DNA from: Spirosoma sp. 48-14
GTDB taxonomy: Bacteria > Bacteroidota > Bacteroidia > Cytophagales > Spirosomataceae
Length of the DNA: 64,000 nt
Direction: 5' to 3'
Assembly (NCBI RefSeq): GCF_001898575.1
Contig: NZ_MKUD01000010.1
Coordinates: forward strand, 124,001 to 188,000
Shown: positions 1-64,000 of the stretch, piece after piece
Layout: each line of letters opens with the position of its first letter
How positions within the stretch are numbered: position 1 is the stretch's first letter
Notes under the pieces: model-generated
Database searches by the model: none
The model's input: only the letters and a program-made list of their open reading frames with translations
What the model was told of the DNA's origin: nothing
Translations under genes and position numbers: made by a program

Positions 1-2184
1 ATGGAAGCCTTCCTGCTGGTGTTTGTGATTGTCTTTCTCTTTTTGCAGGACTGGCGATCGACTCTGATCTGTGCGCTGGCCGTTCCGGTGGCATTGATTG
101 GTACGTTCACCTTCATGAGTGCCATTGATTTCTCGATCAACCTGCTGACCCTGTTTGCCTTAGTGCTGGCGATTGGGATTGTGGTCGATAACGCCATCGT
201 TGTGGTTGAAGCCGTCCATGCGCGTATGGAGGAAGAGCATCTGCCCCCCCGAAAAGCGACGTTTGCTGCCATGCACGATATTGCCGGGGCCATTGTTGCC
301 ATCACGCTGGTGATGTCGGCGGTGTTTGTTCCCGTTGCGTTTATGTCGGGGCCCGTCGGTATTTTTTACCGGCAGTTCTCGCTGACACTTGCCATCGCCA
401 TCGTGATTTCGGGTATCAACGCCCTCACACTTACTCCGGCTTTATGTGCCCTGCTGCTTCGCCCTGTTCATCACGAGAAAAAAGGATTGCTCGGTCGATT
501 CTTTGCCCGTTTCAATCGGGGGTACGAATCGCTGGCGAATGGTTACCAGCGGTTGCTGCGTCGAATAGTCAGTCGAAGTGTGGTTACGTGGGGGTTGTTA
601 CTTGCGTTCGCGCTGGGTACCTGGGGTGTACTTCAGTTATTGCCGGGTGGATTTATCCCTACCGAAGATCAGGGCATGATTTACGTTAACGTAACAACAC
701 CTGCCGGAGCCACTGTCGACCGGACCGAGAAAGTACTGGACGGTATTGAAGAAATAGCTTCCAGGCAGGAATCGGTCGAAAACGTATCGACACTGGCGGG
801 GTACAGCCTGCTTACCGACGGTGCAGGCGCGTCGTATGGTATGGCCATGATCAACCTCAAACACTGGGACGACCGGACGGTTTCGACCGATGAGCTGATC
901 AAAATACTGGAGAACGAGACAAAAGGTATTACAGACGCCAGTATTCAGTTTTTCCCACCACCGACCGTACCGGGCTTTGGGAATTCCAGCGGTTTTGAAC
1001 TGCGTTTGCTGGACCGTGGCCGCAGCGACGACCTGCAAAAAACGAACAAAGTGGTTCAGGGATTTATCGAAGCGCTTAAAAAACGGCCCGAAATCAGCGA
1101 TGCCTTTACCAGTTTCGACCCCAGTTTTCCTCAATACCTGCTCCACGTCGATCAGCAAAAAGCCTCACAGAAAGGCGTTTCGATCGATAATGCGATGAGC
1201 ACACTGCAAACACTGATGGGGAGTTACTATGCGTCCAACTTTATCCGCTTCGGGCAGATGTACAAAGTCATGGTACAGGCGGCTCCGAGCTACCGGGTCA
1301 AACCGGAAGATGTACTGAATATGCGGGTCAAAAATGATCAGGGTGAAATGGTGCCGTATGCCAACTTCGTTAGTCTGGAGCGTATCTATGGACCTGAGCA
1401 GCTTACTCGCTATAACATGTACACCTCTGCCATGATCAATGGCGATGCGGCTCCTGGGTATAGCAGTGGGGATGCGATACGGGCGGTTGAAGAAGTAGCG
1501 GCCAAAGAACTGCCCAAAGGATTTGGGTTTGAATGGTCGGGGATGTCAAGGGAGGAAGTCAAGTCAGGCGATCAGGCAGTGTATATTTTCGCTATTTGCC
1601 TGGTGTTTGTTTACCTGTTGCTGGTGGCTCAGTACGAAAGTGTGCTGCTACCGCTGCCCGTTCTATTATCTCTGCCTACGGGTATTTTCGGCTCGTTTGC
1701 CTTTCTGCAACTGGCCGGACTCCAAAACAATATTTATGCGCAGGTAGCGCTGGTTATGCTGATCGGACTACTGGGTAAAAATGCCATCCTGATCGTTGAA
1801 TTCGCTAACCAGCGCCAACGCGAAGGAGCCTCCATTATCGATGCTGCTCTGGAGGGAGCCGTTTCCCGTTTGCGCCCGATTCTGATGACATCTTTTGCGT
1901 TCATTGCCGGGCTGGTTCCACTCTGTATGGCGGCTGGCGCGGGCGCACTCGGCAACCGATCCATCGGTACGGCAGCGGCTGGTGGCATGCTGACGGGCAC
2001 ACTCTTCGGCCTGATTCTAATTCCCGGTCTGTTCGTCTTTTTTGCCAGACTGGGCAAACGCTTCGCTCCAAAACCGGATGATGACGACGATAACGAGGAT
2101 ATTCATCCGCTGGATTTAGATTCCCAACACATTGTTTCATCTACGCCAAAACAAGTCAATGGTCAAGTTATTCACAGTTCGTAA
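1..2184 (+). CDS. RND efflux transporter permease (AcrB/MexB-type, HAE1), 5'-truncated by window edge
   Basis: C-terminal two thirds of an RND pump: FLFLQDWRSTLI, LVLAIGIVVDNAIVVVEAV, PVAFMSGPVGIFYRQFSLTLA, LLGKNAILIVEFANQ. The first ATG is an internal Met, since the N-terminal region of the family is absent. Confidence 0.93.
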   Translation: MEAFLLVFVIVFLFLQDWRSTLICALAVPVALIGTFTFMSAIDFSINLLTLFALVLAIGIVVDNAIVVVEAVHARMEEEHLPPRKATFAAMHDIAGAIVAITLVMSAVFVPVAFMSGPVGIFYRQFSLTLAIAIVISGINALTLTPALCALLLRPVHHEKKGLLGRFFARFNRGYESLANGYQRLLRRIVSRSVVTWGLLLAFALGTWGVLQLLPGGFIPTEDQGMIYVNVTTPAGATVDRTEKVLDGIEEIASRQESVENVSTLAGYSLLTDGAGASYGMAMINLKHWDDRTVSTDELIKILENETKGITDASIQFFPPPTVPGFGNSSGFELRLLDRGRSDDLQKTNKVVQGFIEALKKRPEISDAFTSFDPSFPQYLLHVDQQKASQKGVSIDNAMSTLQTLMGSYYASNFIRFGQMYKVMVQAAPSYRVKPEDVLNMRVKNDQGEMVPYANFVSLERIYGPEQLTRYNMYTSAMINGDAAPGYSSGDAIRAVEEVAAKELPKGFGFEWSGMSREEVKSGDQAVYIFAICLVFVYLLLVAQYESVLLPLPVLLSLPTGIFGSFAFLQLAGLQNNIYAQVALVMLIGLLGKNAILIVEFANQRQREGASIIDAALEGAVSRLRPILMTSFAFIAGLVPLCMAAGAGALGNRSIGTAAAGGMLTGTLFGLILIPGLFVFFARLGKRFAPKPDDDDDNEDIHPLDLDSQHIVSSTPKQVNGQVIHSS

Positions 2185-3622
2185 CCTATGTTGGCGGAGC
2201 AGTCCGTTGCTGCTAGTGGTGGGGCTATTGGCTAGCTGTCAGCTTCCCAAACCTTTGTTACAACCCATTAAGCAGCCTGTTCCTGCTTCATTCGCCCGTC
2301 AACCCCAAACCGACTCGGCCAGTATAGCGGCTCAAAGCTGGCGCACCTTTTTTGCCGACGATAACCTGGTCCAACTAATCGATACAGCCCTGAGCAGTAA
2401 CCTGGATCTCCGCATTGCCACCCAACGAATCGAGGTTGCCCGGGCCAATTTTGAATATAGTCGTGGTTTTCTGGCTCCTCAGGTCAATGCCGTGGCATCG
2501 GCTGGGGTTGATCGATATGGGAAATACACCATGACCGGCGTTGGTAATTACGACACCAACCTATCCGATAACATTCGGGAAAATCAACTTACGCCAAACC
2601 CGACACCCGATTATTTTCTGGGCGCCCGCAGTTCGTGGGAAATCGATATATGGGGCAAACTCCGAAATCGTAAAAAATCGGCGTATATCCGCGTGTTGGC
2701 GTCTGAAAAAGGGCGACAGGCGGTTGTTACGGCACTGGTTGCCGAGATTGCCCAGTATTATTACAACCTCCTGGCCTTGGATGGTGAACTGGAGATTCTC
2801 CGGGAAAATATTGATTATCAGCAGAAGGCTGTCGATTTGGTGCGTATTCAGAAACAAGCCGGACGAGTTACGGAACTGGCCGTTCAGCAGTTTACGGCCC
2901 AACTGATCAATACACAAAGTAGACTTGGACAGGTGCAGCAACAGATTGTTGAGAATGAGAACCAGTTAAATCGACTGCTTGGTCGCTACCCACACCCCAT
3001 CCGTCGTGGACGATCCTTACAGGACCGAGAGCTACCGAGTCAGATTGTAGCGGGGCTGCCTGCTCAGATGCTCGTTCGGCGCCCGGATATTCAGCAGGCT
3101 GAACTTGAGTTGCAGGCAGCTCATATCGATGTTGATGTTGCCCGTGCTGAATTCCTTCCAAGCCTGAACCTATCGGCCTATCTGGGCCTGAATGCCTTCC
3201 GTACGGCCGTACTGTTCAATCCGGCTTCTATAGCTGCTGGTTTGCTGGGGGGCTTATCGGCGCCTATTCTGAATCGACGTTCGCTAAAAGCGAATTACCA
3301 GCAAACGGTTGCTCAAAGCCGGGAGTCCTTATACCGCTACCAGCAAATTATTCAAACGGGGTTTGGCGAAGTAATGACCAACTTGCGTGGTATCGAAAAT
3401 TATCGACAGGTAGCCCAGTTAAAATCGCAGGAGGTCAATATGCTTCAACAGGCCGTATCGACCTCAAATGACCTGTTTGTCAATGGCTATGCTTCTTATT
3501 TGGAAGTAATTACTGCTCAGCGCAGTGTACTGGAAGCCGAACTGGCACTAATCAATACAAAGCAGGCTCAGTTTGGAGCCTTAACCAATCTATACCGTTC
3601 ATTGGGTGGAGGCTGGCAATAA
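2159..3622 (+). CDS. Outer-membrane efflux lipoprotein (TolC/OprM/NodT family)
   Basis: Start chosen at MVKLFTVRNLCWRSSPLLLVVGLLASC (lipobox LLASC) rather than the ORF-track start 2132. Overlaps the 3' end of the RND gene. Typical OEP repeats (LVRRPDIQQAELELQAAHIDVDVARAEFLPSLNL). Confidence 0.93.
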   Translation: MVKLFTVRNLCWRSSPLLLVVGLLASCQLPKPLLQPIKQPVPASFARQPQTDSASIAAQSWRTFFADDNLVQLIDTALSSNLDLRIATQRIEVARANFEYSRGFLAPQVNAVASAGVDRYGKYTMTGVGNYDTNLSDNIRENQLTPNPTPDYFLGARSSWEIDIWGKLRNRKKSAYIRVLASEKGRQAVVTALVAEIAQYYYNLLALDGELEILRENIDYQQKAVDLVRIQKQAGRVTELAVQQFTAQLINTQSRLGQVQQQIVENENQLNRLLGRYPHPIRRGRSLQDRELPSQIVAGLPAQMLVRRPDIQQAELELQAAHIDVDVARAEFLPSLNLSAYLGLNAFRTAVLFNPASIAAGLLGGLSAPILNRRSLKANYQQTVAQSRESLYRYQQIIQTGFGEVMTNLRGIENYRQVAQLKSQEVNMLQQAVSTSNDLFVNGYASYLEVITAQRSVLEAELALINTKQAQFGALTNLYRSLGGGWQ

Positions 3623-3655
3623 AATCACGTCAGAAAGTATCCGTTTAATCTTTTG

Positions 3656-3683
3656 ACACGCAGTGAAAGCTGCGTGTTTTTTT
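3656..3683 (+). terminator. Rho-independent terminator after the RND/OMF operon
   Basis: acacgcag-tgaaag-ctgcgtgt followed by a T run. Confidence 0.8.
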
Positions 3684-3913
3684 ATCCTGTTCAGGTGTTA
3701 AGCTAATCAACTATTAATGTAAATACGAAAGTTTAAACAGGTACATTCGATAAATTACCTGTAATTTTTTGTTGATTAGTCACTCCGGCCTTACTTTGTA
3801 TGTAGCGCTTTAGAGAGGAATCGGCCAACTCACTCTGCAAAGGAGTAAGTTGGAAAAGAAGCGTCCCTGTTGTGGCGTTAATCAACTCAGAAAGAACCGT
3901 GTCCACTCATAAA

Positions 3914-4030
3914 ATGCCTACACCAAGCGAACGACGACTAAGGCCTGTGTTAATTCTAATCCTTGCCCTACTAAGCAGTAGTTTGTTACTATTTGTCTAC
4001 ATGGCCATTAAAGGCTACTTAATGGAATAA
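3914..4030 (+). CDS. Small single-TM protein (38 aa)
   Basis: ATG..TAA encodes MPTPSERRLRPVLILILALLSSSLLLFVYMAIKGYLME; one hydrophobic helix flanked by charges. Too short for the ORF track. Confidence 0.45.
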   Translation: MPTPSERRLRPVLILILALLSSSLLLFVYMAIKGYLME

Positions 4031-4079
4031 TCGTCTGGCCTATCGATTCCCCACATTACTTACTATTCACTATACATCC

Positions 4080-4541
4080 ATGATGCTTTTTTCTACCAGA
4101 ACAGCTTCTTGCCGATCGGTAATTTGTTTACTACTTTTTATCTGTGGGACTTTACTTCAGGGCTGTCGTTCGGATGGAAGCGATATCAATCCGTCAAATT
4201 CTCCACTATATGGACTTTGGACAGGTAGCTATTCGGTTTCAGCTACCGATCCGACATACGTTGGAAAATCCTTCTTTTTTAGTTTTACGATTTACGAGGA
4301 TGGAACAATGACGTATAAAAGTAAAACGCCGGGAAACGATGTATATGCCTTTGGAACCTGGAGCTTAAGTGGCACCAACTTTTCGTTTAAAGTAACAACA
4401 TTGAATTATGATGGCGGTTATCAGCATGTGCAGGCAGGAAGCGCCACGTATACCAGTAGCCAAAATATGTTATCCAATGGAACGATAACTGATTCTGTAA
4501 CTGGAGGTAAGTCTTCTTGGACAATGACAAGGGTAAACTAA
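4080..4541 (+). CDS. Small predicted lipoprotein, lipocalin-like beta-rich hypothetical
   Basis: Signal peptide with lipobox (LLLFICGTLLQGC); beta-rich W/Y/G pattern (GLWTGSYSVSATD...FGTWSLSGTNFSFKV). Confidence 0.7.
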   Translation: MMLFSTRTASCRSVICLLLFICGTLLQGCRSDGSDINPSNSPLYGLWTGSYSVSATDPTYVGKSFFFSFTIYEDGTMTYKSKTPGNDVYAFGTWSLSGTNFSFKVTTLNYDGGYQHVQAGSATYTSSQNMLSNGTITDSVTGGKSSWTMTRVN

Positions 4542-4830
4542 GGCCCTATGTACGTGTATACTACACAAAACCCTACCAACGTTGGTAGGGCTTGTCGGTC
4601 CATAAAATGACCACATTGCGTCGGTCACTCTTTAGACTGAATTTTCCTGGTTTGAGTCACAAAAAAGATATTGTACTGTAATAATCGTGTTTCTGTGTTA
4701 ATATTACAGTCGGCATTGGCATGTTTTGCTACTCGCTTTGTCTCCGAGTCTTGTTGAAGTGCTTTATTAAGATATACGCTTAGTAAATTTATTAAGCTAT
4801 ATTTTATAATTATTGAATTTTTAATCATCT

Positions 4831-5241
4831 ATGTGGAAACAAAGCTCAACCACCATGAAGACAAAAACCAACGTTAGTCTATTGAAAGAGTATATTAAGA
4901 CGCTAGTCGCAACAGAAGTTGAATTTCCTGGAGTAATGCCACGAGAGTGGGGAAATGAATTTACCAGGAATGAACTATCGGCTATATACTTTACGCTAAA
5001 ATTCGTTCTCAAATCAGCAGAGCCTAAAACCAGGCTGATTCTGATGGATGCATTCAAAAATGTACATCATCCGGGAATGAATATGCACTGGTTTTTATGT
5101 GACTTCTGGCCGGAAATTGCCCCTCTTCTGACAAAGCAACAGGCGTCGGAAGTTCAATATCCATCGGCTAAACGAGTAAAAACTCCACAAGGGCTTGATC
5201 TGGCTTTGTTGAACTTAATGAAAGAAACGGTAAACCAATAA
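4831..5241 (+). CDS. Hypothetical protein
   Basis: 136-aa ORF with ordinary composition; no recognised family. Confidence 0.55.
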   Translation: MWKQSSTTMKTKTNVSLLKEYIKTLVATEVEFPGVMPREWGNEFTRNELSAIYFTLKFVLKSAEPKTRLILMDAFKNVHHPGMNMHWFLCDFWPEIAPLLTKQQASEVQYPSAKRVKTPQGLDLALLNLMKETVNQ

Positions 5242-5306
5242 GCTAATACATTGCCTTTAATACAGGTGGTTATTAACGACAGAAAAAGTTTATTGGCTTC
5301 ATAGGT

Positions 5307-5360
5307 CTGAAAATTGATTTTGTCCTGCTGAAGTTACAGCAGGACAGAATCAATTTTCAG
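5307..5360. terminator. 24-bp-arm hairpin (one G/T mismatch), part of a double hairpin between convergent genes
   Basis: ctgaaaattgattttgtcctgctg / cagcaggacagaatcaattttcag, 6-nt loop. Confidence 0.6.
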
Positions 5361-5402
5361 TTACGCTTATTTTAAACGGTTAGAACAGATTCAATAAGAT
5401 GG

Positions 5403-5438
5403 AAAGGCTAAAGGCGATTTCTTGCGCCTTTAGCCTTT
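5403..5438. terminator. 14-bp-arm hairpin terminator downstream of the minus-strand glycosyltransferase
   Basis: aaaggctaaaggcg / cgcctttagccttt, 8-nt loop, just outside the stop of 5443..6816. Confidence 0.65.
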
Positions 5439-5442
5439 TGGC

Positions 5443-6816
5443 TTAATAGGTTATTTCCGCTGGAATAGTCTGTGGGCGTTTCGGGCACAAGGTAGTTATA
5501 TAGCGTTCGGCTAGTTCGTTTGTATTGTATGACGCCAGTTCGACGGATAGTTTCAGCACGTTTTCTCGATACTTTATGTCGGTTAAGAGCGTTTCAACCG
5601 CTTTATAAATTTGGGTGGGTTTTGGTCTTTCCGTTCTCAGATCTATACCAACCTGACAATAAGCTAGTCGGGCAGCAATTTCATTTTTGCCTTCGTGGAC
5701 ACCAGCTGCTACAATTGGTAACTTATGCTGCAGGCCTAACATCACGCCACCATAGCCACCATTGGTAATATAAACATTGGCATAGGGCATCACTCTATTA
5801 AAGTCGATATAGTCTTCAATCAACGCGTTACTAATCGGAAAGCGGTTTCGAAGTTCATTGGTTTGTGAGCCGCCTGTGGTGGCAATAACAAGCGTTTCTG
5901 GCTCATTTTTAAAGGCTTCCAGCGTTGGTACGATTAATTTCTCTACATCGCGTTCGATGGTGCCCTGAGTAACAAGAATGATTCGTTTGAAAGTAGATAG
6001 TTTCCTAACTAGCTCATAGGCCCACTTTTTGCCTTTACTGTAGGGAAGAAGCGGGCCTATAAAACGAATGTTTGGACTAATACGTTGTCGAGGGTACTCG
6101 AATCCCGGTACCCCGCTTTGCAGATACAAATCGGAGGTATGTATAAGGTCATCAAATACAAAATCGCTGGCTGGAGGCATGCCATATTGTCGACGATACT
6201 GGTTATAAAGAGCATGGCATGTTTTAAGAGCATAACCCTGAATAAGATACCGAACCAGGCCTAGAAACCGTTGGCCAAGCCAATCTTTACGAGGGCTTAA
6301 TCCGAGTCCTGATGCGCCAACATAAGCGTCTGATTCGGCAAGAGGGACTACACCAATGCCTACTGTTTTGATCCCTAATACATGCTTGGCAAATACCCCC
6401 CCTGTAAAGCCTACATCATGGACCAATAGGTCAAATTTCCATTCTGCATGAATTTCGGTCAGATCTTCGATAAATTCAGGGGTTCGAAGCAAGAATATCT
6501 GGTAAATATCGAACCGGAGCCGGGCTAAAGGGCTTTTTAGAGCAGCTCGTTCTGGAAACAGACGATCCAGATTGTACTGATTGACTGTCTGGGCTTTTTT
6601 GAATGGGTAATGGTGAATGCCCAATTGACGAACTTTTTGTCCATAATGCCCGCCAACATACCATCGCACATCGTACCCTGCCTGCTGCAAATGTACGGCG
6701 AGTCCAGTTAATGGGCTAAAATGGCCATCCATTGGCATGGTGGCAAAGAGAATGCGTTGAGGTGTCATCGTTTCGTTGTTTAACCCAAAGTTGCATTCTG
6801 TCCTATCGGGTGCCAA
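5443..6816 (-). CDS. GT1/MGT-family UDP-glycosyltransferase (probable start near 6768)
   Basis: RILFATMPMDGHFSPLTGLAVHLQQAGYDVRWYVG at N-terminus; C-terminal donor region YANVYITNGGYGGVMLGLQHKLPIVAAGVHEGKNEIAARL. Confidence 0.88.
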   Translation of the reverse strand: MAPDRTECNFGLNNETMTPQRILFATMPMDGHFSPLTGLAVHLQQAGYDVRWYVGGHYGQKVRQLGIHHYPFKKAQTVNQYNLDRLFPERAALKSPLARLRFDIYQIFLLRTPEFIEDLTEIHAEWKFDLLVHDVGFTGGVFAKHVLGIKTVGIGVVPLAESDAYVGASGLGLSPRKDWLGQRFLGLVRYLIQGYALKTCHALYNQYRRQYGMPPASDFVFDDLIHTSDLYLQSGVPGFEYPRQRISPNIRFIGPLLPYSKGKKWAYELVRKLSTFKRIILVTQGTIERDVEKLIVPTLEAFKNEPETLVIATTGGSQTNELRNRFPISNALIEDYIDFNRVMPYANVYITNGGYGGVMLGLQHKLPIVAAGVHEGKNEIAARLAYCQVGIDLRTERPKPTQIYKAVETLLTDIKYRENVLKLSVELASYNTNELAERYITTLCPKRPQTIPAEITY

Positions 6817-7201
6817 TGATCGTTGCTATGAAACGGAATAAACGCCCGTTGAAGTGAGGGGTAGGTCTTCTTTGAATCGGATTAGGCAGTCAAGGCCATT
6901 CAATAGATTAGCTCGTGTAAGTATCAGAATAATAGGTATTTGGAATGATTTTTGCAACTATTTGCGGATCGTCAAAGGCTATCTGAGCGTACCGTAGAGC
7001 GCAGAAATTTATACGTTGGCAGCCTAGTTTTTTTGTGGTTATATTAGTGGATATCGCTACGATAAGTAACCAAAGTAGACGCACTAACTGCTACCGAACA
7101 GTAAATAGTGGCGTCGGGTCGCTAATCAAATTGGGCACTATAGGCGTACATTTGGTTATAGACTTTTCCGGTTTTCTCACGTTTCATATTTGGCATAGAT
7201 T

Positions 7202-10200
7202 ATGATGGCATCTACATCACGACTTTTCAAGGGTAATCGATTCGTAGTTGGGTTGCTTATTTTAGGCTTCCCCTCCCTGGTTTTGGGTCAGTCCAACTAT
7301 GCTGTTACAACGCCTAACTCGGTCACTCCTGGTAATTTCAATACATTGGTTGGGCCGTTTGCCGGGAATAGCTCCATGCGTGGATTGTATAACGTATTTA
7401 TGGGGTATAATGCTGGCCAGTCGACCACAACAGGCTATTATAATGTCTTTATGGGGTTTGGAACCGGACAGGCCAACACAACGGGTTCTCAAAACACATT
7501 TGTTGGTATAAATGTCGGTGCCAATAACACGATTGGTTCTCAGAATGCTATTGTAGGGGGGTATGCTGGGCAGTTCAACACAACTGGCTTTTCAAATTCA
7601 TTTTTAGGCTCATACGCTGGATATAGCAATACGATCGGCTCTCAGAATGTGTTCCTGGGTACGTATGCTGGGTATACCAACCTGACTGGCGTCGACAATG
7701 CGTTTGTCGGTAGCTTTGCCGGGTATAGAAGTACAGGCTCACAAAATGCGTTTGTCGGTAGCTTTGCCGGGTATAATAATTCGACTGGTGCCCGAAATGC
7801 GTTTTTAGGATTTAATGCGGGGCGGGCCGGTACTACTGGATCACAGAATGTATTTATTGGAACGGAAGCAGGCTTTAGTACGACTACAGGCTCCTATAAC
7901 GCATTCAACGGGTATCGTGCCGGATATAGTAATACAATTGGTGCCCAAAATGTATTTGTGGGAGAGAGTACTGGCTTCAACAATACAACCGGACTTAATA
8001 ATACATTTATCGGAAATACATCAAGCTTCTCGAATACAATAGGGTCGAATAACGTATCGGTTGGTATCCGGGCAGGCTACAGCAATCTGTCGGGTTCTAA
8101 TAATGTGTTAGTTGGGGATTCTGCGGGTTATGCAAACACGGTAGGCAATAATGTGTTCATCGGTTCTAAAGCTGGCTTTCTGAATCAGATTGGGGCACAA
8201 AATACGTTTATCGGTTTCCAGTCAGGTTACAGCGCCACAGCCGGGCTCAATACATTTGTTGGTTATTTATCCGGCCGTGCCAATACGACCGGAACTCAGA
8301 ACACTTTTTTAGGCGCTACTGCTGGTCGAAATACGACAACGGGTTCTTCCAACTTATTTGTGGGCGATAGCGTAGGGCAGGCAAATACAGTTGGGCGATT
8401 CAATACGTTTCTGGGTAGCCGGAGTGGCTTTCGTAACGTAAGCGGAGAAGGTAATACATTTATCGGTCAGCAGACTGGGTTCTCCAATGCAACCGGACTT
8501 AACAATACCTTTATTGGTAATGCGTCGAGTTTCTCCAACACAACCGGTTCGAACAACATATCGGTTGGTATCCGGGCAGGCTACAGTAATGTGGCAGGTT
8601 CGAATAATGTACTAGTTGGTGACTCTGCGGGTTACACCAATACAGTGGGCAATAATGTGTTTATCGGCTCTAAAGCTGGTTTTCTGAATACAGTCGGGCT
8701 TCAAAATACGTTTATCGGTTTCCAGTCAGGTTATAGCAGCACAGCCGGCGTCAATACATTTGTTGGTTATTTATCGGGCCGCGCTAATACGACCGGAACT
8801 CAGAACACCTTTCTAGGGGTAACCACTGGGCGAAGTAATACAACAGGCTCCTCTAACCTGTTTGTAGGCGATAGCGTAGGGCAGGCAAACACCGTGGGGC
8901 GCTTTAATACGTTTCTGGGGAGTCTTAGCGGGTTTCGCAATGTAACTGGCGAGAGTAACGTTTTTGTGGGCCAGCAAACGGGTTATAGTAATCTATCTGG
9001 GATAGGAAACACGTTTATTGGCTATAATACGGGATATGCGAATACGACTGGTTATAGCAACATCGCTCTGGGGATTCGCGCCAATTATGCCAATACCACA
9101 GGGCATAATAATGTGATGATTGGTGATTCGGCTGGTTATAGTAATTCAAATTCAGGAAACGTTTTTGTAGGGTCTAAAGCAGGATACGCTACCACGTCAG
9201 GTGGGCTTAATGTGTTTGCTGGTAATCAAGCTGGAATTAAAAATAGCACGGGCGGCTCCAACTCCTTTTTTGGTAACCTGTCTGGCTTCAATAATACGTC
9301 CGGTAGTGGAAATACTTTTGTTGGTGATAGCACAGGTTACACAAACAATAGTGGCTCCCGAAATACATACATAGGGCAACGGTCTGGATTCATCGGTAAT
9401 GCAACAGGTACGAATAATGTGTTTATTGGTTATGCTGCCGGTATTAATGCCGCAAATACCAGCATCACCAATTCAGCTGCTATTGGTGCCAATGCTATTG
9501 TTAATCAGAGTAATTCAATTGTATTGGGCGGTACTGGAGTCAACTCAGTGAGCGTTGGCATAGGCAATACAGCTCCCAATGCTAAACTGGAGATTACATC
9601 ATCGACATCTGGGGTGAGTGGTTTACGCTTTACCAACCTGACATCAGACTTTGTACCAACAGGTACGGTCACGAAGGTTTTGACGGTCAACGCAAACGGT
9701 GATGTATACCTGGCTAATGTAGCGTCAGGTACTGTTGTATCGACAACGGTTGTCTCTACTTCTGTCGTTAGCAATACAAATGTTGCTACCAGCGACAATC
9801 TATGGCTGCGCCAGAATGGGAATTTGTTTCCAGTTCGGGACGATGCTGTTGTGATTGGTGCTTTGGTTACTAAGATACCTGTTGGCTATAAATTGTACGT
9901 ACAAGAGGGTATTTTAACCGAAAAAATCAAAGTGGCTATCAAAAACTCGGCCGAATGGAGCGACCATGTATTCGAACCCAGTTATCGACTGAAAAGTCTG
10001 AGTGAAGTTCAGCAATTCATACAACGGAATAAACATTTGCCAGGTATACCTTCTGCGAAAGAAATGGTAGAGCAGGGGAACGACCTCCATAAAACTGATG
10101 CCAAGCTGCTGGAAAAAATAGAAGAACTAACCTTGTACAGTATCCAGCTTGAAAAAGAAAATCAGGAGCAGCGAACAGTTAACCAGGAGCAGGAGAAGAA

Positions 10201-10279
10201 GCTTAAGTCAGTAGAGGAAGAGTTGCAAAGTTTGAAACAGATGGTTCAACAGCTATTGCAGAAATCGGATAAAAAGTAA
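7202..10279 (+). CDS. Long repeat protein (beta-roll/YadA-head-like 17-aa repeats) with C-terminal tail-fibre-like and coiled-coil region
   Basis: N-terminal signal peptide; about 40 units of consensus NTTGSxNxFhGxxAGYS; C-terminal KIKVAIKNSAEWSDHVFEPSYRLKSLSEVQQFIQRNKHLPGIPSAKEM plus a Glu/Lys/Leu-rich coiled coil. Confidence 0.88.
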   Translation: MMASTSRLFKGNRFVVGLLILGFPSLVLGQSNYAVTTPNSVTPGNFNTLVGPFAGNSSMRGLYNVFMGYNAGQSTTTGYYNVFMGFGTGQANTTGSQNTFVGINVGANNTIGSQNAIVGGYAGQFNTTGFSNSFLGSYAGYSNTIGSQNVFLGTYAGYTNLTGVDNAFVGSFAGYRSTGSQNAFVGSFAGYNNSTGARNAFLGFNAGRAGTTGSQNVFIGTEAGFSTTTGSYNAFNGYRAGYSNTIGAQNVFVGESTGFNNTTGLNNTFIGNTSSFSNTIGSNNVSVGIRAGYSNLSGSNNVLVGDSAGYANTVGNNVFIGSKAGFLNQIGAQNTFIGFQSGYSATAGLNTFVGYLSGRANTTGTQNTFLGATAGRNTTTGSSNLFVGDSVGQANTVGRFNTFLGSRSGFRNVSGEGNTFIGQQTGFSNATGLNNTFIGNASSFSNTTGSNNISVGIRAGYSNVAGSNNVLVGDSAGYTNTVGNNVFIGSKAGFLNTVGLQNTFIGFQSGYSSTAGVNTFVGYLSGRANTTGTQNTFLGVTTGRSNTTGSSNLFVGDSVGQANTVGRFNTFLGSLSGFRNVTGESNVFVGQQTGYSNLSGIGNTFIGYNTGYANTTGYSNIALGIRANYANTTGHNNVMIGDSAGYSNSNSGNVFVGSKAGYATTSGGLNVFAGNQAGIKNSTGGSNSFFGNLSGFNNTSGSGNTFVGDSTGYTNNSGSRNTYIGQRSGFIGNATGTNNVFIGYAAGINAANTSITNSAAIGANAIVNQSNSIVLGGTGVNSVSVGIGNTAPNAKLEITSSTSGVSGLRFTNLTSDFVPTGTVTKVLTVNANGDVYLANVASGTVVSTTVVSTSVVSNTNVATSDNLWLRQNGNLFPVRDDAVVIGALVTKIPVGYKLYVQEGILTEKIKVAIKNSAEWSDHVFEPSYRLKSLSEVQQFIQRNKHLPGIPSAKEMVEQGNDLHKTDAKLLEKIEELTLYSIQLEKENQEQRTVNQEQEKKLKSVEEELQSLKQMVQQLLQKSDKK
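7985..9500 (+). repeat. Tandem super-repeat: blocks of ten 17/16-aa units with 504-bp period (three copies, the third diverged)
   Basis: Equivalent Gly codons at 7991, 8495 and 8999 (504 bp apart). Blocks 1 and 2 nearly identical: IRAGYSN..GSNNVLVGDSAGY.NTVGNNVFIGSKAGFLN...NTFIGFQSGYS. Confidence 0.9.
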
Positions 10280-10290
10280 TCGGATAGCAA

Positions 10291-10356
10291 GCATCTTCAT
10301 TCCATAAAAAAGCCCGACAGAGAGCTCTGTCGGGCTTTTTTATGGAATGAAGATGC
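10291..10356. terminator. Bidirectional terminator with 32-bp perfect arms
   Basis: gcatcttcattccataaaaaagcccgacagag-ag-ctctgtcgggcttttttatggaatgaagatgc, between convergent genes. Confidence 0.9.
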
Positions 10357-11564
10357 TACAGATAATCGACAATTCGTTTGCCCGTAATGCCACTTTGTAG
10401 TTCCCGGCGCAGGACGGCCCGTCGACGGCGGGGATGGGTGGTTATGTATTTTACCCGCATTTTAAGGCCAAAGCTGACAAGCATATAAACACCAAACAAA
10501 CCGGCAATAATAACGAGTGAAAACGTATTGGAAATGTTACGGTGCAATAGCAGAAATAAAATGGTATTGAATAACGAAACTCCGCAAAGAACGGCTGTTG
10601 CTCCAATATGCGACAGGCCATTATCGAGCAGAATATGGTGCATATGATTTCGATCGGCAGAAAATGGGGAACGCCCTGCCAGTATCCGAACCAGAAATAC
10701 ACGTAACGTATCGAAAATGGGTATAATCAGAACGACAATCGCCAGAATTGGGGCATTGAAAAAAGCTGTGGGCTCATACCGATAAGAGGCATTCAGACTG
10801 ACAAAACGTACTGCGAAAAAAGCCAGCATGAACCCAATTATCAGGGAGCCAGTATTGCCCATGAAAATCTTACTCGTCTTCGAGAAATTGAACCGCAGAA
10901 AGCCCAGCAATGCCCCTGCCAGTGTGAAGGCTAAACAGGCCATCGAGAAGTGATTGGTCATTAAAAACCAACCCCCGAATGTACCGCTGGCAATCGTCGC
11001 AATACCACCCGCTAGTCCATCGATTCCATCAATCAGATTAATAGCATTTGTAAGGGCAATAAAAATGAAACAAGTGAGCAGGATACCAACAATTTCGGCC
11101 ACATGATGAAAACCCATAATGCCGTATAGATAATCAACACGCAGGTCGCCAAAGAAAATCAGAATCATGGCCGCTAAAACCTGGAACATGATCTTTTTGG
11201 CTGGGTCGATGCCTACCAGATCGTCCTTAATGCCAATAAAAAACAGGATCGTCATCCCGGCAATGGATAAGTTTGTCCGATAAATTTCGGTTTGATCAAT
11301 ACTTGGCCATAGGAAATAGGAAATAAGCAGACCCGCAAAAATGGCAATCCCACCGAAGGTAGGGGTTGGCGTAGAGTGTGCCCGTCGTTCGCCCGGCTTC
11401 TCCATGAGTGATTTCAGCTCGGAGATTTTAATGATGACCGGGATCGCAACGACCGAAACAAAACAAGCAACCAGAAACGATAATACGCACTGGTACAGCC
11501 CGAGTGTAAACAGATCGTCTTTGAATTTATGTTGTAGGTAGGCAATGAATAAGTCTATGTTCAT
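10356..11564 (-). CDS. MraY/WecA-family undecaprenyl-phosphate sugar-1-phosphate transferase (GT4-type initiating enzyme)
   Basis: GLIDGIDGLAGG-type motif (NAINLIDGIDGLAGGIA), FNFSKTSKIFMGNTGSLIIGF, SPFSADRNHMHHILLDNGLSH; multiple TM helices. Confidence 0.92.
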   Translation of the reverse strand: MNIDLFIAYLQHKFKDDLFTLGLYQCVLSFLVACFVSVVAIPVIIKISELKSLMEKPGERRAHSTPTPTFGGIAIFAGLLISYFLWPSIDQTEIYRTNLSIAGMTILFFIGIKDDLVGIDPAKKIMFQVLAAMILIFFGDLRVDYLYGIMGFHHVAEIVGILLTCFIFIALTNAINLIDGIDGLAGGIATIASGTFGGWFLMTNHFSMACLAFTLAGALLGFLRFNFSKTSKIFMGNTGSLIIGFMLAFFAVRFVSLNASYRYEPTAFFNAPILAIVVLIIPIFDTLRVFLVRILAGRSPFSADRNHMHHILLDNGLSHIGATAVLCGVSLFNTILFLLLHRNISNTFSLVIIAGLFGVYMLVSFGLKMRVKYITTHPRRRRAVLRRELQSGITGKRIVDYL

Positions 11565-11728
11565 AAGGCAGGACGTTTAGATACTGATTCCCTTGCTGGG
11601 TATTTCGTCAGTTTGCGTCGAGTAATGCTACCTAAGCCAACCGTATAGTTTAATTTTTGGGTCGTAAGGAGCATAAAATTCATGGGTTTAGCTAATGAGA
11701 AAACAAAAATCTGATTTAACGGTATAGT

Positions 11729-12502
11729 TTATGACGGATTGTCATCTTTAGGAGGTTTGCTCACATATTGTTTGAGTTTACGTAATGGTTTCAGCCATAA
11801 TGTAAAGAAGTAAGGTCTGAGGTCGTTCAGTTCCCAGGCTAGTTTGTCTTCCCGATTGGCTCGAAGCCGATTTTGCAAACTACTGTTGCTAATTCCTCCG
11901 GCTCGCATTACAATCGTTACCTCGTCCATATAAGCAATTTTGGCTTTATTTTTGTGAATGAACCGTAGCATGAGTTCGTAATCGGCAGCACTTTTCATGT
12001 CCAGTCGAAAAGAACCATATCGCTCATACAGCCAGCGTTTCGCAAAGAATGAAAGATGACCAGGCATCCATCCCCATAAAAAGGCATTCGTACTGTACCA
12101 CCCTGATCGCCAGTAACGCTTGAGTTGTTGAGGGTTTACCCGGTTAACATAGAGCATATCGCCATAGACCGCGTCGCTACCTGTTCGTTCGAATGTCGCT
12201 ACCATATGCTCGATAACACGGTTGTGTCGATAAAAGTCATCTGCATTCAGCAAGCCGATAACCTCACCAGTAGCCATACGAATACCTTTGTTCATAGCAT
12301 CGTATAAGCCTTTGTCGGGTTCGGAGATAAACTGAGCAATTTTGGTGCCGTACGACTGAATAATATCGACCGTGCCATCTGTCGATTTTCCGTCTACAAT
12401 GATGTACTCAATATCTGAATAAGTCTGATTCAGAATCGATTCGATGCAGTCTCGAATAAATTCCGCACCATTGTAAACAACCGTTATAATAGATACTTTC
12501 AC
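11729..12502 (-). CDS. GT2 family glycosyltransferase
   Basis: VSIITVVYNGAEFIRDCIESILNQTYSDIEYIIVDGKSTDGTVDIIQ ... GLLNADDFY. Confidence 0.9.
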   Translation of the reverse strand: MKVSIITVVYNGAEFIRDCIESILNQTYSDIEYIIVDGKSTDGTVDIIQSYGTKIAQFISEPDKGLYDAMNKGIRMATGEVIGLLNADDFYRHNRVIEHMVATFERTGSDAVYGDMLYVNRVNPQQLKRYWRSGWYSTNAFLWGWMPGHLSFFAKRWLYERYGSFRLDMKSAADYELMLRFIHKNKAKIAYMDEVTIVMRAGGISNSSLQNRLRANREDKLAWELNDLRPYFFTLWLKPLRKLKQYVSKPPKDDNPS

Positions 12503-13065
12503 GCTGTTATGGTTCGTTTGCGGACAAAGACTGCCGGATTGCCCTGATAAATGCTGTATGCGTTTAAGGAACGCGTAGCTACGGAATTGACCGACAGGAC
12601 CGAGTGCGATTCGCAGCGAACACCCGCACAGACAACTGACCGAGCCCCAATCCAGACGCCATCTTCCAACGTAATCGGTTGGGTAGTCAGATCGAAGGTG
12701 ATGCTTCGGTAGTTGTGGTTACCTGTTAGAATCATGGCTCCCTGCGACAGACAGGCGTTGCTGCCGATGACAACCTGACTTAAGTTGTCGATCCAGACCT
12801 GCTCACCAATCCAGACGTAATTGCCAATCTCCAATAGCCAGGGGTATTTGATACTTACCGCTGGTTTGATCATTACATTGTGGCCAACTTTAGCCCCGAA
12901 CAACCGTAAAACCGCTATTTTGAGTTTGACAGGTATTGGCAAATAGGTATTTAGGAAATAGGCGTTCACAAGAAACCACAGCACAAGCCGCCAGCGTGGG
13001 CCATGGTTGTACCAGCTATTGTCGAAGCGTGACAGGTCTGTTTTTCCGTCGATCTGTTCCGTCAT
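12499..13065 (-). CDS. WcaF-like colanic-acid-type acetyltransferase (LbH fold); 4-bp overlap with next gene
   Basis: Hexapeptide-repeat pattern (GAKVGHNVMIKPAVSIKYPWLLEIGNYVWIGEQVWIDNLSQVVIGSNACLSQGAMILTGNHNY). Confidence 0.85.
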   Translation of the reverse strand: MTEQIDGKTDLSRFDNSWYNHGPRWRLVLWFLVNAYFLNTYLPIPVKLKIAVLRLFGAKVGHNVMIKPAVSIKYPWLLEIGNYVWIGEQVWIDNLSQVVIGSNACLSQGAMILTGNHNYRSITFDLTTQPITLEDGVWIGARSVVCAGVRCESHSVLSVNSVATRSLNAYSIYQGNPAVFVRKRTITA

Positions 13066-13097
13066 ACTAATCGTGTTCCTGAATGAACCTATTGGGT

Positions 13098-14030
13098 TCA
13101 GGATTGAGTAACCTGTTGAGGGCGAATAGCCCGCAAGTCTTTACCGTACTCGGTTTTAAAGTAATTGATAATGGCCTCTTTATCGTTGCCAATTCGAATG
13201 TCCAGTTCAAGAAGTTTGGCATCAACCAGATAGCGATACCATAATCCTTGAAGAAAGCACCAGACGAAGCCTGGCCGCCCATCCAGAAAGCCCAATCGGA
13301 TAAAATACCGGTAGACGAAATAAAGGATAGGCCGCGTGAAATAGGGCATCGACGCATACATTTCCTTTAAAAATCGAATTCGCTGATCCTGCGTTCCAAA
13401 AAAACGAGGTTGTACTTTTTCGGCCTGATCAAACTGGTGACGATAGTTGAGCAGGTTGATCATTTCCAGAATGGTGTAATGGTTGTGTTTCTGCGTCCAC
13501 CAAGTCAGGTTATTCAGGTTATGATCGACAATGTCGTGGTCGAAATGTATGGGTTCGCCTTTTGTTAGTTTTATGTGCTCGTCATGCCACACCTGTTCAC
13601 AAAACCCATCTCCTCGACGCCATAAACGAAGCAGCCAGATTGGATAAAAACCACCATAGCGTATCCAGCGATTCAGAAAGAATACCCGGCGCTTTACATA
13701 CACACCACCAATAGAATCAGGCAGAGTAGTTAAGCGTTGATTGATCTCGGCAGCCAACTCCGGCATGACGTATTCGTCGGCATCCATGCGCATAAGCCAG
13801 GCCGTCTGAAAAGGTGTTTGCTCGATGCCAAAATTGAACTGAGTGGCATAGTTAACCCATGCATTTTGCACCACAACAGCCCCCATAGACCGGGCAATCT
13901 CTACGGTTCGATCAGTCGAAAACGAATCAACGATAAAGATTTTATCCGTAAACGGGAGTAGGCTATCCAAACAGCGAGCAATGTGTTTTTCCTCGTTGTG
14001 TGTCAGGATGATGACAGATACGTCGGTCAT
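13098..14030 (-). CDS. GT2 family glycosyltransferase (KdtX/WaaE-like)
   Basis: VSVIILTHNEEKHIARCLDSLLPFTDKIFIVDSFSTDRTVEIARSMGAVVV ... WLMRMDADEYV. Confidence 0.88.
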   Translation of the reverse strand: MTDVSVIILTHNEEKHIARCLDSLLPFTDKIFIVDSFSTDRTVEIARSMGAVVVQNAWVNYATQFNFGIEQTPFQTAWLMRMDADEYVMPELAAEINQRLTTLPDSIGGVYVKRRVFFLNRWIRYGGFYPIWLLRLWRRGDGFCEQVWHDEHIKLTKGEPIHFDHDIVDHNLNNLTWWTQKHNHYTILEMINLLNYRHQFDQAEKVQPRFFGTQDQRIRFLKEMYASMPYFTRPILYFVYRYFIRLGFLDGRPGFVWCFLQGLWYRYLVDAKLLELDIRIGNDKEAIINYFKTEYGKDLRAIRPQQVTQS

Positions 14031-14162
14031 ACTTAAAGTTACTGTTTGCTCAATAAATAGCCTTCTTTGCCGACTTTTATGAAAAAAGCCTTATTTTACC
14101 AACATATTCCTTTCTGGAAGGAAGATGCAATATTATAACTTTTTTTATACTCGACAAAGCTT

Positions 14163-16145
14163 GTGAAGGCACTTTACGTTACGGCTATATTGTTTTTGTA
14201 CTATTTTACCACATCAGCTCAGGTAGTTTTCCTGCAGATGCCGCGTCCTTACCAGCTTTTTCCCCGAAATGCTAATAATCAGGCCGAAGTAGTAATTAAT
14301 GGTATTAATTATACGCCCTGGTTTACAAAGCTAACCATGGAAGTATGGCGCGAAGACTCATTAATTAATGTTCAAACCAAAACGCTGACCCCTGACGTAG
14401 ATAGTACACTGTTTCGTTTTTCATCGATTATTAAAGCAGAGCGTGCTGAATATACATTTAAAGTGTATGCTTACACACAGACAGACTCATCGCTAATCGC
14501 CAATCAAAATGGAGTGGTTTGCGGAGATTTCTTTATCATTCATGGTCAATCCAATGCGTTAGCACTAGCTCAACTCGAAGAATATTACTCGTATAGTTTT
14601 GATGATAAATACCTGCGGAATGCTGGATATTCAGCCGGCGAATCGCCTGATAAGATAGCCTGGTATCCAGCAAAACAACCGTATGCGAGTGTAGGCGGGT
14701 TGGGGCTGACGTTACAACGATTGATTTTACAGTATTACGGTATACCAACCTGTGTGCTTAATGGAGCAAAAGGAGGAACAGGTATTGACGCGTTGATGTT
14801 GCGTGATCCCAATAACCACGCCAATCCGTATACGATCTATGGTGATTTGCTATATCGGGCACAATGGGCAGGTGCTGCCAAAATAGCAAAGGCTATAATC
14901 TGGCGGCAGGGGGAGGAGGATGCGGGCACGGGCACGAAAAACTATCCCGGAAAGTTTGCTACGCTCTATAACCAGTTTCGCGAAGATTATGGAGATATGC
15001 GTATCTATGTGGGCCAGATCAATATCCTGAGTAATGCCAATCCACAGGATAGTGCGGCTGCGTTGCGCGATTTTCAACGCCGAACGAAATATTTATTCAA
15101 GAATGTCGAAACCATTGCTACGGTCGGAACCCCTGGGTACGATGGCGTACACTATGAACCGTTAGCCTATCAACGTCTTGCCTTCGAACAGTTCCGGCAG
15201 ATTGCCCGTGATGTTTATGGTTCAACGGATACGCTCCAGATTAATTCGCCCGATATTAAACGAGTATTTTATAATGTCCAGAAAGATTCTGTGACGATGG
15301 AATTTACGGATCAGGTACTCTGGAAGAATGATACTACCTTTTTCAATTTTGCAACGGGACAGGTTTTGGTAACTCGTTACCAGAAAGATTATTTTTACCT
15401 CGATGGTCAATCGGGGTTTGTTAAGACGGGTACACCCAATGGCAACAGGGTAAAACTCGCCCTGAGCCAGCCTGTTACCGCAAAACGACTGCGGTATTTA
15501 CCTGCCTTTTTCTCCGATGATGTGTCGGCTTTTTACGATGGCCCCACACTCCGAAATGCACGAGGGATGCGGGCATTTTCGTTCGACGTCCCAATTGCCG
15601 ATGCTATTGCTACCGTTACAACACTAGCTGCCAAACCGTTATCCGAAAAGCAGATTCAACTGAACTGGGTGGCCTCGGCTGGGTCCGATGTGCAGATTCT
15701 GGAGCGTTCAGATACTGTAGCGAACCGATTTAAGCAGATTGCTGTGTTAAACGGAACGACCAATACGTTTACCGATCCAAATCTACCCAATATGTACGGT
15801 ACGTATTACTATCGGCTTCGTGCTTATAGTAGTGCGTCGGAGTCGGTATACAGTAACGTTGTCAAGGCACAGCCATTGATTCTGGGAGTAGAGCCCAACG
15901 AGCTGCAGGTACAGCTTTATCCGAACCCGGTAGTCGCCGATCGGATGCTTCATGTGGAGGCTGACCAGATTACGTTTACTGACCTGGTACTACGGGATGG
16001 TATTGGTCGGGTGGTGAAAAACTGGCACGGAAATGCCAGAAACTCGTTCTCCCTGAGTGTAGCAGACCTTAGTGCTGGTATGTATATCGTCGATTTACAA
16101 ACCACTGAAGGTTATTCTGTGCGTCGAAAACTGATCATTCGATAA
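14163..16145 (+). CDS. Secreted SASA/DUF303-type carbohydrate (sialate) O-acetylesterase with T9SS type A C-terminal domain; GTG start
   Basis: Signal peptide; SGNH-like block FFIIHGQSNALALAQ and DxxH block YDGVHYEPLAYQRLAFEQF; C-terminus YPNPVVADRMLHVEADQ...LSAGMYIVDLQTTEGYSVRRKLIIR. Confidence 0.85.
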   Translation: MKALYVTAILFLYYFTTSAQVVFLQMPRPYQLFPRNANNQAEVVINGINYTPWFTKLTMEVWREDSLINVQTKTLTPDVDSTLFRFSSIIKAERAEYTFKVYAYTQTDSSLIANQNGVVCGDFFIIHGQSNALALAQLEEYYSYSFDDKYLRNAGYSAGESPDKIAWYPAKQPYASVGGLGLTLQRLILQYYGIPTCVLNGAKGGTGIDALMLRDPNNHANPYTIYGDLLYRAQWAGAAKIAKAIIWRQGEEDAGTGTKNYPGKFATLYNQFREDYGDMRIYVGQINILSNANPQDSAAALRDFQRRTKYLFKNVETIATVGTPGYDGVHYEPLAYQRLAFEQFRQIARDVYGSTDTLQINSPDIKRVFYNVQKDSVTMEFTDQVLWKNDTTFFNFATGQVLVTRYQKDYFYLDGQSGFVKTGTPNGNRVKLALSQPVTAKRLRYLPAFFSDDVSAFYDGPTLRNARGMRAFSFDVPIADAIATVTTLAAKPLSEKQIQLNWVASAGSDVQILERSDTVANRFKQIAVLNGTTNTFTDPNLPNMYGTYYYRLRAYSSASESVYSNVVKAQPLILGVEPNELQVQLYPNPVVADRMLHVEADQITFTDLVLRDGIGRVVKNWHGNARNSFSLSVADLSAGMYIVDLQTTEGYSVRRKLIIR

Positions 16146-16154
16146 GAACAAATC

Positions 16155-16183
16155 TTGCCTTTTCGGGGGAATACGTAGTTTTG
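16155..16183 (+). promoter_or_regulatory. Bacteroidota-type promoter for the formyltransferase gene
   Basis: TTG (16155-16157) - N18 - TAGTTTTG (16176-16183), matching TTG-N17..23-TAnnTTTG. Confidence 0.6.
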
Positions 16184-16208
16184 TGACATTAACATTTGCG
16201 AATCGGTT

Positions 16209-16973
16209 ATGCGCCTTGTGATTCTTACGCAGGATGATCCCTTTTATCTTGCTCGTAATATTGATTATCTGTTGAAAAAATTGCCACCCTACGCCGAAGT
16301 GGTAGCAACGGTGGTGTTCGACGTATCGCCGTTTGGAAAGCGAGAGACATTTACTGAGAAGATCAAAAAAACTTATGACATCTTCGGCTTCCCATTTTTT
16401 GTTCGGTACGGCCTAAAATTCGTTGCCTCTAAATTAAACAGTCAGAATAATGTTCGGAAGGTGCTTGCCGATCGAAATATTCCACTGATTCATATCGAAG
16501 GAAATATTAATAAAGACGAAAACCTGGATAAGCTCCGCGCTTACAAACCTGATCTGTTTGTATCGATTGCGGGTAACCAGATTTTCAGACAGAAATTGCT
16601 CGATGTAGCGACGTACGGCTGCATTAACTTGCACACGGCCTTATTACCAAAATATCGAGGGCTGATGCCTTCGTTCTGGGTACTGAAAAATGGCGAAACA
16701 CATACAGGAGTGTCCGTATTTTTTGTGGATGAAGGAATCGATAGCGGTCCCATTCTGGTCCAGAAAAAGCTCGCTATTGGTACTATGAGTCAGGCAGAAC
16801 TGATCGACGTAACCAAAAAAATGGGCATGGACGCCATTCTGGAATCAATTGAAAAAATTCACTCGGGCAAGTACGAGCTCATTGAAAATGATGCCTCGCA
16901 GATGACCTATTTTACATTTCCTACCCGCGAGGATGTGCAGGCTTTCCGGGCAGCAGGAAAGCGGTTTTATTAA
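16209..16973 (+). CDS. Formyltransferase-family protein (FMT/sugar N-formyltransferase fold)
   Basis: GCINLHTALLPKYRGLMPSFWVLKNGETHTGVSVFFVDEGIDSGPIL matches the Asn-x-His...Asp catalytic signature of N10-formyl-THF-dependent formyltransferases. Confidence 0.88.
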   Translation: MRLVILTQDDPFYLARNIDYLLKKLPPYAEVVATVVFDVSPFGKRETFTEKIKKTYDIFGFPFFVRYGLKFVASKLNSQNNVRKVLADRNIPLIHIEGNINKDENLDKLRAYKPDLFVSIAGNQIFRQKLLDVATYGCINLHTALLPKYRGLMPSFWVLKNGETHTGVSVFFVDEGIDSGPILVQKKLAIGTMSQAELIDVTKKMGMDAILESIEKIHSGKYELIENDASQMTYFTFPTREDVQAFRAAGKRFY

Positions 16974-17066
16974 AGAAGGACCAATGATTTAGAGGGAGTG
17001 AATGGGCACTGAACTGAATGGGTCCCTTCGCTCTTTCCGCTGTCTTTCTCTCTTTACCCCTTGTTT

Positions 17067-17921
17067 ATGAATATCCTGACGTTTGATATTGAAGAGTGGT
17101 TTCATATTCTGGATAACGCATCGACCCGCACTGAAGCCGACTGGGGGCGTTATGAAACCCGTATTCATCAGAATATGGATCTGATTTTCCAGCTTTTGGA
17201 GGATACCAAAAGCCGGGCTACGTTTTTCTGCCTGGGCTGGGTAGCGGATAAACATCCCGATGTGATCCGGAGAATCGACGCGGCTGGTTATGAGATTGCT
17301 ACGCATTCGTACGCCCACCAACTCGCCTATGAGCAAACGCCCCAGGAGTTTCAGGAGGATTTGGCCCGTTCCATTAAGCATTTGCAGGATTTGACGGGGA
17401 AAAAGGTGCGGTCGTACCGTGCACCCGGTTTTTCAATTAAAGCGTATAATCGGTGGGTCTTTCCGATTCTGATCGAACAGGGAATCGAAATTGATTGCTC
17501 TGTATTTTCGGCGCGACGGGCGCATGGGGGCGATGCCTCACTGAATATGTTCGAACCAGGGTATCTGAATGTGGATGGCACTCTCCTGAAGGAGTTTCCC
17601 ATCAATACAGCAGCCGTAGTGGGTCAGGACCTGATTTTTTCGGGTGGGGGCTATTTTCGATTGTTCCCCTATTCGGTTATCAAGGGACTGATGCGACGAT
17701 CTCCGTATGTGATGACCTATTTCCACCCCCGCGATTTCGATGCCGAGCAACCTATGATTCCTGGATTAAGTCGCGTACGGCGATTTAAGTCGTATTATGG
17801 TCTCAAAAACTGCTTGCCGAAGCTGAAACAACTCCTTACCGAATTCCCATTCGTCGACCTGGCCGAAGCCGATAAGCAGGTCAACTGGGAACGCGTAATT
17901 CAACGGCCGGTGTCGCCATAG
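17067..17921 (+). CDS. Polysaccharide deacetylase family protein (NodB homology, DUF3473-type)
   Basis: MNILTFDIEEWFHIL, ATFFCLGWVADKHPDVIRRIDAAGYEIATHSYAHQLAYEQTP, RSYRAPGFSI, VMTYFHPRDFD. Start at 17067 preferred to 17061. No signal peptide. Confidence 0.9.
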   Translation: MNILTFDIEEWFHILDNASTRTEADWGRYETRIHQNMDLIFQLLEDTKSRATFFCLGWVADKHPDVIRRIDAAGYEIATHSYAHQLAYEQTPQEFQEDLARSIKHLQDLTGKKVRSYRAPGFSIKAYNRWVFPILIEQGIEIDCSVFSARRAHGGDASLNMFEPGYLNVDGTLLKEFPINTAAVVGQDLIFSGGGYFRLFPYSVIKGLMRRSPYVMTYFHPRDFDAEQPMIPGLSRVRRFKSYYGLKNCLPKLKQLLTEFPFVDLAEADKQVNWERVIQRPVSP

Positions 17922-17928
17922 CGACAAC

Positions 17929-19083
17929 TTATTTTTTCTTGCAGATCTTCTCGTACTCGTCCAATAATTGTTTCGCCACTACGTCAATGTCGTAGTAGGT
18001 CTTTACCATGTCTGTGGCATTGGTGGCTACCTGCTGGCGGAGGGCGTCGTTGGTAAGTAGACTTTCGAGGCCTTCGGTTACCGCTTCAGCCGTCAAGCTG
18101 GCAAGTAGACCAGCGGCTTTGTGTTTCCGAATGGCCTCCCCAAAACCGACTCGATCTGAGACGAGGGCAGGTGTACCAGCGGCCATCGCTTCCAGTACCG
18201 CCATCGAAAATCCTTCGGAGTAGGAGGGAAGCGTAAATAAGTCCGCATCGGCAAGGGCGGCTTTCTTGTCATCGCCCGTAAGCATACCAACCAATCGAAT
18301 TGACTCACTCAGGTTATTCTGCTCAATAAACTGACGGGTAGCTGCTTCATACCCATCGTCGGAACCTGCAATGGCCAGTATAGTATCGGGATGGCTAGTG
18401 ACATAGTCTTTAAAGCCGGGCAGGAGAATATCCAGTCCTTTCTTGATATTCAGTCGGCTCATAAACAGAACCAGCTTTTTATCAGTCGGTAAATTGAATT
18501 TCTGCCGGAATGTCCCTTTGGGGGGCAACTGTGCAAAGTCGCTCCGTTTAACACCATTCGGAATGATCACGATGTTGGGATGGCGTTGGCCCAGGTACTG
18601 CAGAACGTCTTCCTGTTCATCCGTATTGTTGATCTGAACAAGGTCGGCCCGACGCAGAAAAGCCTTTTGGGCTAATGTATCCATAAGCTGCTTTTTCCAA
18701 TTGTTATGGGCATACACCCATCGGTCCAGCACACCGTGTATGGTAATTACTTTCGCTACCGAACGATCGAGCATAAACGGAGACAGTGTACCGAAATGCC
18801 AGAGTCCATGGCAGTGAATGACATCATACTCATGAATATGTTTTTTTAGATACTGGTACAGCTCGATGGAAAATTCCCGAAAGAATCGACTGATTCCGGG
18901 GGTTCGTTTGCAGAGAATTAGCCGGGCTCCTTCGGGGACAGTATACGGTTTTTCGCCAGGTGAAATGGGGCTTAGGATGTCGACCTGATGGCCATAGCGA
19001 AGCACAACCTGCGTATGGTCGAAAATAATCTTAGGGGGGCCACCCGTTTGCCAGGTGTATGCACAGATGTTTAAAATTCGCAT
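17929..19083 (-). CDS. GT4 family glycosyltransferase
   Basis: LVLFMSRLNIKKGLDILLPGFKDY..., PSYSEGFSMAVLEAMAAGTPALVSDRVGFGE. Confidence 0.92.
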   Translation of the reverse strand: MRILNICAYTWQTGGPPKIIFDHTQVVLRYGHQVDILSPISPGEKPYTVPEGARLILCKRTPGISRFFREFSIELYQYLKKHIHEYDVIHCHGLWHFGTLSPFMLDRSVAKVITIHGVLDRWVYAHNNWKKQLMDTLAQKAFLRRADLVQINNTDEQEDVLQYLGQRHPNIVIIPNGVKRSDFAQLPPKGTFRQKFNLPTDKKLVLFMSRLNIKKGLDILLPGFKDYVTSHPDTILAIAGSDDGYEAATRQFIEQNNLSESIRLVGMLTGDDKKAALADADLFTLPSYSEGFSMAVLEAMAAGTPALVSDRVGFGEAIRKHKAAGLLASLTAEAVTEGLESLLTNDALRQQVATNATDMVKTYYDIDVVAKQLLDEYEKICKKK

Positions 19084-19103
19084 AGATACCGCGAAATAAC
19101 CGA

Positions 19104-20270
19104 TTATTTCGTGATTTTGATAAATCCGTCAAGCATTTCCTTGGCTACGGCCTGGGGTGCATAGGGGGCTATGAACTCCTTGGCAAGCTGGCCCATGAGC
19201 CGGGTATTGACGGTGCCATCCATAAACTGGATGAGCCGATAGGTTAATTGAGCAGGCTGGTCGGGGTTGAAAACAAAGCCGTTCTGGCCATCATGTACTA
19301 TATCAACAGCGCAGCCGCATCGGTTGGATACAATAACGGGTAAGCCACAAGCCATGGCTTCATTGACTACCAGCCCCCATGGTTCTGATTGGCTTGGTAA
19401 TACCAGAACATCACTTAGAGCCAATACTTCAGGTACGCGAAACCACGGGCGGCCCGGTAATAGTTTAACCCGATCCGCTACGCCCAGATGCTGGATATGA
19501 TTGATTAGGTTTTCGTGCTCTACTCCATCACCCAGTAAAATCAATCCCCATTCGTCGCTGTTTATCGATCGTTTTCCGGCCTCTGCAAAGGCTGTAATAA
19601 GCATGGGGAGGTTCTTAACTTCGATGAGCCGCCCGACGAAAATAAAATTCTTAGGGCGTAAACCAGCTTCCTGTTGTTGCGAAACCCGATTGGGTAGCGT
19701 TCGTTCGTAAGCTGCCAGGAGTGCGTTGTTATCGACGGCGTTCTTTCGAAGTAAAATCGTTTCAGGAGGTACACCGAGCTGTATGAGATAATCAGCGGCC
19801 TGGCTACCGAAGCAGAAGAAGCCATCGCATAGCCGAAAAACCTGCCGCTTTAGCTGTTCTTTCCAGCCGCCCCGTTGTTGGTCGGCAGCCGTACTTTCAT
19901 TCTGCATAACTACCCGAATGCCTTTACTTTTTGCCCAGATCAGCAAGATAAGCTGAGCCGGATCGTAATAGCCCGTCAGGTTGATTACATCCGGCCGAAA
20001 AGCAATCGCTCGCTTTAATAACACCTGTGTGCGTTCACGAAGCCCTACTTCTTCCGCATATCGGTCGAAAAGTAGCTCGTAGCTATACGAATAAGTAGGG
20101 ATGTTTTTATCCGTAGACACTTCTAATCCTGCACGCGAGCGCTCATTACGAGCAATCTGTAAAACATGGATGGTTAAGTCGTCGCGTTGATCGACTACCT
20201 GTTGCAGAGCCTGAAAAACGCTGGATTTATAATGCGCCCACAGCAGATTATGGACAATAAGGATACGCAT
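19104..20270 (-). CDS. GT4 family glycosyltransferase
   Basis: FIFVGRLIEVKNLPMLITAFAEAG..., PSQSEPWGLVVNEAMACGLPVIVSNRCGC. Confidence 0.92.
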   Translation of the reverse strand: MRILIVHNLLWAHYKSSVFQALQQVVDQRDDLTIHVLQIARNERSRAGLEVSTDKNIPTYSYSYELLFDRYAEEVGLRERTQVLLKRAIAFRPDVINLTGYYDPAQLILLIWAKSKGIRVVMQNESTAADQQRGGWKEQLKRQVFRLCDGFFCFGSQAADYLIQLGVPPETILLRKNAVDNNALLAAYERTLPNRVSQQQEAGLRPKNFIFVGRLIEVKNLPMLITAFAEAGKRSINSDEWGLILLGDGVEHENLINHIQHLGVADRVKLLPGRPWFRVPEVLALSDVLVLPSQSEPWGLVVNEAMACGLPVIVSNRCGCAVDIVHDGQNGFVFNPDQPAQLTYRLIQFMDGTVNTRLMGQLAKEFIAPYAPQAVAKEMLDGFIKITK

Positions 20271-21649
20271 CAGGCAGGCTCTGGACTTGGCACAACAACA
20301 TACTTTTCCTCGACTGGCGCAGACGGTTTATCCGATAAGTGGGCAGGAAACAGATGCTCTACTCCCATAAATCGAATCATCAGGCAGAGTGGAAACCAGA
20401 ATGAAATTTCATTGGGGCGCCCATTGGTAAATGCCTGAACCAATATCAGGAAGTAAAAATAGGCTAAAAAAATACTCAACGGATTGGGGTTAGTCCGCAT
20501 AATTCGCCAGGCATTTTTTAGAACCAGCCAATTCAACCCACCAAATAATACCAGTCCTAAAATGCCTTGGTTGATCAATGACTCCAGAATAGGGATATCG
20601 AGATAAAGATATTTATAACCATACCCTAAAACCAGCATATGCATATGACTGAATATTACTAATTGAAGAAACTGGGTACTGACTGAACGGTTGGCTGTTG
20701 AATCATCCAGTACGGCCTTGTAATCATGACCTGACGATTTCAAGCCAAGCATAGCATAAACCGTTTCCATGTTTCGGGTCAAAAAAGCAGTAACATAATC
20801 ATACAGGATCAGATACGTAGTAATATTCCGCTGGAAGAAATAAACAACGCCAAGGAAGCCCACAATCATCACCATGATAGGAATCGGTTTTACCAGGCTT
20901 CGGGCGGCAGTTCGTATCTGAGCAGGGCGAACATTGAAATACAAGAAAAAACATACTGCGACCAGAAAGGCTAGAATCGCAGAACGAGTTTGAGTGAGCA
21001 CTAACACGGCGATGTTGACTACACCTGCGAAAAACGATAGTAGCCGAAAAATCAGAAGTGTATTAGGTCGTACCAGCCAAATAGCGCAGGCCACAACACC
21101 CATATAGGCATTTCGTGAAAAAGCGTGGGGGTTCCCTGAACCGGGATCACCATTGTTCAGGGTAATCGTAGCTCGTTGACCAATCGCCCAGGTAGGATCG
21201 GTAATCAGTGAATAAATAAGCCCCAGATTGGACGCTAACGTGAACCAGACAACAACAGGGACAAAATAGGGAATGATGTCATTCGGGATATTGATCAGCA
21301 GAAACATGAAAATCAATATGTACGTGAAGTAGATCATATCCCGCCCTGCATCCTGGAATCCTGGTACACCGTTAAAGATAAACATGTACACGATACTCAG
21401 TAAAATATAGCCCATGCCCATCCAGAACATGGTTATGTTAGGCCGGTAAAGCCGTCGGAAAACTGTAAAAGGCACCATGAGCAGTAACCCGCCTGCCAGG
21501 GCTACAGCGGTAAAGGTGGTACTTCCTGGAGCCAACCGCATCGTTTCCCGAAAAAAGAATATAAGGGGATACCCATCGACAATGATGCAGATACCAAGCA
21601 CCATGCGCATAAAATCGAGGGACCGAACCAGACGAATCAAACCGTTCAT
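20270..21649 (-). CDS. O-antigen polymerase/ligase-like multi-TM protein
   Basis: Many TM segments; Wzy_C-like LTQTRSAILAFLVAVCFFLYFNVRP; position in the glycan cluster; 1-nt stop/start overlap with the downstream GT. Confidence 0.7.
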   Translation of the reverse strand: MNGLIRLVRSLDFMRMVLGICIIVDGYPLIFFFRETMRLAPGSTTFTAVALAGGLLLMVPFTVFRRLYRPNITMFWMGMGYILLSIVYMFIFNGVPGFQDAGRDMIYFTYILIFMFLLINIPNDIIPYFVPVVVWFTLASNLGLIYSLITDPTWAIGQRATITLNNGDPGSGNPHAFSRNAYMGVVACAIWLVRPNTLLIFRLLSFFAGVVNIAVLVLTQTRSAILAFLVAVCFFLYFNVRPAQIRTAARSLVKPIPIMVMIVGFLGVVYFFQRNITTYLILYDYVTAFLTRNMETVYAMLGLKSSGHDYKAVLDDSTANRSVSTQFLQLVIFSHMHMLVLGYGYKYLYLDIPILESLINQGILGLVLFGGLNWLVLKNAWRIMRTNPNPLSIFLAYFYFLILVQAFTNGRPNEISFWFPLCLMIRFMGVEHLFPAHLSDKPSAPVEEKYVVVPSPEPA

Positions 21650-21719
21650 AAACAGATCATAGTTTTCCGCTTTCTGATTTCAGTATACGAAAACAGGGTA
21701 CACTGAAAATCGAAAGCGA

Positions 21720-22616
21720 TTATCTGGCCTGGCGTAGCCTAAGCCGATGTATAACGTACTTAAACTGACCTTTACCCACAAAGGCCAGTAGTTTTCGCAA
21801 GCGACAATAACGTTGCCAGAATGAAGCCCCCAGCGACGAGGTTAGCATAGACTGGTATTTTGTTTTAATAAGCTCGTGTTCCTGTAGACCAACCGTACCG
21901 GCAATGGTCGATGATTTGGCATCTGGCTGAACCCGAAAGCCACCCCAGAATCCATCGACATGCCGAAATGTGATGCCTGCCTGCACACCTAGTCGGGCTA
22001 CAATTTCGTAATCGATTACAAAACGTAAACGTTCATCAAGTAAGCCAACCTGCTCCAGTCGGGAACGTCGCATGAATAACGATTGGTTAAATACCTGCAT
22101 TCCTTCGTAAATCTGGCATTCCAAACAGAAGTCCGGCGCCCGCATTTCTTCCAGGATAACGTCATCTTCATCGGTAATATACATATCTCCGAAGAAAACA
22201 TCGGTATCGGGGGCTTTTCGCCAAGCTTCAGCTACCCGGCTGAACGCATTTGGTGCAAACACGTCGTCGGAGTTCTGAAAAGCAACGTAATCGCCCGTTG
22301 CCTGCCGAAATCCTTTATTAATGGCGTCTGTCTGTCCCCGATCTTTTTCGCTCACCCAACCGGCCAGATACGGTTCGTATTTTTTAATTATATCAACACT
22401 ACCATCGGTTGAACCACCATCGATAATAAAATATTCCAGATTAGGATATTTCTGATTTAAGACGCTTAATATGGTCCGTTCCAAATAGTGCGCCTGATTG
22501 AATGATGGCGTAACAACCGTTAGCTTTGGGTAATTGCTCTGGTCAGGGTTAGTTGCTACGGATGGATTATAAGGTTGCGTAACAAACGACCGAAGTGATT
22601 TTGGGTTCGAATTCAT
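21720..22616 (-). CDS. GT2 family glycosyltransferase
   Basis: LTVVTPSFNQAHYLERTILSVLNQKYPNLEYFIIDGGSTDGSVDIIKKYEPYLAGWVSEKDRGQTDAINKGF. Confidence 0.92.
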   Translation of the reverse strand: MNSNPKSLRSFVTQPYNPSVATNPDQSNYPKLTVVTPSFNQAHYLERTILSVLNQKYPNLEYFIIDGGSTDGSVDIIKKYEPYLAGWVSEKDRGQTDAINKGFRQATGDYVAFQNSDDVFAPNAFSRVAEAWRKAPDTDVFFGDMYITDEDDVILEEMRAPDFCLECQIYEGMQVFNQSLFMRRSRLEQVGLLDERLRFVIDYEIVARLGVQAGITFRHVDGFWGGFRVQPDAKSSTIAGTVGLQEHELIKTKYQSMLTSSLGASFWQRYCRLRKLLAFVGKGQFKYVIHRLRLRQAR

Positions 22617-22619
22617 GCC

Positions 22620-23729
22620 TTAGCACATAGATTGATACACGTCAAGTGTTTGCTGTGCCGTTTTGTCGCATGAAAACAACTGGAGTCGTTGGGTTCCTTT
22701 CTGGCGTAATTCCGTGCACAGTGCATCATCCGTAACAATTCGTTCAATCGCTTCGGCAATGGAGTCATCGTCTTCAGGATCAAAATAAAGAGCTGCGTCG
22801 GCGCCTACCTCTGGAAGCGAGCTTCGATTGCTCAGAACAACCGGACAGCCACCGCTGAAGGCTTCCAGCACAGGCAGACCAAACCCTTCATTAAGTGAAG
22901 GAAAAACAAAGGCGCGGGCATGTTGATAGAGATTCATCAGCCCTGCATCGGTTATCGGTCGGTAATGAATCTGTTCGTTGAGACGACTCGCATAAAACAG
23001 TGTTTGCTCTTCATGCGTAAAGGCTCCTCCTCCTGTGCATATCAGATGCAGATCAGGATAGCGATGCAAAATGGGCTGAATGGCCCGGAAAAAGCCATTG
23101 AAGTTTTTGTACAGCCCTCGTTTGCCCACATACAGAAGGTAGGGCGCTGGAAAAGGCCGAGCCTGTTGATCGAACACAGGAACAGATTCACTTAAACGGG
23201 TTCCTAGATGAATGACTTTTACCTTATCGGGATCGATAGGAAAGTAGCGAAGCAGGTCCTGTTTACTAAACTCTGACACGCTGATAATGCAGTCGGCCCG
23301 GCGCAGGAGTTGCTTTTTTAAGTCATATAGTCCTTCGCCAACTTCAGGATACTGTTTGCCGAATCGCTCGCTGGTTGCATCATGAAAGGTTAATACAAAC
23401 GGCTTTTTGTCAATGGCTTTCAGGAAATACCGATGGTAATAGGTCGGATGGAAAACATCGAACTTACCCGCTCGAACCCGTTGTAGGCTATATAATCGAT
23501 TAAGAACAGAGGCTACTCGGTGGGCATTACGAATCTGGGCAAGCCCGTGATACCGAACATGATTGCTAAACGAGGCCTGATCTAAATATTCGTTGTTCGA
23601 CAGCCGAAGCGACAGCTCAAACTCAATGTCTGACCGCTTGGTGAATGAACGCATCAGTTCAAAAAAATACCGGGAAACACCCCCATAAGGCAGTCCCGTG
23701 AACGATTGATGGTCGAAGAGTACTTTCAT
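22620..23729 (-). CDS. GT4 family glycosyltransferase
   Basis: LLYVGKRGLYKNFNGFFRAIQPIL..., FPSLNEGFGLPVLEAFSGGCPVVLSNRSSLPEVGADAALYFDPED. Confidence 0.93.
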   Translation of the reverse strand: MKVLFDHQSFTGLPYGGVSRYFFELMRSFTKRSDIEFELSLRLSNNEYLDQASFSNHVRYHGLAQIRNAHRVASVLNRLYSLQRVRAGKFDVFHPTYYHRYFLKAIDKKPFVLTFHDATSERFGKQYPEVGEGLYDLKKQLLRRADCIISVSEFSKQDLLRYFPIDPDKVKVIHLGTRLSESVPVFDQQARPFPAPYLLYVGKRGLYKNFNGFFRAIQPILHRYPDLHLICTGGGAFTHEEQTLFYASRLNEQIHYRPITDAGLMNLYQHARAFVFPSLNEGFGLPVLEAFSGGCPVVLSNRSSLPEVGADAALYFDPEDDDSIAEAIERIVTDDALCTELRQKGTQRLQLFSCDKTAQQTLDVYQSMC

Positions 23730-23845
23730 GTAGGAAAACCTACAAACCAGATGCCGGTTTGTATTTTTCTGAGAAAATGTGCCGACAAAAATAGGGGTAT
23801 TTGCCGATAAATCCTTAATCTCCGTCGATTATTCGGTGCATACTC

Positions 23846-24865
23846 TTATCGAATGGCAGGTAAGTAGACCTGGTCAATAAACCGATTGATTTCCTGCATG
23901 GATTGGATCGTTTTATAGCGCCAGCCACGAATGATACGAGCCTCTGGCTGCTGACCGTAGGCAGGATGAATCACTTCGAATACCGATGGTGTTTGTAATG
24001 AAATGGTTTGTTGGTAATTCTTTATCAATGATTGAATAGCTGGCTGTTTCGACAATATGGCCCGATTCTGATGTGGAAAAAAACCTTCGTCAGGATTGTA
24101 CAGACCCTTGTAATTGATGAATTGTAGGGGTTGATTTTGACCGGAGGGGCCATTTACCTGCCACTGACCAGACGCTGAATGGATCGACCGTTCGGGTAAG
24201 TTCCAGAGACCCAGGTGCCAGCCTGGATTTTTGACAATAGCCACGTTACGAAAAAAGACGGGCACATGCATCAACCAAATCTGATCCAGACATAGCCCGG
24301 CGCAGAAATTAATGAAAGCTCGTTCGCGAACCCGATTATCCCACCAGGCCAACATTCGTTCGGTCTCGGCTGATCGTTTGAAAGCTAAAAAATCAGCATT
24401 ATAGAGCCCGATATTCTGGAACGCTTTTTCGTCTGGCCACGACTTTGTTGTGTTGCCAGACATAGCAAAGTCGCGAGTAATAAACGGTGTCAGAATAAAA
24501 TTCGTGTTCTCCAACTGGGACCAGATCGGGTCAATAGAAGCCGAAAAATGAATATTGGGATCGGCATAGATGAGCCGCTGTATTTCCGGGTATCGGCGGA
24601 AGGCTTCGGCAATAAACACAGGTTTGCAGGCTGCCGCAAATTCGGTGGGTGTATATTGTGCCGATAACGCCCTTAATTCGTCAACCGGGAGTATATCCTG
24701 GATCGGTAGGATTGGATAGGGTGACGTAAAACCCGGTGGTAACTGGGTAGGGTCATCGGCCAATCCAATGACAATAAATGGGTCAGTAGCCGAAAACTGA
24801 CGAAAACTGTCGCCCAGAGCTAAGGCCTGGGGTAATTGACGAAGGGTACAGATGGTAAGTAACAC
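23846..24865 (-). CDS. Putative GT-A-type glycosyltransferase-like protein (paralogue of 27779..28825)
   Basis: LLTICTLRQLPQALALGDSFRQ... LIYADPNIHF...; shares overall layout with 27779..28825. Confidence 0.7.
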   Translation of the reverse strand: MLLTICTLRQLPQALALGDSFRQFSATDPFIVIGLADDPTQLPPGFTSPYPILPIQDILPVDELRALSAQYTPTEFAAACKPVFIAEAFRRYPEIQRLIYADPNIHFSASIDPIWSQLENTNFILTPFITRDFAMSGNTTKSWPDEKAFQNIGLYNADFLAFKRSAETERMLAWWDNRVRERAFINFCAGLCLDQIWLMHVPVFFRNVAIVKNPGWHLGLWNLPERSIHSASGQWQVNGPSGQNQPLQFINYKGLYNPDEGFFPHQNRAILSKQPAIQSLIKNYQQTISLQTPSVFEVIHPAYGQQPEARIIRGWRYKTIQSMQEINRFIDQVYLPAIR

Positions 24866-24883
24866 AGTAAGCGCAAAACTACG

Positions 24884-25921
24884 TCATTCAAACAAATCGC
24901 CCAAAACTGCCAGATAAGGGGCATACCAGTCGGCAGCCGGATCGGCATACCGGTGGTAATTGCCTTCCCAAAGGCTAGTTAGAACAGGAATAAACCGCTT
25001 CAGACGATTAGGAGGCAGATTGCTGCGCATGGTGTAATGCGCCAGCTGGCGATGGAGCTGAGGTAAACCAGGCGAATCCTGTGGGACTCGTTCGCTCAAA
25101 AGCTGGCTGATTACTTTTAATTGAATCTGTTTTTTATGCAGCGGTGCTAGTTTACGAGCCCTATGTCGCGTAAATCGATCACGAAGACGAATCCGCTCAC
25201 CGACTTCCTGAGGCCGAACGCCAACCTGTTGCTGTACGTGCGTTCGATAGAGCTGCAATGGCTGGTCTATGAAGTGAACGGCATTTTGCGTAGCGGCAAC
25301 CAGAGCCATCCAGCCGTCGTAAATATAGCCTGGAATTGTCTTTGGAATAGGAATTATCATCGACAGGTACGACTTCCGTATTACAGTAGCACAGCCCATC
25401 ATCCGATTGCCATCCAGCATGACGTCCATGACTTCACCCGCTCGCCAGCGGTTTTTGGCTTTTTCGTCGAATCGAACCGCTCTCCAGAACCGTTCTTCGC
25501 GCCCATCCAGATATTCGTCGGTAACCCAGGCGTCGCAGAATGCTATCTGGGCCTCGGGGTGCTGGACCATGTATTGCGTCATGGAGCTGATTTTTTCTGG
25601 TAGCCAGAAATCATCCTGATCACAGAGAAAAATCAGATCGCCCTGACAGGCTGCAATAGCCCGTTCGAAGTTTTTATTATACCCTAAGCGGGTTGTGTTG
25701 GGTAGAACACGCACCGTAAATGGTGCTTCGGCGGCCAGTTGCTTCAGCAAATCAGGTGTTCCATCCGTCGAGCAATCGTCCGAAATGACCACCTCGTCGG
25801 GTAACTGGTGCTGATGCATCAGGCTATGCCATTGTACAGGCAGGTAGGTTTTACCATTGTATGTACAGAGAGCAATAGAAATCGTTGGTTTTTGCACAGA
25901 TGTAGTCATACGCGCAGTCAT
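24884..25921 (-). CDS. GT2 family glycosyltransferase
   Basis: ISIALCTYNGKTYLPVQWHSLMHQHQLPDEVVISDDCSTDGTPDLLKQLAAE...; start set to MTARMTTS, giving an ATGA overlap with the upstream gene. Confidence 0.9.
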   Translation of the reverse strand: MTARMTTSVQKPTISIALCTYNGKTYLPVQWHSLMHQHQLPDEVVISDDCSTDGTPDLLKQLAAEAPFTVRVLPNTTRLGYNKNFERAIAACQGDLIFLCDQDDFWLPEKISSMTQYMVQHPEAQIAFCDAWVTDEYLDGREERFWRAVRFDEKAKNRWRAGEVMDVMLDGNRMMGCATVIRKSYLSMIIPIPKTIPGYIYDGWMALVAATQNAVHFIDQPLQLYRTHVQQQVGVRPQEVGERIRLRDRFTRHRARKLAPLHKKQIQLKVISQLLSERVPQDSPGLPQLHRQLAHYTMRSNLPPNRLKRFIPVLTSLWEGNYHRYADPAADWYAPYLAVLGDLFE

Positions 25922-26745
25922 ATTTGGTAACCGTATTGGGCAAAAATGGGGCGCCAGTACGTTAGTCCATGTATATCCCAGGCGTGGCAACCGAATGGTA
26001 GTTTCCCTTGATTGTAATGCTCAACGGCCCATTGCGGAAAAAATTCAATTGAAAAATGTAAAGCTTCCCGATAATTCGGAATTCGAAGGTGTGGCCAGTA
26101 CCGATTCACTTCAATACCCCAGAATACATCTTCGTGGTATTGGTGCATGGTATTTTGATTATACTCGGCAATTTTTTTCTCGAAAGGTTTTAAGCAGCGC
26201 AGCATCGCTGGTACACGACGAAGCGAAAAGCCACCACACCCGACACCGTTCAGGTTAATAATTTCCCGAGGGGTAATACCATCGGGTTTTTTAAGATCCA
26301 GCCAGGTGGCTATCTGTTGCTTAATCGTAAACCAGATTTGGTCACCCAAACCTGTGAAATCCCGGTCGCGAAGCCAGGGAGCACCAATGTAATCATAATT
26401 CTGCTGACACCAATAGGCTAGTTCATCTTTAAAGACAAACGCATCTAACTGATGTATCAGCAAATATTCCTGATCGGCAAATGCCTGATAAAATTCCTCC
26501 GATACCATCAGCCGATTATAACCCTGAATGTCGGAGAAATAACTGTTGTCAAACGTGCGAGCCTGTAACGTAGGGCTTATTTCGCGGTAGGCCGATAGAT
26601 CGAGCGAATGTGGAGTTGCTAACCAAATAGGATAATTTTTTAATACATTTACGCACTGAGTTAGCGCAATGCGCTCATAGTCAGTAAGCTGTGTTTTGTA
26701 AACGGGTATAACAACGTTTACACTAACGGGTGTTGATGCTTTCAT
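25918..26745 (-). CDS. DUF5672-family protein, glycosyltransferase-like
   Basis: VNVVIPVYKTQLTDYERIALTQCVNVLKNYPIWLATP...YIGAPWLRDRDF...NLNGVGCGGFSLRR...YHEDVFWGIE. Confidence 0.75.
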   Translation of the reverse strand: MKASTPVSVNVVIPVYKTQLTDYERIALTQCVNVLKNYPIWLATPHSLDLSAYREISPTLQARTFDNSYFSDIQGYNRLMVSEEFYQAFADQEYLLIHQLDAFVFKDELAYWCQQNYDYIGAPWLRDRDFTGLGDQIWFTIKQQIATWLDLKKPDGITPREIINLNGVGCGGFSLRRVPAMLRCLKPFEKKIAEYNQNTMHQYHEDVFWGIEVNRYWPHLRIPNYREALHFSIEFFPQWAVEHYNQGKLPFGCHAWDIHGLTYWRPIFAQYGYQI

Positions 26746-27782
26746 GCAAATTTAGGTTGCCCCAGACGTTTAGCGACCGCTTTCTGTACCCAGCCATACG
26801 GCAGATCGGCACAGTGATGATCGAAATGGTTGAGGATTGTAATACCCTCGCCCCGCTTATAACGGCCTGAATAAGGTAGATAATCGACAAAGTCGAACAA
26901 CTTTCCTAATAAAATAATCCCATCTGTTTCAACAGCATTGGCCATATGAGCAGGCCCACTGTCGATGCCAATAAACAGGCACGCCTGCCGAATCACTTCG
27001 GCCGTTTCGAGTAAACTCAATTGGCCGCACACACTCCGATAATGTGGATGTTCCAGGGTTATGGTCGGCGTCAAACCAATTTCAATAACTGGATTAGGGT
27101 ATGTGTTAATGATCCACTGAACCAGTTTATTCCAGTTGGCTGCTGGCCAGTCACGCATGACATGGCTCGACTGACAGTGAATTACAATCGGATCGTCAGG
27201 CAAGTGTAATGATGCGATTTTCTGCCGAACACGTTCTGGAATATACATTTTCGGATCGGCGGTAAGAGCGGGTAAACCAGCCGCCTGCGGAAAAACATAT
27301 AGCAGGTCGCCCCGGTCATAATAATTATCAAAGTTCAGGCCAATCTGATCGGCTATCGGATTAACAGGATCTTCCAGACAATACTTACATTTTCGGTGTG
27401 AAATATGCAGGTTGTAAACTTTGTCGAAAATGCCTGATCGAAGGAGTCGTACCCGTTCGCCAGGGCACTTCTCGATTAGGTATCCATCAAGATCAGGATG
27501 ATATTTAACCAGATCGAGATAGGGTTTACGAACCACCCAGATGATATAATCATTCGGATGTCTGCGTCGAACTTCTTTGGCTACTGGCTCACAGGCAATG
27601 ATATCGCCCATCTGTTCTGAGAGAATAATAGCGACAAGCGGGCGATTTCTATGCCTTTGTTTAAGCCACCATAGCTGTACATATTTGGCCCAAAACGACC
27701 AAAACTTACCGACTATGTGGGTATACTTATGAAAACGATAGGTCCAGAGTTCCCGGAAACGAGGTCCCTCATTCATACTCAA
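26742..27782 (-). CDS. GT9 (heptosyltransferase-like) glycosyltransferase
   Basis: GDIIACEPVAKEVRRRHPNDYIIWVVRKPY..., LLETAEVIRQACLFIGIDSGPAHMANAVETDGIILLG. Confidence 0.88.
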   Translation of the reverse strand: MSMNEGPRFRELWTYRFHKYTHIVGKFWSFWAKYVQLWWLKQRHRNRPLVAIILSEQMGDIIACEPVAKEVRRRHPNDYIIWVVRKPYLDLVKYHPDLDGYLIEKCPGERVRLLRSGIFDKVYNLHISHRKCKYCLEDPVNPIADQIGLNFDNYYDRGDLLYVFPQAAGLPALTADPKMYIPERVRQKIASLHLPDDPIVIHCQSSHVMRDWPAANWNKLVQWIINTYPNPVIEIGLTPTITLEHPHYRSVCGQLSLLETAEVIRQACLFIGIDSGPAHMANAVETDGIILLGKLFDFVDYLPYSGRYKRGEGITILNHFDHHCADLPYGWVQKAVAKRLGQPKFA

Positions 27783-28825
27783 TGCGATTCTAACAGCGAA
27801 ATAACTTGGTTGAACGGTGTTTGAAGGAATTTACGAACTCGTTTGTAACGAAGTATTACCGGTGGTTTAATGTAAACGCATGGATACTGCCTATACTGTT
27901 CGTTGTAGTTCGCCAGCAACCGCTCGCGGTAGAAATCGAATAATGGACGCACATCGGGTCGTTGCTCTTTGGTCTGACTTGCGTCGGCAAAGGTAAAACG
28001 CGTTTGATATTTTGAGATTTCATCGGGGCGATCAGGGTTGTAACCGCTGTAATGAAAAAACTGCAATGGTTCAACAGTCGTTTCATTGTCCGACGAAAAA
28101 GGTGGATCAATCGCTCCGGTGATTTGCCATTGACCCGCCTGGTTCTTCGAAAAATACCGTTCGTGCAGATTCCAGTAAGCGACGTTATAGCCTAAATGAT
28201 GATCGATCAATACATTATCGTAATAAACCGGGGCGAAATTGACCCAATGCTGATCCACAAATAGCCCTTCGCAGAGATCAATCCGGCATTCGTACACCAG
28301 CCGTTCTTTCCACCAGTTCACAAACCGACGGGCTGTTTCGTCGGCCCGTAAGCCAATAAACCCGAGGTTGAAAATACCCGTATTCAGGTGGTGCAATTCG
28401 TTCGGGCGCTCCCAGTCAGGCGTAGGTGAGCAGGTATGCGGAGTCAGTACCAGGCTATACGTTTTTAAGGCTTTATTTAAATCGAGTAAAGGCTGAAAAA
28501 CAATAATGTCCGGGTCGAAATAAATAACTTCGGTAGCGTCGGGGTAGGTCTTGTAGAAATAATCGATAAAGAACGGTTTGACAGCCGTGTTGAGTTCGGT
28601 AATATCGTAGCGGTCGCACATGGCCCCAAAGTCTGGAATCCCGATCTTGTCCACTTCGAGCATGGGGTAATCCGGGATTAATTCGTCAGGAAGATTGGCC
28701 GCGCTTACTATGTCAACTAACCCAATAATATATCGATAGTCAGGATTGGTTTGTCGGAGTGATTCCCCCAGCGTTCGAGCCTGAGCCAGATAGTTGATCG
28801 AGCAGATTGTAAAAGCAAGTGTCAT
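27779..28825 (-). CDS. Putative GT-A-type glycosyltransferase-like protein
   Basis: LAFTICSINYLAQARTLGESLRQTNPDYRYIIGLVD...EVIYFDPDIIVFQPL...LCEGLFVDQHWVNFAPVYYDN. Confidence 0.75.
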   Translation of the reverse strand: MTLAFTICSINYLAQARTLGESLRQTNPDYRYIIGLVDIVSAANLPDELIPDYPMLEVDKIGIPDFGAMCDRYDITELNTAVKPFFIDYFYKTYPDATEVIYFDPDIIVFQPLLDLNKALKTYSLVLTPHTCSPTPDWERPNELHHLNTGIFNLGFIGLRADETARRFVNWWKERLVYECRIDLCEGLFVDQHWVNFAPVYYDNVLIDHHLGYNVAYWNLHERYFSKNQAGQWQITGAIDPPFSSDNETTVEPLQFFHYSGYNPDRPDEISKYQTRFTFADASQTKEQRPDVRPLFDFYRERLLANYNEQYRQYPCVYIKPPVILRYKRVRKFLQTPFNQVISLLESH

Positions 28826-29032
28826 AAAGAAGCTGGGAAGATAGCAGATAATTCAGTGATGACAAAACGAATACCCCAACAGATCGATTAACTCAAGCCT
28901 TTTCAAGAGAAGTAATACGACTTGTATTGACTTGGTTTTTAATTGTAAATCAGCAAATTGGAACGATACGTGTCGACGGTATAAACCTAGTCAATGGGTG
29001 CTCCCAGGTTCTGGGTTTAAATCGCGTAAGCG

Positions 29033-30220
29033 TTAAGCCGCCAGTTGATTGAATAACTTGATGAGCGTATCGACACTTTGTTTAGCCGGATGCCGTTCCA
29101 GGATTTTTTGCCCCAGCCGTTGCCCCATTTGCCGACGAAGATCAGGGTTCTGAAGGAGCTCAATGATCCGATCGCTCATGGCGTCCAGATCGAGATAGGG
29201 CACTATATAGCCTCCGTCGGTTTCTACCAGTTCGGGCGAACCGCCAGCTCCATCGAAACACACAACAGGAACGCCACTTAGGCCAGCTTCAAATACCACC
29301 AACGGGTAAGGGTCTTCGCGGGAGCAAAGTACAAATACATCGAATCGGCTGGTGTACCGAAGTACTTCGGGGGTAGGAGGGATCAAATGAACCCGATCGG
29401 CCAGTCCGGCTTTACGAATATCCAGCCAGATATCATCGTGCAGCGTTCCTTTGGGCATACCTACCCAAACAAAATGGATAGGCTGTTTGCCCGTATACCG
29501 GCCAATTACCTGACGGGCAATACTGACAAACAGATCATTCCCTTTCCGCCACTCTGCATTGCCACACCCGCCAACAATCAGCGCATCGGCTGGCAGGCCC
29601 AGTGAGGCATACAACGAAGGCTGTTCCGTCGCTTTTTGAACGTTTTTCTCCAGCGAAGGCGTGTCGATAAGTGTGTACAACGATATGCGGGTCGGGTCGA
29701 AGCCATGCTCCTGCTCGTAGTATCGGGCGGTTGCTTTCGAAACGGCCAGCATATGATTTGTCCGTTTTAGCAGATAGGCCAGCTCATCGGGCCGGGTATA
29801 AATCCGAACCGACATGTCGAGCTCATGTACAAACGTGACAACGGGTATTTGATCGGGAATCGCCAACTGTGCCACCCACCGGCTACTGGTAACAGTATTT
29901 ACCAGGACCAGATCGACCTTGTCCAAGCCTAGTTGGGCTCGAATGGCCTGTTGATGCGCTTTAGTCCGGCGCTCATAAAACTGCTGCCATTGGCCTAATT
30001 TCCACAACACCTTATCGGCCAAAGCGCTTACTGCATAGGTCGGAGGAGTTGGCCAGATTGTAACGGGACAAATCGCCTGGTATTCTTCCAAAAGTGGCCC
30101 TCCTTCGCCTAATAGCAGATGCATCTGAAAACCTTCCACTTTCAGCAGACGCATTACATTTAATAAAACAAGCTGCGCTCCGGCGCGGTTGGCATCATGG
30201 CCGATGAGAAGGAGATTCAT
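29033..30220 (-). CDS. GT4 family glycosyltransferase
   Basis: LIVGGCGNAEWRKGNDLFVSIARQV..., CSREDPYPLVVFEAGLSGVPVVCFDGAGGSPEL. Confidence 0.92.
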   Translation of the reverse strand: MNLLLIGHDANRAGAQLVLLNVMRLLKVEGFQMHLLLGEGGPLLEEYQAICPVTIWPTPPTYAVSALADKVLWKLGQWQQFYERRTKAHQQAIRAQLGLDKVDLVLVNTVTSSRWVAQLAIPDQIPVVTFVHELDMSVRIYTRPDELAYLLKRTNHMLAVSKATARYYEQEHGFDPTRISLYTLIDTPSLEKNVQKATEQPSLYASLGLPADALIVGGCGNAEWRKGNDLFVSIARQVIGRYTGKQPIHFVWVGMPKGTLHDDIWLDIRKAGLADRVHLIPPTPEVLRYTSRFDVFVLCSREDPYPLVVFEAGLSGVPVVCFDGAGGSPELVETDGGYIVPYLDLDAMSDRIIELLQNPDLRRQMGQRLGQKILERHPAKQSVDTLIKLFNQLAA

Positions 30221-30232
30221 GCTTAAGGAGTG

Positions 30233-30314
30233 AGGAGTCAGGAACGAGGAGTGAGAATGCTGATGCGTGTTTTCCTGATTCGCCAGCTATTCTCTCTCCT
30301 TGCTCCTAACTCCT
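30233..30314. repeat. Intergenic imperfect palindrome, purine-rich arms with GAATGCTGATGC core
   Basis: aggagtcaggaacgaggagtgagaatgctgatgcg ... cgccagctattctctctccttgctcctaactcct. Confidence 0.75.
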
Positions 30315-30325
30315 GTGTACTAAAA

Positions 30326-30979
30326 TCAATAGGCTTCGTAACTGGGTTTGGGTAACTTTTTGGCGGGATTGCCGAGGTAGAGTCCCCATTCTTCAGTGTC
30401 TTTGTAAATCGCTGAGGCCATCCCTACCAAGGTGCCGGTTGCGATGTGAAGAAAATCCCGGATGGTGCTGTTGACACCAAAGAAGCAATAGGGTTCTATG
30501 ACACAATGCCCCGACATCACGACATGGGACGTAAAGAAGACATGGTCTTTAATTTGCCCATGATGACCAATGTGATTGCCGCTCCAGAGAACGACATTAT
30601 TGCCTATAGTTGTGAACGGTTGTATGGTATTATCTTCCAGAATGAAGCAGTTTTCGCCGATCTGGTTGCCAAAAACCGTCGCTTTTGAACTGACATACGA
30701 AATAAACGCGTAACCTTTGGCTTTGGCTTCGAGGTAAATCCGTTCGCGATTGCGATTCATGTTCCGACCTGTCATCGGCGCGAAAAACTTGTACTCGCTG
30801 GGCGAAAAAATGGTTTCGACCTCTTCAAAAGCGACTAAAGGCAGTCCCTGAAATTCGGTACCGTTCATGTATTCACGGCTAACGGTAAACGCTACCACCT
30901 CATGTTCAGAATCGTGCTTTAGGTAGAAATGGGCCAGTTCGGCCGTATCCATTACGCCAAAAATGATAACTTTTGCCAT
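30326..30979 (-). CDS. NeuD-like acyltransferase with LbH repeats
   Basis: KVIIFGVMDTAELAHFYLKHDSEHEVVAFTVSREY...NCFILEDNTIQPFTTIGNNVVLWSGNHIGHHGQIKDHVFFTSHVVMSGHCVIEPYCFFGVNSTI. Confidence 0.8.
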   Translation of the reverse strand: MAKVIIFGVMDTAELAHFYLKHDSEHEVVAFTVSREYMNGTEFQGLPLVAFEEVETIFSPSEYKFFAPMTGRNMNRNRERIYLEAKAKGYAFISYVSSKATVFGNQIGENCFILEDNTIQPFTTIGNNVVLWSGNHIGHHGQIKDHVFFTSHVVMSGHCVIEPYCFFGVNSTIRDFLHIATGTLVGMASAIYKDTEEWGLYLGNPAKKLPKPSYEAY

Positions 30980-31024
30980 ACTTTTTTAAGGAGTGAGGGC
31001 AGCTCTCGGTTCTAACGCCTAAAA

Positions 31025-31729
31025 CTACACCAATTCATATTCATCCAGCATCGCTCTGGCGCTGGCCAGGTCGTTGTTCATCAATATATCCAGAATCGAT
31101 AGCCAGGGAATAAACGGGTTTCGATTATTGCCCTGAGCATACTCGACTTTGTTCGATTTAATAAAATTCAACTCAATACCTGCCTGCGCAAAGGTTGGTT
31201 TGTCGTATAACTCAGTACCACCAATGGGGTTGATGTACCGGGTTGCCGCTTCCTGCCGACAAATATCCAGAATCCGTTCCTGGGCCTTTAACTCGACATT
31301 GTTGTAAATACTCGACGACTGGACCAAAACGGTTGGTAGTTCCAGGTAGCGATTCAGTTCAAGAAGGCTGCTGTAAACCAGTTCGGCAATCGAATCGGTA
31401 GTAAAATTGATGATTTTTTCGGCCAGAGGCATAACCGTTTGATAATAGGGTGCTTTACGGTAACCCTGTTCAATGGTTTTCAGCAATTTGCCCCTCCATT
31501 TTGGATCATCGGTTATGTGCACTTCATTGATTCGTTTGTTCTGGCTGGCGTCTTTTAGGGGAACCGTAAATAAATACTCCTGGCCATTGATCGCCAGTCG
31601 GTTACGGTTTATCCAGCCCCGATTAATGAAGGCGACATCGTCGTAGAGAATGAACTTATCAACAGCCTTAATGAGTTGCATGTAGCCAACATAGGGCAGA
31701 AAATAAGGCTGCATGATCGCTATAGTCAT
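31025..31729 (-). CDS. WbqC family protein
   Basis: MTIAIMQPYFLPYVGYMQLIKAVDKFILYDDVAFINRGWINRNRLAINGQEYLFTVPLKDASQNKRINEV. Confidence 0.93.
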   Translation of the reverse strand: MTIAIMQPYFLPYVGYMQLIKAVDKFILYDDVAFINRGWINRNRLAINGQEYLFTVPLKDASQNKRINEVHITDDPKWRGKLLKTIEQGYRKAPYYQTVMPLAEKIINFTTDSIAELVYSSLLELNRYLELPTVLVQSSSIYNNVELKAQERILDICRQEAATRYINPIGGTELYDKPTFAQAGIELNFIKSNKVEYAQGNNRNPFIPWLSILDILMNNDLASARAMLDEYELV

Positions 31730-31814
31730 CGCAAAAGTAGGCTTGGTAAGTCAGTAGCGAGAAGAGTTAACGCATAGTGTTGTTTAACGCGTCAACCATT
31801 CTCGCGACTGGTTT

Positions 31815-33881
31815 TCAATCCTTTTTAAGTTTTCGTAAATAATAGTCTTCTCCCGGAACAATGATGGCGGCCCTCATGGTGGTATCGGTGCCTAGCCGGA
31901 TATCGCCGGGTTGTGGATGAATCACACTTTTATCGAAAAACAGGTAATCGGCGTTTTTCGGAATGGGTTTTAGGCCCTGCTCAAACGGGTTGATGGCAAT
32001 GAGTCGACGAGATAAATGAGGGCCGTAAAGTGGGTATTCGTAGTCGTCATTAATCGTCGCCAAAGCAACCGTGGCCTGCTCCGGGACCAGTTCATCGAAT
32101 CGCTTGTAGGGAATATACGTATCCGGGCGGCCCAATGTCATTTGTTTGATTCGATCTGCTTCAAAAGCAGACGAAAATGAGCGACCATCAGGGGCTGTCC
32201 AGGCAAACGGAAGGGCGCGGGTGTTGAAGAAGATGCACAGAATAGCCGAAATGCATCCCAGAACGGTTATCAGGCCGACATAACCTTTCCAAACAACCCG
32301 ATTAGGAACGTCAACCGACGTACGGGCGTGCAAAAATAGCAGAGCGAGAAAAGGAACGCCGAATAAACTGGTCTCTATGAAATACCGGCCCTTGAATGGG
32401 TCGTAAGGGGCTGAGTAGGAAAGTGCTGCAAAGTGGAGTAGCAAGGCTATACCCAGGAACGTATGCGGTGTTGAACGCACGTAACCGATGAGAACCAGAA
32501 TCAGCAAGGGAAAAATAAGTCCAAAGCCAAAGATACCCCAATACGGATTCGCATTATAGAACACAAACTTGCGGTCGAAGGCAAATGGCTGGATCGAAAA
32601 ATCCGTTTCTTCATCCAGACGCATATGTAGCTTATCTTCCAGAACAACAAGCGGTTGGCGCATGGCATGATTCAATTCCGCTCCTAAAGTCAAATTTCGG
32701 ATACCATCGAGATTAACATGGTCGTAGCCATAGCGGATAACATTGCGGCTCCCCTGTTCAAACAGATTTCTAAGTGTACCGGCCCGTTCAACAGACTGAT
32801 GTTTGAGGGCGGTTGGTGGGCCGATCGGGTGACCAAATACTTCAATGTTTTTTAGATACCCCGTTGGTAACATCCACAAGCAGACCCCCACCACAATAGC
32901 GGCTCCCAGTCGCCACGTACGTTGAAACGTTACAGCCCAGGAAGACGACAGAAATACCGTGTAAATCATGACCACGAACACTGAAGGCAGGAGCAGGGCG
33001 AAGGTAATCTTGTGTCCGAACGCAATGCCAAATGCCATACCCGCAAGGTACAAATACCGATTGTCGGTTTTAGGCTGGCTGCTTTTATAGCTGAACAGCA
33101 TATATAAAAGCACACTCAGGTAAGCAGTCAGTACAATATCGGTTTCAGTTGTAATGGACTGCATCAGAAAATCGGGCAGTAGAGCAAACGCCAATGCGCA
33201 GAAGAAACTGGCTGACAGCCGATTTTGGCCTATGCGCTGGACGATGCCAAAAACAGCAACAATAGCTGTCCAGTAGCTAAGATGATGAATGAACTTGAAG
33301 CCGTTTTCGAAACGGCCCGTCATCAGAAACGAATAGATCTGAAGCGTACAAACACTTTTCGGATACGTATCGATGTTCCAGTTTGTACCGCCAAAATGAC
33401 GCATCGTGCCGCGCTGAATGTACTGCATGACTCGGTTCAAATGGCCTGTCATACTATCCCACTCGTTGGGAACGGTGAACAGCACCAGCAACAGGTTAGT
33501 GACGCCAAGTACAGCCAGGGTGATGAAGAGTATGGAAAATACAAAACGGGAGTAACCTGATAATCCATTGAACCATTGGCGACCTGTGTGCCAGCGATCT
33601 TGAATAAGCGATAAAACAGAAAACGCTTCTGGGTTAGCAGTAAGCCAGCGTAGTATAAAGCCGATAAGGGTAGCTGTAACAAAAACCGAAACTGCCCATA
33701 CCAGTGTGTTTGCTGTTAGATAAAGTGCTGAAAGTATAAAACCAGTTAAAATGACACTACTGGCTCCCAGTAAAAACGTAGTCAGCCACCATTCGGTAAG
33801 TGAACGCCGGGAAATTCGTGTCGACAGACGACCAATGTAGCCAAGAAATAGTGCTAGTGCAAGAAGATAAATCAGGGTCAT
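31815..33881 (-). CDS. Large multi-TM GT-C/GT39-like membrane protein
   Basis: TM-rich; NEWDSMTGHLNRVMQYIQRGTMRHFGGTNWNIDTYPKSVCTLQIYSFLMTGRFENGFKFIHHLSYWTAIVAVFGI resembles dolichyl-P-mannosyltransferase-type proteins. Confidence 0.72.
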   Translation of the reverse strand: MTLIYLLALALFLGYIGRLSTRISRRSLTEWWLTTFLLGASSVILTGFILSALYLTANTLVWAVSVFVTATLIGFILRWLTANPEAFSVLSLIQDRWHTGRQWFNGLSGYSRFVFSILFITLAVLGVTNLLLVLFTVPNEWDSMTGHLNRVMQYIQRGTMRHFGGTNWNIDTYPKSVCTLQIYSFLMTGRFENGFKFIHHLSYWTAIVAVFGIVQRIGQNRLSASFFCALAFALLPDFLMQSITTETDIVLTAYLSVLLYMLFSYKSSQPKTDNRYLYLAGMAFGIAFGHKITFALLLPSVFVVMIYTVFLSSSWAVTFQRTWRLGAAIVVGVCLWMLPTGYLKNIEVFGHPIGPPTALKHQSVERAGTLRNLFEQGSRNVIRYGYDHVNLDGIRNLTLGAELNHAMRQPLVVLEDKLHMRLDEETDFSIQPFAFDRKFVFYNANPYWGIFGFGLIFPLLILVLIGYVRSTPHTFLGIALLLHFAALSYSAPYDPFKGRYFIETSLFGVPFLALLFLHARTSVDVPNRVVWKGYVGLITVLGCISAILCIFFNTRALPFAWTAPDGRSFSSAFEADRIKQMTLGRPDTYIPYKRFDELVPEQATVALATINDDYEYPLYGPHLSRRLIAINPFEQGLKPIPKNADYLFFDKSVIHPQPGDIRLGTDTTMRAAIIVPGEDYYLRKLKKD

Positions 33882-33994
33882 AACGCACGATATACGGTGC
33901 AGGTACTAAAGTAAATGGATACGATCAGATGAACAATGGATGACTGACAGGCAGGCTATGCGTTGGCGAGCATCAGTGTCCATTAAGTATCAGT

Positions 33995-35101
33995 TTATCC
34001 GTTTACTTCGCTGACAATGGCAATGGCTTCGTTAACTGACGTAGCAATCCGATCAATGTCTGCTTCGGGCAAGTCAGGATAGAGAGGCAGGCAAAGGACA
34101 CGGGAAGCTATATCTTCCGAAATAGGGCATGGTTGCTGAACACTGTCTTTGAGTGCAAAAGGTAGCGTATTCAGCGATGGATAAAAATAACGCCGGGGTA
34201 TTACGTCCTGAGCCTTAAGCGCTTCTGTGACCCGAAGGAGAGTTTCTTCGGAGTCGAGTACGATCGGGTAATAGGCGTAATTGTAATCGGTACCAGGTAG
34301 TAAAGCAGGCCGGGTAATCCGGGTAAAGTCCAGCCGATCGGCATAATAGCCAAACCGTAGTTTACGCGCTGCAATCAGGTCGGGCACTTTGGGTAACACA
34401 CAAAGTCCCATTGCCGCATGCAGTTCCGAATTTTTGGCGTTAATACCCATCTCGAAGTAATCATCGTTTCGATGACCAAACGAACGGAAGTGCCTTAGTT
34501 TTTTAGCAATGTCGTCGTCGTTTGTGACGATACATCCGCCTTCAACGCTATGAAACACTTTGGTAGCATGAAAACTACAGGTGCTTATGTCCCCATAGCT
34601 TAATATAGACTGGCCTTGATAGCTGGCACCGAATGTATGAGCAGCATCATAGATCACCTTCAGATTATGCCGATCGGCAATTGCCTGTATCTGCTCCATG
34701 CGGCAAGGGTTGCCGTAGACGTGCGTTGCCAGAATTGCCTGCGTGTTTTCGGTAATCAACGGCTCGATCTTGTCGGGATCTATGTTGAAATCGTCGGGAT
34801 TGATATCCGCAAAAATGGGCGTACAGCCTTCCCACAAGAGCGCATTAGTCGTGGCTACATACGAAAAAGGAGTTGTAATAACTTCTTTTGTGATATTAAG
34901 AGCCTTGAGGGCCATCTGAAGCACGATGGTACCGTTGGTACAAAAAAGAAGGTGTTTGACTCCTAACTCTTTTTTCAGATCCTCTTCCAGCTTTTGTAGT
35001 AAAGGCCCATCGTTTGTGAGGTGTACACGCTCCCAAATACCTTCCAGGTACTTTACATAATCCTGTAGATCAGGCAAATATGATTTCGTTATGTAGATCA
35101 T
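33995..35101 (-). CDS. DegT/DnrJ/EryC1/StrS family sugar aminotransferase
   Basis: FCTNGTIVLQMALKAL, VITTPFSYVATTNALLWEGCTPIFADI, STCSFHATKVFHSVEGGCIVTNDD (PLP Lys in HATK). Confidence 0.93.
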   Translation of the reverse strand: MIYITKSYLPDLQDYVKYLEGIWERVHLTNDGPLLQKLEEDLKKELGVKHLLFCTNGTIVLQMALKALNITKEVITTPFSYVATTNALLWEGCTPIFADINPDDFNIDPDKIEPLITENTQAILATHVYGNPCRMEQIQAIADRHNLKVIYDAAHTFGASYQGQSILSYGDISTCSFHATKVFHSVEGGCIVTNDDDIAKKLRHFRSFGHRNDDYFEMGINAKNSELHAAMGLCVLPKVPDLIAARKLRFGYYADRLDFTRITRPALLPGTDYNYAYYPIVLDSEETLLRVTEALKAQDVIPRRYFYPSLNTLPFALKDSVQQPCPISEDIASRVLCLPLYPDLPEADIDRIATSVNEAIAIVSEVNG

Positions 35102-35222
35102 ACGTCAATTGGCAGTTCCTGGGTGAGCAGACTATAACTTAGGGTAAGGTATTCAGTTGACAGTTGGCTGACGTATAAATACGGCATGCACTATAAACCG
35201 AATAGTGTGACCGAACGACTAG

Positions 35223-36482
35223 TTATGACTCACTAACAACTGGTTCCAGCATTTTAATGTGAAAGGGAAACTGAGGCCGTACATAGCCCGGCCATTTACC
35301 GTACCATGCAATGCCTTCCCGATAATCTTCCACATCAAAGGTAATGCCTTCTTCCATAACAAAAACGGGGGTAACCGTATCCTTGACAATCATCATGGAA
35401 ATTGTGTAGGAACCATCATTCAGAAAATAACCCGGAATGGTACATTCGCCGGCTATTAACCCCTTCCCATACGGCTGCGATTGCGTACCTATATTGAAGA
35501 TACACTCGCCTGTAAGTGAGTTTAAATGCAGACTCAAGTTCAAATTGGCGCGGTCCATCATGTTCCAGAATTCGAACCGGAATTTCATTGACGTGCGCAC
35601 GTCGATATGAGTAAGATCATCTAAATAATCGGGTATCAACTCAATTCGGCGGACCCGAACCAGGTCATTGCCGGGGGCTTCTTCCGGTGTATCCCATTGA
35701 CGAACCAGCCGTGTTTTAGAAACCTTACTTAAATAGGAAGCCACTACCTGGTTTGTTTCTCCCTGCTCGATTAGTCGGCCTTTTTCGAAGTAAAGGGTTT
35801 TGTTGCAAAGCGCCTGAACGGCAGTCAGGTTATGGCTCACAAAAATAACCGTTCGCCCACTGGCCGAATTGTCACGCATTTTGCCAAGGCTTTTCTTTTG
35901 AAACTCTGCATCGCCTACAGCCAGTACTTCGTCCACAATCATGATTTCGGGATCAAGGTGGGCCGAAATGGCAAACCCCAGCCTGACATACATCCCCGAC
36001 GAATAGCGTTTTACAGGGGTATCCAGGAACCGTTCAACCCCTGCAAAGGCCACAATCTCGTCGAACTGTTTTTTTATTTCTGTTCGGCTCATACCCAGGA
36101 GTGAGCCATTTAGAAATATATTTTCCCGCCCGGTCAGTTCGGGGTGAAAACCAGTACCTACTTCGAGCAGGCTGGCTACCCGCCCACGAATGCGAACGGT
36201 GCCGGTAGTAGGCTGGATAATTTTGCTCAGGATTTTGAGCATGGTCGACTTGCCAGCGCCATTGTGCCCGATGATACCGACCCGGTCGCCCTGTTCAATC
36301 GAAAAATTAACATCCCGCAAGGCCCAGAATTCCTCGTGGGTGATGGTGGTTTGGTCTTTTTTGCCGCCGAATATCGACCGGAAGTTTTCCGAGATGACAT
36401 CCCGCAACGTATTGACACCCTTGCCCTTTTTGTGGTCAATGATGTATTGCTTGCTAATATTTTCGACAGTAATGACAGACAT
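35223..36482 (-). CDS. wzt: ABC-2 polysaccharide exporter ATP-binding protein (Wzt-type) with C-terminal carbohydrate-binding-like domain
   Basis: Walker A GHNGAGKSTM, signature YSSGMYVRLGFA, Walker B EIMIVDEVLAVGD, and a C-terminal beta domain. Start at MSVITVENISKQYI (36482) rather than 36563. Confidence 0.92.
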   Translation of the reverse strand: MSVITVENISKQYIIDHKKGKGVNTLRDVISENFRSIFGGKKDQTTITHEEFWALRDVNFSIEQGDRVGIIGHNGAGKSTMLKILSKIIQPTTGTVRIRGRVASLLEVGTGFHPELTGRENIFLNGSLLGMSRTEIKKQFDEIVAFAGVERFLDTPVKRYSSGMYVRLGFAISAHLDPEIMIVDEVLAVGDAEFQKKSLGKMRDNSASGRTVIFVSHNLTAVQALCNKTLYFEKGRLIEQGETNQVVASYLSKVSKTRLVRQWDTPEEAPGNDLVRVRRIELIPDYLDDLTHIDVRTSMKFRFEFWNMMDRANLNLSLHLNSLTGECIFNIGTQSQPYGKGLIAGECTIPGYFLNDGSYTISMMIVKDTVTPVFVMEEGITFDVEDYREGIAWYGKWPGYVRPQFPFHIKMLEPVVSES

Positions 36483-36494
36483 AAGTGGTGAGGA

Positions 36495-36584
36495 GCGAGT
36501 AGTGAGGAGTAAGGAGTGAGAATGCTGACGCTTTAAGAAAAAAACATGCGCCAGTATTCTCACTCCTCACTCCTCACTACTCGC
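36495..36584. repeat. Intergenic imperfect palindrome (37-bp arms, 3 mismatches) filling the wzm-wzt gap
   Basis: gcgagtagtgaggagtaaggagtgagaatgctgacgc / gcgccagtattctcactcctcactcctcactactcgc, 16-nt loop. Confidence 0.9.
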
Positions 36585-36589
36585 TACTT

Positions 36590-37429
36590 TTAAATATCAT
36601 CGACAAATGTATTCTCCCGTTTCCGAAAAAAGTAGAGGGAAAGCGTTAAACATACCAGTACAATACTGACGGATATGAGTAGACTCTGTGGATTGAAGTA
36701 GGCTTTCTCGCCCAGTAGTGACCAGCGGAACCCATCGATAATACCAACCATTGGGTTGGCCCAGTAGAATGGAGCCCACCATTCCGACGCTTTATCAGCA
36801 ACAAGACGGCTACTATAGGCGATTGGACAAATATAAAACCCAACCTGCACAATAAACGGAATGAGCTGAGCTATATCGCGGAAACGGACATTAACAGCCG
36901 CAAAGAAAAGCCCAAAGGCAAAAGATGCTAGTAATGCCAGTAAAATAAAGGCAGGCAGTAGTAATAAGTGCCAATCAGGAATAAACTTGTACCAGATGGC
37001 TAATAGAATAAACAACCCCAGCGATACCAGAAAATCAACCAGACTAATGGCAATCGAGCTTAGGGGCATAATCAGCCTTGGGAAGTATACCTTCGTGACC
37101 AGATTTGAATTCAGGGTTACGCTATTGCTGATCTGGGTAAATGCGGTTGAGAAAAATGTCCAGACCGTAATGCCTCCCAATACCATCAGCGGATACGGAA
37201 TACCCGGATCGGGTGGTAGTTTGGCAATCTTGCTGAACACGAATACCATGATCAGCATAGTGGTCAATGGGCGAATAAGTCCCCAGGCTGTACCCAGTGC
37301 TGTTTGCTTATAACGAACCGTTACGTCGCGCATCGACAGAATGTAGAGCAACTCCCGGTTTCGCCACAGATCCCGCCAATAATGCCGTTCCGAACGACCT
37401 GGCTGGATAACAACTTCGTGTGTTTTCAA
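36590..37429 (-). CDS. wzm: ABC-2 polysaccharide exporter permease (Wzm-type)
   Basis: YWRDLWRNRELLYILSMRDVTVRYKQTALGTAWGLIRPLTTMLIMVFVFSKIAKLP; 6 TM pattern; adjacent Wzt. Confidence 0.92.
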   Translation of the reverse strand: MKTHEVVIQPGRSERHYWRDLWRNRELLYILSMRDVTVRYKQTALGTAWGLIRPLTTMLIMVFVFSKIAKLPPDPGIPYPLMVLGGITVWTFFSTAFTQISNSVTLNSNLVTKVYFPRLIMPLSSIAISLVDFLVSLGLFILLAIWYKFIPDWHLLLLPAFILLALLASFAFGLFFAAVNVRFRDIAQLIPFIVQVGFYICPIAYSSRLVADKASEWWAPFYWANPMVGIIDGFRWSLLGEKAYFNPQSLLISVSIVLVCLTLSLYFFRKRENTFVDDI

Positions 37430-37501
37430 AACGAATACTAGTTTATAGGTTTCGATGAGACAGTGTTAGAGGGTTATTGGTCACTGCTTCAGCGTAACAT
37501 C

Positions 37502-38614
37502 TTATTCTTTCATGATTGAGCGGTAGGTTTCCCGCACGAAAATGATCACAATCGAAAGGATCAGCGTTAAGGCAATACCAACCTGAAGTCCCTGCGTTTT
37601 AATAACTTCTCGGTACAATGGGTAGGCAACCGGCTCGATAACCGTAAACAATGGTGTTTCCCGGATCAATGATAAGCGCATGTTGTCGGCACTCTGAAGG
37701 GCCTGATAATACAAGCCAGACAGGAAGCTTGAATTACGGGTCAATTTACTTTCTTTCAGCTTGGCCTGCGCCACAACAACCTGCTGATTCTGGTCCATAT
37801 ACTGAGCCAGTTGATTCTCCGTTCCCGTTATGATTTTGGCTAATGAGTCGGCTCGTTGTTCGAGCATCTCATACATCTCCCGGGTTTTCTTGGTTTGCTT
37901 CTTCTGGTAATCTTCTTCAATGGTTTTCAGGTGTGTGTTCAGAAAGGTAGCCGTCAGCTTTTCGTCTTCCATGAAGCACTCCAATTGCATAAATGACGAT
38001 TTACGCTCAGGTTGCTTAATTGCCATCTCTCCTTCAATCCGTCCGCAAATGCCAGCCATCACGATCTGTTCCATTTTCGTGTACTGATCGGGCGTTTTGG
38101 CTTTCTTAAAATAGAAAGCCCGTAAGGAGTCATTGTCTTCCCACTCTTTATCACGGATGCCACTATGACGAATATAGTAGTTAACCAGCAGCGTGTCTTT
38201 GCCGTTGATCGTATCCGTTTTCATCAGGGTTTTCTCCAGCACAGGCCGGGATGTAGCGTAAATCAGGAAGTTGTCGCCCACGAAGATATTGGCATCAGGA
38301 GCACCTGACGATAGGCCAAATGCACTGGCCAACTGTCCTAAATCGCCACCAAAACTACTGCTGGATGAGCCGCCACCGAGGTTAAACATGATGCTACCCG
38401 TATAAACGATCCGGGGTTTATGCATCATATCGTAGATAAAACCGCCAATGCCCCCAATACCAACCAGAATAACGAGCAGTTTCCAGTTTCGGTAAAAAAC
38501 GTTCTTTACGGCTAACACCCGTAAAACGACTGATTTAGGTGAAATTTCATCGGGAGGCAACGGGCGACTCACAATGACGTTTGGATCTGTATTTGTTTTA
38601 TTTGTAGGGTTCAT
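37502..38614 (-). CDS. Wzz-like chain-length/polysaccharide copolymerase protein
   Basis: N- and C-terminal TM helices flanking a coiled-coil region (EMLEQRADSLAKIITGTENQLAQYMDQNQ); adjacent Wza-like gene. Confidence 0.8.
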   Translation of the reverse strand: MNPTNKTNTDPNVIVSRPLPPDEISPKSVVLRVLAVKNVFYRNWKLLVILVGIGGIGGFIYDMMHKPRIVYTGSIMFNLGGGSSSSSFGGDLGQLASAFGLSSGAPDANIFVGDNFLIYATSRPVLEKTLMKTDTINGKDTLLVNYYIRHSGIRDKEWEDNDSLRAFYFKKAKTPDQYTKMEQIVMAGICGRIEGEMAIKQPERKSSFMQLECFMEDEKLTATFLNTHLKTIEEDYQKKQTKKTREMYEMLEQRADSLAKIITGTENQLAQYMDQNQQVVVAQAKLKESKLTRNSSFLSGLYYQALQSADNMRLSLIRETPLFTVIEPVAYPLYREVIKTQGLQVGIALTLILSIVIIFVRETYRSIMKE

Positions 38615-38629
38615 ACGTAGACTCCTGAC

Positions 38630-41245
38630 TTAGTTTCCAACCCGGGATAGGGCAATAATCAACCCAATAACGCTAAGCAATGATGAAATGGTACCGGCGG
38701 TTGAACTGAGCACCTGCTGCGGGGTTAATGGTGACGATGTCCGTTTTGGAACTACAATTTCCGCTCCTGGCTCCACACGTGGATAAACGTTAAAGAACAT
38801 AAATTTCCGGGTACGATCGACCGAACCGTTGGCATATACAATAAACGATTTCCGGCGCTGCGACTTTGAGGTAAATCCACCCGTTTGCGAAATGTAATCC
38901 TGGAACGTCTGTCCAGAGCGGAATTTAACCGTATTGGGCAATTGTACTTCTCCCTGAATTCGTACTGTTTCAAGCAATTTAGGAATGCGAAGGGTGTCGC
39001 CTTCCTGAACCAGAATATCCTCGCTTGAACCGGGCTTCGCCAGGATTTTCTTTAGATTGATACCAATTGACTCCGAAGATGTTGGCGATTGCACTTCCGT
39101 TTCAACAACGGTTTTAGAAGCATTATCACCCACTTCCTGGATAGCCCGTTGCTTCCGCTGAAGCTCATCTGAGCTAAGCCGCACAGGACGTACCAGCGTG
39201 GCTCCTTCAACATAGGCTTGTGGGGTTAAACCGCCTGATTGAAGAACCAGATCCGAAATTTTCATGTCTTTGCTGCGAATGGCATACGGGCCAGGCATAA
39301 TTACCTCACCGACAACAGCCGCATAAGTTTGTTCCAGGTAGTTGGGCGAACGGCGCACGATGATCTGATCGAATGGTTCGAGAACGAAGTTTCGGTTCGC
39401 ATCGTTGGACAGGGTCAGATCCCGGTTGACATTGAATCGGTAGATATCGGCAATTTGAGCCGTTGGGGATTTAGGGTCAACGTCTTTCTTACGACGCACT
39501 ACTTCCACAACAGAGTAAGCTGCCGACTCCTTCAGGCCACCTGTTTTGACCAGCACGTCGTTCAGGGTCATATTGGCCATGTAAGCCATACCGGGGTCAG
39601 GTTTGTTCAATTCACCGATAGCCGATATGGTTGCCTGCTGAGCCAGTTCGAAGCGTGAGGGAATAATAACCTGGTCTTCGCGCTGTAGTGGAATGTCGGG
39701 GTCAGTACCTGCCAGGATATTCGCCAGGTTGATCGACAGGTTTTCAACGGCTAAATCTTCGCGGGTGCGTACAATATTCACGCGCCCTGTAAAGGCATCA
39801 CCTCGTAGCCCTTCGGCCGACGTGATCAGGTCTTTCAGCGTTTTATTGTTGTCGAGAGAATACTCACCAGGGCGGAATACTGCTCCTTCAATGGTGAGCT
39901 TGTTTTCAAAGCGGTTCAGAACCCGCTCCACCGACACGACATCGCCATCCTGCATAACAAACGTCTTAAATTCGGGTGCGGTAACGTCGGTTACCTTCAG
40001 CTCACGGTCAGTTACCCGAGTGACTTTCAAACGACCTTTGTAGGCATTGGCCGTAAAACCACCTGAATAGAACAGAAGTCGATCGAGTGTTTCACCAGGG
40101 AGCATTTCAAAAATATTGGATCGTTTTACAGCTCCACCAATTTCAATCCGTTCAATAAACGAAGTAAAGCGGATGTTGTCATTGTCCTGCAGACGAAGGT
40201 CATTCTGCTGAATTCCATTCAGTAGATAGTCATAGAGGTCAAGAGTTGCCACAACGCGGTTGTTGCGAATGAGCTGTACTTTCCGATACGAACCAATATC
40301 ATTGGGACCCCCAGCCTGATAAATAGCATTCATGACCGTCGATAGGCCCGACATAGTATAAGTACCCGGACGAACAGCATCGCCGGTAACAGTAACCCGT
40401 ATGCTGCGGATCGATCCAAGCGATACTTCCAGAAATGTGTTTTGTGGCCCATAGGATGAATTTCGAAGCCCGACAAATTTTGTTGCCATCCGGCTGATCA
40501 GCCGTTCTTTTGCTTTCTCCACTGGTAAGCCAGAGACGAAAATAGGGCCAATACCTGTCTGCTGCGCGATGTAGACGAAACCTTCAGGGGATACTTTCTG
40601 TGAATAATCACCTTCTGAATAGCCGAACATCCGAATGTTTAACTCATCGCCGGGGCCAACAATGTAATTACGCGGGGTGGCGATATTGATGTTGGGTTGG
40701 AAGGTTGCTGCCATCGCTGGATCGTTGAACAGCGAGTAACCAAACAGTTTCTGCCGACGTTCTTCCTGTTCACGACGTTGCGCCTGTTTTATGCGTTCTT
40801 CAGCGATTTCTTCATCGGTTGCGGGGGCACTTTCCGAATTAGTGTCCTGTTTGTCGAACTGCTGATTGCCATTAGTACCATTAGGCGTGTTCGTTGTGTT
40901 ACCGTTATTGCCCGTACGGGATTGTTGGGCAGGGGTAGGATTACCTGTTCGGCCGTTTGTTCCATTTTGTCCCCGCTGGTTGAGCTGTTGCTGGACATTT
41001 GCTGGTAAGTTAGCCGGATTCACTCCAGCTGGAAGAGCTGTCCCTCTGCCGGGAGCTGCTGGGTTAGCAGAACTTGGGGCAGCGGGGGCAGCCCCTGATG
41101 AAGGGGCCACTTGACCCTGAGTTGTCAATCCCACTAAGAGAACCAGCAAACCAGTAAAAAAGGTAGTCAATTGACGGGGTAAACGGCTGGCGCCGAAAAG
41201 AAAAAAATTCAGTGGAAACACGTGAATAATTCTTGAATTTTGCAT
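38630..41245 (-). CDS. Wza-like polysaccharide export outer-membrane protein with multiple SLBB domains
   Basis: YIVGPGDELNIRMFGYSEGDYSQKVSPEGFVYI, then repeated SLBB units (VTGDAVRPGTYTMSGLSTVMNAIYQAGG, IEGAVFRPGEYSLDNNKTLKDLI). Start 41245 preferred to 41272. Confidence 0.9.
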   Translation of the reverse strand: MQNSRIIHVFPLNFFLFGASRLPRQLTTFFTGLLVLLVGLTTQGQVAPSSGAAPAAPSSANPAAPGRGTALPAGVNPANLPANVQQQLNQRGQNGTNGRTGNPTPAQQSRTGNNGNTTNTPNGTNGNQQFDKQDTNSESAPATDEEIAEERIKQAQRREQEERRQKLFGYSLFNDPAMAATFQPNINIATPRNYIVGPGDELNIRMFGYSEGDYSQKVSPEGFVYIAQQTGIGPIFVSGLPVEKAKERLISRMATKFVGLRNSSYGPQNTFLEVSLGSIRSIRVTVTGDAVRPGTYTMSGLSTVMNAIYQAGGPNDIGSYRKVQLIRNNRVVATLDLYDYLLNGIQQNDLRLQDNDNIRFTSFIERIEIGGAVKRSNIFEMLPGETLDRLLFYSGGFTANAYKGRLKVTRVTDRELKVTDVTAPEFKTFVMQDGDVVSVERVLNRFENKLTIEGAVFRPGEYSLDNNKTLKDLITSAEGLRGDAFTGRVNIVRTREDLAVENLSINLANILAGTDPDIPLQREDQVIIPSRFELAQQATISAIGELNKPDPGMAYMANMTLNDVLVKTGGLKESAAYSVVEVVRRKKDVDPKSPTAQIADIYRFNVNRDLTLSNDANRNFVLEPFDQIIVRRSPNYLEQTYAAVVGEVIMPGPYAIRSKDMKISDLVLQSGGLTPQAYVEGATLVRPVRLSSDELQRKQRAIQEVGDNASKTVVETEVQSPTSSESIGINLKKILAKPGSSEDILVQEGDTLRIPKLLETVRIQGEVQLPNTVKFRSGQTFQDYISQTGGFTSKSQRRKSFIVYANGSVDRTRKFMFFNVYPRVEPGAEIVVPKRTSSPLTPQQVLSSTAGTISSLLSVIGLIIALSRVGN

Positions 41246-41487
41246 ATTTTTAAGAAGTCGAACAAATTGCAAGCAACGCCGACTAACACCAGTAGTTAAC
41301 GAACAATTTATTCGTGTAGTACGCAGGATAGTTTAGCTGGCAAAGTAAGCGAACTTTTGTTGGATTTTAAACAGTTTCCTTTTGAATGGTAAGTTTTATA
41401 CCTCTTGCTATACATGGTATGATTTTTCCGATGTACTGGAAGGGCGGCACAAAACTACTACTTTTTTAGTTAATCCATTAACCTAAC

Positions 41488-43383
41488 ATGGCAGAATCTC
41501 TGAACCAGCCGGTTCAATACAATGAAGACAGCATCCGCTCGCTGGATTGGCGTGAGCACATTCGCCTGCGACCAGGCATGTATATTGGTAAATTAGGCGA
41601 CGGATCGGCTGCCGACGATGGTATCTACGTTCTCCTGAAAGAAACGATTGATAACTGCATTGACGAACACGTAATGGGCTTCGGTAAAACGATTGAAGTG
41701 CGGGTAACCGACCATCGGGTCGAAGTTCGTGACTTTGGTCGAGGCATTCCACTCGGTAAAGTGGTCGAGGTAGTATCGAAGATCAATACCGGGGGGAAAT
41801 ACGACTCTGGGGCGTTCCAGAAATCGGTAGGACTCAATGGAGTGGGTACTAAAGCGGTCAATGCATTGTCCACTTATTTCCGGGTGCAGTCGTTTCGCGA
41901 AGGCCGAACCGTATGGGCTGAATTTGAACGTGGTGAGCTAAAACAACAGGGTGAGGAGGTTTCGTCTGAACGCAACGGTACCCTGATATGCTTCGAGCCC
42001 GACGATACCGTCTTCAAGCACTTTCACTATATCCCGCAGTTTCTGGAAAATATGATCTGGAATTACTGCTACCTGAATGCGGGTCTGACCATTGTTTTCA
42101 ACAAGCAGAAATACATTTCCCAGAATGGACTTCTCGATCTGCTTCGGAATAAAACCGACGAAGATTCGCTACGGTATCCGATCATCCACCTCAAAGGGCA
42201 TGACATCGAAATCGCGCTTACTCACGGCAATCAATATGGCGAAGAGTACTATTCCTTTGTAAACGGCCAGAATACGACCCAGCATGGTACGCACCTCAAT
42301 TCTTTGAAAGAAGCTGTCGTTGAAACGATCCGTAAACATTACGACAAAAGCTACGAAACTACTGATATTCGGGCCAGTATCATCGCTGCCATCAGTATTC
42401 GGGTTCAGGAGCCGGTGTTTGAATCGCAGACGAAGACCAAATTAGGTTCGGTCAATATGTCGCCTGAGCCAAACGCCCAATCGGTTCGATCATTTGTAAG
42501 CGATTTTGTGAAAGAACGCCTGGATGATTACCTGCACATCAACCCGTCGGTACGCGATGCACTCAAAAAGCGGATCGAACAGTCGGAACGGGAACGCAAG
42601 GAACTTGCCGGTATCAAAAAACTGGCCAATGATCGTGCCAAAAAGGCAAGTCTGCATAACAAAAAACTACGCGATTGCCGAAACCACCTGTCCGACCTGA
42701 AAGCGGATGATCGCTATCAGACAACCTTGTTCATTACCGAGGGAGACTCGGCTAGTGGGTCGATCACAAAATCACGGAATGTGCAAACGCAGGCTGTGTT
42801 TAGTTTGCGTGGAAAGCCATTGAACTGCTTCGGACTAACCAAGAAAGTGGTGTATGAAAATGAAGAGTTCAACCTGCTTCAACATGCACTGGATATTGAA
42901 GATGGTCTGGAAGGGTTACGCTACAATCGTATTGTGGTTTCTACCGATGCTGATGTCGACGGCATGCACATTCGATTACTGATGCTAACTTTCTTCCTCC
43001 AATTCTTTCCCGATCTTGTCAGGAATGGCCACCTCTATATATTAGAGACGCCTTTATTTCGGGTTCGGAACCCGAAAAACCATAAGGAAACAACCTATTG
43101 TTATTCGGACGACGAGAAGAAAAAAGCCATTGATAAGCTGACAAAGGGGGGCAAAAAGGTTGAAATCACCCGATTCAAGGGGTTAGGTGAGATATCGCCA
43201 GAGGAGTTCGGGTTATTCATTGGCGAAAATATGCGGCTAGAGCCTGTTATTATGGAAAAGGAAACTTCCATTCCCAAACTGCTTAGCTATTTTATGGGCA
43301 AGAATACGCCCGAGCGGCAGCGCTTTATTATCGACAACCTACGTATTGAAAAAGATGTAGAAGAAGCGGCTCTGGTTGCCTAG
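41488..43383 (+). CDS. parE: DNA topoisomerase IV subunit B
   Basis: GHKL ATPase motifs ([38 protein letters not shown]); [30 protein letters not shown]; 631 aa, ParE size. Confidence 0.92.
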
Positions 43384-43394
43384 CCCGATAATAT

Positions 43395-43460
43395 CGATAC
43401 GTATAGGAACAAAAATGCTCACTGGAGGTCCAGTGAGCATTTTTGTTCCTATACGTATCG
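43395..43460. terminator. Hairpin with 31-bp perfect arms, 12 nt after parE
   Basis: cgatacgtataggaacaaaaatgctcactgg-aggt-ccagtgagcatttttgttcctatacgtatcg. Confidence 0.9.
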
Positions 43461-43604
43461 AATTTTTGTCATTTCAGTCTAATATATATTAACAAAGGTT
43501 AAAAATTTAATTAAAAAGAAATTAATGTAAATTCTTGATAATGTCAAATAATTCTATATTTCGGTATTAAAGATTGTTATAATGAGTTTTTTGGGAATTA
43601 TATA

Positions 43605-43634
43605 TTGTTAATATCTATTTATAGCATATTTTTG
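43605..43634 (+). promoter_or_regulatory. Bacteroidota-type promoter of susC-like gene
   Basis: TTG (43605-43607) - N19 - TATTTTTG (43627-43634); start codon 47 nt downstream. Confidence 0.7.
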
Positions 43635-43681
43635 CGGCTTATTAAAAATTGATTAAAGTAAAATTCACTTAAAAGCACTTC

Positions 43682-46600
43682 ATGAAAAAACTTTTATTAA
43701 CTAGTTGGTTACTAACCATTGTCTTCTGTTTACCCGTTTTCGCACAGGATGTAACTGTATCTGGTCGGGTAACATCGTCGGAAGACGGAGCCGGCTTACC
43801 GGGGGTAAGCGTTCAGCTCAAAGGTACTTCGCGGGGTACAACCACCGATGCCGAAGGAAAGTACCGGATCAATGCGCCTGCCAGTGGACGTCTCGTATTC
43901 AGCTTTATTGGTTTTGCCTCTAAAGAGATGGCAATCGGAAACCAATCCACGATTTCGGTCGATCTGACACCCGACGCGGCCAATCTGGATGAGGTAATCG
44001 TTACGACTTTCGGTACAGCTAAAAAAGCTGCATTTACTGGCTCTGCGGGTGTTATTGATCAAAATAAGATTCAGAATCGAGTTGCGACGAATATTGGCCA
44101 GGTTTTATCGGGGGCTATTGCCGGTGTTCAAACAACGGCTGGTAGCGGACAGCCCGGTACTGCCCCTGATATTCGTATTCGGGGCTTTGGTTCGATTTCT
44201 TCGGGTAACGATCCATTGTATGTGGTTGATGGCGTTCCTTATTCGGGTAGTATTGCCAATATCAGCCCTGGGGATATCGAGAGTATTTCGGTACTGAAAG
44301 ATGCCGCTTCTACGGCACTATACGGGTCGCGGGCGGCTAATGGTGTCGTGGTAGTAACGACAAAAAAAGGTCAGAAGGATCGGAGTATCGTCAATGTACG
44401 CTACACAAAAGGGTTTAGTACGCGGGGTTTGCCCGAGTACGATCGGGTTGGTGTTGGCGAATACTATCCGCTGATGTGGGAAATGTATCGAAACAGTGTT
44501 GCCTATCGGGCTACGAACCCAGTCGCACTTGCAACGGCTAATGCAGATGCAACCAGCCGATTGATCAGTCTCGTTGGATACAACGTATATAATGTACCGG
44601 ACAATCAGGTCGTGGATGTAAACGGTCAGATGAATCCAACGGCTACGCTTAAGTTCTCGCCCGACGATCTGAACTGGGAAAAGCCAATTATGCGGCAGGG
44701 AAATCGAGATGAGATAACCGTAGGGTTGTCGGGGGGACAGAATAAGACCGATTATTATGTATCGTTTTCGTACCTGAATGATAAGGGATACCTGATTCGT
44801 TCAGACTATGATCGGTTTACGGGACGCCTGAATGTGAACTCGCAGATGAAACCATGGCTGCGGACTGGGGCAAATATTTCGACTACGATTACGAAATCGA
44901 ATCAGGCCGACGCCGGTAGCAGTACGGCTTTCGTAAATCCATTCTATTTCTCGCGCAATATGGGGCCGATCTATCCGGTTTATGCCTATGATCCGGCTAA
45001 TCCAGGCCAGTTTCTGCTCCTGCCTAATGGCGATCGGCGGTGGGATTATGGTAACCTGACAGCACTGGGATTGCCTGCTCGTCCGCAGTTTGGTGGCCGC
45101 CATTCGGTTGCTGAAACATTGTTGAACCAAAACTATTTTCGCCGAAATGTATTAGGTGCCCGTGGTTTTGCGGAGGTTTCGTTCCTGAAAGATTTTAAAT
45201 TCTCAGTGAATATTGGTACCGATATTACCAACTACAACGGCTATACGTTTGGTAACCCCGAAGTAGGCGATGGTGCTCCGGCGGGTCGTGCTTCTCATGA
45301 GTTCCAGAACATTGCTAGTTACAACCTCAACCAGTTGCTGAACTACAACAAAGGATTTGGAAAGCATAATGTTGAAGTGCTGGTAGGGCATGAGAATTTC
45401 CAGGTGAACGACAATAACCTGGCGGGCTCACGGTCGCAGCTTATTCTGGAAGGAAATTATGAACTGGTGAACTTCACGACAACTACCAATTTGTCGTCGG
45501 TATTCAACACCCGTCGGGTAGAAGGGTATTTCTCACGTGTAAATTACGATTATGACCAGAAGTACTTCCTTTCGGGTTCGGTACGTCGGGATGGCTCGAG
45601 TAAGTTTTACACTGATTCGCGCTGGGGTACTTTCTATTCGGTCAGTGGTGCATGGCGGTTGGATCAGGAAGAATTTGTTCGATCGATTCCGAGCATCAAT
45701 TTGCTGAAATTAAGAAGCTCATACGGGCAAACGGGTAACGATGGCGGTGGAAATACAGCCGATGGGGCCAGCATCAGCTACTACGCCTGGCAGCCACTTT
45801 ACGGATTAGGCTGGAACAACGCATCGGAAGCGGGGATTCTGCAAACGAGCTTAGGAAACCGTAATCTGGCATGGGAATCGAGTAATTCCTTTGACGTAGG
45901 CCTGGAGTTTAGCCTGTTTAAAGGACGGGTATCAGGTACGGTTGAGTACTTCAACCGGCAGTCGTCGAACCTGATTTTTGATGTTCCACTGCCGCTGTCG
46001 TCAGGTATCTCTACCGTCACCCGGAATATTGGTACCATGTATAACCGCGGTATCGAAGTAGAGCTTGGCTTGGAGCCAGTTCGGACGAAAGATTTCACCT
46101 GGCGTCTTGATCTGAATGCGACGACCCTTAAGAACCGGATCACGAAAATGCCGGACGAAAACCCGGAGATTATCGATGGTACCAAAAAGCTGGCCGTCGG
46201 TCGGTCAATCTATGATTACTGGTTGCGGGAGTATGCAGGGGTAAACTCGGCCAATGGTGAAGCACAGTATCGGGCGGCTAATTATGTTGCGGCTAACACG
46301 CGCATTACTGAGCAGGGGGATACGCTAACCAACAGTGTAAACAATGCACGCTATCGTTATAATGGATCATCGATTCCGGCACTGATGGGTGGTTTTACTA
46401 ATACCTTCAAATACAAAGGGTTATCGCTCTCGGCACTGGTTGTTTATCAGATAGGTGGTAAAACTTACGATGCGGCCTATTCCGCGCTTATGAGCGTAGG
46501 GGGGTATGGTAGTGCCAAGCATGTCGACATTCTGAAGCGCTGGCGGAATCCGGGCGATGTTACCGACGTACCACGTATGGATGCTGGCAGGACTTCGGAT

Positions 46601-46858
46601 TTTGACGCGGCTTCTGATCGTTGGCTCATTGATGCCAGTTACCTGAACCTGCGTTCGGTGACGCTATCCTACGCACTGCCAACAACGCTGGCCCGGAAGG
46701 TTTTCCTGGAAAATGCACAGGTGTATCTGAGTGCTGAAAATTTCCTGATCCTGTCGAATCGGAAAGGGATGAACGTGCAACAGACCTTCACGGGCGTAAC
46801 CAGCAACGTATTCAGTCCGGCCAAGAGCGTAGTACTGGGGGTTTCATTTACATTATAA
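43682..46858 (+). CDS. SusC/RagA family TonB-linked outer-membrane receptor
   Basis: CarboxypepD_reg-like VTVSGRVTSSEDGAGLPGVSVQLKGTSRGTTTDAEGKYRI; plug IRIRGFGSISSGNDPLYVVDGVPYSGSIANISPGDIESISVLKDAASTALYGSRAANGVVVVTTKKG. Confidence 0.96.
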   Translation: MKKLLLTSWLLTIVFCLPVFAQDVTVSGRVTSSEDGAGLPGVSVQLKGTSRGTTTDAEGKYRINAPASGRLVFSFIGFASKEMAIGNQSTISVDLTPDAANLDEVIVTTFGTAKKAAFTGSAGVIDQNKIQNRVATNIGQVLSGAIAGVQTTAGSGQPGTAPDIRIRGFGSISSGNDPLYVVDGVPYSGSIANISPGDIESISVLKDAASTALYGSRAANGVVVVTTKKGQKDRSIVNVRYTKGFSTRGLPEYDRVGVGEYYPLMWEMYRNSVAYRATNPVALATANADATSRLISLVGYNVYNVPDNQVVDVNGQMNPTATLKFSPDDLNWEKPIMRQGNRDEITVGLSGGQNKTDYYVSFSYLNDKGYLIRSDYDRFTGRLNVNSQMKPWLRTGANISTTITKSNQADAGSSTAFVNPFYFSRNMGPIYPVYAYDPANPGQFLLLPNGDRRWDYGNLTALGLPARPQFGGRHSVAETLLNQNYFRRNVLGARGFAEVSFLKDFKFSVNIGTDITNYNGYTFGNPEVGDGAPAGRASHEFQNIASYNLNQLLNYNKGFGKHNVEVLVGHENFQVNDNNLAGSRSQLILEGNYELVNFTTTTNLSSVFNTRRVEGYFSRVNYDYDQKYFLSGSVRRDGSSKFYTDSRWGTFYSVSGAWRLDQEEFVRSIPSINLLKLRSSYGQTGNDGGGNTADGASISYYAWQPLYGLGWNNASEAGILQTSLGNRNLAWESSNSFDVGLEFSLFKGRVSGTVEYFNRQSSNLIFDVPLPLSSGISTVTRNIGTMYNRGIEVELGLEPVRTKDFTWRLDLNATTLKNRITKMPDENPEIIDGTKKLAVGRSIYDYWLREYAGVNSANGEAQYRAANYVAANTRITEQGDTLTNSVNNARYRYNGSSIPALMGGFTNTFKYKGLSLSALVVYQIGGKTYDAAYSALMSVGGYGSAKHVDILKRWRNPGDVTDVPRMDAGRTSDFDAASDRWLIDASYLNLRSVTLSYALPTTLARKVFLENAQVYLSAENFLILSNRKGMNVQQTFTGVTSNVFSPAKSVVLGVSFTL

Positions 46859-46876
46859 GACAAGCATCATCAACTC

Positions 46877-48355
46877 ATGAAACTGAAATTTTTAACGATT
46901 GCCATAGCCGTAGGCCTGCTTACAACAGCCTGCGACAAAGAGTATCTGGAAACAGCACCCACCGGAAGTATTGATGCTGGTGCGGCTTATGCTACAACCA
47001 AAAATGCGGCTGCGGCTATTAACGGTATTTACCGCGCCATGATTGTTCGTTACCTCGATTCACAGGGGCACTTTGGGCATCCCGCCATGATGATTATTCT
47101 GGATGTGTTGGGCGAAGATGTGGTCATTCCCAATACATCGAACACCTGGCACCTGGGTGAAACCCGCTGGCAGGCGCATCGCTCCGAAACATCTGTAGGC
47201 GATCAGTTGCCATACCAGCTTTATTATCGGCTAATTGGTAATGCCAACATCGCTATTGCCAACATCGATGCCGCAGCAGGGGCGCAGACGGAACGCAATC
47301 AGATCAAAGGAGAAGCGCTGGGTTTGCGGGCGTTCTCGTATTTTAACCTGGTACAGCTGTTTGGGAAGCGCTATAATGCCGCTTCGAAACCCAATAGCCA
47401 GCTTGCCGTGCCGCTGGTGCTTTCGCCAACGACGGAAGGGTTACCTCGGGCAACAGTCGAAGACGTATATGCGCAGATCAACAAAGATTTAGCCGAAGCG
47501 GCTACCTTACTGACTACAACGCGCACGTATAAATCGCACATTAACTTGGACGTGATCAAAGGTTTACAGGCTCGGGTAGCGTTGGCCCAGCAAAATTGGA
47601 CCGATGCCGCAAAATATGCCGCTGAAGCCCGTAAAAGCTATGTGCCGATGACAGCCACACAGTATCAGGACGGTTTTTCGGATATCAGCAATCCAGAATG
47701 GATGTGGGGCTTTGATCACCTCGAAGACCAGACGGAGTATTTTGGCGCCTATCATTCGTACATCTCCTGCAATTTCAACTCGACCAATATTCGGGTAGAT
47801 CCTAAAGTGATCAACAGCAAGCTTTACGATCAGATTCCGACGACAGATGTCCGCTCAAAAATGTGGGTTAAAGCCCCTACAACCGCCAATTCGATCGTGC
47901 CTACCGGCGGGGTACGGGTTCCTTATATAACACAGAAATTCAAGCTGCCGGGTACCCCATCGACCAGTACTATGGGCGATGTACCGTATATGCGTGCTGC
48001 CGAAATGTATTTGATCGAAGCCGAAGCACAGGCTCGGCTAGGCAATACAGCGGCTGCTGCCAGCACGCTGTTTACACTGATAAGCCAGCGCGATCCGTCC
48101 TATAAACTGTCAACCAAAACGGGCAATGACCTGATCGATGAGATTCTGTTCCATCGTCGCGTTGAGCTTTGGGGGGAAGGATTCCGGTTTACCGACCTGA
48201 AGCGGTTGAATCAACCATTAAATCGGAACGGGGCTAACTTAAGCTCAGCCGTATCGGTAATTTTCGACGTCCCCGCCGGAGATAACCAGTGGGAGTTCCT
48301 GATTCCACGGCGCGAAATAAATGCGAATGCAAAAATTGTACAAAACCCGCTATAG
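46877..48355 (+). CDS. SusD/RagB family outer-membrane lipoprotein
   Basis: Lipobox LLTTACDKEYLETAPTGS; EALGLRAFSYFNLVQLFGKRYN; C-terminal RRVELWGEGFRFTDLKRL. Confidence 0.95.
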   Translation: MKLKFLTIAIAVGLLTTACDKEYLETAPTGSIDAGAAYATTKNAAAAINGIYRAMIVRYLDSQGHFGHPAMMIILDVLGEDVVIPNTSNTWHLGETRWQAHRSETSVGDQLPYQLYYRLIGNANIAIANIDAAAGAQTERNQIKGEALGLRAFSYFNLVQLFGKRYNAASKPNSQLAVPLVLSPTTEGLPRATVEDVYAQINKDLAEAATLLTTTRTYKSHINLDVIKGLQARVALAQQNWTDAAKYAAEARKSYVPMTATQYQDGFSDISNPEWMWGFDHLEDQTEYFGAYHSYISCNFNSTNIRVDPKVINSKLYDQIPTTDVRSKMWVKAPTTANSIVPTGGVRVPYITQKFKLPGTPSTSTMGDVPYMRAAEMYLIEAEAQARLGNTAAAASTLFTLISQRDPSYKLSTKTGNDLIDEILFHRRVELWGEGFRFTDLKRLNQPLNRNGANLSSAVSVIFDVPAGDNQWEFLIPRREINANAKIVQNPL

Positions 48356-48374
48356 TAACCCTTTAGTTGATTGA

Positions 48375-48410
48375 AAACGCGCCTGACCGGGATTTCGGTC
48401 AGGCGCGTTT
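48375..48410 (+). terminator. Terminator after susCD (15-bp arms)
   Basis: aaacgcgcctgaccg-ggattt-cggtcaggcgcgttt. Confidence 0.85.
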
Positions 48411-48469
48411 GTATGGTAGGGATCATACTGCTAAGTATAGTGCCATTAAAATCTTTTTTGTCATGCCAG

Positions 48470-48526
48470 CCGCAGGGAGGAATCTCAACGTTGATGCTTG
48501 AACTAGTTTGAGATTCTCCTCTGCGG
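48470..48526. repeat. Imperfect 19-bp inverted repeat in susD-pheA intergenic region
   Basis: ccgcagggaggaatctcaa ... ttgagattctcctctgcgg (3 mismatches), preceded by ttttttgtcatgccag. Confidence 0.65.
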
Positions 48527-48574
48527 TCAATGATCGCTTCGTCTAAAAAGTTTGAACAGCGTCAAGGATAAAGT

Positions 48575-48604
48575 TTGCAGGAGGCAACCCGTAATGTACT
48601 TTTG
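48575..48604 (+). promoter_or_regulatory. Bacteroidota-type promoter immediately upstream of pheA
   Basis: TTG (48575-48577, within TTTG 48574-48577) - N19 - TACTTTTG (48597-48604). Confidence 0.65.
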
Positions 48605-48614
48605 TGAATTAAGC

Positions 48615-49697
48615 ATGGCCATAATGACATTAGAAACCCTTCGTAACCAAATCGACTCTCTCGACGATCAGCTTCTGACGCTCCTCAATCAGCGCATGGA
48701 ACTGGTTCGTCAGGTAGGCGAGTTAAAACGTTCAACCAACGCCGTTATCTACCGGCCCGAACGAGAAAAGCAGATCATTGATCGACTACATGAGCAGAAC
48801 AACGGATTGTTGAATCGCCCGGCTATTGAAGCTATATTCCTGGAAATTTTTGCCGTTTCGCGAAACCTGGAATTACCCGAACGAGTGGCTTATTTAGGCC
48901 CGGAGGGGAGTTTCACCCATCAGGCTGCCGAAAGTCGGTTTGGCGCGATGAGTACCTATCTGGCTCTGCCTAATATTCGGTCGGTATTCGAAAGTGTCGA
49001 AACGGGACGGGTTCGCTTTGGCGTTGTGCCCATTGAAAACAATCAGGAGGGCGTTGTGGAAGAGGCTATCGATTTGCTGCTGGAAAAAGACCTGCGGATT
49101 GCGGCCGAGATTCAGATTCCCGTTCATTTTACATTTGCCACAAAGGCTGAGAACCTGGCCGATATTACCCATATCTACTCGAAAGATATTGCCTTCGGTC
49201 AATGCAGCCGGTTCCTGCATGACTATTTTGACGGGCTCAGCCCTGAGCTGGTTCCTGTCGAATCCACCTCAAAAGCAGCTAAACTGGCCTCGCAACAACC
49301 GACTGCGGCTGCCGTTTGTTCGGGCATTGCGGCAAAGCTGTTTGATGTCCCCATTCTGTTCGACAATATTGAAAACAGCGATCTGAACCGAACCCGATTC
49401 CTGATCCTGGCGAAAGATTTTGTCAATCAACCTAGCGGGCACGATAAAACAACCCTGATTGCGAAGCTTCAGAATACGGATTCGCCGGGGGTACTGGCCG
49501 AATTTCTGCAGGAATTCAATGCTCGGCGGATCAATCTGACGAAAATTGAAAGCCGCCCTTTGCGTGAAGGCGCTACATTCCGCTACTGGTTTTTGCTGGA
49601 ATGCGAAGGTCACGCCAACGACCCCGATTTACAGGAAATTCTGAACCATCATGCGGCCGAAGTGAAGTGGCTGGGTAGCTATGTACGGGTCGCCTAG
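48615..49697 (+). CDS. pheA: Bifunctional chorismate mutase/prephenate dehydratase
   Basis: CM domain LETLRNQIDSLDDQLLTLLNQRMELVRQVGELKR; PDT domain VAYLGPEGSFTHQAAESRFG; ACT domain with ESRP motif KIESRPLREG. Start 48615 or 48624 rather than 48552, based on the promoter. Confidence 0.93.
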   Translation: MAIMTLETLRNQIDSLDDQLLTLLNQRMELVRQVGELKRSTNAVIYRPEREKQIIDRLHEQNNGLLNRPAIEAIFLEIFAVSRNLELPERVAYLGPEGSFTHQAAESRFGAMSTYLALPNIRSVFESVETGRVRFGVVPIENNQEGVVEEAIDLLLEKDLRIAAEIQIPVHFTFATKAENLADITHIYSKDIAFGQCSRFLHDYFDGLSPELVPVESTSKAAKLASQQPTAAAVCSGIAAKLFDVPILFDNIENSDLNRTRFLILAKDFVNQPSGHDKTTLIAKLQNTDSPGVLAEFLQEFNARRINLTKIESRPLREGATFRYWFLLECEGHANDPDLQEILNHHAAEVKWLGSYVRVA

Positions 49698-49869
49698 TTG
49701 TAGTTGTTGACGGTCATTATTGGGTTTGTAGCCATTGCACAAGAATGGCACAACGCATAATAACGTATGACCTGCAATGACAATCAAATGACGAATAACC
49801 CTGTTTCCAGTAGCAAGAAATCCCCGTTGATTGCTGTAACTTTTTCGGTCTAAAATTGCTTATAGAGGC

Positions 49870-50562
49870 ATGGAATCGAACGATAAAACAGAGCGAATAG
49901 TCGAAGCCCGGATGAAACTCAAACGTCGCTTTGAGGAGAAAATGGCACAGACCCCATCCATGACCGATGAAAAGCCAAGAGGCTCAGGCCCAGACAATCG
50001 ACATGGGATGCCAACGGTTCCGGTAGGGCAGACAGTCACCACAAAATGGCCTGTACTGGATTTGGGTTATCAGCCCAATATTCCGCTTGATAAATGGCAG
50101 TTAGCGATCGATGGCGAAGTGAACCATCCGGTTCGGCTCAAATGGGAGGATTTTCTGGCATTACCACAAGTAGAAGATACGAGTGATTTTCATTGCGTAA
50201 CCACCTGGTCGCGGCTGGATATTCCGTGGGTAGGGGTTCGATTTATGGATTTAGCCGCCCTGGTTGACCCGAAAGGAACAGCCACGCATGTGATGTGTTA
50301 CGGCTACGATGGGTACTCGACCAACGTATCGCTCGAAGAAGCCCTTAAGCCTGATGTGCTGCTGGTGCATACCGCCGATGGCCAACCGTTACCGCGTGAA
50401 CATGGTGGCCCGTTGCGGATGATTACCCCCCAACTGTATGCCTGGAAAGGAGCGAAGTGGATTAAACGCATCGAGTTTTTACCGAAAAACCAACTCGGAT
50501 TCTGGGAAGAACGTGGCTATTCGAATACGGCCTACCCCTGGCGAAACGACCGCTATTCTTGA
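49870..50562 (+). CDS. Sulfite oxidase-like molybdopterin-dependent oxidoreductase (YuiH type)
   Basis: WQLAIDGEVNHPVRLKWEDFLALPQVEDTSDFHCVTTWSRLDIPWVGVRF, HGGPLRMITPQLYAWKGAKWIKRIEF. Confidence 0.9.
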   Translation: MESNDKTERIVEARMKLKRRFEEKMAQTPSMTDEKPRGSGPDNRHGMPTVPVGQTVTTKWPVLDLGYQPNIPLDKWQLAIDGEVNHPVRLKWEDFLALPQVEDTSDFHCVTTWSRLDIPWVGVRFMDLAALVDPKGTATHVMCYGYDGYSTNVSLEEALKPDVLLVHTADGQPLPREHGGPLRMITPQLYAWKGAKWIKRIEFLPKNQLGFWEERGYSNTAYPWRNDRYS

Positions 50563-50576
50563 AATATAAACTGAGT

Positions 50577-50623
50577 AAAACGAAACTCCCCGAACGTGTA
50601 AAGCTTTCGGGGAGTTTCGTTTT
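50577..50623. terminator. Hairpin terminator with 18-bp perfect arms
   Basis: aaaacgaaactccccgaa ... ttcggggagtttcgtttt, between convergent genes. Confidence 0.88.
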
Positions 50624-50656
50624 ATTACGGCTGAAGTCGATTGCAAGATGGTTCCC

Positions 50657-51739
50657 TTAAATCATTAATAGTCGCCAGATGCCGGAAATAAGCAATAAAA
50701 GAATGGCTGCCGGTGTCAGTACCTTCCAGCAAAGGAACATCATCTGATCGACCCGGACGCGCGGGAAAGTCCAGCGTACCCACATCTGAATCAGGACGGC
50801 GAAAAAGGCTTTCGACAACAGCCAGAAGCCGCCTGTAATATGCCCCCACACACTGCCCGGCGTGCCACTTGTCCAGTCGGCCAGCCGAAGCGGGCCAATG
50901 TTAGGAAATGGTGTATTCCAGCTTCCCAAAAACAGAACGGCACCCAGAAACGATACCAGCAGCATCATGGCGTATTCGGACAGGTAAAGCAATGCAAATC
51001 GCATCCCGGAATATTCCGTATGAAATCCGGCGACGATTTCTGATTCACCCTCGGGCAGGTCGAACGGAGCCCGGTTACTTTCGGCCAGTGTACAGATGAA
51101 AAAGATGACGTAGGCAAAGAGCAAAAACGGATTCCGAAGGATGTTCCAGCTAAAAATACCGCCCCAGGTCGATACGTCGATGCCTAAGGCTTTTAGCCCA
51201 AACAAGTAGTTAGTCTCGTGTCCAAAAATTCCCTGCTGAAAACTAATGTCCTGTAAATTCAGGGTCTGGCATATCATCACCACACAAAGGATGGTCAGCC
51301 CAAGAGGAATTTCATAGGAAATAATCTGTGCTACGGACCGCATGGCCCCAAACAGTGAGTACTTATTGTTCGACCCCCAGCCCGCCATCAGGATGCCTAC
51401 CACATCGAATGAGACAATAGCCATCAGGTAAAAGACCCCAACATCGGCTTTAGATCCCTGGAAGTCAGGAGTTAGAGGGAGCACCGCGAAGCCCGCAAAG
51501 ACCGATGCAAAAATGATAGAGGGAGCCAGCAGAAATAACCGACGATCGGCGGCTGTAGGAACAATATCTTCTTTCTGAAGGAGCTTCAGCAAATCGGCGA
51601 AGAGTTGCAGCAGTCCCCATTTCCCGGTTTCCATAGGGCCAAGCCGGTCTTGCATAAAGGCCGATACTTTCCGTTCGGTATAAACCCCAACGACAACAAA
51701 GCCGGAAGCCATGGCCAGAAAAATAGGGAGCGCAAACAT
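50657..51739 (-). CDS. nuoH: NADH-quinone oxidoreductase subunit H
   Basis: ERKVSAFMQDRLGPMETGKWGLLQLFADLLKLLQKEDIVP, AESNRAPFDLPEGESEIVAGFHTEYSGMRFALLYLSEY, RWTFPRVRVDQMMFLCWK. Start at MFALPIF (51739). Confidence 0.95.
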   Translation of the reverse strand: MFALPIFLAMASGFVVVGVYTERKVSAFMQDRLGPMETGKWGLLQLFADLLKLLQKEDIVPTAADRRLFLLAPSIIFASVFAGFAVLPLTPDFQGSKADVGVFYLMAIVSFDVVGILMAGWGSNNKYSLFGAMRSVAQIISYEIPLGLTILCVVMICQTLNLQDISFQQGIFGHETNYLFGLKALGIDVSTWGGIFSWNILRNPFLLFAYVIFFICTLAESNRAPFDLPEGESEIVAGFHTEYSGMRFALLYLSEYAMMLLVSFLGAVLFLGSWNTPFPNIGPLRLADWTSGTPGSVWGHITGGFWLLSKAFFAVLIQMWVRWTFPRVRVDQMMFLCWKVLTPAAILLLLISGIWRLLMI

Positions 51740-51836
51740 GCTATAAATGACTGAATTGTTAAATGATTGAATTGAGGAATGGAAGGTAAGCGTAAGCCTA
51801 TTCAATCATTCATCAATTCAATCATTCAATCATTAA

Positions 51837-53336
51837 TTAAAACTCGGCTGTTTTTGGGGCTCTGGGGAATGGGATGACATCGCGGATATTGCCCATGCCC
51901 GTAACGAACAGAACCAGACGTTCGAAACCTAATCCAAAACCAGCGTGGGGAGCGGTGCCGAAGCGACGCGTATCCAGATACCACCAGATGGCTTCGGGAT
52001 CAATCCCCACTTCCTGCATTCGAGCAACCAGTTTATCCAGATCCTCTTCCCGTTGTGAACCCCCAATGATTTCACCAATGCCGGGGAACAGGACGTCCAT
52101 AGCCCGAACAGTAGGGCCAAAAACCTCCCCGCGGGCGTTGGTAGCGGGTTCAACATCCTGTTTCATATAGAACGCCTTAATGGCACGCGGGTAGTTGGTC
52201 AGAATAACGGGTTTCTTGAAATGCTTTTCGACCAGATACCGCTCATGTTCCGACTGAAGATCAATCCCCCATTTTACCTCAAACTGGAACTGACCTTTCT
52301 TGGCGGGTTTCGAATTCATCAGAATATCGACCGCTTCGGTATAGGTGAGCCGCACAAACTCGTTGTTAATCACAAACTGGAGTTTTTCAAGCAGGCCCAG
52401 CTCACTCTGCTCTTCTTTCTTTTTGGTTTTTTCCTCCTCCTTGAGTCGGTTGTCCAGAAAAGCCAGATCATCGGCACAGTGCTGAAGAGCGTATCGAATA
52501 ACGGTTTTGACGAAATCCTCAGCCAGGTTCATGTTATCTTTCAGTTCATAGAACGCCATTTCGGGCTCAATCATCCAGAACTCGGCCAGGTGACGGGTCG
52601 TATTGGAGTTTTCAGCGCGGAACGTGGGACCGAAGGTGTAAATCTTACCCAGCGCCATAGCACCTAATTCGCCTTCCAACTGTCCTGATACGGTCAGGTT
52701 TGTTTCGCGGCCAAAGAAGTCCTGGTTATAATCAACTTTGCCGTCTTCAGTTAGCGGAGGTTTGATTGCATCAAGCGTGGTTACCCGAAACATTTCACCA
52801 GCCCCTTCAGCATCTGAAGCGGTTATTATAGGGGTATTGAGGTAGAAAAAACCGTTGTCGTTGAAGTATTTATGAATGGCAAAGGCCAATGCATGCCGAA
52901 TGCGCAGAATCGCACTGAACGTGTTGGTTCGGGGGCGCAGGTGAGCAATTTCCCGTAAAAACTCCAGCGAGTGCCGTTTGGGTTGAAGCGGATACTTTTC
53001 AGGATCAGCCGTACCGTAAATGACAACATCGGTAATTTTAACTTCTATCGCCTGCCCCGACCCCTGCGACTCCACAATTTGCCCTGTAATAGCCAGGCAG
53101 GAACCTGTCGTGATGAGTTTGAGCGTGTCTTCGGGAAGCTGGCCAGCCTCGGCTACCGCCTGAATATTCTGTATGGTAGAGCCATCGTTAAGAGCGATGA
53201 AAACGGCGTTCTTACTTTCACGTTTTGTACGAACCCAGCCCTTTACGGTCACGGTAGTGCCAACAGGCGAATCCATGCGGGACGAATCCACGCCAGAAGA
53301 AGCTTTCAATAACTGCTTTATCGGTAAGTAACTCAT
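51837..53336 (-). CDS. asnS: Asparaginyl-tRNA synthetase
   Basis: OB-fold N-terminus; class II motifs ([51 protein letters not shown]). Start at [10 protein letters not shown] (53336). Confidence 0.95.
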
Positions 53337-53502
53337 ACTAAAATGGGGACCCTGTAATGATTGTGGTCGCAAAAGTACGGATTGTCGGTTGAATAGCCGA
53401 TAAACAATTTTAATCCGTAAAATCACAAGAGTGTAGGTCAGGGGTGATTACGGCCTTATTTTTGCGTTAATTGAGACAACATACCCACATACTTGAGACA
53501 CC

Positions 53503-54009
53503 ATGCCGATAACGTTGTATATCGTTCGCCACGCAAAAGCAGAAGACCGGGCCATGTTTATGACTGATCATGACCGACAGCTTACTGCGGATGGCATCAT
53601 TGCTGCTGCCCGAATGGGGCGCTACCTTCATGAAAAATCTGTATTGCCAGATGTGATTATCAGCAGCACAGCCCCTCGTGCTAAAGACACAGCAAAAGTA
53701 ATTGCCGAACAAACCGGATTTGATACCGCCCGAATCGAGCTGAATCAGTTTCTGTACGAGGGAGGGCCAAAGGCTTATCTGGCCGCTTTGAATCGGCTAC
53801 CCGCTACCGTCCAGACGGCCATGATCGTGGGACATAACCCTGATGTGTCGTATCTCGGCGAATTCCTGACGCACAAGGATATTGGTTCCATGAGTAAAGG
53901 CGCTGTGTTAGCTATTACTTTCGGCAATCTGAACTGGGCTGAAATTTCTGGCCGAACCGGAAGCTTGGAATTTCAAATTGGTCCCAAGCAATTGCCAATT
54001 AATGAATAA
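53503..54009 (+). CDS. SixA-like histidine phosphatase family protein
   Basis: LYIVRHAKAEDRAMFMTDHDRQLTADG (RHG motif), MIVGHNPDVSYLGEFL. Confidence 0.9.
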   Translation: MPITLYIVRHAKAEDRAMFMTDHDRQLTADGIIAAARMGRYLHEKSVLPDVIISSTAPRAKDTAKVIAEQTGFDTARIELNQFLYEGGPKAYLAALNRLPATVQTAMIVGHNPDVSYLGEFLTHKDIGSMSKGAVLAITFGNLNWAEISGRTGSLEFQIGPKQLPINE

Positions 54010-54091
54010 TGTAAAATGTATTATGAACACTGGTGGCTGAAGGGCCAATCATGAATCATATAATAAACGTCATTGTCCATTTTCTTGATTA

Positions 54092-54283
54092 ATGAATCGC
54101 AATCGTCGGATATTCGTAATTGTTTTTATTGCATTCACAACCCTTGTGATCTTGTTTACCATTGATATGGCCCGTCGCACAACGGCTCCCTGGAATAAGC
54201 GTCGGGAGGTTGAACGGGCGTTGCCACCCAAGGATGGTACCGTTGCCGATACCATGGCGACAGATACACTGCTTAACCCCTGA
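54092..54283 (+). CDS. Small single-TM hypothetical protein
   Basis: 63 aa, NRRIFVIVFIAFTTLVILFTIDMARR then a charged tail; in line with the VOC gene. Confidence 0.55.
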   Translation: MNRNRRIFVIVFIAFTTLVILFTIDMARRTTAPWNKRREVERALPPKDGTVADTMATDTLLNP

Positions 54284-54289
54284 TTCGCT

Positions 54290-54679
54290 ATGCTGCAACT
54301 GAGTGCTGTTCATCACATTGCCATTATCTGTTCCGACTATGAACGGTCGAAGCAGTTTTATACGGAGATACTGGGGTTTACGATACTGGGCGAATATTAT
54401 CGAGCTGAACGGCAGTCGTATAAACTGGATCTGGCGTTGAATGGCAGCTACCTGATTGAGCTTTTCTCGTTTCCTGAACCACCCAAACGGCCGTCCAGAC
54501 CTGAAGCTGCCGGGCTGCGCCATCTTGCCTTTGCCGTGGCTGATCTGGATGATGCTATTCAACATCTGAACGAACAGGGAGTAGCAACGGAACCCATTCG
54601 CGTTGACGAACATACGGGGTGTCGGTTCACCTTCTTTGCCGACCCGGATGCACTACCGCTGGAGTTGTATGAATTGTAG
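54290..54679 (+). CDS. VOC family (glyoxalase I-like) protein
   Basis: LSAVHHIAIICSDYERSKQFYTEILGFTILGEYYR, GLRHLAFAVADLDDAIQHL, FFADPDALPLELYEL. Confidence 0.92.
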   Translation: MLQLSAVHHIAIICSDYERSKQFYTEILGFTILGEYYRAERQSYKLDLALNGSYLIELFSFPEPPKRPSRPEAAGLRHLAFAVADLDDAIQHLNEQGVATEPIRVDEHTGCRFTFFADPDALPLELYEL

Positions 54680-54816
54680 AGACGCATCCTTGCGTCTCCT
54701 GACCGGATGGCTCGTTTAATCAGAAACGTTATGGCTGACGCGTATGAGACGCAGTTGTTGACGTGTATGAGACGCAATTGCTGACGCATATGAGACGCCA
54801 GGTATGGCGTCTCTAC
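54676..54816. repeat. GAGACGC repeat cluster: three tandem 23-bp units inside an inverted GTAGAGACGC pair
   Basis: gtagagacgc (54676-54685) and gcgtctctac (54807-54816) flank units starting at 54734, 54757 and 54780 (gctgacgcgtatgagacgcagtt and variants). Confidence 0.88.
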
Positions 54817-56006
54817 ATGAGTGTCTCACTTAATACCTCAACTAGAGCGTCAACGTCATTGGCATCGTTGTATACATGCGGAGCAATGCGTAGGACGCGG
54901 GCACGGGCCGAAACGGAAACATTCTTTTTTAAAAGCGCTTGTTGAACGGTCATAGGATCGGTCTGCTCGGGGAGCCATAACCCTACCAGATGATGGCTAC
55001 GGCCGGTGGTATCGCTTTCGGGTTCGATGCGGCATCCGAATTTCTCAAGAATAGGCCAGGCATCGGCCAGTAAGGTCTTTGCGTAAGCCTGAATACGGGA
55101 GGGTTGCCAGTCGATAAGTTGGGTTAAGGCGGTCTCAAGCATGGGCATTTGCAGGAAATGCGTATGTTCTCCAACGTTATACCGATACGCTTTTGGCCGA
55201 TAAACCGGCTGATAGTCCATTAATTTATGAAACTGATTGCTATCGAGCCGACTCATCCAACTTTCTTCCAGCGGAATCCCCTCATCGAATGCTGAGCCGA
55301 AATAGGCTAGCCCCATTGAGTAAGGCCCCATCAGCCATTTGTATCCCGCACAAACAACTGCGTCGGGTTGAATAGCTTCCAGATCGAAAGGGAGTGCGCC
55401 TATCGCCTGAGTACCATCGATCACCAGCCAGGAACCTACATTTCTGACCCGTTTGCTGATAGTTTCCAGATCGAATCGGATACCATACATCCAATGAACG
55501 GGAGGCACAACCACCAGTGCTGTATTGGCATCAATAGCATCCAGCAGCCGCTGATTCCAAAGCTCGCTTTTCGGGAATTCAGCAGGCATAGCTACGGTCA
55601 CGACTGTTAAACCAAGCTCGGTACATACACGATCCCAGGCGTAGACATCACTCGGAAATTCATCGCTGATCATCACAATTTTCTGACCGGCCCGGATGCC
55701 TGATTTTCGATGGAGGTTACGAGCTACTACGCCCATACCATAAGAAACCGATGGGACTACGGCGATGCGTTCGGGGTCAGGATTATTGATCAATTCAGAA
55801 AAAAGAGCCCGTACACGAACAGCACCCGTAAAAAAATCGTCGGGTTTTAAGCCAAACGGATCGGCCTGTTGACTGAGAGCTGTATGGCCCGCCTGTTCAA
55901 CGGCTCGACTAAATGGAGCGCGGGTAGCACAATTCAGGTAATGAATAGGTTGCGGTAAACTAAACTGATGCTTTTGCGAGCCAAGTGGAGTTGTGTTGAT
56001 GAGCAT
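54813..56006 (-). CDS. Class V aminotransferase family protein
   Basis: SVSYGMGVVARNL, LVIDGTQAIGALPFDLEAIQPDAVVCAGYKWLMGPYSMGLAYF (PLP Lys region). Confidence 0.88.
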   Translation of the reverse strand: MLINTTPLGSQKHQFSLPQPIHYLNCATRAPFSRAVEQAGHTALSQQADPFGLKPDDFFTGAVRVRALFSELINNPDPERIAVVPSVSYGMGVVARNLHRKSGIRAGQKIVMISDEFPSDVYAWDRVCTELGLTVVTVAMPAEFPKSELWNQRLLDAIDANTALVVVPPVHWMYGIRFDLETISKRVRNVGSWLVIDGTQAIGALPFDLEAIQPDAVVCAGYKWLMGPYSMGLAYFGSAFDEGIPLEESWMSRLDSNQFHKLMDYQPVYRPKAYRYNVGEHTHFLQMPMLETALTQLIDWQPSRIQAYAKTLLADAWPILEKFGCRIEPESDTTGRSHHLVGLWLPEQTDPMTVQQALLKKNVSVSARARVLRIAPHVYNDANDVDALVEVLSETLM

Positions 56007-56081
56007 ATAAAAGTTGATCGCTGAAAAAATTGGCACGGGGTTTGTAAAGACGTAAATGAAACCTAAAATCTACCCCATAAA

Positions 56082-56618
56082 ATGACTACATTACTAGGCA
56101 TTGGCTCCCGTGTTCGTCACGAAGAATTTGGTGATGGCGTTGTCATCAACCTAAAAGCCAATGGCTATACAATTACGTTTATCGAGCATGGTGTGAAGGT
56201 AATCAAATTCGACACACCACTCAGTATCCTTGAAGCGTTGGAACCCGATGGTGACCTGGTTAGTCTGTTCGATGTTGAACAGTCACTCACTCGGGTTCTT
56301 CAGCGCTGGGTCGATCAGACGGAAATTGTCCCGCTCGGCGATAAATGGAAAGGCGGCAAACTTATCCTGAAACCCGGTCGGGCCGATCTGGCACAAAAAG
56401 AAATGCCTATTGATGCATTCTTCCATAAAGTCGTGATGGTGCGCGACCGTCTTCGGGTACTCGAACAGCGGGTAAATGCCAGTGCCCTCGATGACGAAGA
56501 GAAGATCAATATTCAACAATATATCACCCGGATTTACGGTAGTCTGACTTCGTTCAACTTACTGTTTAAGAATCAGAATCAGCAATTCGTGGGTGAAAAG
56601 TCATTGGCTGATGCTTAG
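56082..56618 (+). CDS. Hypothetical protein with N-terminal tudor/SH3-like segment
   Basis: LGIGSRVRHEEFGDGVVINLKANGYTITFIEHGVKVIKFDTPLSILE; 178 aa, well-formed ORF. Confidence 0.7.
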   Translation: MTTLLGIGSRVRHEEFGDGVVINLKANGYTITFIEHGVKVIKFDTPLSILEALEPDGDLVSLFDVEQSLTRVLQRWVDQTEIVPLGDKWKGGKLILKPGRADLAQKEMPIDAFFHKVVMVRDRLRVLEQRVNASALDDEEKINIQQYITRIYGSLTSFNLLFKNQNQQFVGEKSLADA

Positions 56619-56680
56619 CGATAACGCTCGGTCAAAACACAACTATTTCATATAGTTTTGGGTTAGTTAGATTGGAGGCT

Positions 56681-56705
56681 CCCCGCTACTGTTTCAGTGG
56701 CGGGG
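56681..56705 (+). terminator. Terminator (ccccgc..gcgggg stem followed by T run)
   Basis: ccccgctactgtttcagtggcggggactttttttt. Confidence 0.75.
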
Positions 56706-56711
56706 ACTTTT

Positions 56712-56795
56712 TTTAAAGAGCGAAAGAGTGAAAGAGCGGAATGCTGGCGCATACCATTTTCACTCTTTCGCTCATTCGCTCTTTCGCTCTTTAAA
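56712..56795. repeat. Low-complexity inverted repeat (GAAAGAGCG arms) overlapping the xerD 3' end, with GGAATGCTGGCGC core
   Basis: tttaaagagcgaaagag (56712-56728) / ctctttcgctctttaaa (56779-56795). Confidence 0.82.
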
Positions 56796-57695
56796 TCCCC
56801 TGGCTCTTGGATGATACTCCCGTAGGGTTTGCTGGAGATAGTCACGGTCGAGGTGGGTGTAGATTTCAGTGGTAGTGATGGATTCGTGACCAAGCATTTG
56901 CTGAACGGCCCGTAGGTCGGCCCCGCCTTCGATGAGGTGAGTGGCAAAGGAGTGTCGGAAGGTGTGCGGACTGATCGTTTTTTTGATCCCGGTCTCGGTT
57001 GCTAGTTTTTTTATGGTTGTAAATACCGAAATACGCGAAAGCTGTTTCCCACGTAAATTCAAAAATATAGTGTCCTCATCGCCTTTTTGCACATCCAACT
57101 GACTGCGTACGTGCTGTATATAGAGCCGCGTATAGTGCATGGCGTCGTCGCCGATGGGAACCAGCCGAACTTTGTCGCCCTTGCCCAGCACCCGGATGAA
57201 GCCCGCATCGAAAAAGCAGTTGGTCAGGCGCAGATTGAGTAATTCAGAAACCCGAAGCCCGGAACTGTAGAGGACTTCGAGCATCGCCCGATCGCGAGTG
57301 CCGCCCGGTGTTGAAAGGTCAATAGCGCTCAGAATGGCTTCTACTTCTGGGAAACTTAGGGTGTCAGGTAGTTGACGCCCCAGTTTAGGCCCCTTGAGCT
57401 GCTGAGTTGGGTCGTGCTGAATCAGATTTTCGAGGAGCAGGTATTTAAAAAAAGATTTTAATCCCGACAGCATCCGTCCCTGACTATGGGCTGACAAACC
57501 AAGTTCGCCCAGATACTTCAGAAAATTCATTAACTCTTTTTCGGTTACCTGCATGGGTGTACGGGCAGGATCGGTCAGAAGGATGTATTCGTACAGTTTC
57601 TCGGCGTCGTGCAGATACGCTTCTACCGAATTTTCGGCCAGCGATCGCTCCAGCTTGAGGTAGTTCTTAAAGGCGTTTATATAACTTTGCCACAT
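56772..57695 (-). CDS. xerD: Site-specific tyrosine recombinase XerD
   Basis: LYSSGLRVSELLNLRL, HTFRHSFATHLIEGGADLRAVQQMLGHESITTTEIYTHLDRDYLQQTLREYHPRA. Start at MWQSYINAFKNYL (57695). Confidence 0.93.
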   Translation of the reverse strand: MWQSYINAFKNYLKLERSLAENSVEAYLHDAEKLYEYILLTDPARTPMQVTEKELMNFLKYLGELGLSAHSQGRMLSGLKSFFKYLLLENLIQHDPTQQLKGPKLGRQLPDTLSFPEVEAILSAIDLSTPGGTRDRAMLEVLYSSGLRVSELLNLRLTNCFFDAGFIRVLGKGDKVRLVPIGDDAMHYTRLYIQHVRSQLDVQKGDEDTIFLNLRGKQLSRISVFTTIKKLATETGIKKTISPHTFRHSFATHLIEGGADLRAVQQMLGHESITTTEIYTHLDRDYLQQTLREYHPRARGFKERKSE

Positions 57696-57699
57696 AGGA

Positions 57700-57810
57700 T
57701 GGTGAATGAATAATGTTAAATGAATAATGGATATGCTAGCCTGCTGAGTTTGCCATTTTACATTATCCATTTTATATTATTCATTACTCATTATCCATTA
57801 TTCATTTAGT
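57700..57810. repeat. Low-complexity inverted repeat (AATGAATAATGGAT words) in xerD-aroQ divergent intergenic region
   Basis: aaatgaataatggat on the left, atccattattcattt on the right, plus partial repeats ttatattattcattactcattatcc. Confidence 0.75.
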
Positions 57811-58236
57811 ATGAAACAGATTCTTATTATTAACGGCCCGAACCTGAACCTGTTAGGTAAGCGCGAACCGACTATTTATGGCAATCGCTCGTTTGTCGAT
57901 TACCTCGAAACCCTCGAACAGCAGTTTTCGGATGTGCAACTTCGCTATTTTCAGTCGAACCACGAAGGCGAACTGATCGATAAAATTCACGAACTCGGTT
58001 TCGATGTCGATGGTATCGTAATCAATGCCGGTGCCTATACGCATACATCCATTGCTATTGCCGATGCGTTGTCGGCCGTTACAGCGCCAACTGTGGAGGT
58101 CCATATTTCGAATGTACATGCCCGTGAGTCGTTCCGCCACCACAGCTACCTGTCGGCTAAATGCAAAGGGGTTGTCGTAGGGCTGGGACTAATGGGCTAT
58201 GAAATGGCTGTACGCTATCTAATAAACAATGGATAA
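57811..58236 (+). CDS. aroQ: Type II 3-dehydroquinate dehydratase
   Basis: ILIINGPNLNLLGKREPTIYG, GIVINAGAYTHTSIAIADAL, VEVHISNVHARESFRHHSYLSAKCKGVVVGLGLMGYEMAVRYL. Confidence 0.96.
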   Translation: MKQILIINGPNLNLLGKREPTIYGNRSFVDYLETLEQQFSDVQLRYFQSNHEGELIDKIHELGFDVDGIVINAGAYTHTSIAIADALSAVTAPTVEVHISNVHARESFRHHSYLSAKCKGVVVGLGLMGYEMAVRYLINNG

Positions 58237-58298
58237 TGAGCAATGAACAAAAAGGGCATCCATTCATTATCCATTGTTCATTTTACATTATTCATTAA
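58230..58298. repeat. Low-complexity inverted repeat (AACAATGGATAATGA words)
   Basis: aacaatggataatgagcaatgaac ... tccattcattatccattgttcattttacattattcatt. Confidence 0.72.
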
Positions 58299-58301
58299 GC
58301 A

Positions 58302-59339
58302 ATGATCACCTTTTACCCAGGTCCGTCAAAAGTATACCCGCAAGTGGCCGATTATGCAGTCGAAGCGGTTCGTCAGGGAATTGTTAGCCTGAATCATCGA
58401 AGCGCAGGCTTTATGGATGTTGTGAAAGAAACCATTCACCTGCTGCATGAAAAACTCGCTATCCCGGCCGATTACCATATTGCCCTGGTATCGTCGGCAA
58501 CGGAGTGCTGGGAAATTGTCGCTCAGTCATTAACTGGCGAAGCTAGCCTGCATCCGCATAGTGGCGCGTTCGGAAAAAAGTGGGCCGAGTATGCCTACCG
58601 GATAAAACCACCGACCAGCCTTAGCGAAGCCGATGTGTTGTGTATCGTTCAGAACGAAACCTCCAACGGCACCCAGGTCTCAATGGAAACGCTTGCCCAA
58701 TTTCGCCGTGATTTTACGGGGTTAATTGCCGTCGATGCGGTTTCGTCGATGGCGGGTATTGTGCTCGACTGGACACTGGCCGATGTCTGGTTTGCTTCAG
58801 TCCAGAAATGTTTTGGTTTACCCGCCGGACTGGCTGTTCTGATTTATTCGCCAAATGCGCTGAAACGGGCCGAAGAAATAGGAGAGAACAGTCATTACAA
58901 CAGTCTGCTGTTTATCCACGAGAATTTCTCGAAATTTCAGACTCCCTACACGCCAAATGGGTTAGGGATTTATTTGCTGATGCGGGTCTTGCAACAGCTC
59001 GCTCCAATAGCTGATGTCGCCAGCGTGATAAAACACCGTGCCGCTGCCTGGTATTCTTTTTTTGAGAACGAACTGGCCCAGTCGTCTTTTCAACTATTGA
59101 ATCAGGACACATTGGTGAGGTCCGATACTGTTATTGCAGTGCAAGGAAGTGATATCGATATAAAAGCCATCAAAACGGCTGCTCAGCAGGCTGGTATTAT
59201 GCTCGGTAATGGCTACGGTGACTGGAAGACATCAACCTTTCGAATCGCTAATTTCCCCGCTATTTCTACCGACGAAATTGAAACCTTGAAACAGTTTTTG
59301 CTGAATTATTGTCTCGCGGACATCCTGTCCGCATCATGA
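58302..59339 (+). CDS. Class V aminotransferase (SerC-like)
   Basis: ITFYPGPSKVYPQVADYAVEAVRQGIVSLNHRS, IAVDAVSSMAGIVLDWTLADVWFASVQKCFGLPAGLAVLI. Confidence 0.88.
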   Translation: MITFYPGPSKVYPQVADYAVEAVRQGIVSLNHRSAGFMDVVKETIHLLHEKLAIPADYHIALVSSATECWEIVAQSLTGEASLHPHSGAFGKKWAEYAYRIKPPTSLSEADVLCIVQNETSNGTQVSMETLAQFRRDFTGLIAVDAVSSMAGIVLDWTLADVWFASVQKCFGLPAGLAVLIYSPNALKRAEEIGENSHYNSLLFIHENFSKFQTPYTPNGLGIYLLMRVLQQLAPIADVASVIKHRAAAWYSFFENELAQSSFQLLNQDTLVRSDTVIAVQGSDIDIKAIKTAAQQAGIMLGNGYGDWKTSTFRIANFPAISTDEIETLKQFLLNYCLADILSAS

Positions 59340-59379
59340 ACAATTCATTATCGATCCCGGCGGGGAACCGCTCACCACC

Positions 59380-59964
59380 ATGTTGCAAATGCCCAATTTT
59401 AAAGAAATTGTTTCGGTAACGCTGATTCTATTTTCGGTAATCGATATAATTGGCTCATTGCCCGTAATTATCGATTTACGCCGGAAATCGGGAAAGATCG
59501 AGTCGGAGCGGGCTACCCTGGCTTCGGGAGCATTGATGATTGCTTTCCTGTTTGTAGGGGATCAACTGTTGGCTCTGTTCGGGGTCGATGTTGCTTCGTT
59601 TGCTGTGGCGGGTGCCCTGATCATTTTCCTGATTGGCCTGGAAATGATTCTGGGACGAACCATTTTTAAATCGGAAGTAGAGACAGGCGGGGCTACCCAT
59701 ATTGTTCCAATCGCTTTTCCACTCATTGCCGGAGCCGGGACCCTGACAACGCTTATTTCGCTCCGGGCCGCCTATCAGACTGTCAATATTATTATCGGCA
59801 TCATTCTGAATCTCCTGCTGATTTATGCCGTATTACGATCGTCTGGCTGGCTGGAGAATCGGCTGGGTGCTGGCGGCTTAGCGGTGTTGCGGAAAATCTT
59901 CGGAATTATTTTGTTAGCCATCGCTATCAAGCTGTTTAAAACGAATCTTATTTCTGGGTTTTAA
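59380..59964 (+). CDS. MarC family integral membrane protein
   Basis: LFSVIDIIGSLPVIIDLRRKSG, GALIIFLIGLEMILGR, IVPIAFPLIAGAGTLTTLISLRAAY. Confidence 0.9.
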   Translation: MLQMPNFKEIVSVTLILFSVIDIIGSLPVIIDLRRKSGKIESERATLASGALMIAFLFVGDQLLALFGVDVASFAVAGALIIFLIGLEMILGRTIFKSEVETGGATHIVPIAFPLIAGAGTLTTLISLRAAYQTVNIIIGIILNLLLIYAVLRSSGWLENRLGAGGLAVLRKIFGIILLAIAIKLFKTNLISGF

Positions 59965-60235
59965 GACCAATAAGTTACATAAACAGCCTTCATTTTAAAG
60001 CTTAAATCACGAAAAAAGACAAAATGTTACGATAAATACAGGATTTTTAAAGGTAAAACGAATCAATTCTTAAAATTTCATAGAAAGCAGCTAAGATTAT
60101 AAAGTGATAAAAAAAATAGCCTAAATATGGCAAATTACTGTACCAAACGAATTATAATTATAATTTTTCCGTAAAAACCATAAAAAATATGGTTGAAGGG
60201 GTATATGGCATTTATTTTTTATTGTAAAGCCGCAT

Positions 60236-60243
60236 TATATTTG
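60236..60243 (+). promoter_or_regulatory. Candidate -7 element (TATATTTG) upstream of GSII
   Basis: TAnnTTTG match 50 nt before the start codon; no well-spaced -33 TTG found. Confidence 0.35.
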
Positions 60244-60292
60244 CCAAAAGTATTGCACAAAACCCCTATTCAACTCAATCCACTTGTACATC

Positions 60293-61327
60293 ATGGCAAA
60301 GGCGAAGTTAGAATACATTTGGCTCGATGGTTATAAGCCTACCCAAAGCTTGCGTTCAAAAACCAAAATTGAAGGCGATTTCTCTGGTAAACTGGAAGAC
60401 TGCCCTATGTGGTCGTTTGATGGTTCGTCAACCGAGCAGGCTCCAGGTGGCTCGTCCGACTGCTTGCTGAAACCCGTTTTTATCTGCCCTGATCCACAGC
60501 GTAAGAATGGCTACCTCGTGATGTGCGAAGTGCTGAATGCTGATGGTACCCCTCACGAGTCGAACGGCCGTGCCACGATTGAAGATGACGACAACGATTT
60601 CTGGTTCGGTTTCGAGCAGGAGTACTTCCTGTGGGATATGAGCATCGATAAGCCGCTTGGGTTCCCAGCAGAAGGTTTCCCAAAACGTCCACAAGGCCCT
60701 TACTACTGCTCGGTTGGTGCTCAAAATGCGTATGGTCGTTATATCATCGAAGAACACCTGGACGCTTGCCTTGATGCTGGTCTGAACGTAGAAGGTATCA
60801 ATGCTGAGGTTGCTACAGGTCAGTGGGAATTCCAGATTTTTGCCAAAGGTGCGAAAGAAGCTGGTGACCAAATCTGGGTTGCTCGCTACATTTTGGAGCG
60901 TATCGGTGAAAAATACGGTATTTCGATCAACTGGCATTGCAAACCCCTGGGCGCTACCGACTGGAACGGCTCGGGTATGCACGCTAACTTCTCGAACACC
61001 ACGCTTCGTACAGCAGGTAGCAAAGAAGTCTATGAAAAAATTTGTAGCGGATTCGGTAGTTCGCCTGAGGTGATCAAAGCCTGTATCGATGTATATGGTG
61101 CTGACAACCACCTGCGTTTGACCGGTAAGCACGAAACCCAGTCGATCGACCAGTTCTCGTTTGGTGTATCGGACCGGGGTGCTTCGATCCGTATCCCTAT
61201 CGCTACGGTAGAGCGCGGCTGGAAAGGCTGGCTGGAAGATCGTCGGCCAAACTCGGCGGCTGATCCTTACAAAGTAGCTGCTATCATTATCAAGACTGTT
61301 AAGGCGGCAGAAGCTGTAGAAGCATAA
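60293..61327 (+). CDS. Glutamine synthetase type II (GSII, eukaryotic-like)
   Basis: KLEYIWLDGYKPTQSLRSKTKI, WSFDGSSTEQAPGGSSDCLLKPV, FGFEQEYFLWD, GMHANFSN, NHLRLTGKHETQSIDQFSFGVSDRGASIRIP. Start at MAKAKLEY. Confidence 0.94.
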   Translation: MAKAKLEYIWLDGYKPTQSLRSKTKIEGDFSGKLEDCPMWSFDGSSTEQAPGGSSDCLLKPVFICPDPQRKNGYLVMCEVLNADGTPHESNGRATIEDDDNDFWFGFEQEYFLWDMSIDKPLGFPAEGFPKRPQGPYYCSVGAQNAYGRYIIEEHLDACLDAGLNVEGINAEVATGQWEFQIFAKGAKEAGDQIWVARYILERIGEKYGISINWHCKPLGATDWNGSGMHANFSNTTLRTAGSKEVYEKICSGFGSSPEVIKACIDVYGADNHLRLTGKHETQSIDQFSFGVSDRGASIRIPIATVERGWKGWLEDRRPNSAADPYKVAAIIIKTVKAAEAVEA

Positions 61328-61351
61328 GCCATCCTGCATAGATTAACTCAG

Positions 61352-61384
61352 AAGCCCGACTGCGAAAGTAGCCGGGCTTTTCTA
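61352..61384 (+). terminator. Terminator after GSII
   Basis: aagcccg...cgggctttt. Confidence 0.8.
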
Positions 61385-61442
61385 TGGGGCCTGGTACGTT
61401 GGGGAATTATGGAGGGCGAGTGGTTAATTGGCAATTAGGTAG

Positions 61443-62576
61443 TTAGTCGATCACAAATGCCAAATAATTTTCCTGGTTAATTAACTGGAAATTGGCACCA
61501 GGGTAGGTATCTATCCAGGAAGCAGGGGCTTTAACTGATTTGCGGGAAAACTTAAATTCAAAACCGGATAGTTGCCCGTTGGCTTCTTCTACGTAGTCAA
61601 GTTCGGCTCCAGTATACGTACGCCAGAAGTAAGTGTTGGCAAACTGACCTGTATAAGCATTTCGCTTACGACGCTCAATGACCAGGAAATTTTCCCACAA
61701 AGCACCTACATCCGTTCGTAGATCAAGGGGTTGGAAATTATCAATGACTACGTTTCGAATACCCAGATCATAGAAGTAAATCTTGTCCATCTTGCTGATT
61801 TCTTTCCGAAGGTTTCGACTAAAACCAGATAGCCGAAAGACAACAAATGCTTTTTCCAGTAGGTCGATGTACGTATTAACCGTGTCCTTACTCATGCCAA
61901 GTGTATTACCTATCTCATTCAAAGAGACTTCTGAGCCAACCTGAAAGGCTAGTAATTGGATCAGCTTTCGCAGTTTATCGGCGTGCCGAATAGAGGCCAT
62001 TTCCAATATATCTTTATACAGATAAGCTGAAGAAAGCTCACGTAAATAATGCACTTTGTCGGTGGCATTGGTAAACTGGAGCGTATCGGGGTAAGAACCA
62101 AAGCGCAAAAGTTCTTCCAGCCGTTGTTGTAACTGAAATGCGTTTTGCTCTTGTCGAAGTTCACCCAGCGAAATCGGGAAAAGTTCGTACGTCCAGGTAC
62201 GACCTGTCAAAGCTTCTTTTGTTTTGTTAGCCAATTCAAAAGACGAAGATCCGGTTGCAATGATCTTCAGATTGGGCAATGCATCATGTAGAATTTTCAG
62301 ATTAATCCCTACATCTGGAATGCGCTGGGCTTCGTCGACAAATAGCAGATCATACCCTTCCACTAGAAGTTTCATCTGGTTTAGATTCCGGCCTGACAAA
62401 ACGGTTTGGTAAAGCAATTCATCAGCATTTACGCTTAAGGAGCGATAAGGTAACGTACCAATTAACTCCCGTACTAGAGTAGTTTTTCCAACTTGTCTTG
62501 GACCATATAGGACGATAATCTTATTCGATTCTAAAAGTTTTTTATGGATCGTATCACTTAATTGCCGTCTGATCAT
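61443..62576 (-). CDS. AAA ATPase with C-terminal DUF4143 (AAA_14 family)
   Basis: Walker A IVLYGPRQVGKTTLVRELI, Walker B YDLLFVDEAQRI, ATGSSSFEL; C-terminal GAELDYVEEANGQLSGFEFKFS (PD-(D/E)xK-like). Confidence 0.92.
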   Translation of the reverse strand: MIRRQLSDTIHKKLLESNKIIVLYGPRQVGKTTLVRELIGTLPYRSLSVNADELLYQTVLSGRNLNQMKLLVEGYDLLFVDEAQRIPDVGINLKILHDALPNLKIIATGSSSFELANKTKEALTGRTWTYELFPISLGELRQEQNAFQLQQRLEELLRFGSYPDTLQFTNATDKVHYLRELSSAYLYKDILEMASIRHADKLRKLIQLLAFQVGSEVSLNEIGNTLGMSKDTVNTYIDLLEKAFVVFRLSGFSRNLRKEISKMDKIYFYDLGIRNVVIDNFQPLDLRTDVGALWENFLVIERRKRNAYTGQFANTYFWRTYTGAELDYVEEANGQLSGFEFKFSRKSVKAPASWIDTYPGANFQLINQENYLAFVID

Positions 62577-62709
62577 GCCTACCTATACTTATTTTAATGC
62601 GAAATTAGTATTTGTATTAGCTAAATTAGTGCAAATTAAGCTAATAAGTGTCCAGCCAAATAAAAATAACGCTTGTAACTGTTCAGAATTTGAAGAATAG
62701 TAGTTAGTC

Positions 62710-62741
62710 AGAATCCCGACTACGAAAGTGGTCGGGATTCT
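62710..62741. terminator. Hairpin with 14-bp arms and GAAA tetraloop
   Basis: agaatcccgactac-gaaa-gtggtcgggattct. Confidence 0.75.
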
Positions 62742-62839
62742 TTATTTCTATACAGGACCACTTATCAAGTTTGTTACATTCCCAATTAGCTTTTAGCTAC
62801 CTTTAACTGTCAATATTCCTGCATCTTAACGCAAAAGCT

Positions 62840-63160
62840 ATGGACGCCAACGAGTACGATTTCGAAGAAAAATGGAAGCAGTTTGAGGAAACGGGGAAAG
62901 AAATTTCCGGTACGATTGGCGCCGTAGCAGGTGCCGTAGTTGGCCTTTCAGTGCTTGGCCTGAGTGCTCCGGTCGTGTACTTTTCGAAAAAAGCGGCAGG
63001 AAAAGAAACTGCCGATGCGCTACGAGAGACCGGCACCAAGGTACTGGAAAAAACGAAATGGATGAGTGAGTTCGGGCGATTTACTGGAAAAAAGTTCGGC
63101 CCTAAAATTTTAGGAACGATGCTTTTCGGGATTTCGGGATTGCTTTCGGGTGAGGAGTAG
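62840..63160 (+). CDS. Hypothetical protein with glycine-zipper-like hydrophobic segment
   Basis: 106 aa: EISGTIGAVAGAVVGLSVLGLSAPVVYFSKKAAGK. Preferred over the antisense ORF 62803..63219. Confidence 0.6.
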   Translation: MDANEYDFEEKWKQFEETGKEISGTIGAVAGAVVGLSVLGLSAPVVYFSKKAAGKETADALRETGTKVLEKTKWMSEFGRFTGKKFGPKILGTMLFGISGLLSGEE

Positions 63161-63304
63161 TAGGGCTTACTTCCAGCTACTAAAGCTAAGGAATTGTCTC
63201 CTGAGTGAAGCTGGCGCAAGAAATTACCGAATCTCTGTTCTGTAACTGGCAGAAGGGGTGTATGTTTGGTTAATTTTTCAACCTAAAACCTCGAAACCGT
63301 CTCA

Positions 63305-64000
63305 ATGTCCAATTTTCGGTTTAAAGCGCTTGAAATGGCCCAGAATCGTCAGGCGATGCTCGTAACGGCACCTACTGAGCGCGTTGGTGATTTTTTTGGC
63401 AGTTATACGTTTAACAATGAAGTAATGCGGTCGCTGCTGTCGCCCGAAGCGTACCTGAAAGTTACCGAGGCCATCAACACCAATGGCCAGATAGACCGGG
63501 CTATTGCCGACGAAGTAGCTGGAGCGATGAAATCGTGGGCTACCTCAAAAGGCGCTACACACTATACCCACTGGTTTCAGCCGCTGACTGGCGAAACAGC
63601 CGAAAAGCACGACGCATTTTTTGATGTGGGCTCGGATGGAAAAGCCATTGAGAAATTTAAAGGAAGCGCCTTAGTTCAGCAGGAACCCGATGCCTCGTCG
63701 TTTCCAAGTGGTGGCCTGCGTAACACCTTCGAAGCCCGTGGCTATACCGGGTGGGACCCAAGTTCGCCCGCTTTCCTGATGGATAATGGCGCCGGGGGCA
63801 AAACGCTCTGTATTCCATCGGTATTTATATCCTATACCGGCGAAGCGCTTGATTATAAAACACCTTTACTGAAAGCGTTGAATGCGCTGGATAAGGCAGC
63901 GACGGCTGTTTGCCAGTATTTCGATCGAAACATTACCAAGGTGACGCCTACCCTGGGGCCTGAGCAGGAATATTTTGTGGTCGACCGGGCGCTGTTCTAC
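63305..64000 (+). CDS. Glutamine synthetase type III (GSIII/GlnN), 3'-truncated by window edge
   Basis: Absent from the ORF track (no stop in window). Translated by hand: [46 protein letters not shown]...[23 protein letters not shown]...[27 protein letters not shown]...[16 protein letters not shown]. Confidence 0.92.

Follow-up and report, generated by a model that had tools for sequence, protein, structure and literature searches.

The locus and its conservation

The window, that is, the whole stretch of 64,000 nucleotides of Spirosoma sp. DNA that was analysed, carries on its forward strand an open reading frame (7202-10279) which runs from ATG to stop and encodes 1025 amino acids. It is flanked by an MGT-type glycosyltransferase gene and a WecA-like gene, and is located where the surface-glycan cluster begins or ends, that is, at the edge of the cluster that the initial annotation had placed next to it and which occupies approximately 10.3-41 kb of the window. 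The upstream flank is composed of an RND efflux pump, TolC and a small lipoprotein-like gene. The following features were assigned:

7202..10279, forward strand: 1025-aa fibre-type protein, whole coding sequence (open reading frame; syntenic orthologues in two further species)
7202..7288, forward strand: signal-peptide-like N-terminus, aa 1-29, ending ...VLG/Q, without lipobox (sequence)
7340..9466, forward strand: repeat head, aa 47-755, about 42 units N-x-F-h-G-x-x-A-G-Y-S-N-T-T-G-S-x of 17 aa, some of 16 (periodicity; 3s6l fold match; phage virion/tail-spike families)
7952..8455, forward strand: 168-aa duplication, copy 1 (self-comparison of the repeats)
8456..8959, forward strand: 168-aa duplication, copy 2 (mostly ~72-92% DNA identity)
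9470..9595, forward strand: transition, with shorter YadA-like units (NSAAIGANAIVNQSNSIVLG) and a VGIGxxAPxxKLEI capping-loop-like motif (alignment to Bd2133)
9596..9955, forward strand: variable linker with short strands (AlphaFold2 model, low pLDDT around model residues 211-227)
9956..10138, forward strand: uncatalogued C-terminal domain, aa 919-979 (WSDHVF...HLPGIPS...KIEELTLY), comprising three short helices and the first part of a long one (alignment, models)
10085..10273, forward strand: long helix, predicted coiled coil, aa 962-1024 (AlphaFold2 models; heptad pattern)

Orthologues occupy the same place in two genomes of the same genus, with lengths of 1025 and 1021 aa and dN/dS ratios against the window copy of 0.046 and 0.113. 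With length and synteny both kept, the open reading frame is a genuine conserved gene under purifying selection. Identity between the orthologues amounts to 95-96% in the N-terminal head and to 92-99% in the C-terminal domain, and in the more distant orthologue it falls to 72% in the middle repeats and 47% in the last ones, a divergence which looks like the segmental exchange of repeats. As for the N-terminus, earlier read as a signal peptide, it is indeed signal-peptide-like, and a heuristic search recognised such a start in 69 of 79 homologous open reading frames and a lipobox in none of them.

The repeat head

The periodicity of the head is far above chance, since 279 identities at a lag of 17 residues were counted in the protein, whereas 500 shuffled sequences gave 80 on average and 102 at most. 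Between aa 47 and 755 the anchor residues of consecutive units are spaced by 17 aa in 33 cases and by 16 aa in six, so that the former description of some 40 units of 17 residues, occasionally 16, is borne out with a count of about 42. Ten of these units form a tandem duplication of 168 aa (aa ~251-418 and 419-586). In addition, a three-unit element, NVxxGDSAGxxN...NVFxGSKAG, is conserved amid variable repeats in 12 of 35 repeat proteins and may mark a specialised site of the fibre. It occurs three times in the window protein, at aa ~285-330, 453-498 and 621-666 (positions ~8054-8191, 8558-8695 and 9062-9199), and also in the proteins of loci L023, L026, L028, L029, L030, L035, L055, L072, L076 and L099.

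Neither Pfam, its head models included, nor NCBIfam contains a family matching the repeat head. In PHROGs, the repeats match virion and tail-spike families with E-values down to 4.5e-65. An AlphaFold2 monomer model of aa 640-1025, built with 60 homologues in the alignment, showed one short strand per 17 residues at a mean pLDDT of 77.7. When this model was compared with 350,542 PDB chains by Foldseek, the first four ranks were taken by the YadA-like head of BoaA (3s6l), matches that are weak by E-value (0.084-0.63) with probabilities of up to 0.99. These matches favour, if weakly, the likeness to YadA heads proposed in the initial annotation. A fold search of a viral library returned, from E 6.5e-5, fibres of phages and giant viruses labelled as YadA-like or as intramolecular-chaperone proteins.

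The resemblance to the trimeric autotransporter adhesins (YadA/BoaA heads, type Vc) goes beyond the fold match, as the G-x-x-N/S-h-x-h-G repeat logic and the presence of a coiled coil are also shared. Nevertheless, the units measure 17 aa instead of the approximately 14 aa of those adhesins, the coiled coil stands at the extreme C-terminus, and the YadA anchor barrel (PF03895) is missing from both the 1025-aa protein and the whole source genome.

The transition and the relation to MAT fibres

The best match of the protein among PDB sequences, by profile, is the Bdellovibrio fibre Bd2133 (8ond, E 4.2e-8), with EibD as a weak match in the same search; together with the phage fibres, these support a fibre-type kinship of the repeat protein. 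The transition stretch aligns, at the level of sequence, to Bd2133 NVGIGATAPTAKLEV, and the alignment runs through VGIGxxAPTxxLEV. Bd2133 brings in the mosaic adhesive trimeric (MAT) proteins of Bdellovibrio, which form trimeric fibres on the surface of the predator, end in S74 or in various other tips, and have a conserved, beta-rich domain of ~130 aa directly after the signal peptide (PMC10769870). Much is held in common with them: bacterial encoding, a signal peptide, a length of around 1000 aa, the VGIGxxAPTxxLEV shaft region, a large paralogous family and varied ends. On the other hand, the 1025-aa protein has a 17-aa YadA-like head and a helical C-terminal domain not described among MAT tips, and its repeats begin ~17 aa past the signal peptide. 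A start of the repeats at aa 47 leaves no room for a separate ~130-aa domain and, therefore, the protein was not classed as a member of the MAT family, but only as MAT-like in its working.

The C-terminal module

The end of the protein had been described as a tail-fibre-like segment followed by a coiled coil. The coiled coil stands, as a long C-terminal helix with heptads, but the first part of the description does not, because nothing in 50,697 phage records matches the segment; moreover, the segment and the start of the coiled coil are one continuous domain, so that the division between them falls as well. This module has the consensus WxDxVF...HLPxxPS...KIEELTLY, and the residues W, D, VF, Y, LP, P, G, K and EELTL were invariant across 66 diverse sequences. 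A monomer model of aa 880-1000 reached a pLDDT of 91.8 and consists of three short helices and then the long one, the heptads of the module running on into the coiled coil. The core pattern has I or N at one heptad position and Leu at the other, and would fit a dimer as well.

No match that counts was found for the module in Pfam, NCBIfam, PDB sequences or PDB folds, and its motif strings were not encountered in the literature searched. The same literature yielded nothing on a 'TMF family protein' in Bacteroidetes or on a 'tail fiber domain-containing protein' in Flavobacterium, and no matching proteome was found among its abstracts.

The position of the module invites comparison with the S74-chaperone fibres and spikes of phages, such as the K1F endosialidase and the L-shaped fibre of T5, which share the repeats and carry their C-terminal folding module in the equivalent place. 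They differ from the 1025-aa protein, which bears a signal peptide and in which, as in the whole source genome, Peptidase_S74 (PF13884, SDxxxK) has no match; the module, in turn, is absent from the phage records. It is conceivable, if rather unlikely, that the module arose from the S74 chaperone by degeneration, losing the cleaving activity and keeping by descent the same role that is proposed below. Such an ancestry would agree with the shared position after VGIGxxxPxxKLxVxG segments, with an [SA]-D pair in the module where S74 has S-D, and with a profile alignment between both families that reaches a probability of 71-75% with the coiled coil included. Nevertheless, once the coiled coil was removed, the probability given by hhalign dropped to 7%, with 2 of 100 column shuffles scoring higher; of 66 sequences, 41 have Ser and 25 have Ala in front of the Asp; and the fold search of the module over the PDB found no S74 structure. 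The nearly null control and the lack of a fold match are the reasons why S74 descent is kept only as a rival to the reading preferred here, namely, a trimer-nucleating module.

Distribution of the family

The source genome encodes 13 paralogues, on eight contigs, all of them with a signal-peptide-like start, repeats, the transition motif and the C-terminal domain. They look like exported needle-like fibres, akin to the tail fibres of viruses and to bacterial adhesins. The neighbouring paralogues L021 and L022 (contig C9 of this genome, ~164-175 kb) have a near-identical repeat and transition stretch, which suggests gene conversion between them, and transposase-like genes lie in between.

All 32 near-complete genomes of the genus contain the module, in 2-52 copies each, as do 55 of 297 genomes sampled across Bacteroidota. 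The highest copy number belongs to a single genome of the genus (G363), whose 52 copies, compared with 2-5 in many relatives, represent a strong lineage-specific expansion. In the genome collection the module occurs in at least 570 stretches, and the 80 loci that were retained are all labelled Bacteroidota or Chlorobi-side relatives. Its place is close to the C-terminus, in proteins both with and without the 17-aa repeats, at least five repeats being found in 16 of 56 open reading frames. It is a C-terminal domain of the Bacteroidota, widespread in the phylum and absent from the reference catalogues searched.

Export and anchoring

The initial annotation had noted neither a YadA barrel nor a T9SS C-terminal domain, and both are in fact missing. 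The T9SS type A and type B sorting models do not match the 1025-aa protein, and none of the 13 paralogues has a type A tail, in a genome with about 50 type A matches, 43 of them over the cut-off. There is some common ground with T9SS substrates bearing type A or B C-terminal domains, since the host has SprA in addition to those tails and the module is a conserved C-terminal domain on proteins with signal peptides. It differs in being helical and in lacking a match to the sorting models.

This raises the doubtful but not negligible alternative that the module represents a further class of signals for outer-membrane sorting or anchoring, which the T9SS or a linked shuttle would read, the coiled coil being only a tether. 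The T9SS handles C-terminal domains of more than one class (PMC12618676), and the module is found near the extreme C-terminus of signal-peptide-bearing proteins of very different make-up. Furthermore, SprA was detected in all 55 module-bearing genomes among the 297 (P = 1e-7 at genome level) and in 48 of 50 further ones, the two exceptions carrying many T9SS tails. However, this test is confounded by phylogeny: at genus level the association has a P of 0.22, and proteins with S74 domains show the same bias towards SprA (86 of 87). Co-occurrence with SprA was consequently rejected as proof of export by the T9SS, since the SprA-negative genomes belong mostly to one family and the S74 proteins are equally biased. 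The helical nature of the module also stands against this alternative, as the type A signals of known structure are beta-sandwiches (PMC4804311, PMC12618676). A bolder version, in which the module would be an undescribed outer-membrane export or anchoring signal, possibly a T9SS class, that displays trimeric fibres, its bearers being the Bacteroidota counterpart of the MAT and trimeric autotransporter adhesins, is likewise held to be improbable.

At the S74 locus of another Bacteroidota genome (L155), an S74 fibre protein ends in what by eye resembles a T9SS type A tail. Some S74 fibres of Bacteroidota may possibly, on the strength of this sequence, be T9SS substrates.

The neighbouring glycan cluster

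The polysaccharide encoded next door had been suggested as the means by which the fibre is attached to the surface. That the fibre should be held by this polysaccharide, or work with it, appears very improbable to us. The order of the MGT-type glycosyltransferase and WecA-like genes is conserved around the gene in two close species, and one further region, that of L021 and L022, places two paralogues beside glycosyltransferases. Against this, the paralogues are scattered over their eight contigs, and glycosyltransferases were found near 1 of the 12 other paralogue loci, compared with 5 of 40 random stretches, two counts obtained by phmmer with window queries which are both likely to be underestimates, given that the GT2-like genes visible by eye at L028 were missed. 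The placement of the paralogues shows no enrichment near glycosyltransferases, and attachment through the neighbouring glycan was rejected on this basis, in keeping with the refuting condition named in the initial annotation (homologues positioned at random with respect to glycan loci). Besides, in close relatives the RND/TolC side is kept together with the glycan side, so that vertical inheritance accounts for the neighbourhood, which shows no functional link. As a separate observation, the cluster includes at 14163-16145 (forward strand) an SGNH/sialate-esterase-like protein of 660 aa, whose T9SS type A tail is encoded at 15915-16139.

Most improbable of all is a phage-derived structural protein, i.e., a prophage or tailocin fibre instead of a cell-surface protein, for even though phage fibres commonly contain such repeats (they occur in 52 phage records) and the module is present in contigs labelled viral, the protein carries a signal peptide, it is surrounded in the window by genes of efflux, glycan and housekeeping functions, every near-complete genome of the genus has its 2-52 copies, and the absence of the module from the 50,697 phage records speaks against such an origin for the C-terminal part. 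The viral-labelled contigs in question (L033-L037, from IMG/VR) carry the fibre family with signal peptides, and may be stretches of bacterial DNA that were classed as viral on account of the likeness between the repeats and phage fibres.

Proposed working and significance

On balance, we lean towards an exported fibre adhesin which would work like the MAT and phage fibres, and in which the uncatalogued C-terminal module probably nucleates trimers where others carry S74. According to its signal peptide, the 1025-aa protein would be exported by Sec. The 17-residue repeats would then fold into a YadA-like beta-roll, as the fold matches indicate, which is probably arranged as a homotrimeric needle, and this head would end in the VGIG-x-x-x-P capping-loop-like region common to the Bdellovibrio MAT fibres. 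Finally, the module, with its small helices and coiled coil, most likely nucleates and registers the trimer in the place of S74. Since it stays constant across very different N-terminal architectures, the module may be regarded as the common assembly part, and the repeat heads as the variable, probably adhesive, part; its constancy in variable fibres and its continuation into the coiled coil make the nucleation of trimer assembly its most likely role. In this sense we infer the trimer, the surface display, the adhesion and the role of the module.

What stands out is a very conserved C-terminal domain without a counterpart in Pfam, NCBIfam or the PDB. The source genome has no YadA-anchored trimeric autotransporter. 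The fibre family belongs to the core of the genus (32 of 32) and is distributed over the phylum, which makes it a good candidate for the fibre adhesins of Bacteroidota.
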